This document shows, in pieces, positions 1 through 64,000 of a DNA stretch of 64,000 nt (position 1 is the first letter of the stretch; each line of letters begins with the position of its first letter). The translations under genes were made by a program, and so were the position numbers. The notes under the pieces were generated by a model. The model had not been told where the DNA came from and ran no database searches. It saw only the letters and a list, made by a program, of their open reading frames with translations. Source of the DNA: Sphingobium sp. WTD-1 (GTDB lineage Bacteria > Pseudomonadota > Alphaproteobacteria > Sphingomonadales > Sphingomonadaceae); assembly GCF_030128825.1 (NCBI RefSeq), contig NZ_CP119127.1, positions 4,577,501 through 4,641,500 of the forward strand, in the 5' to 3' direction.

Positions 1-249
1 CGCGACACGGCCGCCATTCTCCTGGACCGCACAGATCGCCACGTAGCCGATGAAGTCCGCGAGTTGGTCGAAACGACAGGCGATGCCCGAATCACGGATC
101 TGCACGTCTGGAAGGTCGGCCCCGAAGCCCACTCAGCGATCGTCGGCGTCGCTGCCCATCCGGGTGTAGATGCGACGGAAATCCGGCGGCGCCTAGTGCC
201 CGTTCATGAGCTCCAGCACCTTACCGTCGAAGTCGCGACGGTGGCATAA
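1..249 (+). CDS. Cation diffusion facilitator transporter, C-terminal end (partial)
   Basis: The frame is open from base 1 to a TAA at 247-249, so only the last 82 residues are present. The fragment begins RDTAAILLDRT and contains DARITDLHVWKVGPEAHSAI, the pattern of the cytoplasmic C-terminal domain of DmeF/CzcD-like CDF exporters, where His residues take part in metal sensing and dimerisation. CDF proteins exchange divalent cations for protons across the inner membrane. The membrane part lies outside the window, so the metal cannot be named. It fits the metal-resistance block further along, although that block is on the other strand. Its start and full length cannot be seen. Confidence 0.75.
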   Translation, partial: RDTAAILLDRTDRHVADEVRELVETTGDARITDLHVWKVGPEAHSAIVGVAAHPGVDATEIRRRLVPVHELQHLTVEVATVA

Positions 250-636
250 CCGACAGGAATGCAGTGATTTATCCCACATTTTCTTGAATCGCGAAAATGT
301 GGGATAAATTTTGGAACGCGTGATCCAAGCGATGAGATTTATCGCACGAAAGCCGCCTGCATCTCGCTACCTTCTCATCGAACACAGAGAAAAGCCCGGT
401 TCGCGGGACACATTGATCTCGTCATTCTAAGTTAACCTGAGAAGAGGCGATCGCCCTTGCGACTGAGAATGCGCCGGCCCTTACGGCCTTAACAGCCCAC
501 CTGGGCGCCGCTGTAGCCGAACGCATACGGCTTGCCGATCCTAATGACCAGCTGGCCTTGAAACAGCAACGACGATGCAGCACCAGCTCGTTGCATAAAC
601 TGTTGCTTTTTTATTCAAAACTGCAATAAGTGCACC
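250..636. other. Intergenic region upstream of the HTH-ietA genes
   Basis: This 387-base stretch has no convincing gene. It holds a near-perfect palindrome just after the CDF gene (separate entry), a third half-site of the same sequence at 337-347, and AT-rich sequence shortly before the start codon at 637. Any promoter for the small HTH gene and ietA should lie here. I could not assign -35/-10 boxes with confidence. Confidence 0.5.
267..309. repeat. 17-bp perfect inverted repeat with 9-bp spacer
   Basis: The arms atttatcccacattttc (267-283) and gaaaatgtgggataaat (293-309) are exact reverse complements, separated by ttgaatcgc. A related half, atttatcgcac, follows at 337-347. The hairpin begins 18 bases after the CDF stop codon and could work as a terminator, but only a short T stretch follows it. 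The extra half-site suggests a protein-binding site instead, perhaps for the HTH protein encoded downstream. That role is inference. Confidence 0.6.
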
Positions 637-954
637 ATGCCTCGCCCAGCCCGCAAATCAGACGCCGACCTTGCCGCCCAGGTCGATGCACACCTCAAAA
701 ATCAGGGCATTTCGGCGACAAAACTGGCGAAAAGCTTGAATATTAGCGTTAGCACTTTGACCCGCTCGATGAAGCTCAAAGAATTTTCAAAAGGCCTAAG
801 TGAAAAACTCTCTAAGGAGCTCGATGGAAATTATGAGAACCCTGTCGAATCGTTGCATAAAGCATTGCATATTCTGGCAGAGGTGGATAGAATTCGAAGC
901 GAAGTAGAAATGACTGTCCGTAGAGCATTGAACCGCCTAGAGGCCGCGCGGTAG
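637..954 (+). CDS. Small helix-turn-helix protein upstream of ietA
   Basis: A 105-residue basic protein. Residues about 24-46 (GISATKLAKSLNISVSTLTRS) have the spacing of a helix-turn-helix, followed by a charged helical tail with EVDRIRSEVEMTVRRAL, likely to pack as a dimer. The gene ends 10 bases before the AAA+ ATPase start, so the two are probably co-transcribed. A DNA-binding regulator of the defence operon is the simplest reading; an accessory subunit of the system is also possible. I recognise no named family. Its AT content is higher than that of the core genes in the window, in keeping with transfer. Confidence 0.65.
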   Translation: MPRPARKSDADLAAQVDAHLKNQGISATKLAKSLNISVSTLTRSMKLKEFSKGLSEKLSKELDGNYENPVESLHKALHILAEVDRIRSEVEMTVRRALNRLEAAR

Positions 955-964
955 GAGTCTGAAG

Positions 965-1705
965 ATGGCGAGCAGCAAGCAACTCATCGGAATGATCCGC
1001 AGTCACGCCGCAGGGGACGATTCTCGTTTCTTGGCCATCGCGGAACACATCGCACTTGACGCTGAGAAAGCTGGCCGAACACGAATGGCCGGCGAACTTC
1101 TCGGTCTGATCAAGAACTTGCGCGCCGAAACCGAGACGCGTCGACCAGCGACCCGACCCACACCCATTTCGGCACCGCGCGGTGAACTCGCCGGACTGAT
1201 GCGGGCCGCCTATCCCGAGGCGCGCCTTTCGGATCTAATCTTGCCCGAGTCGCTTGATGCACGCATCCGCAGTATCGTTCGGGAACACAACGCCCGTGAG
1301 ACCTTGGCAGAGCACGGCCTCACTCCGCGCCGAAAAATCCTACTTTCCGGCCCCCCGGGGACGGGCAAGACCACGACTGCTGCTGTACTGGCTGGCGAAC
1401 TCGGGCTTCCGTTGTTCACCATTATGCTAGACGGCGTGATCACCAAGTACATGGGTGAAACCGCAGCCAAGCTGCGCCTTATCTTCGACGCCGTCCAATC
1501 GGTGCGGGGCGTATACCTTTTCGATGAGGTCGACGCTTTGGCGACCAGCCGAGGCGCTGACAACGACATCGGCGAAGCTCGGCGGATGCTGAACTCCTTG
1601 CTGCAGTTTCTCGACGAGGACTCCTCCGGAAGCATTCTGATTGCAGCGACCAACCATCCCGGCCTGCTCGATTCAGCAATATTCCGCCGTTTTGATGCCG
1701 CCCTA
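965..1705 (+). pseudogene. ietA: AAA+ ATPase of an IetAS-type anti-phage system, N-terminal part, split by IS5
   Basis: This part encodes about 247 residues: a helical N-terminal domain (1-70), then an AAA+ core with Walker A GPPGTGKT (129-136), Walker B VYLFDEVD (183-190), sensor-1 ATN (228-230) and an arginine-finger-like RRFD (241-244). An IS5-family element enters after codon GCC-CTA. Removing the element and one TA joins this part in frame to 2557-2808 and gives one 330-residue protein, so the element is the only visible lesion. The neighbouring subtilisin-like gene supports the known ATPase plus S8 protease pairing of IetAS. A shortened product could run into the element and stop at 1870, but it would lack the small lid domain. 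Confidence 0.75.
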
Positions 1706-2556
1706 GGCGGCGTTGACAAAAGGGATTCCCAATCGGTGCGTGTTCTGATTCAAGGCTGCTCTTTGGGGAGCGGTCATGGATCGAGGGGATTTGTCGGACG
1801 CGGAGTGGGAGTTGATCGGGCCGCTACTCCCGTCCGAGCGTGGGAGGCATGCCCGACCGGCCGGCGATAACCGGCGCTTTCTCAATGGCATGCTGCATGT
1901 GCTGCGGGTCGGTTGCCCGTGGCGCGACATGCACGAGCGCTATGGCAAGTGGAACTCGGTCTATGTCCGGTTCCGGCGCTGGGCGGAGCAAGGCGTCTGG
2001 GACGCCATGCTGCAAACGTTGGTCGATCTGGGCCTCACCGACGACTGGCAGCACATGATCGACAGCACCACGGTTCGCGGCCACGTCTCGGCAGCGGGCG
2101 GAAAAGGGGGGCTTGTGCGCAGGCTTTTGGTCGATCACGCGGCGGCTTTACGAGCAAGATCCACGCCCGCTGTGACAATCAGGGCCTCCCTGTCGGCTTC
2201 ATCCTTACCGGCGGCGAGGCATCGGACTATACGGCGGCCGACGATCTGATGAACCTGCCGCTGCCCAAGCCCAGGGCGCTGCTCGCCGACAAAGGCTATG
2301 ATGGCGACAGGTTCCGGGAGAACCTGCTCATGCGAGGCATCCTGCCCGTCATCCCGCCGCGCTCCAACCGCAAGGTGCCGGCCCATCCCGACTACCGGCG
2401 CTACAAGGATCGCAATCGTGTCGAGCGCATGTTCGCCAAACTCAAGCAGCAGCGCCGCATCGCCACCCGCTACGACAAGACCGTCCTGTCGTTCGAGAGC
2501 TTCATCAACCTCGCTGCCGCGCGACTATGGCTGAAAGCTTTTGTCAACACCGCCTA
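1704..2556 (+). mobile_element. IS5-family (IS427-like) element, copy 1
   Basis: The element spans 1706-2554 (849 bp), with TA on both sides (1704-1705 and 2555-2556). Its ends, ggcggcgttgacaaaag on the left and cttttgtcaacaccgcc on the right, are inverted repeats with one mismatch. It encodes a two-frame DDE transposase. It appears identical to the copy at 7079-7927 and has the same orientation. It interrupts ietA, whose frame is restored by its precise removal. Confidence 0.9.
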
Positions 2557-2557
2557 G
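1776..2557 (+). CDS. IS5-family transposase, two overlapping frames (copy 1)
   Basis: The first frame starts at ATG 1776 after a ggggag ribosome site and reads to 2249. It carries the N-terminal domain and the first catalytic Asp in MIDSTTVRGH. The second frame continues to 2557 with the remaining DDE fold: SRGGFTSKIHARCDNQG, LLADKGYDGDR (second Asp) and RYKDRNRVERMFAKLKQ (Glu). The frames overlap at an A4G6 run (2102-2111), where a -1 shift joins GKGG to the second frame. Programmed shifting at such runs is known for IS427-group elements. The stop codon TAG uses the duplicated TA plus the next host G, so the element itself has no stop. Confidence 0.85.
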
Positions 2558-2808
2558 TCTACCAGCATCCGACGTCCGATGAGATCGAACGCGTCCTATG
2601 TTCTAATCTCCTGCAGTTCGACTTAGGCAACATCAACTGGCATGAGTTAACGTCCGTTGCGCTGGGCCTCAGCCAAGCGGACCTTGCAGCTGCCGCGAAA
2701 GATGCAGCCCGCCATGCTGTACTCGACAATGACGGTGTCATCGAAACGGCAAATCTCTCGAGGTCGATAAGCGATCGAGCACAACTTCATTCGAACTCAA
2801 GCACTTGA
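2555..2808 (+). pseudogene. ietA: AAA+ ATPase (IetA), C-terminal part after the IS5 element
   Basis: About 83 codons continue the ATPase after the element. The text begins VYQHPTSDEIERVLCSN and includes LGLSQADLAAAAKDAARHAV, the helical lid pattern typical of the end of AAA+ modules. The frame matches 965-1705 once the element and one TA are removed. There is no start or ribosome site of its own, so it is not expected to be made. The ORF that covers it begins inside the element at 2527 in a different frame from the transposase. Confidence 0.75.
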
Positions 2809-2867
2809 AGCATTGAGCGCGTTGACCTTCGATCCAATGTGAGTAATCACATCGGAAAGGGGGCCAA

Positions 2868-3170
2868 ATGGCACGTTACGATCATATTCGTCTTCGCAAC
2901 CTGGGCGTTGCATCTGCAGAGTTCGCATCTCCCGACGTCGGACGTAAATCACGCCCGACGTTTGTCGAGCGCCGGCGTGAGCACGGTCAACGGTTGGCAC
3001 GGGATCTCGACCAGCTCCGCGCCATGTTCGCCAGTTCAATGGAGCGCCAAGCACTTTATGGCATTCCGGAGAAAAAGCGTGGCAGTGCGATATCGATAAC
3101 GTCCAGACCAGGGCAGCTCCTTGATGTCGGCACCCTTAAACTCGAAACCCGTGATTACTCTGTCCTCGGC
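2868..3170 (+). pseudogene. ietS: Subtilisin-like (S8) serine protease, N-terminal fragment, IetS-like
   Basis: It begins MARYDHIRLRNLGVAS after an aaaggggg ribosome site, 59 bases behind ietA. About 101 codons remain before IS21 sequence begins at 3171. The fragment includes EHGQRLARDLDQLRAMFA and GSAISITSRPGQLLDVGTL, which resemble the N-terminal domain of the large S8 proteases that partner AAA+ ATPases in IetAS. The whole catalytic domain with its Asp/His/Ser triad is missing, and no continuation is found beyond IS21. The family call rests on this N-terminal pattern and on the ATPase neighbour; no catalytic residue can be seen. Confidence 0.65.
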
Positions 3171-3280
3171 TGTTGATTGCCACTGAGATGTGACCCGGGG
3201 GCGCTATAAGTTTCCACTGAGAATTGACCCATGTTTCCCTCCCCTCCGGCTGTCAGTCGGAGGGTCTCGGAGTGATCGAC

Positions 3281-4170
3281 ATGGACTTACTCAGTGTGAT
3301 CCGCCGATGGCATTTCCGGCAGGAGATTTCCATTCGGGAGATCAAGCGACGGACCGGCCTATCGCGCAACACCATTCGCAAATACCTGCGTTCCGATGCG
3401 GTGGAGCCCAGTTTCAGGGTTCCGGTGCGCCCCAGCAAACTCGATCCCTTCGCGGACAAGCTGTCGGCTTGGCTGCGGGTGGAATCCAAGAAATCCCGCA
3501 AGCAGAAGCGGACCGCCAAGCAACTCTACGTGGATCTGGTGGAGCTGGGTTACGATGGCTCCTATAACCGGGTGGCCGCCTTTGCCCGCCGATGGCGGAC
3601 CGAGCTTCAGTATGAACAGCAGACCAGCGGACGCGGGACGTTCGTTCCTTTGGCTTTCCAGCCTGGCGAGGCCTTCCAGTTCGACTGGAGCGAGGATTAT
3701 GCCGTGCTGGACGGCAAAGTGACGAAACTGCAGGTCGCTCATACCAAACTCGCGCATAGTCGCGCCTTCATCGTGCGAGCCTATCTGCTTCAAACCCATG
3801 AGATGCTGTTCGACGCGCTGACGCAGGCATTCCGGGTGCTGGGTGGTGTGCCGCAGCGCGGCATCTTCGACAACATGAGGACCGCTGTCGACAAGATCGG
3901 GACGGGGAAGGCGCGGCAGGTCAATGCCAGGTTCGCTGCAATGGCCAGCCATTATCTTTTCGAGACGGATTTCTGCAATCCGGCTTCTGGCTGGGAGAAG
4001 GGGCAGGTCGAGAAGAATGTCCAGGATGCCCGGCGCCGGTTGTGGCAACCGATGCCCAGTTTCCCTGGTCTGGCTGAACTGAACGCTTGGCTGGAAGCTC
4101 AATGCATCGCCCAATGGAGCGAGATCCAGCATGGCGCCATGCCCGGCACTGTGGCCGATGTGCATGCCCA
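3281..4170 (+). pseudogene. istA: IS21 transposase IstA, N-terminal part, interrupted
   Basis: I chose ATG 3281 (MDLLSVIRRWHFRQEISIRE), which follows a cggag ribosome site; an upstream TTG at 3224 is in frame but less likely. The fragment has an HTH (SIREIKRRTGLSRNTIRKYL) and the integrase-like catalytic core, with Asp in FQFDWSED, Asp in GIFDNMRTAV and Glu in WEKGQVEKNV. An IS256-family element enters at 4171. Deleting 1322 bp plus one 8-bp repeat puts this part in the same frame as 5501-6131, so istA was intact before that insertion. IstA is the strand-transfer enzyme, with IstB as its ATPase partner. Confidence 0.85.
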
Positions 4171-5492
4171 GGGACTGTCAGGATTTCCGTGTGCGGCCGG
4201 GCGGTTGATCATCAGGCCGCCATGGCTCTGATGAAACGTTCGCCGAAGATCACGGCAAATTGCGCCTTCGCCATGGTCCACTCACGTGGTGGCATCTTCC
4301 ACTCTTTCTCCGACCGATTCAAGATCAGGTAGAGCAGCTTGGTGGCGGCCTCGTCGCTGGGGAAGTGTCCCCTGGCCCTGACAGCCCGCCTGAGCTTCGA
4401 GTTCAAAGCTTCGATGGCGTTCGTAGTGTAGATGATCCGGCGGACCTCGTCGGGGAACGCAAAAAACGGGATCACCTCGCCCCAGGCGCGCCGCCAGCTC
4501 TGGCCGATGGCGGGATAGCGCTGCCCCCAAGGGCCAGCCTCAAATGCTGTCAGCGCCTTTTCGGCGGCATCTGCGTCGGTGGCACGGTAAATCTCCTTGA
4601 GCGCGCTGGCGAGGTTCTTTCGGTCCTTCCAGGAGACGAAGTCCATCGAGTTGCGCAGCAGGTGAACGATGCAGGTCTGGACGATCGCATCGGGGAACAC
4701 TGCGGTGATCGCATCGGGAAAGCCCTTCAGGCCGTCAACGACGGCCAGCAGGATGTCTTCAACGCCACGGTTGCGAAGCTCGTTCATCACCCGAAGCCAG
4801 AACTTGGCACCCTCATTCTGCTCGAGCCACAAGCCGAGCACCTCCTTTGCGCCGTCGGCGCGGACGCCCAGCGCAATGTGGATCGCCTTGTTGCGCACCA
4901 TGCCCTCGTCGCGGATCTTGACCCGGATCGCGTCGAAGAAGACCAGCGGGTAAACCGGATCGAGCGGCCGCTGCTGCCAAGTGGCGACCTCATCGAGCAC
5001 GGCGTCGGTCACCGTGCTAATCAAATCGGGTGAGACGTCGATGCCGTATAGATCGTGCAGGTGCCTGGTGATCTCGCGGGTGCTCATGCCGCGCGCGTAC
5101 ATCGACACGATCTTGTCGTCGAAGCCGGGAAAGCGGCGTTGATACTTGGCGATCAACTGCGGGTCGAAGCTCGACTGGCGATCGCGCGGCACGTCGATCG
5201 CCAACTTGCCGGTGTCGGTCATTACCGTCTTCCGACCGTAGCCGTTGCGCATGTTGCCGGCGCCGTCTTCGCCAGCGAGGTGGTGATCCATCTCCGCATT
5301 CAGGGCACGCTCTGTCAGCGCCTTCTTCAGCGAATCGAGCAGACCGCCCTGCTCGAAGGCGGCACTGGCAGCGCCGCCCGCCAAAAGCTGATCGAGAAGC
5401 TCATTCGGTATGGCAGGTTCTTTGCGTCGTGACATAGTGGGACTCCTTGTTGCCCATTATGCCCGGCCGCACACGGAAATCCTGACAGTCCC
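4171..5492 (-). mobile_element. IS256-family element inserted in istA
   Basis: The element is 1322 bp with perfect 32-bp inverted repeats at 4171-4202 and 5461-5492 (beginning gggactgtcaggatttccgt). It is flanked by the 8-bp direct repeat catgccca at 4163-4170 and 5493-5500, the expected duplication size for IS256. The perfect repeats and the intact transposase gene point to a recent insertion, later than the IS21 element it interrupts. Confidence 0.93.
4212..5435 (-). CDS. IS256-family transposase
   Basis: A full-length 407-residue Mutator-type transposase. The N-terminal region includes NGYGRKTVMTDTGKLAIDVP. The catalytic residues appear in order: Asp in VFFDAIRVKIRD, Asp in LAVVDGLKGFPDAI, and Glu in TTNAIEALNSKLRR. 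The C-His motif CIVHLLRNSMDF is also present. The ORF fills the element between its inverted repeats and shows no frameshift, so it should be active. It catalyses cut-and-circle transposition of its own element. Confidence 0.95.
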   Translation of the reverse strand: MSRRKEPAIPNELLDQLLAGGAASAAFEQGGLLDSLKKALTERALNAEMDHHLAGEDGAGNMRNGYGRKTVMTDTGKLAIDVPRDRQSSFDPQLIAKYQRRFPGFDDKIVSMYARGMSTREITRHLHDLYGIDVSPDLISTVTDAVLDEVATWQQRPLDPVYPLVFFDAIRVKIRDEGMVRNKAIHIALGVRADGAKEVLGLWLEQNEGAKFWLRVMNELRNRGVEDILLAVVDGLKGFPDAITAVFPDAIVQTCIVHLLRNSMDFVSWKDRKNLASALKEIYRATDADAAEKALTAFEAGPWGQRYPAIGQSWRRAWGEVIPFFAFPDEVRRIIYTTNAIEALNSKLRRAVRARGHFPSDEAATKLLYLILNRSEKEWKMPPREWTMAKAQFAVIFGERFIRAMAA

Positions 5493-5500
5493 CATGCCCA

Positions 5501-6131
5501 GGAAGCGTCCTGCCTGATGCCGCTGGGCCGGCCCTTCGATGGCTTTGTCGAGCAGATCAAGCGCGTATCGCCAACCTGCCTTATCGCCTTCGACCGCAAC
5601 CGCTATTCGGTGCCTGCTTCGTTCGCGAACCGTCCGGTCAGCCTGAGGATTTACCCGGATCGTCTTGTCATAGCGGCCGAAGGCCAGATCGTGTGCGAAC
5701 ATGCCCGCCTTATCGATCGTTCTCATAACAAGCCGGGACGCACAATCTATGACTGGCGGCATTATCTGGCGGTGATCCAGCGCAAGCCCGGCGCCCTGCG
5801 CAATGGTGCACCCTTTCTCGAGATGCCCGAGGCCTTTCGGGAGTTACAGGGCCATCTGCTCAAGCGCCCAGGCGGCGACCGAGAGATGGTCGAGATCCTG
5901 TCCCTGGTTCTTCATCACGACGAGCAGGCTGTCCTGAGGACGGTTGAGTTAGCCCTGGAAGCTGGTGTCGCCACCAAGACCCACGTTCTCAACGTGTTGC
6001 ATCGACTGATCGATGGCAAGGCGCCTCCAGCAGCGCCGATCGATGCGCCTCAGGCACTGCGTCTGACGCAGGAGCCCGAGGCCAATGTCGTTCGCTATGA
6101 CAGGCTGAGGGAGATCCGCCATGCGTCATGA
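5501..6131 (+). pseudogene. istA: IS21 transposase IstA, C-terminal part
   Basis: About 209 codons continue IstA after the IS256 element. It includes KRVSPTCLIAFDRNRYSVPA and the beta-barrel-like region LRIYPDRLVIAAEGQIVCEH, typical of the IstA C-terminal half. The tail KAPPAAPIDAPQALRLTQEP leads to a TGA at 6129-6131 that overlaps the istB start. It has no start codon of its own near the junction and is probably not translated as a separate protein. Confidence 0.8.
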
Positions 6132-6900
6132 CCCCGCCAGCGCTGCGGTCATCGTCATGCTGCGCAGCCTCAAGATGTTCGGCATGGCTCAGGCCGCCGA
6201 CGAACTGATCCAGCAGGGCGCGCCTGCCTTCGATGCTGCCTTGCCGATGTTGGCTGGGCTCCTGAAAGCAGAAATGGCCGAGCGGGAGGTCAGGTCCATC
6301 GCCTATCAGATCAAGGCGGCCCGCTTCCCGGCCTACAAGGATCTGGCTGGTTTTGATTTTGCCGCCAGCGAGATCAATGAAGCGCTAGTGCGTCAGCTTC
6401 ACCAGGGCGACTTCATGGAAAACGCCGACAACGTCGTGCTGATCGGCGGGCCCGGAACCGGCAAAAGCCATATCGCAACGGCGCTGGGCGTCCAGGCTGT
6501 CGAACATCACCGCAAGAAGGCCCGCTTCTTCTCCACGGTCGATCTCGTCAACGCGCTTGAGCAGGAAAAGACCTTGAACCGGTCCGGCCAACTGGCAGAA
6601 CGCCTGCTACGCCTCGACCTGCTCATCCTCGATGAGCTGGGCTACCTGCCCTTCAGCCCATCAGGCGGCGCCATGCTCTTCCATCTGCTCAGCAAGCTGT
6701 ACGAGCGCACCAGCGTCGTCATCACCACCAACCTAAGCTTCAGCGAATGGTCCGGCGTGTTCGGCGATGCCAAGATGACAACCGCGCTGCTCGATCGGCT
6801 TACCCACCACTGCCACATCCTGGAGACCGGAAACGATAGCTTCCGCTTCCGCGCCAGCACCGCTGCGCCCAAAACCAGAAAGGAGAAGCCAACATCTTGA
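6121..6900 (+). CDS. istB: IS21 helper ATPase IstB
   Basis: A 259-residue AAA+ ATPase of the DnaA/DnaC clade. Walker A is GGPGTGKS (109-116), and [17 protein letters not shown] holds Walker [13 protein letters not shown] is the sensor-1 region and [12 protein letters not shown] the arginine-finger region. The start ATG overlaps the istA stop by 11 bases, the usual translational coupling in IS21. IstB loads on target DNA and activates IstA. It looks intact, but its partner is broken here. Confidence 0.93.
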
Positions 6901-6989
6901 ACCTGCCGGTCATCGGCAGCACATAACCCGTACCCACCCGGGTCATTTCTCAATGGAAACCCCGGGTCACATCTCAGTAGCAATCAACA

Positions 6990-7078
6990 CCCTGGGATCA
7001 TGGAAATGCCACCAATCACCTCTCCCGGTCGAATCCCATCTCCAAGATCAATGTCGTGTGATTCGCTTGAGATGATTA
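6990..7078 (-). pseudogene. LCAT-like lipase/acyltransferase fragment, second segment
   Basis: Read on the minus strand these 89 bases encode IISSESHDIDLGDGIRPGEV followed by IGGISMIPG. The DLGDG...IPG pattern matches the region after the first strand of bacterial lecithin:cholesterol acyltransferase-like alpha/beta hydrolases. It joins 7930-8068 in frame when the IS5 copy and one TA are removed. At 6990 it meets the right end of IS21, and no continuation is found on the other side, so the catalytic Ser, Asp and His are lost. The call rests on motif recognition only. Confidence 0.55.
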
Positions 7079-7929
7079 GGCGGCGTTGACAAAAGGGATT
7101 CCCAATCGGTGCGTGTTCTGATTCAAGGCTGCTCTTTGGGGAGCGGTCATGGATCGAGGGGATTTGTCGGACGCGGAGTGGGAGTTGATCGGGCCGCTAC
7201 TCCCGTCCGAGCGTGGGAGGCATGCCCGACCGGCCGGCGATAACCGGCGCTTTCTCAATGGCATGCTGCATGTGCTGCGGGTCGGTTGCCCGTGGCGCGA
7301 CATGCACGAGCGCTATGGCAAGTGGAACTCGGTCTATGTCCGGTTCCGGCGCTGGGCGGAGCAAGGCGTCTGGGACGCCATGCTGCAAACGTTGGTCGAT
7401 CTGGGCCTCACCGACGACTGGCAGCACATGATCGACAGCACCACGGTTCGCGGCCACGTCTCGGCAGCGGGCGGAAAAGGGGGGCTTGTGCGCAGGCTTT
7501 TGGTCGATCACGCGGCGGCTTTACGAGCAAGATCCACGCCCGCTGTGACAATCAGGGCCTCCCTGTCGGCTTCATCCTTACCGGCGGCGAGGCATCGGAC
7601 TATACGGCGGCCGACGATCTGATGAACCTGCCGCTGCCCAAGCCCAGGGCGCTGCTCGCCGACAAAGGCTATGATGGCGACAGGTTCCGGGAGAACCTGC
7701 TCATGCGAGGCATCCTGCCCGTCATCCCGCCGCGCTCCAACCGCAAGGTGCCGGCCCATCCCGACTACCGGCGCTACAAGGATCGCAATCGTGTCGAGCG
7801 CATGTTCGCCAAACTCAAGCAGCAGCGCCGCATCGCCACCCGCTACGACAAGACCGTCCTGTCGTTCGAGAGCTTCATCAACCTCGCTGCCGCGCGACTA
7901 TGGCTGAAAGCTTTTGTCAACACCGCCTA
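7077..7929 (+). mobile_element. IS5-family (IS427-like) element, copy 2
   Basis: An 849-bp element at 7079-7927, apparently identical to copy 1 and in the same orientation, offset by exactly 5373 bases. It is flanked by TA at 7077-7078 and 7928-7929. The pre-insertion target reads gatTAGatc. It interrupts the minus-strand LCAT-like gene fragment. Identical sequence suggests both insertions are recent. The two direct copies could recombine and delete the DNA between them. Confidence 0.9.
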
Positions 7930-7930
7930 G
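7149..7930 (+). CDS. IS5-family transposase, two overlapping frames (copy 2)
   Basis: This has the same organisation as the copy at 1776-2557. Frame one runs from ATG 7149 to 7622 and frame two ends at 7930, with the A4G6 slip site at 7475-7484. The DDE residues lie in MIDSTTVRGH, LLADKGYDGDR and NRVERMFAKLKQ. Its TAG stop is again completed by the duplicated TA and a host G. No difference from copy 1 was found in the predicted proteins, so both should be equally active. Confidence 0.85.
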
Positions 7931-8068
7931 ATCTTCAAGCTGATGCTCTCGCAGCGTCTTTAGAATGAAACCCGACGTTAAATTCCAAAGGACTTTGCCT
8001 CCCCGGACCAATGTGGATCCGGCTATCCCAGGCAGAAATATGACAACGTCAGGAAATGTGCTGCTCAT
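7930..8068 (-). pseudogene. LCAT-like lipase/acyltransferase fragment, N-terminal segment
   Basis: A minus-strand reading frame starts at ATG 8068. An in-frame TGA lies a few codons upstream, so this is the furthest ATG. It reads MSSTFPDVVIFLPGIAGSTL then VRGGKVLWNLTSGFILKTL. The hydrophobic strand followed by PGIAGS is the oxyanion-hole motif of LCAT/PDAT-type alpha/beta hydrolases. With 6990-7078 it gives 76 continuous codons once IS5 and one TA are removed. The family normally has several hundred residues, so most of the gene is gone. It converges on ietS across the IS21 element. Confidence 0.6.
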
Positions 8069-8219
8069 ACGTCCCAAAACAAAGTTTCATATGCGGATTT
8101 TCCATCTCAAGACTTTCTTGTGCATACCCTGCTCGTTGTCCAGCACCGAAATGGTCAGCAGTTTGTTGTGTTGGCCCCAGCATCCTTGCGCTTGGCTGCA
8201 CCTCGCATGTGCCGCTCAT
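8049..8219 (-). CDS. Possible small protein overlapping the LCAT-like gene start
   Basis: A 56-codon minus-strand frame starts at ATG 8219 (MSGTCEVQPSARMLGPTQ) and ends 20 bases inside the LCAT-like gene. The overlap would allow translational coupling. I recognise no family, no clear ribosome site is visible, and the frame could be chance. It is listed because nothing else explains this stretch. Confidence 0.2.
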   Translation of the reverse strand: MSGTCEVQPSARMLGPTQQTADHFGAGQRAGYAQESLEMENPHMKLCFGTYEQHIS

Positions 8220-8368
8220 CTGAGTAGCTTGATGCTCGAAGGGCTCTTCGCTTCGATCGGGCTATCGCCTCGCGCTAATCAGACGCCCGCCTTCCTCTGA
8301 ACCTTTGCTTGCCCGACTCTGCCCTACATCTTCGAGATGCGAAGATGTAGGGCAGCATCACGAATTCA
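8069..8368. other. Region between the LCAT-like fragment and carbonic anhydrase
   Basis: About 300 bases without a convincing gene. It holds the possible small minus-strand frame listed separately and a strong hairpin at 8319-8355. A plus-strand ORF at 7965-8300 overlaps this area but has no recognisable domain and looks like a shadow. The promoter for the LCAT-like gene would be expected here. Confidence 0.4.
8319..8355. terminator. Hairpin downstream of the carbonic anhydrase gene
   Basis: The arms ctgccctacatcttcg (8319-8334) and cgaagatgtagggcag (8340-8355) pair perfectly over 16 bp around a 5-base loop. It begins 13 bases after the minus-strand stop at 8369. There is no T run on that side, so it may stabilise or end the metal-block transcript without being a classic intrinsic terminator. 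Confidence 0.45.
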
Positions 8369-9007
8369 TCAGAGCCAGCGAACCCGGCCGGTCGACAATT
8401 CGTACACAGCACCCACGACCTTCAACTCGCCACGCTCCTGCGGTTCGATCAGCATCGGCTCCGAAAATTTCTGCAGGCGTTCGACCATGCGCCGGACATT
8501 TTCCTCGACAGCGGTATCGACCAGCTTGTCTTCGCCGACATTGCGCTGAGCAGCCAGAACGGCCGGTACGATCGGCTCGATCATACGAGCGATGCTGCCC
8601 GGGAACCGTGTATCCTTCGTCACGACGTCGGCCGCAGCCGCAACGGCACCGCACTTTTCATGCCCCAGCACGACGATGAGCGGCACCTTCAGCACGGCCA
8701 CCGAATATTCGATGGAGCCCATGCCGGCGGTGTCCACGTTGTTACCGGCAGTCCGGACAATGAACAGTTCGCCGAGGCCGGCACCGAACAGCTGTTCTGG
8801 ACCAACGCGAGAGTCCGAACAGCCCACCAGCGTCGCGAACGGCTGCTGACCTTCTGCGAGCGCCAGTCGCCGCTCGCGTGACAAGTCGGCCGGCACCGGC
8901 GCATCGGCCACGAATGCCTCATTGCCGTCGACCAGACGCTGCAGGGCCTCGTCCGGGGTCGGTTGCGTGCTGATTACGCTTGCTGTTGCCACTTCATACT
9001 CCTTCAA
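8369..9007 (-). CDS. Beta-class carbonic anhydrase
   Basis: A 212-residue zinc enzyme that interconverts CO2 and bicarbonate in the cytoplasm. Zinc ligands and catalytic residues are visible: VGCSDSRV gives Cys63, Asp65 and Arg67, and VLGHEKCGAV gives His116 and Cys119. The length fits the prokaryotic beta class. It is the last gene of a long minus-strand run and lies 130 bases behind a bestrophin-like channel gene. That neighbour suggests bicarbonate handling, perhaps linked to pH balance or metal carbonate formation in the resistance block. The functional link is inference. Confidence 0.93.
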   Translation of the reverse strand: MKEYEVATASVISTQPTPDEALQRLVDGNEAFVADAPVPADLSRERRLALAEGQQPFATLVGCSDSRVGPEQLFGAGLGELFIVRTAGNNVDTAGMGSIEYSVAVLKVPLIVVLGHEKCGAVAAAADVVTKDTRFPGSIARMIEPIVPAVLAAQRNVGEDKLVDTAVEENVRRMVERLQKFSEPMLIEPQERGELKVVGAVYELSTGRVRWL

Positions 9008-9137
9008 ATGAATGGGGGCGCAAGGCAGATAGGAACCGTCTGTCGCCAGCGCCCAGCTCGATCGTAACGATTGATTTCCGCCCCTTTACGGCCTGTTGGA
9101 GGGTGTAACGGCTACGTCCGGCCTTTGATCCCCTGCC

Positions 9138-10013
9138 CTACCACTGCGTTCCCGCCACAGGAGGAAGCGGCCCCGGCCCCTTCCGGCCCAAAGACTCCAG
9201 AAGATCGATCTCGATCGTCCGACACATCGTCGATAGCGGCACGTCATGGACGGTGTTGGCAAACGGGTCCGTCAGATCCTGCCCGATCCGCAACGCAGCC
9301 AGGAAGATCATCCCGATCAGGGTCGACCCGATTGGCGTGTAAAGATCCAGCGTCTCGACCAGCGAGATCGGCAGCAACACGCAGAACAGCCGCGTGAAGA
9401 AGTTCGGCATGAACTCGAAGCCATTTGGCAGCGGCGTATTCTTGATGCGCTCCATGCCCCCTTGGGCATTGGCAATGTCGATCATCACCCGCTCGAACAG
9501 CGACTGCTGAATGGTGTCGATCTTCCCGTCAGCCCGCGCTCCAGACACGATGCGGGACATATCCTCGAGCAGCGCGTTGGGGCGGTTCGTACGCTCGGCA
9601 GCGACTTCGGCCGCCTCCTTGCCTGCCAGCCGCTCAATATCCTCTGTCGGATCCTGCCCCCGCAGGCGGCACCGCATCGCATGGGCAAAGGAGATCTGCC
9701 GCAGCACAATGGCTTCCGCTTCCGGGCCAGCTGGCAGCACATTGCGGCACAACCGGGCCATGCTGCGCGATGCGTTGATCAATGCACCCCATAAGGTGCG
9801 CGCTTCCCACCAGCGGGCATAAGCAGCATTCGTCCGGAAACCGAGAAACAGGGCGATAGCCGTGCCGAACAAGGCGACCGGCAGCGCTGGCTCCTTGATC
9901 GGCATGTATCGGTGGAAGATGGTGACAGCCACATCCCAGGCAAACAGAATGGTCAGCGGCTTCCAGATTTCGAGTATTATCTGCTGCAGGCGAGGACGCG
10001 CTCCGACGATCAT
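9138..10013 (-). CDS. Bestrophin-like anion channel (UPF0187/YneE type)
   Basis: A 291-residue inner-membrane protein. It begins MIVGARPRLQQIILEIWKPL and has hydrophobic segments at about 17-35, 42-58, 210-230 and 235-255, with the family motif FLGFRTNAAYARWWEARTLW after the second. Prokaryotic bestrophin homologues form pentameric ion channels; animal and algal members pass chloride or bicarbonate. The carbonic anhydrase gene follows on the same strand after 124 non-coding bases. Ion preference cannot be read from the sequence. The family call is firm, the role is not. Confidence 0.85.
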   Translation of the reverse strand: MIVGARPRLQQIILEIWKPLTILFAWDVAVTIFHRYMPIKEPALPVALFGTAIALFLGFRTNAAYARWWEARTLWGALINASRSMARLCRNVLPAGPEAEAIVLRQISFAHAMRCRLRGQDPTEDIERLAGKEAAEVAAERTNRPNALLEDMSRIVSGARADGKIDTIQQSLFERVMIDIANAQGGMERIKNTPLPNGFEFMPNFFTRLFCVLLPISLVETLDLYTPIGSTLIGMIFLAALRIGQDLTDPFANTVHDVPLSTMCRTIEIDLLESLGRKGPGPLPPVAGTQW

Positions 10014-10065
10014 CGCGGTTCTCCATTGTATATGATGTGAGAAATCTAGCGCCCAATTCTTAAAA

Positions 10066-10530
10066 TCAGGGGGCCACCAAGGATCTAGGCTGACGAGCGC
10101 CAGTTCGGTTCAGGATGTCGAAGTTGCCCTCGGCAAAGAAGCCTACATGCACCGGCCCGGGCGATAGGTTGTTCCAAGACCATTCGTACAAGCTGCCATG
10201 CTGGGGGCGTAGTTCCCCCCGCTGAGCGCCCGAAGCAATCGTATCGGCAAGAATGGAGCCCTGGTGCCCATCTTCCAGGCGAAGACGATAGCGGACCTTC
10301 GCGCCGCGACTGTCGCTTACGAACCGTACGGTCCCCTCGCCCGCCACATAGGCTGCTACCCGCTGCGTTTCGCCCGGCCGGATCGTGAAGTGCATACGCT
10401 TCGTGGCGAGAGGATCATTGGGCGGTGCGTGCAGTACGCCGGACATCGCCCACACTCCCACCACAGCGAGAGCGACGCATATCAATATGCCTGTCCCGAC
10501 GAAGATGGCGTCGTATCTTCCGATCCTCAC
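10066..10530 (-). CDS. Membrane-anchored periplasmic protein of unknown function
   Basis: A 154-residue protein with one membrane segment near the N-terminus (about 10-32, IFVGTGILICVALAVVGVWA), followed by a soluble domain. The soluble part looks beta-rich, with GETQRVAAYVAGEGTVRFVS and VHVGFFAEGNFDI. I recognise no family. It lies 30 bases behind the P-type ATPase gene on the same strand and 52 bases before the bestrophin gene, so it is probably part of the metal operon. It could be a small accessory or sensor protein facing the periplasm. Confidence 0.65.
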   Translation of the reverse strand: MRIGRYDAIFVGTGILICVALAVVGVWAMSGVLHAPPNDPLATKRMHFTIRPGETQRVAAYVAGEGTVRFVSDSRGAKVRYRLRLEDGHQGSILADTIASGAQRGELRPQHGSLYEWSWNNLSPGPVHVGFFAEGNFDILNRTGARQPRSLVAP

Positions 10531-10560
10531 ATCGCGTCTCGATGGTGGCCCGTGTCCTGC

Positions 10561-13053
10561 TCAGGCACGGACCGGATCTCGATATGCCAGAAGCCGCAGC
10601 GCGTTGATGACCACCAACAGCGTTGATCCTTCATGAAGGGCGACAGCCGGTCCGATGCCAAGACCCAGGATGGTCGCCGGCACGAGGAAGGCGACGACAC
10701 CCAGACTGACGAACACGTTCTGCCGAATGACCCAGCGCGTGCTGCGGCTGAGACCCACCGCGAACGGCAGATGCGACAGATTGTCGGCCATGAGCGCCAC
10801 ATCGGCGGTTTCCAGAGCTACATCTGAGCCGGCTGCGCCCATGGCGATACCCACGGTCGCGGTCGCCATAGCTGGCGCGTCGTTCACGCCGTCACCGACC
10901 ATGGCGACCTTGGTCTCGGCCCGCAGCTTCTTGATGGCCTCGACCTTGTCTTCAGGCATGAGATCGCCCCAGGCTTCATCGATCCCGACCTGCTTGCCTA
11001 TGGCATCAGCCACACGCTGGTGATCGCCCGAGATCATGATCATCCGCTTGATGCCGATCTCGCGCAGGCGTTCCAGCGCCGCGCGGGCGGCTTCGCGCGG
11101 CGTATCCAGAAGACCGATGGCCCCCATGTCCCGCGAACCGCTGCGCACGACCATGCTGGTCTGGCCTGCCTCCCGGAGCGTCTTAATCGCGGCATCCATC
11201 TCTCCGGACAGCGGGGCGATGCCGTCGCTGCCGAACATCTCGGCCTTGCCGATGAGAACTTCGTCTTCACCGACAAGAGCCGAGATGCCGCGACCCGTGA
11301 GGCTTTTCAGATTTTCAGCCTCCGGAACTGGATGATCGCCAATATGGTCGCGTCCGTCGCGCGCGATCGCCTGGGCCAGCGGATGGTCGCTGAGGCTTTC
11401 TACAGCCACCGCCAACGCCATCAGCTCTTCCTTGGTAATGCCAGGCGCCGGGATGATCTGCTGGATGCGCGGCTCGCCCATCGTCAGCGTGCCGGTCTTG
11501 TCGAACGCGATAGCGTCGAGCGAACCCAGCAATTCGAGCGGGGCACCGCCCTTCACCAGGACGCCACCACGCGCCGCACGGGCAACACCCGACAGCACGG
11601 CGCTCGGCGTCGCGATGGCCAGCGCACAGGGACTGGCGGCCACAAGGACGGCCATCGCCCGATAGAAACTGTCGCGGAAAGGCTCGTCGACGACGACCCA
11701 TGCGAACAGCAACAGGAACGCCAGCACAAGCACCGCAGGCACGAAGAAGCGCTCAAAGCGATCCGTGAACCGCTGCGTCTGCGACTTCTGCGTCTCCGCC
11801 TCGCTGACCATCTTCACGACCTTGGCCAGCGTGCTCTCGCTCGACAGGCGCGTGACCTCGATCTCGATGAGGCCGCTGCCGTTGATTGTGCCGGCGAAGA
11901 CCCGGCTCGCTGCAGCGACGCGATCAGGATTGGCCCGGGCAGCGTCCGCGCTTTCGACCGGCTCCTTGTCGACCGGGATGCTCTCGCCGGTGACAGGCGC
12001 CTGATTAACCGCAGAATTGCCCTTGATGACGAAGCCATCGGCCGCGATGCGCTCGTCCGGCTTGATGATGACGACGTCGCCAAGGACCAGTTCCTCGACC
12101 GGCACGACGCTGGAGCCACCATCCATCCGCCGAACGGTAGCCGTCCGCGGCGCCAGTTCGGCCAGCGCTTCGATTGCACGCTTGGCGCGCCCCATGGCGT
12201 AGTGCTCGAGCGCATGCCCCAGACTGAAGAGGAATAGCAGCAAAGCGCCTTCGGCCCAAGCCCCAAGAGCGGCCGCGCCTGCTGCTGCCACCAGCATCAG
12301 CGTATCGATCTCGAAGCGCTTCTGGCGCAGATTTTCGATGGCCTCGCGCACTGTATAGAAGCCGCCGAAGACATAAGCCGCTATGAAGAGAGCGAACGGA
12401 ACCCAGGCGGGTGCAGTCAGGAACGTCTCGATGAGGTAGCCCACCCCCAGTGCGCCGCCGCAGGCCAGAGCAAAGATCAGCTCGGTGTTGGGTCCAAGCA
12501 ATCCGCCGTGCCCATGATCATGGTCGTGCTTCTCGCCAGCCGGGTGATCGTGATCTTTGTCGTGGTCATGTGCCGACGGCTTCTTGTCCGGAGCGGTGAG
12601 AGCCTTGCGGCTCACACCTGCATCGCGAAGCGCCGTAAGAATTCCATCCTCCGAAGTGATCGTGCGATCGAACTCGACCCGCACCGTCCCAGGAAGAATG
12701 GCCTCGGCTTCAAGCACGCCTGGCAGCGCGCGAAGCGTTTCGCCAATAGACCTGGCACGCCTCTGATGACCAATGCCGTCGACCTCCCACACCACATGGC
12801 CTATACGCTCTGCGATCTGCGTCCCCGCCGCCTTCGCCAGCTCCCGGATACGCGGAAGAGAGATCGCGTCCGGATCATAGTGGATGCACAGCTGCGGCAG
12901 TGTGCCGGCTGGTTCCTTCGTGACATGCACTTCAGAGACACCGGGACGGCTTTCGATCAAGGATATCAGGCGCGAAACGCAGCCATCAGCCGTGTCGGTG
13001 ACTTCGGGGAGCAGCAGGGGGACATCGAGGCGGAGTTTTTCAATCATGACCAT
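10561..13053 (-). CDS. Heavy-metal P1B-type ATPase with SPC motif
   Basis: An 830-residue ion-pumping ATPase. Two N-terminal ferredoxin-like domains (about 5-75 and 85-150) lack the CxxC of typical copper or zinc domains. A His/Asp-rich linker follows (161-182, HDHDKDHDHPAGEKHDHDHG). TGES is at 355-358, the membrane motif SPC at 474-476, the phosphorylated Asp518 in DKTGT, and HEGST lies in the last membrane pair. SPC plus HEGST marks the P1B-4 group (CoaT, CtpD, CzcP), which exports cobalt, iron or zinc. The extra N-terminal domains are unusual for that group. Its place beside czcCBA supports metal efflux. Confidence 0.9.
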   Translation of the reverse strand: MVMIEKLRLDVPLLLPEVTDTADGCVSRLISLIESRPGVSEVHVTKEPAGTLPQLCIHYDPDAISLPRIRELAKAAGTQIAERIGHVVWEVDGIGHQRRARSIGETLRALPGVLEAEAILPGTVRVEFDRTITSEDGILTALRDAGVSRKALTAPDKKPSAHDHDKDHDHPAGEKHDHDHGHGGLLGPNTELIFALACGGALGVGYLIETFLTAPAWVPFALFIAAYVFGGFYTVREAIENLRQKRFEIDTLMLVAAAGAAALGAWAEGALLLFLFSLGHALEHYAMGRAKRAIEALAELAPRTATVRRMDGGSSVVPVEELVLGDVVIIKPDERIAADGFVIKGNSAVNQAPVTGESIPVDKEPVESADAARANPDRVAAASRVFAGTINGSGLIEIEVTRLSSESTLAKVVKMVSEAETQKSQTQRFTDRFERFFVPAVLVLAFLLLFAWVVVDEPFRDSFYRAMAVLVAASPCALAIATPSAVLSGVARAARGGVLVKGGAPLELLGSLDAIAFDKTGTLTMGEPRIQQIIPAPGITKEELMALAVAVESLSDHPLAQAIARDGRDHIGDHPVPEAENLKSLTGRGISALVGEDEVLIGKAEMFGSDGIAPLSGEMDAAIKTLREAGQTSMVVRSGSRDMGAIGLLDTPREAARAALERLREIGIKRMIMISGDHQRVADAIGKQVGIDEAWGDLMPEDKVEAIKKLRAETKVAMVGDGVNDAPAMATATVGIAMGAAGSDVALETADVALMADNLSHLPFAVGLSRSTRWVIRQNVFVSLGVVAFLVPATILGLGIGPAVALHEGSTLLVVINALRLLAYRDPVRA

Positions 13054-13096
13054 TATCCTGGTTGGGGCACACTATCTTCGGTAAAAGCAGTTGCCA

Positions 13097-13498
13097 TCAA
13101 GGTGGATGCAGGCGTCCCTGCTTGCTGATCGTCCGGGTTCTCCTGCAGATCAGCGGCTTCTGATCGGCGCGTACCAGCTTCAACGTGTCGACGCCGGTCA
13201 GGCTGACATTGAGCTTATCGCCGACATAGGTCAGGCCCGTGTCGGGCGCGGTGAGACGGATCGGCTTCTGGTCCGGCAGGATCGCCAGATCGAGGGTCAA
13301 CCCATCGACAAGGAAATCGCCATCCAGCTGCGTTCCATCTTCGCATGCGTAAAGATGCTCCCCGACGAGCGTAGGGATGGAATTGCGGTCATGGCGACTT
13401 TCATCGCCGCCGCTATTCTGCTGGCATCCCATCAGGCTGAGCATCAGGGCTCCTCCAGTCAGGGAGAGACGGCTCAAACGATACTGTTTCAGGCGCAT
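13097..13498 (-). CDS. MliC-like lipoprotein (lysozyme-inhibitor fold)
   Basis: The long frame reaches 13609, but ATG 13498 (MRLKQYRLSRLSLTGGALML) gives a proper signal with lipobox SLMGC, lipidated at Cys25, and follows a ggga site. The mature part has YACEDGTQLDGDF and ends with the second cysteine in KPLICRR, resembling the small MliC/PliC domain. MliC proteins sit in the outer membrane and inhibit C-type lysozyme. Some relatives occur in metal operons, so envelope protection or metal binding are both possible. It is translated within the same minus-strand run as the P-type ATPase. Confidence 0.65.
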   Translation of the reverse strand: MRLKQYRLSRLSLTGGALMLSLMGCQQNSGGDESRHDRNSIPTLVGEHLYACEDGTQLDGDFLVDGLTLDLAILPDQKPIRLTAPDTGLTYVGDKLNVSLTGVDTLKLVRADQKPLICRRTRTISKQGRLHPP

Positions 13499-13608
13499 GT
13501 TGTTTCCCGGATCTCGAGGGTAAACTGTCGTCATGGGCGGCAAGGGAAGCCGCCCATGACGCGGGCCGTTCTCACACACAGGGGTAGGTGCGGCGGCCAA
13601 ACTGGTCA

Positions 13609-13911
13609 TCAGTCGAACAGTTCGCGCAGGAAGCCCTTGCGACGACCATGATGGCCGCCCCGAGATCCATGGCCGTCACTACGATCGCTTCCATGCTTTG
13701 AGCCGGACACACCCAGCGTGCCTTCACGCCGTTCGACCGGCTGAGTTTCGCTGATGCTGCGTTCGATGATCTTGTCGAGTTCACCGCGGTCGAGCCAAAC
13801 GCCACGACACTGAGGGCAATAGTCGATCTCGATGCCCTGTCGTTCGCTCATGAGCAGGTCGACCTTGCACGCCGGACAGGCCAGTCCGTTCGAAGGGGTA
13901 CGGTTCGTCAT
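13609..13911 (-). CDS. Zinc-ribbon (zf-TFIIB type) protein
   Basis: A 100-residue protein with one zinc ribbon: Cys12 and Cys15 in ACPACKVDLL, then Cys32 and Cys35 in YCPQCRGVWLDRGELDKI. This is the zf-TFIIB pattern. The C-terminal third is rich in Gly, His, Arg and Ser (SKHGSDRSDGHGSRGGHHGR) and probably disordered, with capacity to bind metal. The stop of the CDF gene is one base away, so the two are surely co-transcribed. Its function is unknown; a metal buffer or chaperone is a reasonable guess. Confidence 0.85.
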   Translation of the reverse strand: MTNRTPSNGLACPACKVDLLMSERQGIEIDYCPQCRGVWLDRGELDKIIERSISETQPVERREGTLGVSGSKHGSDRSDGHGSRGGHHGRRKGFLRELFD

Positions 13912-13912
13912 G

Positions 13913-14536
13913 TCAGGCCTCCTTGATTTCTGGGCGGCCCTTGGCCTCCCGAATTTCGCTACGGGCGTCCTTGAGGATCTCGATCCCGCCCTTGATGGCG
14001 ATCAGCGCAGTAGCGACACCGACGAGAAGATCCGGCCAGTTTGTGCCGAGCCACCAGACCAGCACGCCGGCGATCAAAATGCCGCCATTCGAAATGAAGT
14101 CGTTGAAGCTAAAGGTTGTAGCTGCGCGCATGTTGACGTCTGGCTGCTCAAGCCGTTGCAGCAGCCTCAGGCAGATGAAGTTGACGACGGCTGCCACGGC
14201 CGACATCGCCATCATCGCTGTGCCAATGGGCTCGCTGCCGTAGACATATCGACGACCGACATCGACGAGGATGCCGACTGCGAAGACCAACAGCATAGAG
14301 CCGGAGAACATTGCCGCCCGGCTCTTCCACATGACGCCTCGGCTCAGGGCTACTAGGCTCAGAGCATAGACGAGAGCATCCGACAAATTGTCGACACCAT
14401 TGGCGATGAGCGCGCTGGAGTCTCCAGTGAAGCCCACGACAAAGAAGGCAGCAGATATGAGGACATTCAGGATCAGCACGATCCAGAGCGTCTTGCGCTC
14501 CATTCCCTGATCGGCGCCAGTCGTTGCGCTATCCAT
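13913..14536 (-). CDS. CDF-family cation transporter, short form
   Basis: A 207-residue membrane protein with about six hydrophobic segments. The metal site on the second segment is DxxxD (Asp49, Asp53 in NGVDNLSDALVY); on the fifth it is DxxxN (Asp146, Asn150 in FNDFISN). It ends soon after the last membrane segment, without the usual cytoplasmic domain. CDF proteins export zinc, cobalt or other divalent ions in exchange for protons. The gene overlaps the SRPBCC gene by 8 bases. The altered second site may change metal preference. Confidence 0.85.
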   Translation of the reverse strand: MDSATTGADQGMERKTLWIVLILNVLISAAFFVVGFTGDSSALIANGVDNLSDALVYALSLVALSRGVMWKSRAAMFSGSMLLVFAVGILVDVGRRYVYGSEPIGTAMMAMSAVAAVVNFICLRLLQRLEQPDVNMRAATTFSFNDFISNGGILIAGVLVWWLGTNWPDLLVGVATALIAIKGGIEILKDARSEIREAKGRPEIKEA

Positions 14537-15023
14537 CGCCCTTCTCCTTGCCCTTGGTCACATTCGCGGCTCGCCGTTTGTGACGATTGGGTGGAGGAAC
14601 CGCACGGACCGCGCGCTTCGCCAAGGCCATGAAACTTGCGTCTTGCTCCCTCATCTGGCGACGAAGGCCCTGGACTATCAGGCGTGCCCACAGCCCGAGA
14701 AAACCTGTGCATTCGAAACTGTGCCGCACGTGCAGTCCTGTTTCATTCTCGAAAAGCTCATACCCCTCTTCGATACTGAACAGCGGGAATGTCCTTGTCC
14801 GCCAGCGGATGCTGTCCGGCTTTTGATGGGCCACAATCTTAGCTTCGAGCGATGCATGTTTCCCCATCACACTCCAAGTCATATCGATCTTGTTCCCAAG
14901 CTCGATCACGCATGGGCCAAAGCGATAGTGCGGGTGCCATGCCTCATATTGGTTGAGGTCGGCCAACAGCCCCCATGCCCGCATACGCGAGATCTGAGGA
15001 CTGAATATGGTTTCCTCTCTCAT
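14529..15023 (-). CDS. SRPBCC-fold (START-like) protein
   Basis: A 164-residue protein. The pattern MRAWGLLADLNQYEAWHPHY near the start, with beta strands and a final helix ending LRRQMREQDASFMALAKRAV, matches the polyketide-cyclase/SRPBCC fold, which binds a hydrophobic ligand in a deep cavity. The basic tail NRHKRRAANVTKGKEKGDG is probably flexible. It sits between czcA and the CDF gene and overlaps the latter, so it is part of the operon. Its ligand and its link to metal export are not known. Confidence 0.8.
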   Translation of the reverse strand: MREETIFSPQISRMRAWGLLADLNQYEAWHPHYRFGPCVIELGNKIDMTWSVMGKHASLEAKIVAHQKPDSIRWRTRTFPLFSIEEGYELFENETGLHVRHSFECTGFLGLWARLIVQGLRRQMREQDASFMALAKRAVRAVPPPNRHKRRAANVTKGKEKGDG

Positions 15024-15085
15024 CGGTCTGATCCTTTCCTTCGATCAGGAAGAGGCGGGAGGGCAATTCCTGCCCTCCCGTCACA

Positions 15086-18000
15086 TCAGTGCTGCGGTTG
15101 AGCAGCCGGGGAGACCTCGACCTCTGGATCGTCCTCCTCGACCATGCTGGTGCGGCCGTATCGCGCGTAGAGCGTCGGCAGGACGAACAGGGTCAGGAGC
15201 GTCGCAGAGATCAGGCCGCCGATTACGACCGTCGCCAGCGGCTTCTGGACTTCGGCGCCAGCGCCACTGCCCAGGGCCATCGGCACGAAGCCAAGGCTTG
15301 CAACCAGCGCCGTCATGACCACCGGCCTCAGACGCTGAAGCGCGCCCACCCGAGCGGCTTCGGCCCGGTCCATGCCGGTTCGCATGAGATCCTGAATGGA
15401 GGACACCATGACGAGGCCGTTCAGGACCGCGATACCGGACAGCGCGATGAAACCGACCGCTGCGGAGATGGAGAAATCCATGCCCCGCAGGAAGAGGGCC
15501 AGCACGCCGCCCACCAAGGCGAGAGGAACGCCAGTGAACACGATGGCTGCATCACGGACCGACCCTAACGCGCCATAGAGGAGCAGCAGGATCAGAACGA
15601 AGCAAGCCGGGATCACCAGTTGCAACCGTTCCTGGGCCGATGCCAGATTCTCGAACTGGCCACCCCATTCGAGATAGCTGCCAGGCGGAAGACGCACTTC
15701 CTTACCAATGGCAGCCTGCGCATCTGCGACCACGCCGCCGACGTCACGGCCACGCACGTTTGCCTGGACGACAACGCGACGCTTGCCATTTTCACGACTG
15801 ATCTGGTTTGGACCGTCGACGACGCGGATATCCGCCACGCTGGCCAGCGGCACAAACTGCCCACCCGGCGTCGGCACCTGAACCTGGCTCAGCAGCGATA
15901 TATCGGCGCGCTGATCTTCGGAAAGACGGATCACCACCGGGAAACGGCGGTCGCCTTCGAAGATCATGCCCGACTGCTGGCCCCCCAGCGTTGCGTTCAC
16001 GATGTCCTGCACGTCCTGAGCGGTAACGCCGAGGCGGGCCATGGCATCGCGATTGACGCGGATGTCGAGCATCGGAAGGCCCGTGGTCTGCTCGACCTTG
16101 ACGTCAGCCGCCCCCTGCGTCCGTCGCAGGACGCTGGCGATCTTCTCCGCCGTCGCGTTCATCGAGTTGAAGTCGTCTCCGAAGACCTTGACCGCGATAT
16201 CACCACGCACGCCAGCAATGAGCTCGTTGAAGCGCATCTGGATCGGCTGGGTGATCTCGTAGGCGTTGCCCGGAAACTTGGCGAGCTGCCCCTCGATCCG
16301 AGAGATGAGTTCCTCCTTCTTCAGGCTGGGGTCCGGCCATTCCTTCCGATCCTTGAGGATGACGAACATGTCCGTGGCGTTGGGCGGCATCGGGTCGGAT
16401 GCCAGTTCGGCCGTACCCGTCTTGGAGAAGACGAACTTCACCTCCGGCTGCTTCGACATCATCTGCTCGATCGGCACCTGCATCGCCTGGCTCTGCTGCA
16501 CCGACGTCGCCGGAATACGTAGAGCTTGGATCAATAGGTCGCCCTCATCGAGCTGCGGCAGGAAAACCTGTCCCAACGACATGAAGGCCAGGATCGCGAG
16601 AACGAAGCCGCCGACACCCGCACCGACAGTGACGACAGGCCGCTTCATCGCCCGGTCGAGACCGGGTTCGTAGCGGGCCTTGAGCCAGCCCATGATCCGC
16701 CCTTCCTTCTCCTCGATCCGCTTGGACAGCCACAGGGCAATCGCGGCAGGCACGAAGGTCAGGGAAAGGATGAAGGCACAGACCAGCGCGATGATGACGG
16801 TCAGCGCCATCGGTACGAAGGTTTTGCCCTCGACACCGGTCAGAGTGAGCAGCGGCACATAAACGAGGATGATGATCGCCTGGCCATAGACCGATGGCTT
16901 AATCATCTCGCGGGCAGCGGAAGCGACCGTGTCCAGCCGCTCCTTCACAGTCAGCAGGCGACCCTCATGATGCTGATGCTCCGCCATGCGTCGCAGGGCA
17001 TTTTCGACGATGATGACGGCGCCATCGACGATGAGGCCAAAGTCGAGCGCGCCAAGGCTCATGAGGTTCGCTGACACGCCGGCACGCAACATGCCAAAGC
17101 CCGTCAGCATCATGGTCACCGGGATGATGACGGCGGCAATCAGCGCGGCTCGGAAGTTGCCGAGCAGCAGGAACAGCACCACGATGACGAGGATAGCGCC
17201 TTCGCCCAGATTCTTGGCAACCGTCTTGATAGTGGAATTCACCAGCGCCGTACGGTTCAGCACCGGCTGCACGATCACGTCCGGCGGCAGCGAGGCGTTG
17301 ATCTCCTCTAGCCGGTTGGCGACCGCCGTCGCGACGGTACGGCTATTCTCGCCAATCCGCATAATGGCGGTGCCGACGACGACCTCGGTTCCGTTTTCAG
17401 ATGCCGACCCCATGCGAATAGCCTGCCCGGTACGAACGGACGCGACTTGCCCAAGAGTGATGGGTACACCTTCCCGGGTGGCCACCACGATATTGGAAAG
17501 TTCGTCGGCGTTGCGGACAAGAGCGTCTGCACGGACTGCCAGACCTTCGCCATTGCGGTTGACGAAGCCGCCACCGACGCTGGTGTTATTACGTTCGAGG
17601 GCCGTGCTGAGCTGGGTCAGCGTGATCCCCATCGAAGCCAGGCGCTGGACGTCGGGCACGACGAGAAACTGCTTGGCATAGCCGCCGATCGAATCGACGC
17701 CAGCCAAGCCCTGCGTGTTCTTCAGCAGCGGCGAAACGATCCAGTCCTGCGCGGTACGCAGGTAGGTCGCCTTGTCGGTATCGTTGGTCAGCCGTTCGCC
17801 TTCCGGCGTGATGTAGCTGCCATCGGGCTGCATGCCGGGTTCACCCGGTTGATGCTTGTCGTCCTTGCGATGCTCCAGACGGACGGTCCACATATAGACC
17901 TCCCCCAGACCGGTGGCGATCGGGCCCATTTCGGGCGTTACGCCATCGGGCAAGTTCTCGGACACGCCTGTCAGACGCTCGCCGACCTGCTGGCGGGCGA

Positions 18001-18313
18001 AAAAGATATCCGTCTGATCGGAGAAGACGGCAGTGACCTGCGCAAAGCCGTTGCGGCTGAGCGAACGGCTATATTCGAGGCCCGGAATACCCGCGAGTGC
18101 GGTCTCGATCGGGAACGCGACCTGCTTTTCGACCAACTCGGGCGACAGCGCGGGCGCACGGACGTTGATCTGCACCTGGTTATTAGTGATGTCCGGCACC
18201 GCGTCGATCGGCAGGCGAGACAGAGCAGCGGCGCCGATCACAGCGGCTATGGCGGTCAGCAGCAGGACGAGCCAGCGCTTGTGAACCGCCCATGTTACGA
18301 TTGGGGCGATCAT
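15086..18313 (-). CDS. czcA: CzcA-type RND heavy-metal efflux pump
   Basis: A 1075-residue inner-membrane RND protein of the HME group, using the proton gradient to export divalent cations. It has the typical first segment (WAVHKRWLVLLLTAIAAVIG), two large periplasmic loops and twelve expected membrane segments. The proton relay motif on the fourth segment reads LDFGLIVDGAVIIVENALRR, as in CzcA. The stop of czcB is 5 bases upstream, so the genes are coupled. It forms the tripartite complex with CzcB and CzcC encoded just before it. Zinc, cobalt or cadmium are the likely substrates; copper-type members differ in this motif. Confidence 0.93.
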   Translation of the reverse strand: MIAPIVTWAVHKRWLVLLLTAIAAVIGAAALSRLPIDAVPDITNNQVQINVRAPALSPELVEKQVAFPIETALAGIPGLEYSRSLSRNGFAQVTAVFSDQTDIFFARQQVGERLTGVSENLPDGVTPEMGPIATGLGEVYMWTVRLEHRKDDKHQPGEPGMQPDGSYITPEGERLTNDTDKATYLRTAQDWIVSPLLKNTQGLAGVDSIGGYAKQFLVVPDVQRLASMGITLTQLSTALERNNTSVGGGFVNRNGEGLAVRADALVRNADELSNIVVATREGVPITLGQVASVRTGQAIRMGSASENGTEVVVGTAIMRIGENSRTVATAVANRLEEINASLPPDVIVQPVLNRTALVNSTIKTVAKNLGEGAILVIVVLFLLLGNFRAALIAAVIIPVTMMLTGFGMLRAGVSANLMSLGALDFGLIVDGAVIIVENALRRMAEHQHHEGRLLTVKERLDTVASAAREMIKPSVYGQAIIILVYVPLLTLTGVEGKTFVPMALTVIIALVCAFILSLTFVPAAIALWLSKRIEEKEGRIMGWLKARYEPGLDRAMKRPVVTVGAGVGGFVLAILAFMSLGQVFLPQLDEGDLLIQALRIPATSVQQSQAMQVPIEQMMSKQPEVKFVFSKTGTAELASDPMPPNATDMFVILKDRKEWPDPSLKKEELISRIEGQLAKFPGNAYEITQPIQMRFNELIAGVRGDIAVKVFGDDFNSMNATAEKIASVLRRTQGAADVKVEQTTGLPMLDIRVNRDAMARLGVTAQDVQDIVNATLGGQQSGMIFEGDRRFPVVIRLSEDQRADISLLSQVQVPTPGGQFVPLASVADIRVVDGPNQISRENGKRRVVVQANVRGRDVGGVVADAQAAIGKEVRLPPGSYLEWGGQFENLASAQERLQLVIPACFVLILLLLYGALGSVRDAAIVFTGVPLALVGGVLALFLRGMDFSISAAVGFIALSGIAVLNGLVMVSSIQDLMRTGMDRAEAARVGALQRLRPVVMTALVASLGFVPMALGSGAGAEVQKPLATVVIGGLISATLLTLFVLPTLYARYGRTSMVEEDDPEVEVSPAAQPQH

Positions 18314-18317
18314 CGGC

Positions 18318-19475
18318 TCAGTCCTCCGCGGCTTCGCTCTTGCCGAGTTCGGCCTTGAGCGTGAAGCTGTTGACGGTGGCGATCTCCTCAGTGCCCTTCA
18401 GGCCCGACTTGATGATCACGCTGTCGCCAGCACTGTCGCCCAGTTGGACGGCGGTCGCTTGGAACCCGGCCTTGGTCCGGACGAACACGACCGACCTGCC
18501 CTCTTCCGTCTGCACGGCAGTCAGCGGCACACGGATGGCCCCATCGCCGCCACTGCCGGTGAGCGCGACCGATGCCGTGACCGGCTCCCCGACGCGCCAG
18601 AGGCCATCCCGATTATCGAGGGTCGCGATGACGGGAACGAGTCGCGTATTGGTATCGAGCGCCGGCGACACGAACGTCACCTTCGCGGTCGCCTGTCGAC
18701 CGGCTGCCTTGATGTTCACCGTTGCGCCCGGACGCACCCGGCCCGCATCCTGCGGCTGCAAGTTGAGAGAGAGTGACACGCTGGACAGGTTGGCAACCCG
18801 GAACAGTTCAGCGTCCGCCGCGACCGTCTGCCCCAGCACGACGCTGCGGCCGATGACCTGACCGGACATGGGCGCCACGATCCCGATGCGATTGAGGCCG
18901 CCGCCACCCGTGCCCGCGGCGGAAACCTGCTGCTGCGCCAGACGAAGGGCGATGCTGGCCTCGGTCGCTGCGGTGCGGGCAGCGATGAGATCCTGCTCAG
19001 GCGAGACCCGCTGAGAGAACAGGCGCTGCTCGCGGGCGAGATTGCTGTTTGCCAGAGATAGCCGGGCGCGTGCCGCTTCGGTCTCAGCGTTGAGAGAAGC
19101 TGCCTCGCGGCTTTCGATCACGGCCAGCGTCTGGCCGCGACCGATCGACTGTCCAAGGTTGCGGGTGAGCGATACGACCCTGCCGCCGATCGCAGCGGAT
19201 ACGACCTGCGTGCCTTGCGGATCACCGTCGATGGTAGCGGGGAGTTCGATCGTGCCCGAGCCGCCCATCATCGGGCGCGCCGTCTGAATGCCAGCCGATG
19301 CGATCTGATCGGCCGAGAGCGTGATCTTGCCCTCTTCGGCTTTCTCCCCTGCCTTTGCTTCAGCAGCGGGCGCCGCGTCGTTGGTCGGGTTCTCCTCGGC
19401 ACCGCTTCCGCAAGCTGCGAGCGCCAGCATCAGGGACAGGGGCAAGGCGGCGTAGATGATCTTCTTAGATGTCAT
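18318..19475 (-). CDS. czcB: CzcB-type periplasmic adaptor
   Basis: A 385-residue membrane-fusion lipoprotein. The lipobox ALAAC places the lipid on Cys22, followed by a low-complexity acidic linker. A lipoyl-like half motif (GGRVVSLTRNLGQSIGRGQT) is followed by a coiled hairpin with repeated Ala/Glu/Arg helices (about 105-175), and then beta-barrel domains. It links the RND pump to the outer-membrane channel. It is separated from czcC by 3 bases and from czcA by 4. Confidence 0.92.
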   Translation of the reverse strand: MTSKKIIYAALPLSLMLALAACGSGAEENPTNDAAPAAEAKAGEKAEEGKITLSADQIASAGIQTARPMMGGSGTIELPATIDGDPQGTQVVSAAIGGRVVSLTRNLGQSIGRGQTLAVIESREAASLNAETEAARARLSLANSNLAREQRLFSQRVSPEQDLIAARTAATEASIALRLAQQQVSAAGTGGGGLNRIGIVAPMSGQVIGRSVVLGQTVAADAELFRVANLSSVSLSLNLQPQDAGRVRPGATVNIKAAGRQATAKVTFVSPALDTNTRLVPVIATLDNRDGLWRVGEPVTASVALTGSGGDGAIRVPLTAVQTEEGRSVVFVRTKAGFQATAVQLGDSAGDSVIIKSGLKGTEEIATVNSFTLKAELGKSEAAED

Positions 19476-19478
19476 GGA

Positions 19479-20741
19479 TCAGTTCCCCTGTTCCGGCGCG
19501 GGCGCTGTCAGGCGCTCCAGTTGCGCGCGGGCATTCTGATAAGAGGCAAGTGCGTCGATGGCGGCGAGGCGCGTCTGAGCAAGCGTGCGTTCTGCATCGA
19601 GCAGGTCGAGCTGGCCGAACTTGCCTTCGCGATAGCCGATGCGCGCGATGCGGGCCGCTTCCTGGGCCGCCTCAAGGGCAGGACCAGTAGCCGTCTGTGC
19701 AGTGACTGCGGCATTCGATGCCGATGTCTGCGCGTCGGTGATGGCCTGCTCGACATCGAGCGCTGTCATCCGCTTCTGGGCTTCCACCTGATTGCGCTGC
19801 GCGCGAGCCTGCGCGACAGCCGCCTTGCCCGAATTGAAGATCGGGATAGGCATCGTGACCGTGAAGATCAGGGCCGTATCATTGGTGGCTGACAGCCTGC
19901 GTAAACCAGGGCCTGCCTCGAGATTGGGGACTCGTTGAGAATTGGCGAGTCGAACATTGGCATCAGCTACGGCAAGGTCCGCATCTGCGGCCGCCAGGGC
20001 CAGAGTACCTGCCGCGCTCGGTGGGACTTCGGGACCATAGCCATGTGGCAAGCGCTCCAACCATGCCGTATCGAGCGGTCCGCCCATCGGCTGCCCAATC
20101 CGACGCTCGAGATTGGCGCGGCTGGCCTGAGCCAGGCGGATAGTCCGAACCAGTTCGGCATCGGCGTTGATCTTCGCGACATTGGCGCGCTGCTCCTCGA
20201 TTGGAGAGGCCCGCCCGGCCTTTACCCGTACACTCGCAGCGTTCGCGGCGTCGCCGGCTATGCGCGCCTGATCGCGCGCCGTCTGGACACGCCGTTCGGC
20301 AGCAGCCGCTTCGATATACAGCTGCGTGACCTGCAGCCTGATGTCTGCCTGCGTGATCGCCGAGACTAGCAGCGCCTTGTCGGTCTGGGCATTAGCGACC
20401 GCGATGCGTGCGGACCGCTTGCCACCCAGTTCTATGGGAACAGCCATGCTGACCGTCGACTCGGCGCTACCAACGCCGCGATACGGTCCGCTTCCTGCGA
20501 TATTCTCCACCTGCGTCTGCACGGTGGGATTGGGACGAAGACCAGCGACGGTACGTGCGGCGCGGGCCGCTTCGACATTGGCCTGCGCGGCTTCAGCCGC
20601 CGGGGCGCTGCCACCAGCGGCGGCAACCGCCTGATCAAGCGTATAGGGTGATGCCCCCGCTACCGCAGCGGGCATCTCCTGTGCCTGCGCCACAGCGACG
20701 CAGGACACGGCAGCCAATAAGGCTGCAATGGATCGGAACAT
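19479..20741 (-). CDS. czcC: CzcC-type outer-membrane factor
   Basis: A 420-residue TolC-family protein with a signal peptide (MFRSIAALLAAVSCVAVAQA). Two long Ala-rich helical repeats are seen, including ANVEAARAARTVAGLRPNPT and FGQLDLLDAERTLAQTRLAA, the OEP repeat pattern. It forms the trimeric exit duct of the efflux complex. It is the first of the three czc structural genes and follows the small His-containing secreted protein after a 74-base gap. Confidence 0.92.
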   Translation of the reverse strand: MFRSIAALLAAVSCVAVAQAQEMPAAVAGASPYTLDQAVAAAGGSAPAAEAAQANVEAARAARTVAGLRPNPTVQTQVENIAGSGPYRGVGSAESTVSMAVPIELGGKRSARIAVANAQTDKALLVSAITQADIRLQVTQLYIEAAAAERRVQTARDQARIAGDAANAASVRVKAGRASPIEEQRANVAKINADAELVRTIRLAQASRANLERRIGQPMGGPLDTAWLERLPHGYGPEVPPSAAGTLALAAADADLAVADANVRLANSQRVPNLEAGPGLRRLSATNDTALIFTVTMPIPIFNSGKAAVAQARAQRNQVEAQKRMTALDVEQAITDAQTSASNAAVTAQTATGPALEAAQEAARIARIGYREGKFGQLDLLDAERTLAQTRLAAIDALASYQNARAQLERLTAPAPEQGN

Positions 20742-20815
20742 GAATAGGAATCCTGAACACGAGTCATGGACGACCGGCGGCCTGAATTCAGGCGCAACGG
20801 TCCACTATGGCTCTG

Positions 20816-21151
20816 TCAGGCTATGGGTGGGCGTAGGTCGGGACCGATGGCCCAGCGCTTGGACGGGATCGGCGCAGGAATGAACGCAGGAGCGTTCACC
20901 GCGGAGGGGAGCACATCATCGCTGGCCGAAGCCGGCACAAACGCCGGAGCGCCCTGACAACCACCATGATGGTGCGGCATGCCCTTGTCGGCATCACCCT
21001 GCGTCTGGTCGGCATCGCCATCGCTATGCACGTAACCGGAGCATTCGATCGTGGGCGCCTGAGCGTTAGGAACTTCCTGAGCATGCACCATCGTCGTCGT
21101 CAGCATGGACAACGAAATCAGGCAGAGCAGGAAACGTCCCAAGCGGCGCAT
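20816..21151 (-). CDS. Small secreted His-containing protein heading the czc operon
   Basis: A 111-residue protein with a clear signal peptide (LLCLISLSMLTTTMVHAQ, cleavage near 24). The mature part has a GMPHHHGGC cluster, many Asp residues in HSDGDADQTQGDADK and a Pro/Ala-rich tail ending RPPIA. Short periplasmic proteins of this kind (CzcI- or CnrX-like in position) occur at the head of heavy-metal RND operons, where they bind metal or modulate induction. I do not see a firm family match. It precedes czcC on the same strand, so it is likely the first gene of the transcript. Confidence 0.65.
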   Translation of the reverse strand: MRRLGRFLLCLISLSMLTTTMVHAQEVPNAQAPTIECSGYVHSDGDADQTQGDADKGMPHHHGGCQGAPAFVPASASDDVLPSAVNAPAFIPAPIPSKRWAIGPDLRPPIA

Positions 21152-21814
21152 GACAGGCTACATAGTAGGCTTTCCGCAGAATGTCATCTGCAAAAGTAAA
21201 ATCGCGGCATATTGGACTGTTTCTGAATGTTACATCAGATCATTGTGCCATGATAGCGCACTGATACACCATATCATCACGGATTAACTTTACCTAAACT
21301 ATGATGCGATCGAATATACATCATGGCGCCGATAAGTATCATTCGAATAAATTTACATACCAGCCCAGACACAAGGCGCAATTTGCCAAAATAGCCAACC
21401 CCCGTCTTATGGGCATTACAGAACCATCGGAATAACACAGCACATCAGGCAGAGGCTTTGTGAGGCCGCTTCATCGGCAATGCCTACATGGACCTCAGAA
21501 GCGCTCCGTCATTCGTCATCATTGATATGATGCCGCTGAGCGCCGAACGTGTCCGCGATCTACCCCGGACCTCGCCGCGATCTTCGTGAATCTGATTTGT
21601 CGGCATGGCCGCCAGCGACACTTGTCCGCCAGCAGACCCCTTTGCCGCGCCCATAAAACAAGGATCGGAGCAGAAGTTGACAATGCCCCCCTTCCAGAGG
21701 AGCAGAAGTTGAAAATCAGCCGTGATCCTCTGATGACAAAAGCACCGGAAACTCTGGGGGGTCAGGAGCAGTCTTGCTGACAACCGACACAGAAAGATAA
21801 CTCAGGGTCGCCAA
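21152..21814. other. Intergenic region upstream of the metal block
   Basis: About 660 bases without a convincing gene. The part at 21180-21420 is much more AT-rich than its surroundings, with several TGATA/TATCA-like words around 21249-21280, and is the expected promoter region of the czc transcript. The part near 21480-21783 looks like an old IS21-family end (separate entry). ORFs called here on both strands have no recognisable domain. Confidence 0.5.
21484..21783 (-). mobile_element. Probable decayed IS21-family left end
   Basis: Read on the minus strand, the segment begins tgtcagcaagactgctcctg (from 21782) and carries two copies of tcaacttctgctcc, whose plus-strand forms are ggagcagaagttga at 21667-21680 and 21699-21712, 32 bases apart. 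Repeated 14-20-bp words inside a TG-starting end are characteristic of IS21. A following ATGCCGACAAATCAGATT resembles the start of istA but soon breaks down. No istA body, istB or right end is present. The identification is by layout only. Confidence 0.4.
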
Positions 21815-23035
21815 TCAGGCGCGGCGTCCCACTTTGGCGAGGCGCAGCGGCAGGGTCGCGACGCTCAGGTCCACGCCCGATTCAACCGACATGCGATCGC
21901 GCCCCTTGCGCTTGGCGTCATAGAGCGCGCGGTCTGCCCGATCGAACATATGCGGCAAAGCCTCCGTCGCCCTGATGCTGGTTGCTGCACCAATGCTGGT
22001 CGAGACCTGCAGACTCGCCCCGGCCACGCCCGCGCCACTCTGCGCGAAACGATGGCAGATGCGGCGGCCGAGTGCCGGCAGATTTTCGGGCGGAAGACCA
22101 AAGAGCAGAACGGCAAATTCATCGCCGCCCAGCCGCGCCACCAGTGCATTGGCGGGCACGCAATCCGTCAATATTGTGGCCAGCGCTAACAGCAGCCGGT
22201 CGCCCGTCGCGTGACCAAAGCCGTCATTGACCGCCTTGAAATGATCGACGTCGCACAGCAGCAGCGCCACCGGCTGGCCGGCCCGCCGCGCCAGCGCCAT
22301 GCCGGCGGCCGCCTTCGCCTCGAACGCGCGGCGATTATAGGCGCCGGTCAGCGAATCCCGCTCCGCCAGCGCGGTGATCTGCCGTTCGCGCCGGTGCCGC
22401 ACGGCCGCCAGCATCAGCAGCGCCAGCGACACCTCGACCAATATGCCCTCATAGAGCGAAGCCTTGATCAGCAGCCCCTTGAAGCCGACCAGACTGACGA
22501 ACAGGCCCGGCATGAAGATCAGCCCCGACTTGGCGAGGTAGAATATCCCATGGCCAAGGAAGATGTGCCCCAGCCGCACCGCATCGCGCACTTCGCTGGT
22601 GCGGCGGAGCGAGAGCAGGAGGGACGCGGCCTTGAGCGACAGGATCGCGACCAGCGCTGAATTGACGAGGCCAAACAGGGCGGTGCGATCACTTGCCGGG
22701 TCGGTGCAGAGCAGCGCCACCCAGACCAGCAGCACGCCGAGCCAGATGCCGGGAAGGCGTCGCCCGGCAAAGGCCGCCGCCCCCTTGGCGAACAACAGAT
22801 GCGCCACAACCAGCAGGCCATTGGCCAGCCAGACATAGAGAAGGAAGCTGTCCACCGTGCGCAGCACCGACATGCCGCTGCCCACCACGATGGTCGCGAA
22901 TCCCGCGCTCCACCAGGCGAGCGAGCGCACCTTCGCCAGACGCCATTCGGCAGCCAGCACCAACGCCGCAACAAGGGCGATGGCCTGGGTCATGAGCAGC
23001 ATGGTGACGGCGTCGATCGGCATGGACAGGTTCAT
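21815..23035 (-). CDS. Membrane-bound diguanylate cyclase (GGDEF)
   Basis: A 406-residue protein with about six hydrophobic segments in the first 220 residues and a C-terminal GGDEF domain. The domain starts at RDSLTGAYNRRAFEAK and carries the intact active-site signature ARLGGDEFAVLL, so it should make cyclic di-GMP from two GTP. The product-inhibition RxxD site expected five residues before GGDEF is absent (PANA is found there). The N-terminal membrane sensor is not a family I can name. It is transcribed alone, facing the accessory region. Confidence 0.9.
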   Translation of the reverse strand: MNLSMPIDAVTMLLMTQAIALVAALVLAAEWRLAKVRSLAWWSAGFATIVVGSGMSVLRTVDSFLLYVWLANGLLVVAHLLFAKGAAAFAGRRLPGIWLGVLLVWVALLCTDPASDRTALFGLVNSALVAILSLKAASLLLSLRRTSEVRDAVRLGHIFLGHGIFYLAKSGLIFMPGLFVSLVGFKGLLIKASLYEGILVEVSLALLMLAAVRHRRERQITALAERDSLTGAYNRRAFEAKAAAGMALARRAGQPVALLLCDVDHFKAVNDGFGHATGDRLLLALATILTDCVPANALVARLGGDEFAVLLFGLPPENLPALGRRICHRFAQSGAGVAGASLQVSTSIGAATSIRATEALPHMFDRADRALYDAKRKGRDRMSVESGVDLSVATLPLRLAKVGRRA

Positions 23036-23092
23036 CGGGGAAAGGAGCGTGCTATCTAGCCGAATATGCTGAACAAAAGGTTCCCGCCCGGC

Positions 23093-23419
23093 TCAGCTCG
23101 TCGCACGCGCCAGCAGGTCGTCGGTGACCGTCATGGTGAAGATCGGATCGGCATCCGCCGGCACTTCGGCGATCGCGTCGACAAAGGCAGCGCGGGCTTC
23201 CGGATCGTCATAGACCATCTTCGCGTCGAAGGCGGCGCGCCAGGTGGCCTCGTCCGGCCATTCGGCATAGCCCACGAACCGCCCGTCCGCATCGCGGTGC
23301 AGGCGCGATCCATAGCTGCCATATTTTTCACGGATGAGGTCGGTGCCGCGGCGCCAGGCTGCGCGGAACTGCTCCTCCTTGCCGGGGTGGACGCGCCACC
23401 AATAGACCGCAACGAACAT
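23093..23419 (-). CDS. Antibiotic-biosynthesis-monooxygenase-fold protein
   Basis: The long frame reaches 23536, but ATG 23419 (MFVAVYWWRVHPGKEEQFRA) after an aaggaggt-like ribosome site is the natural start and gives 108 residues. The pattern with an N-terminal beta strand, PGKEEQFRAAW, then SRLHRDADGRFVGYAEWPDE, is that of the ABM/ferredoxin-like dimeric fold. Members include small monooxygenases and many proteins without known substrate. It lies just downstream of the transaldolase gene on the same strand. Confidence 0.75.
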   Translation of the reverse strand: MFVAVYWWRVHPGKEEQFRAAWRRGTDLIREKYGSYGSRLHRDADGRFVGYAEWPDEATWRAAFDAKMVYDDPEARAAFVDAIAEVPADADPIFTMTVTDDLLARATS

Positions 23420-23505
23420 GGCCACCTCCTTGTGCGGAGACAATGGCCGGGCGGCGGCAGGAGTTCCGGCGGGCAGGCCGATCGCCCGCCCGCCGGCAAT
23501 GTCGC

Positions 23506-24159
23506 TTAGAGGATCGACTGGCCGGTCTTGGCCCAATCCGCCATGAAGCCGGCAATGCCCTTGTCGGTCAGCACATGGTTGAACAGCGCCTTGATGACGG
23601 CCGGCGGCGCGGTCATCACGTCGGCGCCGATCTTGGCGCTGTCGAGCACGTGGATCGGGTGACGGACCGAGGCGACCAGAATTTCGGTGTCGAACGCGTA
23701 ATTGTCGTAGATCAGGCGGATGTCTTCGATCAGCTGCATGCCGTCGAAGCCATTATCGTCATGACGGCCGACGAAGGGCGAGATGAAGCTGGCGCCGGCC
23801 TTGGCCGCGAGCAGTGCCTGATTGGCGGAGAAGCAGAGGGTGACGTTCACCATCACGCCATCGTCGGTCAGCGCCTTGCAGGTCTTGAGGCCGTCGATAG
23901 TCAGCGGCACCTTGATGCAGACATTGGGGGCGATCTTCCGCAGGACCGCGGCTTCCTTCATCATCGTCTCATGGTCGAGCGCGACGACTTCGGCCGATAC
24001 CGGGCCGTCGACGACGCCGCAGATTTCCTCGATCACTTCCAGGAACTTGCGGCCCGACTTGTGGATCAGCGACGGGTTGGTGGTGACGCCGTCGAGCAGG
24101 CCGGTGGCGGCCAGGTCGCGGATTTCGGCAATATCGGCGGTGTCGACGAAGAATTTCAT
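23506..24159 (-). CDS. Transaldolase / fructose-6-phosphate aldolase family enzyme
   Basis: A 217-residue TIM-barrel enzyme of the short transaldolase group (TalC/FSA). [20 protein letters not shown] and [14 protein letters not shown] are family signatures. The Schiff-base lysine is Lys83 in [12 protein letters not shown]. The tail [20 protein letters not shown] is the usual C-terminal helix. It transfers a dihydroxyacetone unit in the pentose-phosphate route; distinguishing transaldolase from FSA needs finer residue analysis. A ribosome site precedes ATG 24159. Confidence 0.92.
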
Positions 24160-24288
24160 GGGATGCTCCGGGGCAGGATTCGCGAATCGGCTCCCTTTAG
24201 CGGCTGGCCGATGGATTGGCCATCGGGGCGAACGGCGATTGCCTTGTCCCCCGCCGCCTTCTACCTCTTCCGCGATAAGGGAGCGGCC

Positions 24289-24939
24289 ATGATGTTTGCG
24301 ATGCGCGCATATATTTGCCTGACTGCCCTCGCCATGCTCGTCCTGCCCTTTCCTGTCTGCGCTGCGGATCAGGAGGCACAGCCCTGGCTCAGCACCGGCG
24401 GTGTCGCGCAGATCGACGATAATGACCGGATTGGCATCGACCTAAGCTATCGCCTGCGGCCGGCCGACGACCAGCTGCTGCAACGGATCACCCTGGACCA
24501 TCGGATCGCCGATGGCGTGCAACTGGGCGGCGGCTTTGCCTTCGTCACCAGCCGGAAGCAGAAGGAGATGCGCTTCCACCAGCAGCTGATCGTGGATCTG
24601 GGCGTGCTGCAGAGCCGCACCCGGCTGGAACAGCGCTACATAGACAGCGCCGCGCAGCCAGCCTGGCGCCTGCGCGAACGCATTCAGCTCGACATCCCGC
24701 TGGAAAAGCAGCGCAAATGGTTCCTCCTGACCTCCGCCGAATTTTTCTTCGAACTGCACAAACCAAGCGCGGTCCAGGACAGCGAACTTGTCACCACGCG
24801 GCAACTGATCGGCCTGCGTCATGTGCTGACGCCGCGACTCGGCATCCAGCTCAGCTATATGCGCCAGCATAGTTTCCCCGACGACCGACCCAATGAGGTC
24901 GTCCATGTCCCCTGGCTGGCGATCGCCTGGCGGCTCTGA
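24289..24939 (+). CDS. DUF2490-type secreted beta-barrel-like protein
   Basis: The frame is open from far upstream, but ATG 24289 ([20 protein letters not shown]) follows an aaggga site and begins a signal peptide cleaved near CAADQ, giving 216 residues. The mature protein has alternating beta strands with [20 protein letters not shown] and [20 protein letters not shown], and ends in WLAIAWRL, an outer-membrane-like terminal strand. This fits DUF2490. The function of that family is unknown. It precedes priA by 38 bases but is probably unrelated in function. Confidence 0.7.
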
Positions 24940-24977
24940 CGATTTGCCAGAACGGCAAGAGCGGTTAAGGACGCTCC

Positions 24978-27146
24978 ATGGCCCGCGCTCGTGTCCTCCT
25001 GCTCAATGCCGCCCTCGGCCCGCTCGACTATCGCATCCCCCATGGCATGACGGCCAGGCCGGGCAGCATCGTGATCGCCCCGCTGGGCCCGCGCCAGCTG
25101 GTCGGCGTGGTGTGGGACGAAGAATCCTTCCCGGATGTCGAAACGGTTGGCGACAATCGATTGCGCAACCTGCTGGAAGTGCTGGACGCGCCGCCGCTGC
25201 CCGAAACGCTGCGCCGGCTGATCGAATGGACTGCCGACTATTATCTCGCCCCGCCCGCCGCCGTACTGCGCATGGCGCTGGCGTCGATGTCCGCGCTGGA
25301 GGGCACGCGCACCGTCATCGAATATCGTGTCACCGGCCAGTTGCCCGATCGCATGACCGAACAGCGAACCCAGGCGATGGAACGGATCGGCGACCGGCAG
25401 GGGCTGGTGCGCGAACTGGCGATGATCGGCGGGGTCAGCGACACGGTGATCCGCGGTCTGGTGAAGGCCGGCGCGTTCGAACCGGTCGAGGTCAGCGTCG
25501 ACACCCCTTTCCCCGAACCCGATCCAGATCATGCCCCGCCGGCTCTGTCCGACCAGCAGATGGCCGCAGCCACCGACATGGCAGACGCGGTGCGCGCCCA
25601 CGCCTTCGCGCCCTTCCTGCTCGACGGCGTCACCGGATCGGGCAAGACCGAGGTCTATTTCGAGGCGATCGCCGCAGCCATCCGCGCCGGCAAGCAGACC
25701 TTGGTGCTGCTGCCCGAAATAGCCCTGACCGAACCCTTTCTGGAGCGGTTCGAGAAGCGCTTCGGCACGGTGCCGGTCAACTGGCATAGCGGCCTGCGCC
25801 AGAGCGAGCGACGCCGCGCCTGGCGCGCGATCGCCGCGGGCGAGGCCCGCGTCGTCGTCGGTGCCCGCTCCGCTTTGTTCTTGCCCTATCCCAATCTGGG
25901 CCTGATCGTCGTCGACGAGGCGCATGAAGCGAGCTTCAAGCAGGAGGAAGGCGTCCATTATCATGCACGCGACGTCGCCGTGATGCGGGGCCTTATCGAA
26001 CATTTCCCGGTCGTTCTGGCCTCCGCCACGCCGGCGATCGAGACACGGCACCAGGTCGACCTTGGCCGCTATCGCGAGATCAAGCTGCCGGCCCGTTTCG
26101 GCGGCGCACAGATGCCCGATATCGAGGGCATCAACCTGCTGACCGATCCGCCCGAGCGCGGCCGCTGGATCGCGCCGCCGCTGGTGGTGGCGATGGAGGA
26201 AGTGCTGGCCAAGGGCGAGCAGAGCCTGCTCTTCCTCAACCGACGCGGCTATGCCCCGCTGACGCTTTGCCGCCATTGCGGCTATCGCTTCCAATGCCCC
26301 AATTGCACCAGCTGGATGGTCGAACATCGGCTGACCAAGCGGCTGGCCTGCCACCATTGCGGCCATGTCATCCCGGCGCCGCGCTTCTGCCCCGAATGCA
26401 AGGAAGAGGACAGCCTGGTCGCCTGCGGCCCCGGCGTCGAGCGCATCGCCGACGAGGTGAAGGCGCTGTGGCCACAGGCGCGGGTCGCCATCGCCACGTC
26501 AGACACGCTGCACTCGCCCGCCCGCGCCGCCGATTTCGTGAAGTCGGTCGAGGCCGGCGACATCGACATCATCGTCGGCACCCAGCTCATCACCAAGGGC
26601 TATCATTTCCCAAACCTGACCCTGGTCGGCGTGATCGACGCGGACCTTGGGCTGGAGGGCGGTGATTTGCGCGCGTCCGAACGCACCTTCCAGCAGATCA
26701 TGCAGGTCGCCGGCCGCGCCGGGCGCGGCGAAAAGCCGGGCCATGTCTTCATCCAGACCCGCATGCCCGATGCCGAAGTGATCCAGGCGCTGATCGCCGG
26801 CGACAGCGAGCGCTTCTATCTGATCGAGACCGAAAATCGCCGCCGCGCCAATGCCCCGCCCTTCGGCCGTTTCGCCGCGATCATCATCTCCAGCGAGGAT
26901 AGCGACGAAGCCGCCCAGACCGCGCGGCTGATCGGCAAGTCGGCGCCGCAAGTGGAGGGCATGCGGGTCTATGGCCCCGCCCCTGCGCCGCTTTCCGTGC
27001 TGCGCGGCCGCCATCGCCACCGGCTGCTGATCCATGCCACGCGCCAGATCGACATCCAGTCGGTGATCCGCGAATGGCTGGGCAATCTGGTGTGGAAATC
27101 GACCACCCGCGTCGCGGTGGACGTCGATCCCTACAGCTTCATGTAA
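24978..27146 (+). CDS. priA: Primosomal helicase PriA
   Basis: A 722-residue superfamily-2 helicase that restarts stalled replication forks. The N-terminal 3-prime-end-binding region covers about 1-110. Walker A GVTGSGKT is at 217-224 and DEAH at 313-316, followed by the aromatic-rich loop EGVHYHARD. Eight cysteines at 431, 434, 440, 443, 458, 461, 471 and 474 bind two zinc ions inside the second helicase lobe. All key residues are present. The stop codon overlaps the next start (TAATG). Confidence 0.96.
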   Translation: MARARVLLLNAALGPLDYRIPHGMTARPGSIVIAPLGPRQLVGVVWDEESFPDVETVGDNRLRNLLEVLDAPPLPETLRRLIEWTADYYLAPPAAVLRMALASMSALEGTRTVIEYRVTGQLPDRMTEQRTQAMERIGDRQGLVRELAMIGGVSDTVIRGLVKAGAFEPVEVSVDTPFPEPDPDHAPPALSDQQMAAATDMADAVRAHAFAPFLLDGVTGSGKTEVYFEAIAAAIRAGKQTLVLLPEIALTEPFLERFEKRFGTVPVNWHSGLRQSERRRAWRAIAAGEARVVVGARSALFLPYPNLGLIVVDEAHEASFKQEEGVHYHARDVAVMRGLIEHFPVVLASATPAIETRHQVDLGRYREIKLPARFGGAQMPDIEGINLLTDPPERGRWIAPPLVVAMEEVLAKGEQSLLFLNRRGYAPLTLCRHCGYRFQCPNCTSWMVEHRLTKRLACHHCGHVIPAPRFCPECKEEDSLVACGPGVERIADEVKALWPQARVAIATSDTLHSPARAADFVKSVEAGDIDIIVGTQLITKGYHFPNLTLVGVIDADLGLEGGDLRASERTFQQIMQVAGRAGRGEKPGHVFIQTRMPDAEVIQALIAGDSERFYLIETENRRRANAPPFGRFAAIIISSEDSDEAAQTARLIGKSAPQVEGMRVYGPAPAPLSVLRGRHRHRLLIHATRQIDIQSVIREWLGNLVWKSTTRVAVDVDPYSFM

Positions 27147-27322
27147 TGGTCGCGCCGATCGAGAGCCCCTGCCGCAATCTCTGTTCGCTCGATGCGGAAC
27201 GGAGAGGCTGCACCGGCTGCGGCCGCACCCTCGGCGAAATCGTCCACTGGCGCAGCATGACCGACGCCCAGCGCGCCGCCGTCATGGCGCGGGTGCAGGA
27301 TTTCGAGCCAATCCGTCGTTAA
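27146..27322 (+). CDS. DUF1289 small Cys-rich protein
   Basis: A 58-residue protein whose ATG overlaps the priA stop (TAATG at 27144-27148). The motif SPCRNLCSLDAERRGCTGC followed by RTLGEIVHWRSMTDAQRAAV is the DUF1289 signature, with four cysteines likely to bind a metal. The function is unknown. Translational coupling with priA is implied by the overlap. A longer in-frame start inside priA is not needed. Confidence 0.88.
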   Translation: MVAPIESPCRNLCSLDAERRGCTGCGRTLGEIVHWRSMTDAQRAAVMARVQDFEPIRR

Positions 27323-27828
27323 AGCGGCATGGCGTCACGCGGCGCAACGATGATCACCACGCGGCGGTTTTCCTGACGGCCGACCTCGCTATCGTTGCTT
27401 GCCACCGGCACCCGCAGGCCCATGCCCACCGGATGCAGCGCCGCCGGCGCCATGCCCCCCGCCGCCAGCGCGTCGGCAACGGCCTGCGCCCGCTTCTGCG
27501 ACAATTGCTCATTATAGGCGGCCGTGCCGGTATTGTCGGTATGCCCCTCCACCTTGGCGCCGCGCACTTCGACGGCGACCAGCGCGCTCGCGATTCGGCT
27601 GATCACGTCGCGCTGCGCCGGGATCAGCACGCTCTGGTCGGTAGCGAACAGCAGCCGGTCGGCCATGCCGAATTCCCAGTTGCTGCCGACCGGCTGGAAA
27701 CCATTGGCGCGCAACACCGTCTTCTGTGCTTCGGTGAAACCATCACTCGGCTGCACTGTCTGACAGGCCGCCAGCAGCGTCAGCGCCAGGAGGGAAAGAA
27801 GCTTTCGCATATTGTTCCTCATCATCAA
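27319..27828 (-). CDS. yfiB: OmpA-family lipoprotein, YfiB-like
   Basis: A 169-residue lipoprotein with lipobox LLAAC (Cys22) and a C-terminal peptidoglycan-binding OmpA domain: LLFATDQSVLIPAQRDVISR, VEGHTDNTGTAAYNEQLSQK and RRVVIIVAP. It overlaps the upstream cyclase gene by 4 bases and is the last gene of a three-gene run. In Pseudomonas, YfiB sequesters YfiR at the outer membrane and so releases the cyclase YfiN. The same order, R-N-B, is seen here. The name depends on this context. Confidence 0.75.
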   Translation of the reverse strand: MMMRNNMRKLLSLLALTLLAACQTVQPSDGFTEAQKTVLRANGFQPVGSNWEFGMADRLLFATDQSVLIPAQRDVISRIASALVAVEVRGAKVEGHTDNTGTAAYNEQLSQKRAQAVADALAAGGMAPAALHPVGMGLRVPVASNDSEVGRQENRRVVIIVAPRDAMPL

Positions 27829-29060
27829 TTCCTGCCGCCGCTCCGCGCCTTGGCCGCATACATGGCCGCGTCAGCGTGGCGCAGCAGTGCGCGCGGATCG
27901 GCGCTGTCCTGCGGATAGAGGGCGCTGCCGATGCTCAGCGACGATCGGATGCTGGCGCCGTTCGGCAGCATGATCGGCTGGGTCATGCCAGCCCCGATCT
28001 GCGCCGACATCTGATCGGCCTCGGCTTGGGTTGCTCCTGCCGCCAGGATCAACGCAAACTCGTCACCGCCCAAACGGAAGGCCATGTCGCCCGATCGCAA
28101 GGCCATGCGCAACCGCGCGGCGATGACGATCAGCATGACGTCGCCGGCATCATGGCCATGGCTGTCATTGACCTGCTTGAAGCGGTTCACATCGACATAG
28201 ATGACCGCGAAGGATGTGTCATCTTCATCGGCCCGCGCCATGGTTGCCGCCAATTCCCGCTCGAACATCGCACGATTGCCAAGGCCGGTCAGCGGATCGC
28301 GCGTCGCCTGGCGCTCCAGGATACGGTTCTCGTTCAAAATGCCGGTGTGCCATTCGTCCAGCTCGTCCAGCTCGTCCAGCAGGGCGTTGAAATCGCGTGC
28401 GAACTGATCGATTTCATGGATGCCGGCCACGGGCACGCGACGATCGAACTGGCGGTCGGTGCGGACCGCATGGGCGACTTGTGCGATATGGGCCAGTGGC
28501 CCCGTCACGTCGCGCTGCAAGCGCCGGGCCAGCAACTGGGTCGCAACGATCGTCAACCCCAGGCAGGCCAGCGCAGTGGCAATTCCCGACAGGATATAGC
28601 GCCCCAGGCCACCGGCATCGCCGAATACCTGCACTTCGGCCACGACGACCGGCCCATGATGGACCGGCACTCGCACAGGGCTGGGCCAGAACAGAGCATC
28701 CACAGTCCGCGAGAGTCCCCCGGCCATTCCGCGATCGGGCCGGTTCCAGGCCGCGATCAGCCGTCCATCGCGATCATGGAGTTCGACCGATCGCACGCTT
28801 TCGGAGGCAGCGACCGTGGCGATCCCCCGCCGCGCCGCGTCGATATCATCGAACACCAGGGCCGGCTCGACCGTATAGGCGACGGTCTGCGCGATCAGGG
28901 TCAGGTTGCGGGCGGCATAGCCGCGAATGACCGTGACGCCTGTCACCATCAGGGTCAGACCCGCCATCAGCACGGCAAACAGGATCAGGCGCAGATGCGC
29001 CCGCGCCAGCAACTGGCGCAAGGTCGGTATCCCGGTCGGGCTTGGTTCGGCCATGGTCAA
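27825..29060 (-). CDS. yfiN: Diguanylate cyclase, YfiN/TpbB-like
   Basis: A 411-residue protein: a membrane segment at about 20-40, a periplasmic sensor region (CHASE8-like, about 45-150), a second segment near 155-180, a HAMP-like linker, then GGDEF. Key motifs are RDPLTGLGNRAMFERELA and FRLGGDEFALILA. RSGD lies five residues before GGDEF, so the product-inhibition site is intact. It should make cyclic di-GMP in response to envelope state. It overlaps yfiR-like and yfiB-like genes by 4 bases on each side, a tight operon. Confidence 0.85.
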   Translation of the reverse strand: MTMAEPSPTGIPTLRQLLARAHLRLILFAVLMAGLTLMVTGVTVIRGYAARNLTLIAQTVAYTVEPALVFDDIDAARRGIATVAASESVRSVELHDRDGRLIAAWNRPDRGMAGGLSRTVDALFWPSPVRVPVHHGPVVVAEVQVFGDAGGLGRYILSGIATALACLGLTIVATQLLARRLQRDVTGPLAHIAQVAHAVRTDRQFDRRVPVAGIHEIDQFARDFNALLDELDELDEWHTGILNENRILERQATRDPLTGLGNRAMFERELAATMARADEDDTSFAVIYVDVNRFKQVNDSHGHDAGDVMLIVIAARLRMALRSGDMAFRLGGDEFALILAAGATQAEADQMSAQIGAGMTQPIMLPNGASIRSSLSIGSALYPQDSADPRALLRHADAAMYAAKARSGGRN

Positions 29061-29602
29061 TAGCCCCCCTTCGCCACGCGCAGCACGCGCGGATCGACCC
29101 GCACCGCAGACCGCGACACTGCATCGATGTTGAGCTGGAAGGACAGGGTCTGCGGCGCGAACAACAGGCAGAACATAGCCCCGCCCGCGCAGTCGCGATC
29201 ATTCTCCGCGATCGTCACCACCGCATTGCCGCGCACGGCGGCAATCAACCGCTGGCGCACCAGCGCATCCAGGCTTCCAAGGTAAAGCGCATCACAGCGC
29301 GCGGCCGGCGCGGCCTCGTCGGCGGCCAGCGCCACCGTGGCGATCCGTGCCCCGTTCGTCAGGCTGATTTCGCCCAGTTGATCACCATGAGCGACAGCCC
29401 CTGCCATGCACATGCGCACGACCGGCCGATCGGTCGGCCAGCGGGTAAATTCCAGGATCGACCCGACCATGCGCGCGACGCCAGCGGCCATCCGGTCCGG
29501 ACCGGGGCCGATCGGCATCGCCACCGGCCGTGCCAGCGGCAATGCCACTGTCATGGTCGGCGTCATCAGCAACAGCCAGAACAACAGACTACGCAAGCCC
29601 AA
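29057..29602 (-). CDS. yfiR: Periplasmic YfiR-family protein
   Basis: A 181-residue protein with a signal peptide (SLLFWLLLMTPTMTVALPLA). GSILEFTRWPTDRPVVRMCM and the four mature cysteines, two of them in the NDRDCAGGAMFCLLF segment near the end, fit DUF4154/YfiR, whose Pseudomonas member binds YfiN in the periplasm and keeps it off. It is the first gene of the three-gene run and overlaps the cyclase start by 4 bases. The family pattern FxLNIDAVSRSAVRVDPRVL at the end supports the call. Confidence 0.82.
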   Translation of the reverse strand: MGLRSLLFWLLLMTPTMTVALPLARPVAMPIGPGPDRMAAGVARMVGSILEFTRWPTDRPVVRMCMAGAVAHGDQLGEISLTNGARIATVALAADEAAPAARCDALYLGSLDALVRQRLIAAVRGNAVVTIAENDRDCAGGAMFCLLFAPQTLSFQLNIDAVSRSAVRVDPRVLRVAKGGY

Positions 29603-29688
29603 CCGCCCCCATCGAAGAAGGCGCGAGCCTATAGTTAATCAAAAGTTAAATTACGAGAATATTGTGACGCAAGCGGATCGAGAAAGGA

Positions 29689-30777
29689 TCATTCACCTGT
29701 CGCCTTCGCTGTCATCTTCACGCGTCGTTCCCGGTCCAGCAGACTGCGCTTGCGATCGACTCCATAGGCATAGCCGCCCAGGCTTCCATCGCTGCGCAAC
29801 ACACGGTGGCACGGCACCAATATTGCCAGGCCATTGTCGCCACAGGCCGTCCCGGCCGCCCGCATCGCCCCCGGCCGGCCGATCGCAGCGGCGATCTCAC
29901 CATAGCTGCGGGTCTCGCCAGCCGGGATCGCCCGCAAGGCGGCCCAGACCGCTTGCTGGAAGGCCGTTCCGCCGACATCGGTCGGCAGGTCAGCGCCCGC
30001 CCCCGGATTGTCCACCAGTGCAGCCACGGCACTCGCCCAGCGATCCAGCGCGGCGTCCGAGGGCAACAGAGTCGCGTTGGGGTATCGGCGGCGCAGGTCT
30101 GCCTCCCCTTCGTCAAAGGCGATGCGGCACAGGCCGCGCTCGGTCGCCGCGACCAGCAGCGCGCCCAGGCTCGTCTCGATCACGGCATGGCGGATATCGA
30201 CGCCGCGCCCGCCCTCGCGCCAGGCGCTGGGCGTCATGCCCAGATGCCGTTCCGCATCGGCATAGGCCCGGCTCGGCGCGTTATAGCCGGCCTCATAGAT
30301 CGCATCGGTCACGCTGCCGGGCGTCGCCAGCGCCGCCTTCAGCCGCTCGGTGCGCAGATCGCGGGCATAGGCGGCCGGGGTCAGGCCGGTGATCCGCTTG
30401 AACAAGCGATGGAAATGATGCGGCGCATAGCCGACATGCTCGGCCATCTCCTCCAGTCGAGGCGGCATTTCGGCGGCGCGGATCAGGCGGATCGCCGCCT
30501 CCACTGCCTGCTGGTCGCGCCCCACCTCATCCGGCCGGCAGCGCAGGCAGGCGCGGAAGCCCGCCGCACGGGCCGCCGCCCCGTCGGGCAGGAAGATCAT
30601 ATTCTCCCGCTTCGGGTGCCGGGCCGGGCAGCTCGGCTTGCAATAGATGCCGGTGGTCAGCACCGCCCCGACGAAGCAGCCATCCTGCCGGCGATCGCGC
30701 GCCAGAAAGGCGGTCCAGCAGTCTGCGGCATCGGGCATGGCGGCCGGGACAGGTTCGGGGCGTGTCATCTGGTTCAT
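29689..30777 (-). CDS. ada: Ada: DNA alkylation response regulator and methyltransferase
   Basis: A 362-residue three-part protein. The N-terminal zinc domain has Cys46, Cys50, Cys77 and Cys80 (GIYCKPSCPAR, CLRCRP) and accepts methyl groups from phosphotriesters. An AraC-type HTH follows (about 90-185). The C-terminal domain carries the active-site Cys323 in ILVPCHRVLRSDGSLGGYAY and removes methyl groups from O6-methylguanine. In the classic system, methylated Ada activates its own gene. It stands alone here. Confidence 0.95.
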   Translation of the reverse strand: MNQMTRPEPVPAAMPDAADCWTAFLARDRRQDGCFVGAVLTTGIYCKPSCPARHPKRENMIFLPDGAAARAAGFRACLRCRPDEVGRDQQAVEAAIRLIRAAEMPPRLEEMAEHVGYAPHHFHRLFKRITGLTPAAYARDLRTERLKAALATPGSVTDAIYEAGYNAPSRAYADAERHLGMTPSAWREGGRGVDIRHAVIETSLGALLVAATERGLCRIAFDEGEADLRRRYPNATLLPSDAALDRWASAVAALVDNPGAGADLPTDVGGTAFQQAVWAALRAIPAGETRSYGEIAAAIGRPGAMRAAGTACGDNGLAILVPCHRVLRSDGSLGGYAYGVDRKRSLLDRERRVKMTAKATGE

Positions 30778-30887
30778 GAATATGGGGTAATCGAAACGGC
30801 TTGGCGAGGCTTCCCGTCGCTTGCGGTCAAAAGCACACGGCCCGTCGCATCCGCTTTTTCCCGATTGCCTAAAGCGGGCCTTCGCAT

Positions 30888-32462
30888 ATGTATGCGCCTC
30901 CTATGGTCGCCCTTTTCCGTCGCCTTCGCCCGATCGCCGCGCTTGTCGCGTCCCTCGTCCTGCTCAGCCCCGCACGGGCCGAACAGCAGGATATCACCGC
31001 CGCCGCGCGCAGCGTGGTGCGCGTCGCCCTGGTCGCGACCAATGGCGCGGACGCCTATTTCGTGGGCCATGGCAGCGGCATCGCGATCGCCCCGGACAAG
31101 GTGCTGACCAACGCCCATGTCGTCGAACTGGCGCGCGAGGAGAAGGATCTCGTCATCGGCGTGATCCCGTCGGAGGGCAAGAAAAGCTATGGCGGGCGGA
31201 TCATCGCCTATTCGCCGGGCAACGACCTGGCCCTGATCCAGCTGGAGGAAGGCAGCCTGCCGGTCGCCACCTTCTATGCCGGGGCGGTCGATGACGGCCA
31301 GCATGTCACCGCCATCGGCTATCCCGGCACCGTCGATCGCGCCCAGGGCCTCAGCCTCAAGCAGCTGGTCGAACCGCTCGGCACGGTGAAGACCAGCGGC
31401 AGCATCTCGTCCGGCCGCTCCAGCCAGAGCTTCGACACCATCCTGCACACCGCTCCACTTGCCGCCGGCAACAGCGGCGGCCCGCTGGTCGACGATTGCG
31501 GCCGGGTGCTGGGCGTCAACAGCTTCGGCTCGATCTCGGACGGCAATGATGCCGAATTCGGCTTTGCCGTATCCTGGCGCGAAGTCGCCTCCTTCCTGCG
31601 CCAGGCCGGCGTGTCCTCGCTCCACACCGTCGTCGCCTGCCGCACCATGGCCGAAGCCGACGCGGCCGAAGCCTCGATCACCCAGCGCGAATCGCAGCTG
31701 ACCGAACAGAATGACCGCGCCGCCGCCGACAAGCGCGAGCAGGCGCTGCAGCAGGCCCGCGACACCGCCGAGCGCGACGTCATTTCCGGCCGCGAAAATG
31801 CGATGGCGGGCGCCGCCGTGCTGCTGGCCCTCGCCGTGTTGGGCCTGGGTGCCGGCGGCCTCTTCTACAGCCAGGGCCGCGAAAAGCGTGCCACCTGGTT
31901 CATCGCCGGTGGCGGCATCCTGCTGATGGGCGCGCTTGGCCTGTTCGTCTTCAAGCCCAGCTTTGCCAGCATCGACGAGCGGGTGAAGCTGCCCGAGGAC
32001 CAGAGCGTGGTCAGCAACAAGGCCTTTGCCTGGGCCGGCGACAATATCTGCCGGATCGACCTCAACCGCAGCCGACTGACCGTGTCGCAGCCCAATGATG
32101 TCGGCCTGAACTGGGCCGAGGGCGGCTGCGTCAACGGCGACACCCAATATCAGGCGACCGGCACGACCTGGCAGCGCGCCCATGTGCCCGACGAGGGCAA
32201 TTATGTCAGCCGCAGCGAATTCGACCCGGCCACCGGCCTGTTGCGGGTGCAGCGCTGGCTGCCCGACGGCGACACGATGGACAAGGCCCGCGCCCTGCTG
32301 AAGGATGGCGCGATCAAGGGATGCAGCAGCGATTCCACGATGTTGACCCGGATCGCGACGCTCCAGTCAGACCTCGCCGCGCTGCTGCCGCCCCAGCCGA
32401 ACGAGCGGCTGGTCTATCATTGCCAAAAAGGACGGCTTGCCCCCGCAGACCCCGCCCCCTAG
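30888..32462 (+). CDS. Trypsin-like (S1C) membrane protease with unusual C-terminal domain
   Basis: A 524-residue protein with a signal segment (about 14-31) and a chymotrypsin-fold domain with triad His77 (TNAHVV), Asp113 (GNDLALI) and Ser196 (AAGNSGGPLVD). No PDZ domain follows. Instead there is a coiled-coil stretch (about 255-305), two hydrophobic segments (about 308-330 and 337-352) and a C-terminal domain of about 160 residues with Cys residues in DNICRIDLNRSR, EGGCVNG and IKGCSSD. The start could also be the Met at 30903. The role is probably envelope quality control. Confidence 0.85.
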   Translation: MYAPPMVALFRRLRPIAALVASLVLLSPARAEQQDITAAARSVVRVALVATNGADAYFVGHGSGIAIAPDKVLTNAHVVELAREEKDLVIGVIPSEGKKSYGGRIIAYSPGNDLALIQLEEGSLPVATFYAGAVDDGQHVTAIGYPGTVDRAQGLSLKQLVEPLGTVKTSGSISSGRSSQSFDTILHTAPLAAGNSGGPLVDDCGRVLGVNSFGSISDGNDAEFGFAVSWREVASFLRQAGVSSLHTVVACRTMAEADAAEASITQRESQLTEQNDRAAADKREQALQQARDTAERDVISGRENAMAGAAVLLALAVLGLGAGGLFYSQGREKRATWFIAGGGILLMGALGLFVFKPSFASIDERVKLPEDQSVVSNKAFAWAGDNICRIDLNRSRLTVSQPNDVGLNWAEGGCVNGDTQYQATGTTWQRAHVPDEGNYVSRSEFDPATGLLRVQRWLPDGDTMDKARALLKDGAIKGCSSDSTMLTRIATLQSDLAALLPPQPNERLVYHCQKGRLAPADPAP

Positions 32463-32643
32463 CCTGTCCGTTTTCCCGAAAAACTCAGTCAAATTGGCTT
32501 GATTTCGTCGATGCGATGGAATCGTGTCACATGACTTGCATAGTCATATTGGCACTGCTAACCGGCCCGACAACAGGGGACGGTTATTACTGCTCCCCCT
32601 CTTTTTGCATGACCGGCAAATCAAGTTGGAGGACGGTAAGCGC

Positions 32644-34730
<2,087 letters not shown>

Positions 34731-34736
34731 GACGCT

Positions 34737-35363
34737 GTGCTGACCGCCCATTCCCTTCTTGCCTGGACCGTGATGTCGATCGGTCTGGTGCTGCTGCCGG
34801 GGCCGGACACCATGTTGGTGGCCGGCCACGCGGCGCGCCGCGGCTTCAAGGCGGGAATGGCGGCGATCGGCGGCATCCAGCTCGGCGGCCTGTTCTACAT
34901 GCTGTTGTGCGGCTTCGGCTTCCTCAGCGTGCTGAATGCGGTGCCGGGGCTGTTCTTGGGCGTTAAGATCGCCGGTGCCCTCTATCTGGCCTGGATGGGC
35001 TTTGGCCTGCTGCGCGGTGCGATCAAGCCGGCGCCGGCAAGCGAAACGCCCAAGGTCCGGATCGGCGGATCGCCCTTCGCCCAGGGCCTGGTCAGCACGG
35101 TGCTGAACCCCAAGGTTGCGATCTTCTTCCTCGCCGCGCTGCCGCAGTTCGTGGGCACTGGTCCGGATGCGCCGTGGCAGGGCATGCTGCTGATCGCAAT
35201 CGTCTATGGGCTCGGTTTCCTGTGGTGCGCCCTGCTCGCGCTGCTCGCCACCAAGGCAGGCCGCAAGGTCGGTCAAAGCAGCGCGATGCGCTGGTTCGAA
35301 GGCGCCATGGGCGTCGGTTTCTTTGGTCTCGCGGGCCGTCTGGCCCTTGCTCGGAATATTTGA
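34737..35363 (+). CDS. LysE/RhtB-family exporter inside the atp operon
   Basis: A 208-residue inner-membrane protein with about six hydrophobic segments, starting at GTG 34737 (MLTAHSLLAWTVMSIGLVLL). The family signature LPGPDTMLVAGHAARRGFKA follows the first segment, and LNPKVAIFFLAALPQF is also typical. LysE/RhtB proteins export amino acids such as lysine, homoserine or threonine. The gene lies between atpA and atpG, 6 bases after one and 3 before the other, on the same strand, so it must be co-transcribed. No clear ribosome site is seen, suggesting coupling to atpA translation. Confidence 0.9.
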   Translation: MLTAHSLLAWTVMSIGLVLLPGPDTMLVAGHAARRGFKAGMAAIGGIQLGGLFYMLLCGFGFLSVLNAVPGLFLGVKIAGALYLAWMGFGLLRGAIKPAPASETPKVRIGGSPFAQGLVSTVLNPKVAIFFLAALPQFVGTGPDAPWQGMLLIAIVYGLGFLWCALLALLATKAGRKVGQSSAMRWFEGAMGVGFFGLAGRLALARNI

Positions 35364-35366
35364 ACT

Positions 35367-36251
35367 ATGGCTAGCCTCAAGGAACTGAAGCTGCGCATCG
35401 GGTCGGTGAAGTCGACCCAGAAGATCACCAAGGCGAAGCAGATGGTCGCCGCGGCCAAGCTGCGCAAGGCGCAGGCCGCTGCCGAAGCTGCCCGCCCCTA
35501 TAGCGAGCGACTGGAAGCGGTCGTCGCGAGCCTGGCGACCAAGATCGCCGGCGGCTCGGGCGAAGGCGCTTCGCCGCTGCTCGCCGGCACCGGCAAGAAC
35601 GAAGTCCATCTGCTGGTCGTCGCCAATAGCGATCGCGGCCTTGCCGGCGCGTTCAACGCCAATATCGTGAAGGCCGCGCTGGCCAAGGCCCGCGCGCTGG
35701 AGCTGGATGGCAAGAAGGTGCTGTTCTACCTGATCGGCCGCAAGGGCCGTCCGGTCATCAACCGCACCTATCCCGGTAAGATCGTCGCCAATTACGACAC
35801 CACCGGTGCCAAGGAGCCGGGCTTTGCCCAGGCCCAGGCGGTGGCGCAGGAACTCAGCCAGATGTTCCTCGACGGCAAGTTCGACGTCGCCCATCTTTTC
35901 TATTCGCGCTTCAAGTCGGCGCTCGCGCAGATCCCGACCGAACAGCAGATCATCCCGGTGAAGATCCCCGCCGACGCCGACCGCAACGCGATCGCCGCGA
36001 CGGTGGAATATGAGCCGAGCGAGGAAGCGATCCTCGACGACCTGCTGCCGCGCAACGTGACGGTGCAGCTCTTCAAGGCGCTGCTGGAAAACAACGCGTC
36101 CGAACAGGGTGCGTCGATGACCGCGATGGACAATGCGACCCGCAATGCCGGCGACCTCATCAACAAGCTGACGATCCAGTATAACCGCAGCCGCCAGGCC
36201 GCGATCACCACCGAACTCGTCGAAATCATCTCGGGCGCCGAAGCCCTCTAA
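35367..36251 (+). CDS. atpG: ATP synthase F1 gamma subunit
   Basis: A 294-residue central-stalk subunit. The N-terminal helix [31 protein letters not shown] and the C-terminal helix ending with the [20 protein letters not shown] segment form the rotating coiled coil. Length and both ends match the family. It begins 3 bases after the LysE-family gene and is followed by atpD after 24 bases. Confidence 0.96.
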
Positions 36252-37721
<1,470 letters not shown>

Positions 37722-37729
37722 GCAACAAA

Positions 37730-37866
37730 CCCTCCCCTCCCTTCCAAGGGAGGGGATTGAGGAGTGGGTAGCGAGCCAAGCGCGCTTCCTGCCTCTCGGC
37801 TAGGGCGCAGGCCATCGCATCGCGATGGCACCCACCCCCGGCCCCTCCCTGGAAGGGAGGGGGGAG
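37730..37866. repeat. Palindromic intergenic repeat between atpD and atpC
   Basis: Two arms of about 35-40 bases face each other: the left begins cccctcccttccaagggagg and is followed by a ggagtgggt word; the right, read in reverse complement, begins cccctcccttccagggaggg and is followed by gggggtgggt. Each arm is also partly self-complementary. The layout is that of the small MITE/REP-like repeats common between genes in sphingomonads. The right arm ends in a G-rich stretch 8 bases before the atpC ATG and may act as its ribosome site. Confidence 0.7.
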
Positions 37867-37874
37867 ATTTTAGA

Positions 37875-38129
37875 ATGGCACTGCATTTCGAACTCGTGAC
37901 CCCTGAAAAGCTCGTCCGCTCGGAAGAGGTCTATCAGGTCGTCGTTCCCGGCACCGATGGCGACTTTGGCGTGCTGGAGGGCCATGCGCCCTTCATGTCG
38001 ACCGTGCGCGATGGCGCGATCCAGATCTTCGCATCGGCTGGCGCCGCACCAGAAATCATCCCGGTCGAGGGCGGCTTTGCCGAGGTCAATGAAAAGGGCC
38101 TGACGGTTCTCGCCGAAAAGGCGGGCTAA
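37875..38129 (+). CDS. atpC: ATP synthase F1 epsilon subunit, short form
   Basis: An 84-residue protein starting at ATG 37875. [20 protein letters not shown] and [20 protein letters not shown] are the epsilon beta-sandwich signatures. The protein ends after LTVLAEKAG, so the C-terminal helical hairpin of the usual 130-residue form, which inhibits ATP hydrolysis, is missing. It is the last gene of the operon and is followed by a terminator at 38204. Confidence 0.93.
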
Positions 38130-38203
38130 TCACCCTGATGTGCGGGAACTTGGAAGAGCTCTTCTCTTTCCAGCCCACCGCATTCATGCCAGACAAACGG
38201 ACC

Positions 38204-38233
38204 AAGGGGCGCGCTTTGCGCCCCTTTTTCTTG
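38204..38233 (+). terminator. Intrinsic terminator of the atp operon
   Basis: The arms aaggggcgc (38204-38212) and gcgcccctt (38218-38226) pair perfectly around a 5-base loop, followed by a T-rich tract. It lies about 75 bases after the atpC stop and just before the next gene at 38250. Confidence 0.85.
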
Positions 38234-38249
38234 TGAGTGCCGTGCGCCG

Positions 38250-39827
38250 ATGACCGCCCTCCCCTTTACCGCACCCTCCCAGGATGAACCCGCCTTCACT
38301 CCGCCGCCGGCGAGCGAATCGCCGTCTTGGCTGGCACACCAACTACCCGCGGGCTGGCTCATCGCAGCGCTGCTTTTGTGGCTTGGGCTGGACCAGCTTC
38401 TGCTGTGGCGGTTTCTCGATATCATGCCCGTCTGGGCCTATCCGCTCGGGATGCTGCTGATCGTCGGACTGTGCGTCGCGACCGTGCGCGCCATGCCCGA
38501 TCACCGAGGGCCAACAGTCGCGATTCTGATCGCCTGCCTGGCCGTCGCATTGATCCTGCTGATGCTGGGGGGCGAAGGCCACTTCTTCTACGCTAATATC
38601 GACTGGCAGGTTCGCTTTGCGGTGCTGCGCGATATGGGCCTGCATCCTTGGCCGTTCGTCTATGGCGATCAGCCGGTGCCCGCATTGCTGCGCGCGCCCA
38701 TCGGCATGTTCCTGGTCCCGGCGCTGGCAGCCAAGGCAGCGGGCGACCGCGCCGGCGACCTCGCCCTGCTGATCCAGAACAGTCTGATGCTCGCCGCCAT
38801 GCTCAGCCTCGGCGCCACACTGTTCGATACCCGCCGTGCCCGGCTGATCGCCCTCCTCATCTTCCTGGCATTTAGCGGCCTGGACGCCCTGGGCCGGATG
38901 CTCTTTCGCGGTGGCCTGTCGGACCATCTCGAAAACTGGGCCTATCTCCAATATAGTTCCACCATCACCCTTGCCTTCTGGGTGCCCAATCATGCGCTGT
39001 CCGGCTGGATCGGCGCGCTGGGCTATCTGTTATGGCGACGCGATCGCCTGCCCCTCGCCACCTATCTCAGCCTGCTGCCGCTGACCGCCCTCTGGTCGCC
39101 GCTGGGACTGATGGGGGCGATGCCCTTCGCCGCACTGGCGGCAATTCGCACATTGCGCCAATGTGCATTGGCGCCCGCCACCCTCCTCTATCCTGCCTTG
39201 GCCACCCTGCTGGCGGTGCCCGGCCTGGCATATATGAGCGCGGCGCCCGCCGATGTCGGTGCCAGGATCGTGGCGCTGGCGCCGCTGCAATGGGGGCTGT
39301 TTGAACTGCTGGAGGTGCTGGTCTACGCCCTGCCCCTGGCATGGCTGGGCCGATCTAACCGTTTTGGGCTGGACACGCTGCTGGTCGCGACAGCTTGGCT
39401 ATTGCTCATTCCCTTCGTCCAGATCGGCTGGTCGACCGACTTCATGATGCGCGGTTCGATCAGCGCGCTCGCGATCCTGGCCGTCATGCTGGTCGATGCA
39501 CTGGGGCAGGGCGGCATGGGCCGTCGCTGGCTGATCGCCATGCTGTTGATCGGCAGCATCACCGGCCTTGCCGAAATTCGCCGTGCATTGGCCTATCCGG
39601 CAGCGCCGCAGGTCCGATGCAGCTTTTCCGGGGCCTGGGACCAGAGCTTCGGCAGCTTCCCCAAAGGGTCCTATCTGGCCCCCCTGCCCGCGATGCCGGC
39701 CTGGGTTCGTCCGGCCAATCCCGCGCGCATCCACAGCGTCGATCCCACTCGATGCTGGGATGGGGCATGGCACCATCCGGACAAGCCGGATGCGCCGACC
39801 TCAGACCGACAGGATCGCGTAGAGTGA
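38250..39827 (+). CDS. Polytopic membrane protein of unknown function
   Basis: A 525-residue protein with about ten to twelve hydrophobic segments, starting ATG 38250. The regions IDWQVRFAVLRDMGLHPWPF and TLFDTRRARLIALLIF between segments suggest a GT-C-like or O-antigen-related membrane protein, but I see no decisive motif. It converges with the methyltransferase gene, the two ends overlapping by 27 bases. The glycan-type genes around it suggest a role in envelope carbohydrate assembly. This is an inference from context. Confidence 0.75.
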   Translation: MTALPFTAPSQDEPAFTPPPASESPSWLAHQLPAGWLIAALLLWLGLDQLLLWRFLDIMPVWAYPLGMLLIVGLCVATVRAMPDHRGPTVAILIACLAVALILLMLGGEGHFFYANIDWQVRFAVLRDMGLHPWPFVYGDQPVPALLRAPIGMFLVPALAAKAAGDRAGDLALLIQNSLMLAAMLSLGATLFDTRRARLIALLIFLAFSGLDALGRMLFRGGLSDHLENWAYLQYSSTITLAFWVPNHALSGWIGALGYLLWRRDRLPLATYLSLLPLTALWSPLGLMGAMPFAALAAIRTLRQCALAPATLLYPALATLLAVPGLAYMSAAPADVGARIVALAPLQWGLFELLEVLVYALPLAWLGRSNRFGLDTLLVATAWLLLIPFVQIGWSTDFMMRGSISALAILAVMLVDALGQGGMGRRWLIAMLLIGSITGLAEIRRALAYPAAPQVRCSFSGAWDQSFGSFPKGSYLAPLPAMPAWVRPANPARIHSVDPTRCWDGAWHHPDKPDAPTSDRQDRVE

Positions 39828-40526
39828 CAGGCCGATCGGAAAGCGGATGCGCCCCAGCAGATGCCGTTCCCAGGCAAAGATGCGCCGCAGCAATCCGTTG
39901 ACCGGCGGCGAGGGCTGGACATCACTCTCGCTCTTGCGCTTCAACAGCCGCTGCGCCATCCGCGTGGTCATCGCCAGCGGAAACAACAGGCTGTTGAAAT
40001 AGCCCACGGCCTCGACCGTCAGACCGGCTTCACGTGCCACCCGGACCAGGCTGGCCCGCGTATAGCGGCGCTTGTGATGATGCAGAACATCATGATCCGA
40101 CCAGAGCCAGGGCACGGCCGGCACCGTCAGCAATATCCGCCCACCCGATGCGAGCCGCGTCCGCAATGCGGCCAGCGATGCCCGATCCTGCTCGACATGT
40201 TCCAGCACATCGAGCACCGCGATCAGATCATAGCTGTCTTCATCAAAGCCGATCTTATGGGGCAGCATGCCCGGTTCGACCCGGCCGATCCCGCGCGCGC
40301 GCGCCAGGGCTCGGGCGCCGGCATCATATTCCAGCGCGTCCACTGTACCGTGTGCCGCCAGCATCGCCAGATTGCCGCCAGTGCCGCATCCCGCCTCCAA
40401 TATTCGGGCACCTTGCGGGGGCGCAATGCTCGACCGGATCAGCGTTTCCAATATGGCCCGCCGGGCCACGAACCACCAATGTTCGCCTTCCTGGGCGCTC
40501 ATGCTCGCATAGGCTGATTGGTCCAT
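39801..40526 (-). CDS. Class I SAM-dependent methyltransferase
   Basis: The frame extends upstream to 40889, but ATG 40526 (MDQSAYASMSAQEGEHWWFV) gives a 241-residue protein of normal shape. Motif I is ARILEAGCGTGGNLAML and motif II region is LIAVLDVLEHVEQD. EHWWFVARR before motif I is typical of methyltransferases found in surface-polysaccharide clusters. The gene overlaps the GT2 glycosyltransferase gene by 28 bases, so they are one operon. A lipid-linked sugar or polyprenyl substrate is plausible. Confidence 0.85.
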   Translation of the reverse strand: MDQSAYASMSAQEGEHWWFVARRAILETLIRSSIAPPQGARILEAGCGTGGNLAMLAAHGTVDALEYDAGARALARARGIGRVEPGMLPHKIGFDEDSYDLIAVLDVLEHVEQDRASLAALRTRLASGGRILLTVPAVPWLWSDHDVLHHHKRRYTRASLVRVAREAGLTVEAVGYFNSLLFPLAMTTRMAQRLLKRKSESDVQPSPPVNGLLRRIFAWERHLLGRIRFPIGLSLYAILSV

Positions 40527-41521
40527 GTCCCCTGATCCTCCCCAGATAGCGCCGCAACCGACACCGGCGCGGGCACGCCGCTGCCCTGCTCGTCCGCAAT
40601 CACATAGAGCGGCCGCTGCCGCACTTCGCGTGCGACACGGCCCAGATATTCGCCGATGATTCCCAGACTCATCAGATTGAGCCCGCCCAGCCCCAGCACC
40701 GCCACCATGATCGATGCATAGCCGGGCGTATCGACCCCGGTGACGAGCGTATGCACGACCAGGAAGGCCGCATAGGCAAAGGCCAGCAACGCGATGCCAC
40801 CACCGATATAGGACCAGATGCGCAGCGGCATGGTGGTCGACGCGGTAATGCCGTCCACCGCCAACGACCAGAGCTTGCCCAGCCGCCATTTGGTGGTGCC
40901 CGCTTCCCGGCGCGCGCGGCTATAGTCGACCGTCGCGACGCGAAAGCCGATCCAGCTGAAAAGCCCCTTGTTGAACCGTGCCTGCTCGCCCAACTGCTTG
41001 ACGACATCGACGGCCTGTCGGTCGAGAAGTCGGAAATCGCCGACATTTTCAGGGATGGGATAATCGGACAGGCGATTGAGCAGGCGATAGAAGCTGCGCG
41101 CGCTCCAGCGCTTGAACCAGCCGTCGGTCGACCGATCGACCCGCCGCGCATTGACGACCTGCGCGCCGGCCAGCCAATATCGCACCATCTCCACGATCAC
41201 CGCCGGCGGATCCTGCAGGTCGACGTCGATCGGGATGACGGCGTCGCCCCGAGCATGGTCGATCCCGGCGGCCAAGGCCGCTTCCTTGCCGAAATTGCGG
41301 GACAGGGTGATGCAGCGGACATCGCTGTTCAGGCGCGACAGGATCGCCAGTACGTCGGCTGTGCGGTCCGTGCTGCCATCGTCGACGAACAAATATTCAG
41401 CCTGCGCGCCCGGCCCGATCAGCGCCAACGCATCGGCAAGCGCAGGACGCGCCGCATCCAGAAACAGCGACAGGCTGTCCTGCTCGTTGAAAACGGGAAT
41501 GACGATCGACACGGTTCGCAT
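40499..41521 (-). CDS. GT2 glycosyltransferase, polyprenyl-phosphate sugar type
   Basis: A 340-residue protein. MRTVSIVIPVFNEQDSLSLF opens the GT-A fold; VDDGSTDRTADVL and the DxD-like VDLQDPPAVIVEMV follow. Two C-terminal membrane segments lie at about 235-260 and 270-295. This is the DPM1/GtrB/ArnC layout: transfer of a sugar from a nucleotide donor to undecaprenyl phosphate on the cytoplasmic side. It is the first gene of a two-gene minus-strand unit with the methyltransferase. Confidence 0.9.
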   Translation of the reverse strand: MRTVSIVIPVFNEQDSLSLFLDAARPALADALALIGPGAQAEYLFVDDGSTDRTADVLAILSRLNSDVRCITLSRNFGKEAALAAGIDHARGDAVIPIDVDLQDPPAVIVEMVRYWLAGAQVVNARRVDRSTDGWFKRWSARSFYRLLNRLSDYPIPENVGDFRLLDRQAVDVVKQLGEQARFNKGLFSWIGFRVATVDYSRARREAGTTKWRLGKLWSLAVDGITASTTMPLRIWSYIGGGIALLAFAYAAFLVVHTLVTGVDTPGYASIMVAVLGLGGLNLMSLGIIGEYLGRVAREVRQRPLYVIADEQGSGVPAPVSVAALSGEDQGTWTNQPMRA

Positions 41522-41637
41522 GGCGCGTGGATATCCTGCCAGACACTTATGCTCGCTATCGGCCAGAATGGTTAATGACGGGTAACCGCCAAACAGGACT
41601 TACGCTTCGTTTACCCTATTGCGGCATCAGGGCGGTC

Positions 41638-43203
41638 ATGCGCTTCGCCTCCGGCCTTCTTCGTCACCCCATGGCCATATTGGCCACGCTGGGCATTCTG
41701 TTGATGCTGCCCTCCTTCCTGTTCGGCCCAGGGGCCAGCCATTCCTATCTCTATAATTATATGTGGACCGGTCATTTCGGCGAGCAAATGGCGGCAGGGC
41801 ATGTGTATGAACGCTGGCTTCCCCGTAGCTTCGAAGGACTGGGCAGCCCGACCTTCTATTTCTATCCGCCGCTCGCCTATTGGCTGTCCGGCGGCCTCGC
41901 GGCGATCGGCCTTTCGGTTCTCCAGGCGATCAATGTCGCCGCGCTCCTGCTGCTGGTCGCATCGGGCATGGCGATGTATCGCTGGCTCGCGTCGCGCGGC
42001 ACACATCCGCTGCTGGGCGCCGCCCTCTATATGCTGGCCCCCTATCATCTCCATGATTTTTATGTGCGCGGCGCCCTCGCCGAATTTGCCGCCTTCATCT
42101 GGCTGCCGCTGATCGCCCTGGGGATTGCGCGCCTGCCCTCTCGCGGCGGCATCGCGCTGCTCGCACTCAGCTATGGCGCGCTCATTCTCACCCATCTGCC
42201 GGTGGCCACCCTCACCGGTCTGTTCCTGATCGCGCCGCTCATGCTGCATCGGATATGGCAGGATCGCGCGACGCTGGTTCCCGGACTGATCGCGGGCATC
42301 CTGGCCTTTGCTCTGGCCGCCTTCTACCTGTTGCCCGCCGCCACGCTGCAGGCGCATATGTCGACTGCCTTGCTGTGGACCGGCAAATATCACGCCGCCA
42401 ACTGGTCGATCTGGCGCGAAGATTTTGTACTGTTCCCCTGCATCGCGCTGGGGCTGGGGCTGTTGGCCTGGCCCGCCCGGTCAATCTGGTCGGGGATCGC
42501 CATCGTCACCGCCCTGGCGTCGATCAACCTCATCCCGTTCCTCTGGCAGATCGGCCTGCTGGACAAGACGCAATTCCCCTGGCGGACGCTGGGCATCGTC
42601 GAATTTGCGACCGTCACCGCGCTAGCGTCCTATCGCCCTCGCCCCGTCCTGCTGGCGGGTGCGGGCGTGCTGCTGCTGTTCCCCTATCTGGTAAGCGGCG
42701 CCATCACCCGCGCCAATCTGCGTCTGCCGATCGACTATGGCCGGCTCGACCGGACCGTCCCCGATGCCCCCGAATATCTTCCGTCCGGTTTCGACATTGC
42801 CCGCGTCAATCGCTATGACCGCTCAACCGACCTGCGCCCCTGGCGCGCTCTGCCGCGCGGCGACCGGATTGTCGTCACCCATCCCGGCCCCGTGACCATG
42901 GGGCATGCCGCCTTCCCGATCTGGCAGGTGACGCGCAACGGTCAGCCAGTACCTTCCCATGGCCCGCTCATCAGCTTCGATGCGCAACCCGGCACCTACC
43001 GGATCGAACGCGTCCGCCTGTGGCAGGAATATCTCGGCACGGCCATCAGCCTAGCCGCCGCGCTGATGCTGGCGCTGCTTCTGTGGCGCCGGCCCATTAG
43101 CCATTTGTCAAAGTTTCCGGCTTATTCACCTTTTCCAGCCATGTTGAATCGGCCCATTTTGGGGTGGCTGGCCCGATCGCAAAATTCTGGCGGAGAGTTA
43201 TGA
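41638..43203 (+). CDS. Large polytopic membrane protein, glycan-related context
   Basis: I chose ATG 41638 (MRFASGLLRHPMAILATLGI), giving 521 residues; the frame is open to 41527. About ten to twelve hydrophobic segments are followed by a soluble stretch (about 370-490) with DRTVPDAPEYLPSGFDIARV. The pattern FYFYPPLAYWLSGGLAAIG after YNYMWTGHFGEQMAAG resembles bacterial membrane proteins annotated near 6-pyruvoyl-tetrahydropterin-synthase-related families, similar to GT-C enzymes. The stop overlaps the next start (ATGA at 43200). Confidence 0.75.
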   Translation: MRFASGLLRHPMAILATLGILLMLPSFLFGPGASHSYLYNYMWTGHFGEQMAAGHVYERWLPRSFEGLGSPTFYFYPPLAYWLSGGLAAIGLSVLQAINVAALLLLVASGMAMYRWLASRGTHPLLGAALYMLAPYHLHDFYVRGALAEFAAFIWLPLIALGIARLPSRGGIALLALSYGALILTHLPVATLTGLFLIAPLMLHRIWQDRATLVPGLIAGILAFALAAFYLLPAATLQAHMSTALLWTGKYHAANWSIWREDFVLFPCIALGLGLLAWPARSIWSGIAIVTALASINLIPFLWQIGLLDKTQFPWRTLGIVEFATVTALASYRPRPVLLAGAGVLLLFPYLVSGAITRANLRLPIDYGRLDRTVPDAPEYLPSGFDIARVNRYDRSTDLRPWRALPRGDRIVVTHPGPVTMGHAAFPIWQVTRNGQPVPSHGPLISFDAQPGTYRIERVRLWQEYLGTAISLAAALMLALLLWRRPISHLSKFPAYSPFPAMLNRPILGWLARSQNSGGEL

Positions 43204-44732
43204 GCGCATTTGGACGGAAAAATGGACCTGCCGGTATCAAGCCGGGTTTCGGCGTCGCCCGACCGATGCACAGCGCGGGCGGCGCCCGTGAGGACGCACC
43301 GCGTGGTGGCGACCAGTTCCCCCCGCTCGATCTGGCCACCTTGCCCGGTGACGCGCCGCTCGATCCGCTGTCGGCACCGACCAGTCAGATGCAGCGCAAT
43401 GCGGACGCCATGTCGCGCCTGTCGGAACGCGCCAATGCCGAACATATCGCCGATGCCGGCCCGCAGGGGTTCGAGGCGTCGGTTCACAAGATCAAGGAAC
43501 AGGTGCTTCCCCGCCTGCTCGAACGCGTCGATCCCGAAGCGGCCGCGACCCTCACCAAGGATGAACTGGCGGAGGAATTCCGGCCGATCATCATGGAAGT
43601 GCTGGCCGAGCTGAAGCTGACGCTCAACCGGCGCGAGCAGTTCGCGCTGGAAAAGGTGCTGGTCGACGAGCTTCTGGGCCTTGGCCCGCTCGAGGAATTG
43701 CTGGCCGACCCCGATGTCAGCGATATCATGGTCAACGGCCCGGAACAGACCTATATCGAAAAGAAGGGCAAGCTCCAGATCGCGCCGATCAAGTTCCGCG
43801 ATGAAGAGCATCTGTTCCAGATCGCCCAGCGCATCGTGAACAAGGTCGGCCGCCGCGTCGACCAGACCACGCCGCTGGCCGACGCCCGCCTGCCCGACGG
43901 TTCGCGTGTCAACGTGATCGTGCCGCCGCTCAGCCTCAAGGGCACGGCCATCTCGATCCGTAAATTCTCGGCCAAGCCGATCACCATCGACATGCTCGCC
44001 CAATGGGGCGCCATGAGCCAGAAGATGGCGACGGCGCTCAAGATCGCCGGTGCGTGCCGTTTCAATATCGTCATTTCGGGCGGCACCGGTTCGGGCAAGA
44101 CGACGATGCTCAATGCGCTGTCGAAGATGATCGATCCGGGCGAGCGCGTGCTGACCATCGAGGACGCGGCCGAACTGCGCCTGCAGCAGCCGCACTGGCT
44201 GCCGCTCGAAACCCGCCCGCCCAATCTGGAAGGCCAGGGCGCGATCACCATCGGCGACCTCGTCAAGAACGCCCTGCGTATGCGTCCTGATCGCATCATC
44301 CTGGGCGAAATTCGTGGCGCGGAATGTTTCGACCTGCTCGCCGCGATGAACACCGGCCATGACGGCTCCATGTGTACGCTCCACAGCAACAGCCCGCGCG
44401 AATGCCTGGGCCGTATGGAGAACATGATCCTGATGGGCGACATCAAGATCCCGAAGGAAGCCATTTCCAAGCAGATCGCCGACTCGGTCGACCTGATCGT
44501 CCAGGTGAAGCGCCTGCGCGACGGTTCGCGCCGCGTCACCAACGTGACCGAGGTGATCGGCATGGAAGGCGACGTCATCGTCACCCAGGAACTGTTCAAG
44601 TTCGAATATCATGACGAGGATGACAGCGGTAAGATCATCGGCGAATATCGCTCGATGGGCCTGCGCCCCTATACGCTCGACAAGGCCCGCATGTTCGGCT
44701 TCGATCAGCCTTTCCTGGAAGCCTGTCTCTGA
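43200..44732 (+). CDS. cpaF: CpaF/TadA-type secretion ATPase
   Basis: A 510-residue cytoplasmic hexameric ATPase of type II/IV secretion and Flp pilus systems. I chose ATG 43200 (MSAFGRKNGPAGIKPGFGVA) after ggcggagag, overlapping the previous stop as ATGA; an upstream ATG at 43164 is possible. Walker A is GGTGSGKT (294-301), and MRPDRIILGEIRGAECFDLL is the Walker B region. Conserved Arg and His of the family are present (TLHSNSPRECLGRME). No other tad/cpa genes are in the window, so it is an orphan copy here. Confidence 0.9.
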   Translation: MSAFGRKNGPAGIKPGFGVARPMHSAGGAREDAPRGGDQFPPLDLATLPGDAPLDPLSAPTSQMQRNADAMSRLSERANAEHIADAGPQGFEASVHKIKEQVLPRLLERVDPEAAATLTKDELAEEFRPIIMEVLAELKLTLNRREQFALEKVLVDELLGLGPLEELLADPDVSDIMVNGPEQTYIEKKGKLQIAPIKFRDEEHLFQIAQRIVNKVGRRVDQTTPLADARLPDGSRVNVIVPPLSLKGTAISIRKFSAKPITIDMLAQWGAMSQKMATALKIAGACRFNIVISGGTGSGKTTMLNALSKMIDPGERVLTIEDAAELRLQQPHWLPLETRPPNLEGQGAITIGDLVKNALRMRPDRIILGEIRGAECFDLLAAMNTGHDGSMCTLHSNSPRECLGRMENMILMGDIKIPKEAISKQIADSVDLIVQVKRLRDGSRRVTNVTEVIGMEGDVIVTQELFKFEYHDEDDSGKIIGEYRSMGLRPYTLDKARMFGFDQPFLEACL

Positions 44733-44754
44733 CCCTCAGGGAATAAGGGCGCCC

Positions 44755-44810
44755 GCTCCCGCGTAGACGGGATGTGAATCCTCACATCCTCATCGCGGGA
44801 GCAGCCTTTC
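44755..44810 (+). terminator. Two nested hairpins after cpaF
   Basis: An outer stem gctcccgcg/cgcgggagc (44755-44763, 44794-44802) encloses an inner stem ggatgtga/tcacatcc (44770-44777, 44782-44789). A short T-rich stretch follows. It probably ends cpaF transcription, though the next gene starts within 10 bases of it. Confidence 0.4.
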
Positions 44811-45536
44811 TTGTCCGTTCGATCCCTTTCCCGCCATGGTCTTGCCGCCATGGCGAGCGCCTTTCTGGGCGATGCCGCACTGGCGTCCGACGCCTATCCC
44901 GACGTGCCCGAGCCGATGATCTTCGACATGATGCGGCCGCTGGGCGCCAAGCGCGGCGAACTGGAGGTCAATACGCTGGCGACCGTTCCGCTGTCGGGCA
45001 ATGACGACGCCGTCCATTGGGCACCGGAAATCGAATATGCCTTTGCCGACGGCTTCGCGATCGAGGGCGAACTGCCCTTCGTCAACGGCCGGCTTGCTGA
45101 ACTGAAGCTGGGCCTGCAGGCGAGTTTCGGCACCACAGGCGGCGGACGCACCGGTCATGGCGTCCAATATCTCGGCATCTATAACCGCCGCGCCAAACAA
45201 TATCGCAGCAGTTTCGCCTATATGGTGGCCCATCGCTACAACAGCCGCTGGAGCAGCGTGACGATGGCAGGGCTTGCCGACGTAAAGCTGTCGGGCGGCC
45301 ATGGCCGCAACGGCGTGATCCTCAACCACTCTGCCTTCTATGACAGCCGCGAAGGCCAGGTATTGGGGCTGGAGATCAATTATCAGGGCGGCAGCGAGGG
45401 CGGCCTGCTGCTGATGCCGCAATTGCACCAGCAACTGGGCGGCAATTTCGCCATGCAGGCGGGCCTTGGCGCGGAACGGCCGCGCGGCGATGTCTTCCGT
45501 CCCACCGCCGGCCTGCGCATCATTCGTCAATTTTAA
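44811..45536 (+). CDS. Secreted protein of unknown function
   Basis: A 241-residue protein. The frame starts at TTG 44811 (MSVRSLSRHGLAAMASAFLG), which gives a signal-like N-terminus; the next in-frame ATG, at Met14, would give MASAFLGDAALASDAYPD. The mature part has many beta-like strands (VHWAPEIEYAFADGFAIEGE, GLGAERPRGDVFRPTAGLRI) and ends IIRQF, the form of an outer-membrane barrel protein. No named family is recognised. It is followed after 37 bases by a GT4 glycosyltransferase gene. Confidence 0.65.
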   Translation: MSVRSLSRHGLAAMASAFLGDAALASDAYPDVPEPMIFDMMRPLGAKRGELEVNTLATVPLSGNDDAVHWAPEIEYAFADGFAIEGELPFVNGRLAELKLGLQASFGTTGGGRTGHGVQYLGIYNRRAKQYRSSFAYMVAHRYNSRWSSVTMAGLADVKLSGGHGRNGVILNHSAFYDSREGQVLGLEINYQGGSEGGLLLMPQLHQQLGGNFAMQAGLGAERPRGDVFRPTAGLRIIRQF

Positions 45537-45573
45537 TTGGCCATCGATGGAATAGGCGCGATCCGACAAGCGT

Positions 45574-46806
45574 ATGCGGGGCATGACGCTGCATTCCCCG
45601 CTCTCTTCCCTTCGCGCCCATATTCATGCCGCCCTGCCGGTCGCCGCGGCGCCGGCATCATCCCGGCCGCTGAAGATCGCGCTGTTTTCGGGCAATTATG
45701 ATTGCGTGCGCGATGGCGCGAACCGGGCACTCAACCGTCTGGTCCGGCATATGCTGGACGAGCACAAGGCAGAGGTGCGCATCTATTCGCCGACCGCACC
45801 GACGCCGGCCTTCGCCTCGGCCGGCGATGTCCGATCAGTGCGCTCGCTCTGCATTCCCGGTCGCCCGGAATATCGGCTCGCGATCGGCCTGACCCGTGCC
45901 GCCCGCGCCGATCTGGAGGCGTTCCAGCCTGACATCGTGCATCTGTCCGCGCCCGACCTGCTCGGCCGGCAGGCGCTGAACTGGGCGCGGCGCAACGCCG
46001 TACCGACCGTCGCCAGCCTGCACACCCGGTTCGAGACCTATCTTGCTTATTATCGCCTCGCCTTCCTGCGCCCGAAGGTCGAGGCCTATCTCGATCGCTT
46101 CTATGGCGATTGCGACCGTATCCTCGCCCCGACCCCGCCGATCGCTGCGGACCTCACCGCCATCCATGGCGCCGAGCGCATTGCCCTCTGGAGCCGGGGC
46201 GTCGATCGATCCGTCTTTCATCCGGCGATGCGAGATGAAAGCCTGCGCGCCCAGCTTGGCTATGCGCCCGACGATGTCGTGCCGCTCTTCTTCGGCCGGC
46301 TGGTCCGGGAAAAGGGGCTCGACATCTTCGCCGACGCCATCATGGCGGCGCGCGCCAACGGCCTGTCGCTGCGCCCCCTGATCCTGGGTGATGGCCCGGC
46401 GCGCGATGCCCTCGCCCGCCATCTGCCCAATGCCGGCTTCGCCGGCCATGTCGAAGGGGCGCGTCTCGGCGCGCTGGTCGCCAGCGCCGACATCTTGGTC
46501 AATCCCAGCGTCACGGAGGCGTTCGGCAACGTCAATCTGGAGGCAATGGCCAGCGGTCTTGCCGTCCTGTCGGCCGACGTCCCCAGCGCATCCGCCCTGA
46601 TCGATAATGGCGTCAACGGACTGCTGGTGCCGCCGGGCGACGTTGGCGCCTATGCCGGCGGCCTGGCTTCCCTCGTCCGCGACACCGGCCTAAGGCGGCG
46701 GCTTGGCCACGCGGCGGAGGCTACGGCAGGCGACTATCGCTGGGACCATGTCCTGGATTCGGTGGCGCGCGTCTATCGCGAACTGGCGGGCGCCCCAATG
46801 GAATGA
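45574..46806 (+). CDS. GT4 glycosyltransferase
   Basis: A 410-residue GT-B enzyme. KIALFSGNYDCVRDGANRAL forms the N-terminal sugar-acceptor lobe; PLFFGRLVREKGLDIFADAI opens the donor lobe. The ExxxxxxxE motif of retaining GT4 enzymes is in SVTEAFGNVNLEAMASG. SLHTRFETYLAYYRL resembles the pattern of bacterial glycolipid and mannosyl transferases. The stop overlaps the sigma-factor start by 4 bases, so the three genes are one operon. Acceptor and sugar cannot be told from sequence. Confidence 0.9.
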   Translation: MRGMTLHSPLSSLRAHIHAALPVAAAPASSRPLKIALFSGNYDCVRDGANRALNRLVRHMLDEHKAEVRIYSPTAPTPAFASAGDVRSVRSLCIPGRPEYRLAIGLTRAARADLEAFQPDIVHLSAPDLLGRQALNWARRNAVPTVASLHTRFETYLAYYRLAFLRPKVEAYLDRFYGDCDRILAPTPPIAADLTAIHGAERIALWSRGVDRSVFHPAMRDESLRAQLGYAPDDVVPLFFGRLVREKGLDIFADAIMAARANGLSLRPLILGDGPARDALARHLPNAGFAGHVEGARLGALVASADILVNPSVTEAFGNVNLEAMASGLAVLSADVPSASALIDNGVNGLLVPPGDVGAYAGGLASLVRDTGLRRRLGHAAEATAGDYRWDHVLDSVARVYRELAGAPME

Positions 46807-47339
46807 TGTGGATGACGGGCAAGCCGACGGACATGGAAATGGAGGCGGACCTGCGCGCCATGCGCCGCTATGCCCGCGCCCTGTCGCGCGACCATGTCGT
46901 CGCCGACGATGTGGTGCAGGACGCCGTGATGCGCGCGATCGAACGGCGCGACCAGTTCCAGCCCGATCGCAGCCGCCGCCGCTGGCTGCTGGCCATCGTC
47001 CACAATGTCTTCATCTCGGCCAAGCGGCGCGAGGCGGCGGAAACGCGCCGCAATCTGGCCTTTGCCCAGATCCAGGTCGATCATGCCGATCCCGACCAGG
47101 AGGTGCGCGCCGACCTGATGCAGGTCGCCCGCGCCTTTGCCGACCTGCCCGACCATCAGCGCGCCGTCATGCACCTGACCGTGGTCGAAGGGCTGAGCTA
47201 TCAGGAAAGCGCCGACCTTCTGGGCATAGCGGTCGGCACGGTGATGTCGCGCCTTGCCCGTGCGCGGGCGACATTGCGACAGGACAGGGACAGGCAGCCG
47301 CGCGATCGGCTGCGCATCGTGGGAGGACAGGATGAGTGA
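46803..47339 (+). CDS. ECF-type RNA polymerase sigma factor
   Basis: A 178-residue sigma-70-family protein. Region 2 is AMRRYARALSRDHVVADDVV QDAVMRA, and region 4 is LPDHQRAVMHLTVVEGLSYQ ESADLLGIAVGTVMSRLARA, with the expected HTH. There is no region 3. The start overlaps the GT4 stop, and the anti-sigma gene overlaps its end. Control of envelope or stress genes is expected. Its target promoters are not visible here. Confidence 0.92.
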   Translation: MMWMTGKPTDMEMEADLRAMRRYARALSRDHVVADDVVQDAVMRAIERRDQFQPDRSRRRWLLAIVHNVFISAKRREAAETRRNLAFAQIQVDHADPDQEVRADLMQVARAFADLPDHQRAVMHLTVVEGLSYQESADLLGIAVGTVMSRLARARATLRQDRDRQPRDRLRIVGGQDE

Positions 47340-48057
47340 GGATCCTTCGGAGATCGAACTGATGGCCTATGTCGACGGCCAGCTCGATCCCGGCCGACGC
47401 TTTGCGGTGGAAACCCGCCTGTCGCGCCGGCCCGACCTCGCCGCGCAGGTAATGGGCGACCTCAGCGCCCGCACCGGACTGCGCCTGTTGGCGCAGGACC
47501 GCGCGCCCCTGTCCGAAGCCATGGCGGCACAGGCGAGCGCGCTCCACCCGCCCGCCACGCGCCATCGTCGCTTTGCGATCAGCGCCGGCGGCGGCCTTGC
47601 CCTGCTGGCGGCAAGCTTCGTTGCCCTGCTCATGGTGCGCGACGGGCCGCCCGCCTATGTCGTCGATGCCGCGACCTCCCACCGCGTCGCCATGATCCGC
47701 GCCCGGATGCAGGGGCAGATCGAATCGCCCAGCTTCGACCCGCGCGAGATATTGGCCAGCACCCATATCGACATTCCCGGCCTGCCCGCCGACTGGCGCG
47801 TGACCGATGTCCAGCTCTTCCCCGGTGAACGCACCCCCGCGCTGCTGATCGCGCTGCGCACGCCCGAAGGGCGCGACCTGTCCATCTATGCCATGCACCA
47901 GCGCACCGACGCGCCCGAGCGGCCGGATTCGGTGCGCGAGGGCGCCCAGTCGGTGGCCTATTGGCGGCGCGGCGACATGTCCTATGCCCTGACTGGCGAG
48001 GATGAACCGGCCGCGATCGACGCCACGGCGGAATCGATCGCGGGCAGCTGGTCCTGA
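47332..48057 (+). CDS. Membrane anti-sigma factor
   Basis: A 241-residue protein that starts at ATG 47332, overlapping the sigma gene by 8 bases. The N-terminal part (ELMAYVDGQLDPGRRFAVET) is the sigma-binding anti-sigma domain; one membrane segment lies at about 83-102; the rest is periplasmic, with RVTDVQLFPGERTPALLI. It should hold the sigma factor at the membrane until an envelope signal frees it. It lacks the ZAS His-Cys motif, so redox sensing is unlikely. Confidence 0.87.
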   Translation: MSEDPSEIELMAYVDGQLDPGRRFAVETRLSRRPDLAAQVMGDLSARTGLRLLAQDRAPLSEAMAAQASALHPPATRHRRFAISAGGGLALLAASFVALLMVRDGPPAYVVDAATSHRVAMIRARMQGQIESPSFDPREILASTHIDIPGLPADWRVTDVQLFPGERTPALLIALRTPEGRDLSIYAMHQRTDAPERPDSVREGAQSVAYWRRGDMSYALTGEDEPAAIDATAESIAGSWS

Positions 48058-48144
48058 CCGGCCCGTCCCTAACCACCGGATTTCCTTGCCAGTGGGACGC
48101 GGGCACGGCACACCCTGCGCTCCAGATCCGTTGAGAGGTTGCCC

Positions 48145-48948
48145 ATGTCCGCTTTCCCCCGCCGATCGATCGCGCTTGCCGCTGCCCTTGCCCTCCTGCC
48201 GCTGGGCGCGGCTGTCGCCCAGCATGCCGGCCATGGCGCCGATCCGGTGGCAGCCGCCATCGGCGCGTCCAGCCGCACCCCGGCCAATGTCGCCCGCGAC
48301 AAATATCGCCATCCGCAGGAAACATTGGCCTTCTTTGGCGTGACGCCGACCCAGACGGTGGTGGAATGGGCGCCGAGCGGCGGCTGGTACACGGAAATCC
48401 TGGCGCCGCTGCTGCGCGACAAGGGCAGCTTCTACGCGCTCCAGCCCACCGGCCGCTATCTTGACGGCTACAAGAAGTTCCTGGCCGAAAAACCGCAGGC
48501 CTATGACAAGGTGAAGCTGGTCGCCTATCCCGAGGAAGTCGCCAGCATCCCGGCCAACAGCGTCGACACCGTGCTGACCTTCCGCAATGTCCACAACATG
48601 GTCATGGGCGGCAGCGAGGATGCGACCTTCAAGGCCTTTTTCGCCATGCTCAAGCCCGGCGGCACGCTGGGCATCGTCGACCATCGCCTGCCCGAAGATC
48701 GCGACACGGCGCTGGAAAAGAGCAGCGGCTACCTCAAGGTCTCGACCATCCGCCGTATCGCGGAAGGCGCGGGCTTCGAATATGTCGGCGCATCGGAAGT
48801 GAACGCCAATCCCAAGGACACGGCCGACTGGGAAAAGGGCGTCTGGACGCTGCCGCCTACGCTGCGTAACGGCGAAGTTGACAGGGCGAAGTATCTTGCG
48901 ATCGGCGAAAGCGACCGCATGACGCTGAAATTCCGCAAACCCAAGTAA
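48145..48948 (+). CDS. Secreted SAM-methyltransferase-like protein (COG4798 type)
   Basis: A 267-residue protein starting at ATG 48145 after a gagagg site; TTG 48139 is in frame but weaker. A signal peptide is clear (SIALAAALALLPLGAAVAQH). The core has VVEWAPSGGWYTEILAPLLR as motif I and GGTLGIVDHRLPEDRD later, the form of the predicted methyltransferases of COG4798. Export of a SAM-dependent enzyme is odd, since SAM is cytoplasmic. The true activity may differ. It stands alone after the anti-sigma gene. Confidence 0.8.
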   Translation: MSAFPRRSIALAAALALLPLGAAVAQHAGHGADPVAAAIGASSRTPANVARDKYRHPQETLAFFGVTPTQTVVEWAPSGGWYTEILAPLLRDKGSFYALQPTGRYLDGYKKFLAEKPQAYDKVKLVAYPEEVASIPANSVDTVLTFRNVHNMVMGGSEDATFKAFFAMLKPGGTLGIVDHRLPEDRDTALEKSSGYLKVSTIRRIAEGAGFEYVGASEVNANPKDTADWEKGVWTLPPTLRNGEVDRAKYLAIGESDRMTLKFRKPK

Positions 48949-49017
48949 CTGGCCGCTCAAGTAAGAAACCGCATCCAGCCCGGTTGCGCCATCGCGTAAC
49001 CGGGTTAAGGAAACGGC

Positions 49018-49923
49018 GTGTCCAGCGCCGCCGCCCCGTCCCGCCCGCATCGCCCGCTCTTCGCCATCGGCCTGCGCCTGGTCGCGGTCATCTGCCTGGC
49101 GGTGATGTTCGTGACCGGCCGGGTCGCCGACGCCCATGGCGTCCATCTGGTCGAAACCCTCTTCTACCGTCAGGCGCTTGCCCTTCCCGTGGTCTTCGCC
49201 TGGCTGGCGATGAGCAGCGGCATCGGCGCCATCCGCACCCGTCGGATCAGTGTCCATGCGACCCGCATGGTCATCGGCCTCACCGGCATGGCGCTCAATT
49301 TCCTCTCCTACATCCTGTTGCCGCCGGCCGAGGCGACGACGATCGGCTTCACCATGCCGATCTTCGGCACGATCCTGTCGGCGCTGATCCTGCGCGAGCC
49401 GACCGGCATCCATCGCTGGGCCGCGGTACTGATCGGCTTTCTGGGCGTCCTCATCATGGTCCGGCCCGAAGGCGGCCATTTTCCGCCCATGGGCGTTGCC
49501 GTCGCCATCACCGCCGCGCTGGTGACGGCCAGCGTCAGCCTGGTGCTGCGCGAGCTTGGACGTACCGAGAGCGCGGGAGTCGTCGTCTTCTGGTTCACCG
49601 CCCTGTCGGTGCCGCCGCTCGGCATCGGCATGCTTTTTCATGGTCAGGCGCATGACGCGCAGACCTGGGGCCTGTTGCTGATGATCGGCCTGTTCGGCGG
49701 CATCGCGCAGCTTTGCCTGACCGCCGCGCTGCGCTGGGCACCGGTGTCGGTGGTGCTGCCGATGGATTATAGCTCGATCCTGTGGACCACCCTGCTGGGC
49801 TGGGCCATCTGGGGCGACTGGCCGATGTGGACCACCTGGGTCGGCGCCGCGCTGATCATCGCCAGCGGTCTCTATATCGCCTGGCGTGAACATCGCCACG
49901 CCAGGCGTATCGCCGCGGGTTAG
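49018..49923 (+). CDS. DMT/EamA-family transporter
   Basis: A 301-residue inner-membrane protein with ten hydrophobic segments arranged as two EamA repeats. It starts at GTG 49018. ETLFYRQALALPVVF and LPPAEATTIGFTMPIFGTIL are in the first half, and the second ends with the WTTLLGWAIWGDWP segment. The family exports metabolites such as amino acids or nucleosides. No substrate can be named. It converges with the osmC-like gene, the stop codons overlapping by 4 bases. Confidence 0.9.
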   Translation: MSSAAAPSRPHRPLFAIGLRLVAVICLAVMFVTGRVADAHGVHLVETLFYRQALALPVVFAWLAMSSGIGAIRTRRISVHATRMVIGLTGMALNFLSYILLPPAEATTIGFTMPIFGTILSALILREPTGIHRWAAVLIGFLGVLIMVRPEGGHFPPMGVAVAITAALVTASVSLVLRELGRTESAGVVVFWFTALSVPPLGIGMLFHGQAHDAQTWGLLLMIGLFGGIAQLCLTAALRWAPVSVVLPMDYSSILWTTLLGWAIWGDWPMWTTWVGAALIIASGLYIAWREHRHARRIAAG

Positions 49924-50351
49924 ACCAGCAGTTCCGCGTCCAGGCTGATATCGGCCTTCAGCAGTTTCGATACCGGGCATCCGGCCTTCGCCTTGGCGGC
50001 CAGTTCCTGGAAAGTCGCGTCGTCGGCGCCGGGAATCTTGGCCTTCAACGTCAGCTTGCTCGCAGTGATGGCAAAGCCGCCCTCCCGCTGCTCCAGCGTG
50101 ACGACCGCGCTCGTTTCCATCTTCTCCGCCGTCAGCCCGGCTTCGCCCAGGATCAGCGACAATGCCATGGTGAAGCAGGAAGCATGAGCCGCCGCGATCA
50201 GTTCTTCCGGATTGCTGCCCGGCATGCCCTCGAACCGGGTGGCGAAGCCATAGGGATAGGCGTCGAGCGCGCCGCTCTGGGTCGAGATCGTGCCCTTGCC
50301 GTCCTTCAGGCCGCCGCTCCAGGCCGCCGAACCGCTGCGATTGATCTTCAT
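49920..50351 (-). CDS. osmC: OsmC-family peroxiredoxin
   Basis: A 143-residue dimeric peroxidase. The two catalytic cysteines are Cys59 in EELIAAAHASCFTMALS and Cys124 in AKAGCPVSKLL. MKINRSGSAAWSGGLKDGKG at the start is typical of OsmC. It reduces organic hydroperoxides and is often induced by osmotic stress or stationary phase. It is a single gene; a ribosome site (agga) precedes the ATG. Confidence 0.93.
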   Translation of the reverse strand: MKINRSGSAAWSGGLKDGKGTISTQSGALDAYPYGFATRFEGMPGSNPEELIAAAHASCFTMALSLILGEAGLTAEKMETSAVVTLEQREGGFAITASKLTLKAKIPGADDATFQELAAKAKAGCPVSKLLKADISLDAELLV

Positions 50352-50437
50352 GCCGATGCTCCTTGCTGTGAAGCGGAGGAACCCCAGCGGTTCCCCATGG
50401 TTGCATCAGAATAGAATGTTTTTGCAGGAGAGTGACA

Positions 50438-50803
50438 ATGGCCGAGATGATGAGCGCGCATCGCCATGACCTGATCGCATCCGACCGGGTCGAGGGCACC
50501 GCCGTCTACAACCGCCAGGGCGACAGGCTTGGCAAGATATCCCATTTCATGGTCGACAAGCGCAGCGGCCATGTGCGCTATGCCCTGCTGTCCTTCGGCG
50601 GCTTCCTGGGCATGGGCAATGAACATTATCCCCTGCCCTGGTCGATGCTGGCCTATGATATGGACAAGGGCGGCTATGTGATCGAACTGGCCAAGGAGGT
50701 GCTGGAACAGGCGCCCCACTATCTGGACGAGGACCGGCCGGCCTTCGACGATGCCTATGGCCGCAACGTCTACCAATATTATGGGCTGATCTACCCCTGG
50801 TAG
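50438..50803 (+). CDS. PRC-barrel domain protein
   Basis: A 121-residue protein starting at ATG 50438 after a caggaga site; a GTG at 50432 is also in frame. ASDRVEGTAVYNRQGDRLGK ISHFMVDKRSGHVRYALLSF is the PRC-barrel signature. The domain is a small beta barrel found in photosynthetic reaction-centre H subunits, RimM and many small stress proteins. Its partner is unknown. It faces away from osmC, with an 86-base gap that should hold both promoters. Confidence 0.9.
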   Translation: MAEMMSAHRHDLIASDRVEGTAVYNRQGDRLGKISHFMVDKRSGHVRYALLSFGGFLGMGNEHYPLPWSMLAYDMDKGGYVIELAKEVLEQAPHYLDEDRPAFDDAYGRNVYQYYGLIYPW

Positions 50804-50831
50804 TTTTCCCTGCCCGTTCAGGGGCTTGATG

Positions 50832-50867
50832 CGGGCGCGCGGCCATGGGGTCGACGCGCCCGTTTAT
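50832..50867 (+). terminator. Hairpin after the PRC-barrel gene
   Basis: The stem cgggcgcg/cgcgcccg (50832-50839, 50855-50862) has a 15-base loop and is followed by tttat. It lies 29 bases after the stop of the PRC-barrel gene. Confidence 0.5.
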
Positions 50868-50976
50868 CTGCCATTCAGGTTGCCCAGATTCTGACACATT
50901 TCGGCGCTCGCCCATTGTCTACCATATGAATAGTATTATTTTGGGAGGCTCAGAATATAGGACGAGGATAAGGATA

Positions 50977-51645
50977 ATGGAGCGATTCGGACATTCGGGT
51001 GACGCGCGCCAGCCGGTCGTGCTGACCATCCCCGGCCTCAACAACAGCGGCCCGGATCATTGGCAGACATTGTGGGACAGCGGACGCGGCGATTGCCAGC
51101 GCGTCGATCTGGGCAGCTGGGCCAGCCCCAATCGCAATGCCTGGGTCACGCGGCTCGACGCTGCCATTCGCCAGGCGGACGGCCCGGTCATCCTGGCGGC
51201 GCACAGCCTGGGCTGCCTCGCCGTCGCCTGGTGGGGCGCCCTGCAAAGCCAGGCCTATGGCTGGCCGGTGACCGGCGCGCTGCTGGTCGCGCCGCCCGAT
51301 TGCGACCGGATGGAAACGCCCGAGACGATCGGCGGATTCGGCCCGACGCCGCGTACGCCCCTGCCCTTCCCGTCGATCCTCGTCGCCAGTCGCAACGATC
51401 CCTATATCTTTTTCGAACGCGCTCACAGCATCGGCAAGAATTGGGGCAGCCAGTTCGTCGATGCCGGCCATAGCGGCCATATCAACGCGGATTCGGGGCT
51501 GGGCGCCTGGGGCTTTGGCCAGGCGCTGCTGGAACGGCTGATCGACAATGCGCAGGAACAGGCGTCCGCCGTGCGCCAGATGCGCCCGGCCATGCCGATG
51601 GCGCGGCTCGATCGCCCGTCCGACGGGCTGCGCATGACCAGCTGA
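50977..51645 (+). CDS. RBBP9/YdeN-family serine hydrolase
   Basis: A 222-residue alpha/beta hydrolase from ATG 50977 (MERFGHSGDARQPVVLTIPG), after a gaggataagg site; the frame is open to 50845. GLNNSGPDHWQTLW marks the family. The nucleophile is Ser77 in ILAAHSLGCLA; Asp141 in SRNDPYI and His165 in DAGHSGHIN complete the triad. Physiological substrates of this family are not known. A strong terminator follows the gene. Confidence 0.9.
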   Translation: MERFGHSGDARQPVVLTIPGLNNSGPDHWQTLWDSGRGDCQRVDLGSWASPNRNAWVTRLDAAIRQADGPVILAAHSLGCLAVAWWGALQSQAYGWPVTGALLVAPPDCDRMETPETIGGFGPTPRTPLPFPSILVASRNDPYIFFERAHSIGKNWGSQFVDAGHSGHINADSGLGAWGFGQALLERLIDNAQEQASAVRQMRPAMPMARLDRPSDGLRMTS

Positions 51646-51665
51646 TATCGGCCCCAGACATCGCC

Positions 51666-51711
51666 GGGGCGCGACAAGAGAATCTTGCGCGCCCCTTATA
51701 TTTGCTTTTTT
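51666..51711 (+). terminator. Intrinsic terminator after the RBBP9-like gene
   Basis: The arms ggggcgcg-a-caag and cttgcgcgcccc (51666-51695) form a long stem with one bulged A and a 5-base loop, followed by ttatatttgctttttt. It is a classic Rho-independent structure 20 bases after the stop. Confidence 0.75.
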
Positions 51712-51749
51712 GTCTACTAATGCAGTTGAGTTAAAACGCGGCCAGAGGG

Positions 51750-51944
51750 ATGAACATGACCGAACATAGAACCATCGAACTTCGCCACAGCCGCGCCGAA
51801 GGCCAGCGCCCCGACATCATCGCCAGCATCGACAAGGTGCGCGACGTGCTGGAAGGGCTGCGCTTCGGCTCCATCACATTGACCGTCCACGACGCCCGCG
51901 TCGTGCAGATCGACGTCACCGAAAAGACGCGCCTGACCGCCTGA
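51750..51944 (+). CDS. YezD-like (DUF2292) small protein
   Basis: A 64-residue protein starting ATG 51750. DVLEGLRFGSITLTVHDARV VQIDVTEKTRL is the YezD/DUF2292 signature. In other bacteria such genes lie near sulphur assimilation or sulphonate uptake genes, and the protein is thought to help regulate them. None of those genes is nearby here, except the TonB receptor that follows after about 166 bases. Confidence 0.85.
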   Translation: MNMTEHRTIELRHSRAEGQRPDIIASIDKVRDVLEGLRFGSITLTVHDARVVQIDVTEKTRLTA

Positions 51945-52110
51945 CCGATCAAGGGAGGGCAAGCGCATAGATCAGGGCTGTCGGGGATGGCATGCCGATG
52001 CGGCACTGGGGACGCCGCATCACCAGAAACGACCCCAGCACGGCTTTGACCGGACCACCGGAAACGCCGCGATCAAAACTCACCGGACCTCCGGAACCAA
52101 GGGGAAGAAC

Positions 52111-54570
52111 ATGATTGCGCGTTTTCTGTTGCTCGCCAGCGTGGCGAGCGCGTCATTCGTCACGACTGCCGCCTTTGCGGCTGAAGCCGCCCAACCCGCC
52201 GTTGACGGCGAAGAGCAGGCAGCCAATCCGCGCGGCGACGTGATCGTCGTCACCGCCCGCCGCCGCCAGGAGACCGCGCAGGAAGTGCCCCTGGCCATTT
52301 CCGTGGTCAAGGGCGACAGCATCGAGGCGACCGGCAATTTCAACATCGTGAAGCTGCAGCAGCTCGCGCCGACGCTGCAGGTCTACACCACCAATCCGCG
52401 CAACACCTCGGTCAACATCCGTGGCCTTGGCGTGCCCTTCGGCCTTACCAGCGACGGCTTCGAACAGGGCGTCGGCATCTATGTCGACGATGTCTATAAC
52501 AGCCGCGTCGCCGCCGCGACCTTCGACTTTCTCGACGTCAACCAGGTGGAAGTGCTGCGCGGCCCCCAGGGCACGCTCTATGGCAAGAACACCACGGCGG
52601 GCGCGATCAACATCACGACCAACCAGCCGACCTTCGACTTCGAGGGCCGCGCCGAACTGACGGTCGGCAATTTGAACTACAAGCAGGCGAAGGCCGCCGT
52701 CTCTGGCCCGCTGACCGACACGATCGCCGCCCGCATCGCCGTCGCCGCCACCAGCCGCCGCGGCACACTCTACAATGTGACCAGCCAGCGCTGGATCAAC
52801 GAGCAGGACAATCTGGGCATTCGCGGCCAGTTGCTGTTCCAGCCGACCGAGGATTTCAGCCTCACCTTGTCGGGCGACTATAGCAAGCAGGATCCAGAAT
52901 GCTGCGGCACCACCTTCGTTCGCGTCGGCAAGACCCAGCGTCCGCTCAATCGCCAATATGATGCGCTCGCCGCTGCGCAGGGCTATGTCGTGCCCAGCCG
53001 CAACCCCTATGACCGGCTGACGGATCTCGATTCCAACCTCAATGCCGGCAACAAGATTGGCGGCGTGTCGGCCAAGATCAAATGGGATGTCGGCCCCGGC
53101 ACGCTGACCTCGGTCACCGCCTGGCGCTTCTGGGACTGGAAGCCGGAAAATGACCGCGACTTCACCGGCCTGTCGATCGTCTCCAAGTCGCAGAACCCGT
53201 CGCAGCAGGACCAGTATAGCCAGGAATTCCGCTATAATTACGAGAGCAAGGACATCGACTTCGTCGTCGGCCTGTTCGGCTTCAAGCAGCGGATCGACAC
53301 CCAGGGCACCGAACAGCAGGGCGAAGATGCCGCCCAGTGGAGCCTTGCCCCCTCGACCGACCCGAACAACCCCGCCAACATTCCGGCCACTCTGGCCGGC
53401 CTGACCGCCAGCAACACGCAATGGCTCAAGGCCGACAGCGCCGCCCTGTTCGGCCAGCTCAGCTGGAAGGTCACGGACGCCCTGACCATCCAGCCCGGCG
53501 TGCGCCTGAACTATGACAAGAAGTCCGGTTTCTACCAGCGTGTCGTCACCAATGCGCAGGGCCAGGCCATCAGCTGCACGACGGTCGCGGAACCCGGCAC
53601 CATCAAGGGCACAACCCAGCAGTGCGGCGTCTATCAGCCCCAGGTCAGTTCCCCGTCCGACAGCGCCTGGAACTTCACCTATGACTTCAACGTCAACTAC
53701 AAGATCGCGCCGGACGTGCTGGCCTATGCGACCTATGCGAAGAGCTTCAAGACGCTGGGCATCAACCAGAATGGCCTGCCGCTCAACGCCGACAACACGG
53801 TCAATTACGACGCCAGCACGGTGAAGCCGGAATCGGTCAATCATTATGAGATCGGCCTCAAGACCCAGTTCCTGGATCGCCGGGCGACCTTCAACCTCAC
53901 CGCCTTCCGCACCGACATCAAGAATTTCCAGGCGACCGTGAATGGCGGCCAGTTCGGCACGGTGCGCGGCTATCTCGCCAATGCCGGCAAGGTCCGCTCG
54001 CAGGGGATCGAGGCAGATTTCAAGATCGTCGCCAGCGACCGCTTCACCGCCTATGCCAATGGCGCCTTCACCGACGCCAAATACAAGAAGTTCGTCGACG
54101 CCCCCTGCCCGCCCGAATTGTCCGGCGGCACCTACCAGCCGTCGGGCGCCACCCCGGATTATTCGCAGCCCGGCGTTCCCGGCGCACTCAGCCCGCGCCA
54201 GTGCGACATTTCCGGTCAGGATCTGCCCGGCGTGTCGAAATGGGCTTTCTCCTACGGCGCGGAATATAACATCCCGGTCACGCTGCTGGCGAAGGACGGG
54301 CAGCTCTATCTGGGCGTCGACGGCAATTATCGTTCGCACTGGAACAGCAATGCCTCGCCATCCATCTACACCGAAGTGAAGGGCTATGCCCTGACCAACG
54401 TCCGCGCCGGCTTCCGCGGCGAAGGATTCGATGTGTTCGGCTGGGTGCGCAACGCCTTCGACGTCAACTATATCGAAAATCTTCAGGTCGCGCCGGGCAA
54501 TACCGGCCTGATCGCCGGCCAGGTCGGCGATCCGCAGACCTGGGGCGGCACGATCAAATTCTCCTTCTGA
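52111..54570 (+). CDS. TonB-dependent outer-membrane receptor
   Basis: An 819-residue receptor with a signal peptide ending near FAAEA. A TonB-box-like VIVVTARR precedes the plug domain (about 45-165), which has TSVNIRGLGVPFG and VDDVYNSRVAAATFDFLDVN QVEVLRGPQGTLYGKN. The rest is the 22-strand barrel, ending GGTIKFSF, a proper terminal Phe. It imports a scarce nutrient, likely a siderophore, carbohydrate or aromatic compound, using TonB/ExbBD energy. No substrate clue or sigma/anti-sigma pair is adjacent. Confidence 0.93.
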   Translation: MIARFLLLASVASASFVTTAAFAAEAAQPAVDGEEQAANPRGDVIVVTARRRQETAQEVPLAISVVKGDSIEATGNFNIVKLQQLAPTLQVYTTNPRNTSVNIRGLGVPFGLTSDGFEQGVGIYVDDVYNSRVAAATFDFLDVNQVEVLRGPQGTLYGKNTTAGAINITTNQPTFDFEGRAELTVGNLNYKQAKAAVSGPLTDTIAARIAVAATSRRGTLYNVTSQRWINEQDNLGIRGQLLFQPTEDFSLTLSGDYSKQDPECCGTTFVRVGKTQRPLNRQYDALAAAQGYVVPSRNPYDRLTDLDSNLNAGNKIGGVSAKIKWDVGPGTLTSVTAWRFWDWKPENDRDFTGLSIVSKSQNPSQQDQYSQEFRYNYESKDIDFVVGLFGFKQRIDTQGTEQQGEDAAQWSLAPSTDPNNPANIPATLAGLTASNTQWLKADSAALFGQLSWKVTDALTIQPGVRLNYDKKSGFYQRVVTNAQGQAISCTTVAEPGTIKGTTQQCGVYQPQVSSPSDSAWNFTYDFNVNYKIAPDVLAYATYAKSFKTLGINQNGLPLNADNTVNYDASTVKPESVNHYEIGLKTQFLDRRATFNLTAFRTDIKNFQATVNGGQFGTVRGYLANAGKVRSQGIEADFKIVASDRFTAYANGAFTDAKYKKFVDAPCPPELSGGTYQPSGATPDYSQPGVPGALSPRQCDISGQDLPGVSKWAFSYGAEYNIPVTLLAKDGQLYLGVDGNYRSHWNSNASPSIYTEVKGYALTNVRAGFRGEGFDVFGWVRNAFDVNYIENLQVAPGNTGLIAGQVGDPQTWGGTIKFSF

Positions 54571-54671
54571 TCCGATCGGACACGGACAGGACGGCCGGCC
54601 GGCGCGCGCATCATGCCGCACCGGCCGGTCTGGCATTTGCACGCCGCCCCGCGCTGGGCTAGACCGCGCCC

Positions 54672-55544
54672 ATGTCCACGACCTTCACGCTCGACACCGC
54701 GACCAGCCGCGCCAATCCCACGCCCGCGCCGATGAAGCGGCTGACCGTGCCCCAGATCCAGCGCCGCAAGTTCGAGGGCAAGACCGACGAGCCGCTGGTG
54801 ATGCTGACCGCCTATACCGCGCGTCAGGCGCAACTGCTCGATCCGCATTGCGACATGCTGCTGGTCGGCGATTCGCTGGCGCAGGTCATCTATGGCCTGC
54901 CCTCCACCCTGCCGGTCACGCTCGACATGATGATCGCCCATGGCGCCGCCGTGGTGCGCGGCAGCTATCACAGCGTCGTCCTGGTCGACATGCCGTTCGG
55001 CTCCTATGAGGCATCGCCCCAGCAGGCCTTTGCCAGTGCCAGCCGCGTCATGGCCGAAACCGGCTGCGCCGGCGTCAAGCTGGAAGGCGGCGAGGCGATG
55101 GCGGAAACGATCCGCTTCCTCACCCAGCGCGGCATCCCGGTGATGGCCCATATCGGCCTGACGCCGCAGGCGGTGAATGCGCTGGGCGGCTATGGCGCGC
55201 GCGGCAAGAGCCAGGAGGAACATGCCAAGATATTGGGCGACGCCAAGGCCGTGGCCGCCGCCGGCGCCTTCGGCATGGTGGTCGAAGGGGTGATGGAGGA
55301 ACTGGCCGACATCATTACGACCAGCGTCGACATACCCGTGATCGGCATCGGCGCATCGGCCCGGTGCGATGGCCAGGTGCTGGTGGCGGAGGACATGCTG
55401 GGCATGTTCGAACGCACCGCGCGCTTCGTGAAACGCTACGCCAACCTTGCCGAAACGATCAGCCAGGCGGCGGAAAGCTATGCCGCGGAGGTGCGCAATC
55501 GCAGCTTTCCGGGCGATGATCAGGTCTATCGGCCGAAAAAGTGA
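54672..55544 (+). CDS. panB: Ketopantoate hydroxymethyltransferase
   Basis: A 290-residue enzyme that adds a hydroxymethyl group from methylene-tetrahydrofolate to 2-oxoisovalerate, the first committed step to pantothenate. [20 protein letters not shown] (Asp67) and [15 protein letters not shown] (Asp106) hold the magnesium-binding residues; [20 protein letters not shown] is a later family motif. The N-terminal 20 residues are a loose extension. It is a single gene; no panC is near. Confidence 0.94.
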
Positions 55545-55618
55545 TTTGCGAGTCTCTGCCACGCCGCTAATGATCCCGCCTTCCGGCTGCCCCTAATGAC
55601 CATTTTTCGGAGATTCCC

Positions 55619-56317
55619 GTGGCCCTGACGCCGCAAAACAGCGAAGCCTTCATGCGGGAGGTCGATGACGCCGTCCGCCAGGACCAGCTCCTGACCTTCT
55701 GGCAGCGTTATGGCCGCGCCCTGGCCGTCCTGCTGATCGTCGGCCTCGCCGCCTTTGGCGGCTGGCTCTACTGGCAGCATTACAGCAAGACCCAGTCGGA
55801 AGCCGTGTCCGAACAGATGGACAAGATGCTGGCGACGGCGGTCGGTGGTGGCACGCCCGATGCCAAGGATGTCGATGCCCTGGCCAAGGCCAGCCAGCCC
55901 GGCTATCGCGCCTCCGCCCTGCTGGTGAAGGCCGGCCTCGCCGCGCGCAAGGGCGACAACAAGGCCGCGATCGAAGCCTACAAGGCTTTGGCGGCAGACA
56001 GCTCGCTCGACCAGCCCTATCGCGACCTGGCCCTGATCCGTCAGACCACGATCGAATTCGATGCGCTCAAGCCGCAGCAGGTGGTCGATCGCCTCAAGCC
56101 CCTCGCCGTCGAGGGCGCGCCCTGGTTCGGCAGCGCCGGTGAACTGGTTGCCATCGCCTATATGAAGATGCGCAAGCCCGAACTGGCCGGCCCGATGTTC
56201 GCGGCCATGGCCAAGGACGAGAATGTGCCCCAGTCGATCCGTTCACGTGCGCGACAGATGGCGGGGCTATTGGGAATTGATGCGGTCGAAACGCCCGCCG
56301 AACCGGTACAGGGATAA
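55619..56317 (+). CDS. YfgM-like TPR membrane protein
   Basis: A 232-residue protein starting at GTG 55619. One membrane segment lies at about 35-54 (ALAVLLIVGLAAFGGWLYWQ), with the rest periplasmic, containing TPR-like helices (DNKAAIEAYKALAADSSLDQ). This is the YfgM/UPF0070 layout, an ancillary part of the Sec translocon that hands proteins to periplasmic chaperones. The bamB gene follows after 8 bases and der after that, an order also found in other Proteobacteria. Confidence 0.88.
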   Translation: MALTPQNSEAFMREVDDAVRQDQLLTFWQRYGRALAVLLIVGLAAFGGWLYWQHYSKTQSEAVSEQMDKMLATAVGGGTPDAKDVDALAKASQPGYRASALLVKAGLAARKGDNKAAIEAYKALAADSSLDQPYRDLALIRQTTIEFDALKPQQVVDRLKPLAVEGAPWFGSAGELVAIAYMKMRKPELAGPMFAAMAKDENVPQSIRSRARQMAGLLGIDAVETPAEPVQG

Positions 56318-56325
56318 GCAAGCGC

Positions 56326-57675
56326 ATGGCTAAGCACAGCATCACGAAATTCGGCTCGATGGGCCGTACCCTGACCACCGTTGCCCTGGTAGCGATGCTG
56401 GCGGGCTGCGGCGTGGTCGGCGGCAAGAAGGGCGGCCCCAAGACCCCGGTGGTCGGCAACCGCACCTCTATCCTGTCGAACGAGCAGGGGATCGAAGTCG
56501 ATCCGACCCTGGCCGACGTGCCCGTCACCCTGCCCGAATCCTACGCCAATGACCAATGGTCGCAGCCGGGCGGCGATCCGTCCAAGGCGATGGGCCATCT
56601 GGCGCTGGGCGCAGCGCCGCAGCAGGCCTGGACTGCATCGATCGAAGGCAGCACGCCCCAGGCGCGCCTGGCCTCCGCCCCCGTCGTGTCCGGCGGCAAG
56701 CTGTTCGTGATCGACGCCGGCGCCCATGTCATCGCCATGGATGCCAACACCGGCCAGAAGCTGTGGCAGACCAGCCTTCCGGCCGAAGGCAATGGCCGCG
56801 CCCTGTTCGGCGGCGGCGTCAGCGTCCTGGGCGACAAGCTGTTCGCCAGCACCGGCGTGGGCGACGTCGTGTCGATGAACGTCGCCGACGGCTCGATCGG
56901 GTGGAAGGTCCATCCCGGCGGCCCGCTGCGCGGCGCCCCGACGCTGGAAAATGGCCATGTCTATGTGATGGGCCAGGACAACCAGATCTTCGCCCTCAAC
57001 CAGAGCGACGGCGCCACCCAGTGGACCGACAGCGGCACACTGCAGGTGACCGGCATTTTCGGCGTGGCCGCTCCGGCCGCCGCGCAGGGCACGGTGATCG
57101 CAGGCTACAGCTCTGGCGAAATCAACGCCTATCGCTATGAAAATGGCCGTACCCTGTGGGGCGATGCGCTCTCGCGCACCAGCATCTCCACCGCCGTTGC
57201 CTCGCTGACCGACATCGACGCCGATCCGGTGATCGACCGCGGCCGCGTCTTCGCGATCGGCCAGGGCGGCCGCATGGCCTCCTATGAACTCACCAGCGGC
57301 CAGCGCCTGTGGGAAATCAACATCGCCGGCATCTCCACTCCGTGGATCGCGGGTGAATGGGTATTTGCCGTCACCAGCGACGCCAAGCTGCTCTGCGTCG
57401 CCCGTGCGACCGGCAAGATCCGCTGGATCAGCCAGCTGCGCCGCTGGCAGAAGGAAAAGAAGAAGGACAAGGCGATCCGCTGGACCGGCCCGGTCCTTGC
57501 CGGTGGCCGCCTGATTCTGGTATCGACCCATGGCGATCTCAACTATGTCGATCCGGCGACCGGCACCATCCAGCAGGCAGTGGACATGAACAAGTCCATG
57601 TCGCTCTCGCCGGTGGTCGCCAACAACATGCTCTACATCCTTGCCGATGACGGCAAGCTGACGGCGCTGCGTTAA
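56326..57675 (+). CDS. bamB: BamB outer-membrane assembly lipoprotein
   Basis: A 449-residue lipoprotein with lipobox MLAGC (Cys28). The rest is an eight-bladed beta propeller of PQQ-like repeats, for example VIAMDANTGQKLWQTSLP, VSMNVADGSIGWKV and LCVARATGKIRWISQ. It helps BamA insert beta-barrel proteins in the outer membrane. A charged insertion RRWQKEKKKDKAIRW sits between late blades. It is in one unit with the YfgM-like gene and der. Confidence 0.93.
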   Translation: MAKHSITKFGSMGRTLTTVALVAMLAGCGVVGGKKGGPKTPVVGNRTSILSNEQGIEVDPTLADVPVTLPESYANDQWSQPGGDPSKAMGHLALGAAPQQAWTASIEGSTPQARLASAPVVSGGKLFVIDAGAHVIAMDANTGQKLWQTSLPAEGNGRALFGGGVSVLGDKLFASTGVGDVVSMNVADGSIGWKVHPGGPLRGAPTLENGHVYVMGQDNQIFALNQSDGATQWTDSGTLQVTGIFGVAAPAAAQGTVIAGYSSGEINAYRYENGRTLWGDALSRTSISTAVASLTDIDADPVIDRGRVFAIGQGGRMASYELTSGQRLWEINIAGISTPWIAGEWVFAVTSDAKLLCVARATGKIRWISQLRRWQKEKKKDKAIRWTGPVLAGGRLILVSTHGDLNYVDPATGTIQQAVDMNKSMSLSPVVANNMLYILADDGKLTALR

Positions 57676-57707
57676 GGGCAGCGATAGAAAGGAAACGGGC
57701 CCACATC

Positions 57708-59072
57708 ATGCTGCCCACAGTTGCCATTGTCGGGCGGCCCAATGTGGGCAAGTCCACCCTGTTCAACCGCCTGGTCGGCAAGAAGCTGGCGCTGGTCGAT
57801 GACCAGCCCGGCGTCACCCGCGACCGGCGCGAGGGCGAGGCTCATCTTCTGGGCCTCGACTTCACCATCATCGACACCGCCGGCTATGAGGATGAGGATC
57901 CCCACAGCCTGCCCGGCCGCATGCGCATGCAGACCCAGGCGGCGGTCGAGAATTGCGACGTCGCCCTGTTCATGGTCGATGCCCGCGCCGGCATCACCCC
58001 GCTGGACGAGGAAATCGCCCGCTGGCTGCGCGAGGGCGATGCCCCGGTGATCCTGGTCGCCAACAAGGCCGAGGGCAAGGCGACCGAAGCCGGCGTCATG
58101 GAAGCCTTCATACTGGGCCTGGGCGAACCCATCCCCTTCTCCGCCGAACATGGCCAGGGTCTGGCCGACCTGTTCCAGGCGCTGCTCCCCTATCTCGAGC
58201 GCGAGGATGGCGAAGAGCATGAGAAGGAATTTTACGAGGACGAAGAGAGCGCGCCGCTCAAGCTCGCGATCGTTGGCCGCCCCAATGCCGGCAAGTCGAC
58301 CCTCATCAACCGGCTGCTCGGCGAGAATCGCCTGCTGACCGGCCCGGAAGCCGGCATCACCCGCGACAGCATTGCCGTCGACTGGATGTGGACCAGCTAT
58401 GAGGGCGAGGAACGCCCGGTCCGCCTGATCGACACCGCCGGCATGCGCAAGCGCGCCAAGGTGCAGGACAAGCTGGAAAAGCTGGCCGTGTCCGATGGCC
58501 TGAACGCCGTGAACTTCGCCGAAGTCGTGGTGCTGCTGCTCGACGCCACCCGCGGGCTGGAGGCGCAGGATCTGCGCATCGCCGACAAGGTGCTGGAGGA
58601 AGGCCGCGCCCTCATCGTCGCCCTCAACAAATGGGATACGGTGGAACATGGCTCGGCCCTTTATCAGGGCATCAAGCAGGCGCTGTTCGACGGCCTGGCA
58701 CAGGTGCGCGGCGTGCCGATCATGACCGTGTCGGCCGCCACCGGAAAGGGGCTCGATGACCTGATCAAGGTCGCGTTCGAAACCCGCACCGCCTGGTCGC
58801 AGCGCATTTCGACCGGCGTGCTCAACCGCTGGTTCGAAGCCGCGCTGGAGGCCAACCCGCCCCCGGCACCGGGTGGCAAGCGGATCAAGTTGCGCTACAT
58901 CACCCAGAACAAGACGCGCCCGCCGACGTTCGTGCTGTTCGGCACGCGGCTCGACGAATTGCCCGAAAGCTATCGCCGCTATCTGGTGAACGGCATCCGC
59001 AAGGAACTGGGCTTCGGCGCCGTGCCGGTGCGCCTGACGCTGCGCAGCGCCAAGAACCCCTATGCCAAATGA
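57708..59072 (+). CDS. der: Ribosome-assembly GTPase Der (EngA)
   Basis: A 454-residue GTPase with two G domains in a row and a C-terminal KH-like domain. The first P-loop is GRPNVGKS (9-16) and the second GRPNAGKS (about 191-198). Both DTAG switches are visible (IIDTAGYED, LIDTAGMRKRAKV), as is NKWD in the second domain. It acts in 50S subunit maturation. The stop overlaps the tusA-like start and is followed by a very GC-rich hairpin. Confidence 0.96.
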   Translation: MLPTVAIVGRPNVGKSTLFNRLVGKKLALVDDQPGVTRDRREGEAHLLGLDFTIIDTAGYEDEDPHSLPGRMRMQTQAAVENCDVALFMVDARAGITPLDEEIARWLREGDAPVILVANKAEGKATEAGVMEAFILGLGEPIPFSAEHGQGLADLFQALLPYLEREDGEEHEKEFYEDEESAPLKLAIVGRPNAGKSTLINRLLGENRLLTGPEAGITRDSIAVDWMWTSYEGEERPVRLIDTAGMRKRAKVQDKLEKLAVSDGLNAVNFAEVVVLLLDATRGLEAQDLRIADKVLEEGRALIVALNKWDTVEHGSALYQGIKQALFDGLAQVRGVPIMTVSAATGKGLDDLIKVAFETRTAWSQRISTGVLNRWFEAALEANPPPAPGGKRIKLRYITQNKTRPPTFVLFGTRLDELPESYRRYLVNGIRKELGFGAVPVRLTLRSAKNPYAK

Positions 59073-59298
59073 GGGGGGCGGCCCTGAGGCCGCCCCCCTC
59101 CATATCGACGCCAGGGGCATGAAATGTCCCTGGCCCGTCCTGCGCGCCGCCCGAGCGATGCGTGACGCAGATCATGTGACGATCGATGCCGACGACGCTA
59201 TCGCCCCACGCGAACTGGCAGCGCTGGCGCAGCAGCATGGATGGCAATTTTCCGCCCTTTCCCCGCAGCGTTTCGCACTCAGCAAGGTGCCGGCTTAA
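59062..59298 (+). CDS. TusA-family sulphurtransferase-like protein
   Basis: A 78-residue protein starting at ATG 59062, inside the end of der. HIDARGMKCPWPVLRAARAM is the TusA signature, with the sulphur-carrying Cys22 in CPWP. TusA proteins relay persulphide sulphur in tRNA thiolation and other routes. The first twelve codons fall in a GC-only hairpin (59074-59099), which may limit translation. No later start would keep the first strand, so 59062 is the best choice. Confidence 0.88.
   Translation: MPNEGGGPEAAPLHIDARGMKCPWPVLRAARAMRDADHVTIDADDAIAPRELAALAQQHGWQFSALSPQRFALSKVPA
59074..59099. promoter_or_regulatory. GC-only hairpin at the der/tusA junction
   Basis: The arms ggggggcggcc (59074-59084) and ggccgcccccc (59089-59099) pair perfectly over 11 bp around ctga. 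All stem pairs are G-C. It starts one base after the der stop and lies within the first codons of the tusA-like gene. There is no T tract. A role in limiting tusA translation or ending der mRNA decay is inferred. Confidence 0.5.
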
Positions 59299-59353
59299 CC
59301 GGCTGTTTACGCCCGCCGGCTAATCTCGCGAGCGTCAGGAAAGGAGTGCGCAG

Positions 59354-59785
59354 GTGCCCGAACACGCTACCGAACTGGTGGACTGGAACGATTTTGCCCG
59401 GACCCGCACGGAGCTGGGTACGGCTTTCATGCGCATTCTGGGCTATTTCCGCGAAGATGGCGAAAAGGCGATCGGCAGCATCGAGCAGGCCTTTCGCGAT
59501 CGCGATGCCGTGTCCCTCGTCCGTCCGGCCCATACGCTGAAGGGCGAATCGGCTCAGTTCGGCGCCCATCGGCTCAGCGCCATGGCCGAGGAGATCGAAA
59601 TGGTCGCACGCCGCTGCGTCGAATTTCGCGAGAGCCCGGACGAACTGATCGAGACCGTGGTCGCGCTGCGCCCCTGCTTTACCGAGACCATGGCCCTGCT
59701 CGATCGCGACGCCAATCCGCTGGTCGCGCGCCGCCCCACCTTCGGCCGCCGCGTCGAACCACAGGGCTTTGGTCGCGCCGGCTGA
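59354..59785 (+). CDS. Hpt-domain phosphotransfer protein
   Basis: A 143-residue protein starting at GTG 59354 after a ggaaaggag site. The four-helix Hpt domain has its phosphorylated His60 in RPAHTLKGESAQFGAHRLSA. The C-terminal 25 residues are basic and probably disordered. It would shuttle phosphate between a hybrid kinase and a response regulator, neither of which is in the window. It resembles single-domain Hpt proteins common in Alphaproteobacteria. Confidence 0.9.
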   Translation: MPEHATELVDWNDFARTRTELGTAFMRILGYFREDGEKAIGSIEQAFRDRDAVSLVRPAHTLKGESAQFGAHRLSAMAEEIEMVARRCVEFRESPDELIETVVALRPCFTETMALLDRDANPLVARRPTFGRRVEPQGFGRAG

Positions 59786-59821
59786 TATTCGGTATTGAAA
59801 TAAAACTGACCATGGCCCCAT

Positions 59822-60835
59822 ATGGCGGCCATGACCCGCTTCTCTGTCCTTGATCTCGTTCCTGTCCGCGAAGGCAGCGACGTGTCCGCCGCCCTTGCCG
59901 ACGCTGCCAATCTGGCCGCCCATGTCGAAGCATTGGGCTATCACCGCCTCTGGGTGGCCGAACATCATGGCATGCCCGGCATCGCGTCGGCCGCCACCGC
60001 CGTCGTGCTCGCCCATATCGGCCAGGCGACTTCATCCATCCGCATCGGCGCAGGCGGCATCATGTTGCCCAACCACGCGCCCCTGCTGATCGCGGAACAA
60101 TTCGGCACGCTCGACGCGCTGTTCCCCGGCCGCATCGACCTGGGCCTGGGCCGCGCGCCCGGCTCGGACCAGAAAGTATCGCAGGCCATCCGTCGCGGCC
60201 TCAGCGGCGCCGCCGACCAGTTCCCCCGCGACGTGGTCGAACTCCAGGCCTATTTCGCCGGCGACGATCGACTGGGCATTCAGGCCACGCCAGGCGAAGG
60301 CGCCAATGTCCCGCTCTGGATTCTCGGCTCCAGCCTCTACGGCGCACAACTGGCGGCCGCGCTCGGCCTGCCCTATGCCTTTGCCTCCCATTTCGCTCCG
60401 GCCGCGCTGGACGAGGCGCTGGCCATCTATCGCCGCGACTTCCGCCCTTCGGCCCAGCTTGACCGCCCCTATGCCATGGCCGGCTATAATGTCTTCGCGG
60501 CCGACAGTGCGGCGGAGGCCGAACTGGTCGCCAGTTCGATGCAGCAGGCCTTCGTGCGGCTGCGCACCGGCCAGCCCGGCAAGCTGCAACCGCCGCTGAC
60601 AGGCTATTATGACAGCCTGCCGATGCAGGCCCGCGCCATGCTGTCCGATGTCCTGAGCGCCTCCAGCATCGGCACCCAGGCAGATGTCGAGCGCGACCTG
60701 GCCGCCTTCATCGATCGCACCGGCGTGGATGAGGTGATCATCGCCGCCCAGATCTTCGATCCGGCGGCACGCAAGCGCAGCTATGAGATCGCCATGGCAG
60801 CGGCACAGGCGATCGGCGCCCGCGAACTGGCCTGA
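59822..60835 (+). CDS. Luciferase-like flavin-dependent oxidoreductase
   Basis: A 337-residue TIM-barrel flavoprotein of the LLM class. [40 protein letters not shown] and [40 protein letters not shown] are the family signatures. Members use FMN to oxidise varied substrates; this subgroup is often annotated as MsnO8-type. The substrate is unknown. The start could be at 59822 or the Met three residues later. Confidence 0.92.
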
Positions 60836-60839
60836 TGCC

Positions 60840-62003
60840 TCAGGTGGCGGCCAGCCGGCCGCCACTCATCAGCCCGGCCATGGTCGGCGACAGGCGCTGC
60901 ATCAGGTTGCCGATCAGGATCACCACCGCCAGCACCAGGAAGGGCTGGGCGATCAGATAGAGCGGATAGAGCGGCGATCCGAGCGGACCGAACAATTGCC
61001 CCAGTAGCGGCCCGCCCAGCCAGATCAGGATCAGATGGGCGCAGAAGAGGAAGAAGGCATAGGGTTCGACCCGCATCAGCAGGCCCCGCGCCGGGCTTTC
61101 CGCCAGTGCCCAGGCCAAGCGCCAGAAACAGAGCGATGCGGCCATGCGCACGGCCATGTCGAGGCACGCCAGGGCCAGCGGCGCCAGCCCCGCCCCGCCC
61201 TTGAGCGAGACATAGAGCTGCGCGCCCATCAGCAGGCCGAAGGGCAAGGAAGCCGCCAGCATTGGCACCGCCGCCGCCCGGTCCGCCCAGCCCTCGCGCC
61301 GCACCAATATGCCGATGGTGAAGAAGAAGAGGATCGACGGACGCATCAGCACTGGCGGCCCAAGCCCGGCAATCTGGCATGACAGCGCCACCAGCGCGAC
61401 CGCCATCAGCATCCAGTTGGGCAACCGCACCAATAATGGCGCGGCGACCATGCACAGGAACAGGTCACGCAGGAACGGCATCTGGACATTGATGTCCGGA
61501 TTGCGGTTGATGATGAACAATTCCTCGGCGATCCAGCCGCCCGATTGCGGCACCGGCGCCGACAGGCCCAGCAGCCAGGCTGCGCCCGATACCAGCAGGA
61601 TCGCCACCGCATTCCACAACAGCATCGGCAGCAGGATCGTCCGCGCCTTGCGCCCAACATGATCGAACCAGTTGCGCGTGCGCGCCGACCCGCCGACCAG
61701 CCAGCCGGAGATCAGGCCCAGCAGCGGCACCGCGCTGCGGCCGAAAATCTCCATCAGCACCCAGCGCAGCCCTTCCTGCGGGGAGCCACGCAGCAATTCC
61801 AGATCCTGGCCATTCCGTCCGGTCCAGGCATGGACATAGACGACACCCAGAATGCAGATCACACGCGCAATCGCGATCGCGTCGGAACGGCGCGTCGCAT
61901 TGGCCAAGACGATATCGGGCAAGCGAAAATCCTGATTGTGGCAGGCTTCCAATGCCTCAAACTCCCCTCTGTTCCCTGCCCTGCGCGTTGGAGCGAGCCG
62001 CAA
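60840..62003 (-). CDS. Acyltransferase family 3 membrane protein
   Basis: A 387-residue inner-membrane protein with about ten hydrophobic segments. ATRRSDAIAIARVICILGVV YVHAWTG near the start contains the family Arg and the catalytic His of acyltransferase-3 proteins. These add acetyl, succinyl or other groups to surface glycans. It converges with the oxidoreductase gene (4-base gap). The first 20 residues look loose, so a later start is possible. Confidence 0.87.
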   Translation of the reverse strand: MRLAPTRRAGNRGEFEALEACHNQDFRLPDIVLANATRRSDAIAIARVICILGVVYVHAWTGRNGQDLELLRGSPQEGLRWVLMEIFGRSAVPLLGLISGWLVGGSARTRNWFDHVGRKARTILLPMLLWNAVAILLVSGAAWLLGLSAPVPQSGGWIAEELFIINRNPDINVQMPFLRDLFLCMVAAPLLVRLPNWMLMAVALVALSCQIAGLGPPVLMRPSILFFFTIGILVRREGWADRAAAVPMLAASLPFGLLMGAQLYVSLKGGAGLAPLALACLDMAVRMAASLCFWRLAWALAESPARGLLMRVEPYAFFLFCAHLILIWLGGPLLGQLFGPLGSPLYPLYLIAQPFLVLAVVILIGNLMQRLSPTMAGLMSGGRLAAT

Positions 62004-62108
62004 GCGGGATCATGCGATGCCCAGTCGGGTAATCCAATATTTACCTCCCATGGATACCAAGCTGTTGGGTTGCCGGGCCATCCGGCAACGGGGGGACAAT
62101 AGAGGCAC

Positions 62109-63779
62109 ATGACCCAGATGCCGGGCGCACAACAATTTTCGCACGACAGGGCGCCTGCCTCATCGCCGCCAGCCCCCGGCCTGATCCAGCCGCTCGGCAT
62201 GGTATTCCAGATCGCCGGCTCCAGTTCGAAGGTAATGGTCGATCCCCAATGCCTTTCCGCCTTCACCCATGATCTTGATCCCTGCATCGCGATGGCCGGC
62301 CAGGTTGGCAGCCAGGTCAAGATGCGCGTCGGCGAGCGCTGGCTGATCGCCAATATCCGTTCACTCGTCCTCGACCGCAGCAATGGCGGCGCGATCATTG
62401 CCGACATCGATTTCCTGGGCGAAGGCGACGAGGAGAAGCTGACGGGCCGAATCTACGGCTTCCGGCGCGGCGTCACCCGTTACCCTACGCCCGGCACCGA
62501 CATCTATCCGGTGTCGAGTTACGACATGCAGCAGATATATGCCGCCGACGATCGCCCCCATGTGCAGATCGGCACCGTCTATCCGACCATGGACACCCGC
62601 GCCGCCCTCTATGTCGATTCAATGCTGGGCAAGCATTTCGCGCTCCTGGGTTCGACAGGCACCGGCAAGTCGACCAGCGCGGCGCTGATCCTGCACCGTA
62701 TCTGCGACCTGTCGCCGCAAGGGCATATCGTCATGATCGATCCCCATGGCGAATATGGTGCCGCCTTTCAGCAGAATGGCGCGGTGTTCGACGTGAACAA
62801 CCTCGCCCTGCCCTATTGGCTGATGAATTTCGAGGAACATTGCGAGGTGTTCGTCACCTCGGAGGGCGCCGAACGGACGCAGGATTGCGACATTCTCGCC
62901 AAGTGCCTGCTCGCCGCACGAATGAAGAACCGCCTGGCCGAGAGCATCGGCCGCCTGACGGTGGATTCGCCCGTCCCCTATCTTCTGTCCGATCTGACCG
63001 CGATCCTGCAGAATGAGATGGGCAAGCTGGAAAAGGGTACTGGTTCCCTTCCCTATATCCGCCTCAAGTCCAAGGTCGACGAGATCAAGGGCGATCCGCG
63101 TTATTCCTTCATGTTCTCCGGCATGCTGGTGGCGGATTCGATGCAGGCCTTCCTGGCCAAGATCTTCCGCCTGCCCTCAGGCGGCAAACCGATCTCGATC
63201 ATCGACGTGTCCTCCATGCCCTCCGACATCACCTCGGTGGTCGTCTCGGTGCTATCGCGGCTGGTGTTCGACTATGCGCTGTGGGCGCGCGACGAACCGC
63301 AGCGGCCGATCCTCCTGGTCTGCGAGGAAGCCCATCGCTACATCCCCGCCAGCACCGCCGGCGGCGGCCAGGCTGTGCGCCGCATCCTGGAGCGGATCGC
63401 CAAGGAAGGCCGCAAATATGGCGTCTCGCTGGGCCTCATCACCCAGCGTCCGTCGGACCTGGCCGAGGGCGTGCTGTCGCAGTGCGGCACCATCATCTCG
63501 ATGCGCCTCAACAACGACCGCGACCAGGCCTTCGTGAAGGCGGCCATGCCCGAAGGCGCGCGTGGCTTCCTCGATTCGATTCCTGCCCTGCGCAACCGGG
63601 AGGCGATCATCTGCGGCGAAGGCGTCGCCGTGCCGATCCGCGTCGCGCTCGACAATCTGGAAGAAACGCGGCGCCCCGCCTCGGGCGATCCAAGCTTCAC
63701 CCAGCTCTGGCGCCAGGCCGGCGGCGAGGACGACATCCTTACCCGCACCATCACCCGCTGGCGCAACCAGGGCCGTTGA
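62109..63779 (+). CDS. HerA-like (DUF87) ATPase
   Basis: A 556-residue FtsK/HerA-superfamily ATPase. A HAS-barrel-like N-terminal domain (about 25-120) precedes Walker A GSTGTGKS (181-188); ILLVCEEAHRYIPAS is Walker B, and LGLITQRPSDLAEGVLSQCG and ISMRLNNDRDQAFVKAAMPE follow, with a late Arg finger. HerA proteins translocate DNA as hexamers, often with the nuclease NurA or, in defence systems, with Sir2 or DUF4297 effectors. No such partner is in the window. A housekeeping DNA-processing role is likely in this setting. Confidence 0.9.
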   Translation: MTQMPGAQQFSHDRAPASSPPAPGLIQPLGMVFQIAGSSSKVMVDPQCLSAFTHDLDPCIAMAGQVGSQVKMRVGERWLIANIRSLVLDRSNGGAIIADIDFLGEGDEEKLTGRIYGFRRGVTRYPTPGTDIYPVSSYDMQQIYAADDRPHVQIGTVYPTMDTRAALYVDSMLGKHFALLGSTGTGKSTSAALILHRICDLSPQGHIVMIDPHGEYGAAFQQNGAVFDVNNLALPYWLMNFEEHCEVFVTSEGAERTQDCDILAKCLLAARMKNRLAESIGRLTVDSPVPYLLSDLTAILQNEMGKLEKGTGSLPYIRLKSKVDEIKGDPRYSFMFSGMLVADSMQAFLAKIFRLPSGGKPISIIDVSSMPSDITSVVVSVLSRLVFDYALWARDEPQRPILLVCEEAHRYIPASTAGGGQAVRRILERIAKEGRKYGVSLGLITQRPSDLAEGVLSQCGTIISMRLNNDRDQAFVKAAMPEGARGFLDSIPALRNREAIICGEGVAVPIRVALDNLEETRRPASGDPSFTQLWRQAGGEDDILTRTITRWRNQGR

Positions 63780-63793
63780 GCGGCGCTCCGGCT

Positions 63794-64000
63794 TCAGCCG
63801 GTCGGCGCGATCCGACCGGCCGGCTCGGTCTCGCTATGCACCGCCTCGCGGCATTCCTCTTCATGCATCGGCACCATCAGCTTGGCCTTGCGCCAGCCGC
63901 CCTGCCAATAGACCAGAGCCGCGAGCGTCAGTGACACCGCCGACCCCACCGGGAAGCTCAGCCACAGCGCATCCGCGCCGATCCGGGGATAGGCGAGATA
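63794..64000 (-). CDS. MATE-family efflux protein, C-terminal end (partial)
   Basis: Read on the minus strand from the window edge, the frame gives YLAYPRIGADALWLSFPVGS followed by AVSLTLAALVYWQGGWRKAK and a soluble tail ending EPAGRIAPTG, with stop at 63794-63796. The final membrane helix and basic end WQGGWRKAK match the C-terminus of NorM-like MATE exporters. Most of the gene is outside the window, so substrate and start are unknown. Confidence 0.7.
   Translation of the reverse strand, partial: YLAYPRIGADALWLSFPVGSAVSLTLAALVYWQGGWRKAKLMVPMHEEECREAVHSETEPAGRIAPTG

Follow-up and report, generated by a model that had tools for sequence, protein, structure and literature searches.

Toxin-antitoxin loci with a DNA-binding partner of the Xre/HigA/HipB type are known, and the ietA/ietS genes of pTiC58 were reportedly described as a toxin-antitoxin pair by Yamamoto in 2009. 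In annotation libraries such a pair is named IetAS (IetA/IetS in PADLOC, IteA in NCBIfam). According to the available part of the SGI1 study (PMC5006074), the homologous sgiAT genes form a toxin-antitoxin pair in which the protease is the toxin. Such a pair stabilises the plasmid or island that carries it, and the pTiC58 pair is cited there as the closest one. On the control of the pair, the same text suggests a need for activation. An AAA-ATPase/subtilisin-like pair is also found in Mycoplasma mycoides (TA132/133). A minimised mycoplasma reportedly did not survive deletion of only the ATPase gene, but tolerated deletion of the protease gene or of both genes (PMC8562856, citing earlier work, in the portion available).

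The locus described here is from Sphingobium sp. WTD-1 and lies near the start of the window, that is, the whole stretch of 64,000 nucleotides that was analysed (Table 1). It resembles IetAS in its two protein families, an AAA+ ATPase and then a large S8 protease, in profile matches and in gene order. It differs in that its clade adds an upstream helix-turn-helix (HTH) gene with a common upstream site, and in that the window copy is broken in both ietA and ietS. With pTiC58 ietA/ietS and SGI1 sgiAT it shares the two protein families and their order; these pairs are set apart by their description, which includes no HTH partner in the available part of PMC5006074. The likeness to TA132/133 is that of the two-family pair, in a distant host and with no HTH described in the available part of PMC8562856. 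Xre/HigA/HipB-type toxin-antitoxin loci are similar in their small upstream HTH gene, with a middling PDB fold match over residues 7-65, but here an ATPase antitoxin is already present and the HTH gene is added to the pair as a third. Very probably the locus is a dead member of a three-gene form of IetAS (HTH regulator, IetA, IetS), which would be repressed by the HTH protein in relatives and which in the window most likely lost its protease first.

Table 1. Features of the locus in the window
Feature	Position	Strand	Evidence or remark
End of cation-efflux gene (family name by eye)	1-249		start of window
TTGCATAAA	591..599	-	exact reverse complement of clade motif TTTATGCAA
TGCAA core	622..626	+	15 bp before HTH start; presumed operator
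Intact helix-turn-helix gene, 105 aa	637..954	+	Pfam HTH_24, homologues in same place; stop 10 bp before ietA
ietA 5' piece, 247 aa	965..1705	+	PADLOC IetA PDLC04232 E 2.5e-62; PF00004 E 1.4e-30
IS5-family element, 849 bp	1706..2554	+	NCBIfam NF033580 on first ORF
ietA 3' piece, 83 aa, lid region	2557..2808	+	PADLOC PDLC02196 profile positions 250-325, E 9.6e-6
ietS remnant, 101 codons	2868..3170	+	similarity to L036 and L142 proteases; ahead of protease domain
IS21-family element	3171..6989	+	cuts off ietS; istA split by IS256; istB 6121-6900
IS256-family element within IS21	4171..5492	-	8-bp duplication CATGCCCA
Second IS5-family copy	7079..7927	+	identical, same orientation

The ATPase gene and the protease remnant

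The 105-aa gene, the two ietA pieces, the ietS stub and the IS21-family element follow one another in the same direction. The 5' piece of ietA carries what we take to be the Walker A, Walker B and arginine region. Translated separately, the pieces give 247 and 83 residues, 330 together, and their reading frames are open apart from the IS5-family split. PDLC02196 (PADLOC IetA) also matches the 5' piece, over profile positions 2-246 (E 6.6e-61), and the two pieces match consecutive positions of this one profile. NCBIfam IteA gave 165.9 and 24.1 bits on the pieces; its cut-off of 510 bits applies to the whole protein, of which only pieces are present here. The first gene is an IetA-type AAA+ ATPase by PADLOC in both pieces, and it stands directly ahead of the stub (965-2808, then 2868-3170). 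The original prediction, which had placed an 849-bp element within ietA and obtained a continuous ATPase of 330 residues on removal of the element and one TA, was correct in its coordinates and arithmetic, and the ATPase identity was confirmed by the IetA matches. Its figure of about 101 codons for ietS agrees with the 101 native codons, to which the end of IS21 (from 3171) contributes one Cys codon and the stop.

The stub has no profile match in Pfam, PADLOC or NCBIfam, so that the profile comparison proposed beforehand succeeded for the ATPase pieces and gave nothing for the 101-residue fragment. A second gene unrelated to proteases is extremely improbable, despite this missing match, since the stub matches the N-termini of full-length S8 proteases adjoining IetA genes of the same clade. 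It is 35% identical over 101 aa to residues 1-101 of the protease at locus L036, and 40% identical over 102 aa to that at locus L142. The uninterrupted L036 locus, in a genome of the same family (G043), consists of an HTH gene (a 116-aa ORF), an IetA 66% identical to that of the window and an 828-aa protease. The last has an S8 domain (PF00082 E 1.5e-38; PADLOC IetS E 6.1e-37), which bears out the predicted subtilisin-like nature of the second gene. Among 99 IetS sequences, the 11 best matches of the stub belong to the same IetA clade (phmmer 1e-18 to 4e-6). Among 298 genomes of the family, the stub matched at E 0.001 in two, its own and G043, and a separate related-locus search with the stub returned no relative.

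The catalytic residues D288, H322 and S545 (L142 numbering) are invariant in all 20 aligned relatives. Modelled with AlphaFold (mean pLDDT 80.6), the L142 protease has structural matches to subtilases, the best at E 3e-16. In the L036 protease the first catalytic residue is 281, far beyond the end of the stub. Therefore, loss of ietS after residue 101 leaves no catalytic residue. The S8 domain, present in L036, is absent from the 101 codons of the window, and since only these pre-domain codons were kept, the window holds a remnant of IetAS and not a working system. The locus is an IetAS locus, and it is dead.

The rest of ietS was not found elsewhere in the same genome (G000): the L036 protease as query recovered the stub only, and the catalytic-domain profile PADLOC PDLC02198 gave no match. 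Comparison of window 420-3171 with plasmids gave 98 records; the 15 matches listed cover the IS part only, and no intact near-identical copy was among them. Across the 298 genomes of the family there are 35 further ietA places, and at 34 of them an ietS ORF of 739-870 aa lies next to ietA. The sole ietS-less place, L043 in genome G011, has a 334-aa ietA ORF with no IetS match after it.

Two further observations concern the proteases of plasmid-borne relatives. On the megaplasmid of Methylorubrum extorquens AM1 (L084), the HTH gene and ietA are open, the protease ORF has 542 aa, and its similarity to IetS stops at residue 517 of a relative. On two Rhizobiaceae plasmids, a convergent CHAT-domain gene directly follows ietS (L085 7571-8738; L086 7583-8738).

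Insertion sequences and order of loss

The IS5-family element in ietA is flanked by a TA duplication (1704-1705 and 2555-2556), and its ends are GGCGGCGTTGACAAAAG and CTTTTGTCAACACCGCC. At least 13 copies, 100% identical over 849 bp and including the two in the window, occur in the 5.67-Mb genome, a lower bound, since 40 of 113 candidates were scored. IS21 has at least three copies, identical over the 999 bases compared, and IS256 at least 11 identical copies; these are also lower bounds, with 40 candidates scored for each. It should be mentioned that the two IS5-family copies of the window (1706-2554 and 7079-7927), being in the same orientation, bracket the ietA 3' piece, the ietS stub and IS21, all of which would be removed by recombination between them. 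The identity of the copies is compatible with a recent burst and provides no date. The recent loss of function proposed originally is thus compatible with the copies and is not dated by them.

The IS21 element shows no target duplication at this locus. Of two other copies in the genome, one has a 7-bp duplication (L136, by eye) and one has none (L135). Since the duplication is missing, a deletion beside the element is probable, in which the rest of ietS would have gone together with other flanking DNA. Insertion of IS21 followed by this deletion would account for the removal of the protease after residue 101. The IS5-family copy split ietA. An exchange of flanks between IS21 copies was considered and rejected; the sequences beside the other two copies are not complementary to those beside the window copy.

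Perfect inverted repeats with arms of 17 bp and 16 bp lie at 267-309 and 8319-8355, each closely following the 3' end of a gene (1-249 and 8369-9007, respectively). They are terminator-like and have no T run. By eye, the region 8369-64000 begins with carbonic anhydrase and metal-efflux genes adjoining the locus and continues with core genes, those of ATP synthase among them. Perhaps the locus stands at the edge of an accessory region.

Which gene was lost first can be considered by analogy. Loss of the antitoxin alone is reportedly lethal in the mycoplasma homologue, and therefore the protease was most likely lost first; in the window, ietS would most likely have died before ietA. An ietA-centred survey of 123 loci, a sample picked by ietA, is relevant to this point. 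A full-length ietS ORF is present in 98 of these loci and absent in 25, of which six are cut by a contig end and 19 have ietS broken or missing (L209 doubtful). Seven of the 19 are near-identical Mesorhizobium loci, in which sequencing error is possible. In these seven (L180, L184-L188 and L191), ietS is broken in at least four ways (frameshifts, stop, deletion) and ietA is open. In the 298 family genomes, all PDLC02198 matches of at least 33 bits lie at ietA places except one (G134), which was set aside as a generic subtilase by eye. In 385 genomes of the class, an IetA match stands beside 15 of 16 IetS matches, completeness of IetA aside; the lone match without IetA (G500) aligns to a relative only from residue 295 onward. 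A full ietS beside a broken ietA was seen in none of these surveys, in which the numbers are small. The surveys, small and partly picked by ietA, fit loss of the protease first.

The helix-turn-helix gene and its upstream site

The ATPase/protease order of the two-gene layout originally proposed was correct, but the intact gene at 637-954, within the range it covered, had gone unmentioned. The product of this gene scores 22.3 bits with Pfam HTH_24 (cut-off 21.9), and its AlphaFold model has a pLDDT of 88.5. The HTH fold of an Xre/HigA-type regulator is present, and comparison of the model with the PDB by Foldseek gave no match below E 0.001. The ORFs ahead of ietA were scanned in 35 family, 4 plasmid, 4 class and 80 named genome loci, 123 in total, and a homologue of the window HTH gene was found in nine. 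A profile from these nine and the window gene, run on 1,104 ORFs that included the loci from which it was derived, added only L194 (E 1.2e-6; next 0.2). The stop codon of the HTH gene lies 9-10 bp before ietA, or overlaps ietA by 4 bp, in all ten HTH-bearing loci. These belong to Sphingomonadales, Hyphomicrobiales and Roseomonadaceae, and three of the ten lie on plasmid records.

In a tree of 102 IetA sequences, the window and nine HTH loci fall in one clade of 12 members with support of 100/99. The HTH gene is directly upstream of ietA in ten of the 12, window included. The other two, L085 and L145, have no HTH gene. L085 retains a remnant, with 22 of 22 HTH residues identical to its sister L147, which means that the gene was lost there. 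L145, with a clade-type IetA (68%), has no HTH gene, no remnant and no TTTATGCAA-type motif in the stretch searched. A likely 13th member outside the tree is L249, on a viral contig. Its IetA is of the clade type (72%), and the place of IetS is taken by an ORF of 827 aa. The HTH gene is absent there, and no motif was found within the 480 bp ahead of ietA. Thus two of 13 likely members (L145 and L249) carry no trace of the gene, which shows that the HTH gene is not essential and speaks against a strict rule.

On viral contigs, 80 loci were kept and 64 scanned, the 16 weakest (L313-L328) being left out, and a dedicated HTH homologue in the same place was absent from all 64. Generic upstream HTHs were set aside (L277, L298, L254, L258, L259 and L260). 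That of L277 (1747-3801), which precedes ietA on a viral contig, looks by eye like a serine recombinase whose C-terminal part holds two HTH segments. In L271, an unrelated gene of the Xre type by eye (3691-4008) overlaps the start of an ietA of 50% identity. This may be another, independent case in which a DNA-binding gene is paired with ietA.

The ratio dN/dS of the HTH gene is about 0.2-0.5 in four pairs, a rough value because dS exceeds 1. For the pair L143/L144, of which L143 is an intact member from Sphingomonas sp. BK580, dN is 0.27 for the HTH gene and 0.07 for ietA. On sequence comparison, the HTH gene is evolving faster than ietA, yet under constraint. Its family is rare within the reach of the search performed, since a profile run against 5.8 billion proteins gave 12 matches with E of 1e-3 or lower, among them the cluster of the window protein itself. 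No match was found on plasmids by tblastn with the window HTH protein, yet L084, L086 and L087 carry diverged ones.

The HTH-bearing loci of the clade have a TGCAA core at -14 to -16 of the HTH start in all ten cases (-15 in the window), with starts set by eye from protein conservation and an inner start taken in L142, L084, L036 and L146. A 9-mer similar to TTTATGCAA, with at most one mismatch on either strand, is found upstream of the HTH start in ten of ten regions. The best de novo 9-mer, TTTGTGCAA, occurs in all ten upstream regions with one mismatch allowed, against at most five of ten in 200 shuffles (dinucleotide-preserving, or single-base where the walk failed), the motif being scored on the loci that yielded it. 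Of 114 other loci, 19 have at least one TGCAA/TTGCA core in the 75 bp ahead of ietA, and one of the 114 has at least two. A copy of the motif with one mismatch lies in the 500 bp ahead of ietA in eight of the 114 loci without the HTH gene. The site of the window is weaker, with the core and a reversed copy only.

The TGCAA site is presumed to be an operator bound by the HTH protein. It might instead be a promoter or leader element for RNA polymerase or the ribosome; the box is about 11-16 bp before the start codon, which could suit the -10 of a nearly leaderless mRNA. This seems somewhat unlikely, for no -35-like box is seen at a constant 17-bp spacing (by eye), and additional TGCAA or TTGCA copies in either orientation, found in six of the ten HTH loci, are operator-like.

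The locus could also be a plain two-gene IetAS remnant, its HTH gene an unrelated neighbour kept by common descent. The lack of the gene in L145 and L249, in 113 of the 123 fetched loci and in the viral-contig loci scanned would agree with this. It is distinctly unlikely in view of the tight HTH-ietA spacing across three taxa and three plasmid records, the upstream site common to the HTH loci and the protein-level constraint on the HTH gene. As far as gene neighbourhood and homology can tell, the gene at 637-954 is the third component of one IetAS clade. No description of an HTH partner of IetAS was found in literature titles and abstract openings, among which subscription journals are poorly covered.

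Control and role of the system

In intact relatives, the HTH protein would bind the TGCAA boxes before its own start and keep the operon low, and IetA would hold the protease in check. When this balance is upset by phage infection or by loss of the element, IetS might cut proteins and the cell would stop. In the window, the protease was most likely lost first, and nothing but the HTH gene with its site is still intact. It is also conceivable, although rather unlikely, that the fast-evolving HTH protein sets or senses the trigger; for example, it would repress the operon and be removed or cut on infection or element loss, which would switch on the ATPase and the protease at the same time.

The anti-phage naming of the locus derives from the PADLOC and NCBIfam labels. 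By these labels, the anti-phage role of the original prediction stands as one of two roles; the toxin-antitoxin role was overlooked (PMC5006074, in the part available). Since the pair has also been published as toxin-antitoxin, ietS should have died before ietA. That the role of the locus is stabilisation of a plasmid or island as a toxin-antitoxin system, and not phage defence, is a real possibility, though short of probable. The SGI1 homologue has a published role of this kind, in a study that also cites the pTiC58 pair (PMC5006074), and a toxin-antitoxin function is given for the mycoplasma homologues (PMC8562856), both in the portions available. In addition, plasmids commonly carry relatives (419 of 72,556 records at E 1e-30). 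The two roles are not exclusive, however, and the window holds nothing that would tell them apart.

For the dead three-gene IetAS, which is our preferred reading, three points seem to be of importance. A cut-down ietS escapes the profiles of three libraries, which reveals a blind spot of such searches. The likely order of decay, protease before ATPase, is a prediction for a toxin-antitoxin pair. Finally, a branch of IetAS that brings along a DNA-binding gene, together with an upstream site at a fixed place, would offer a direct handle on the control of the system.
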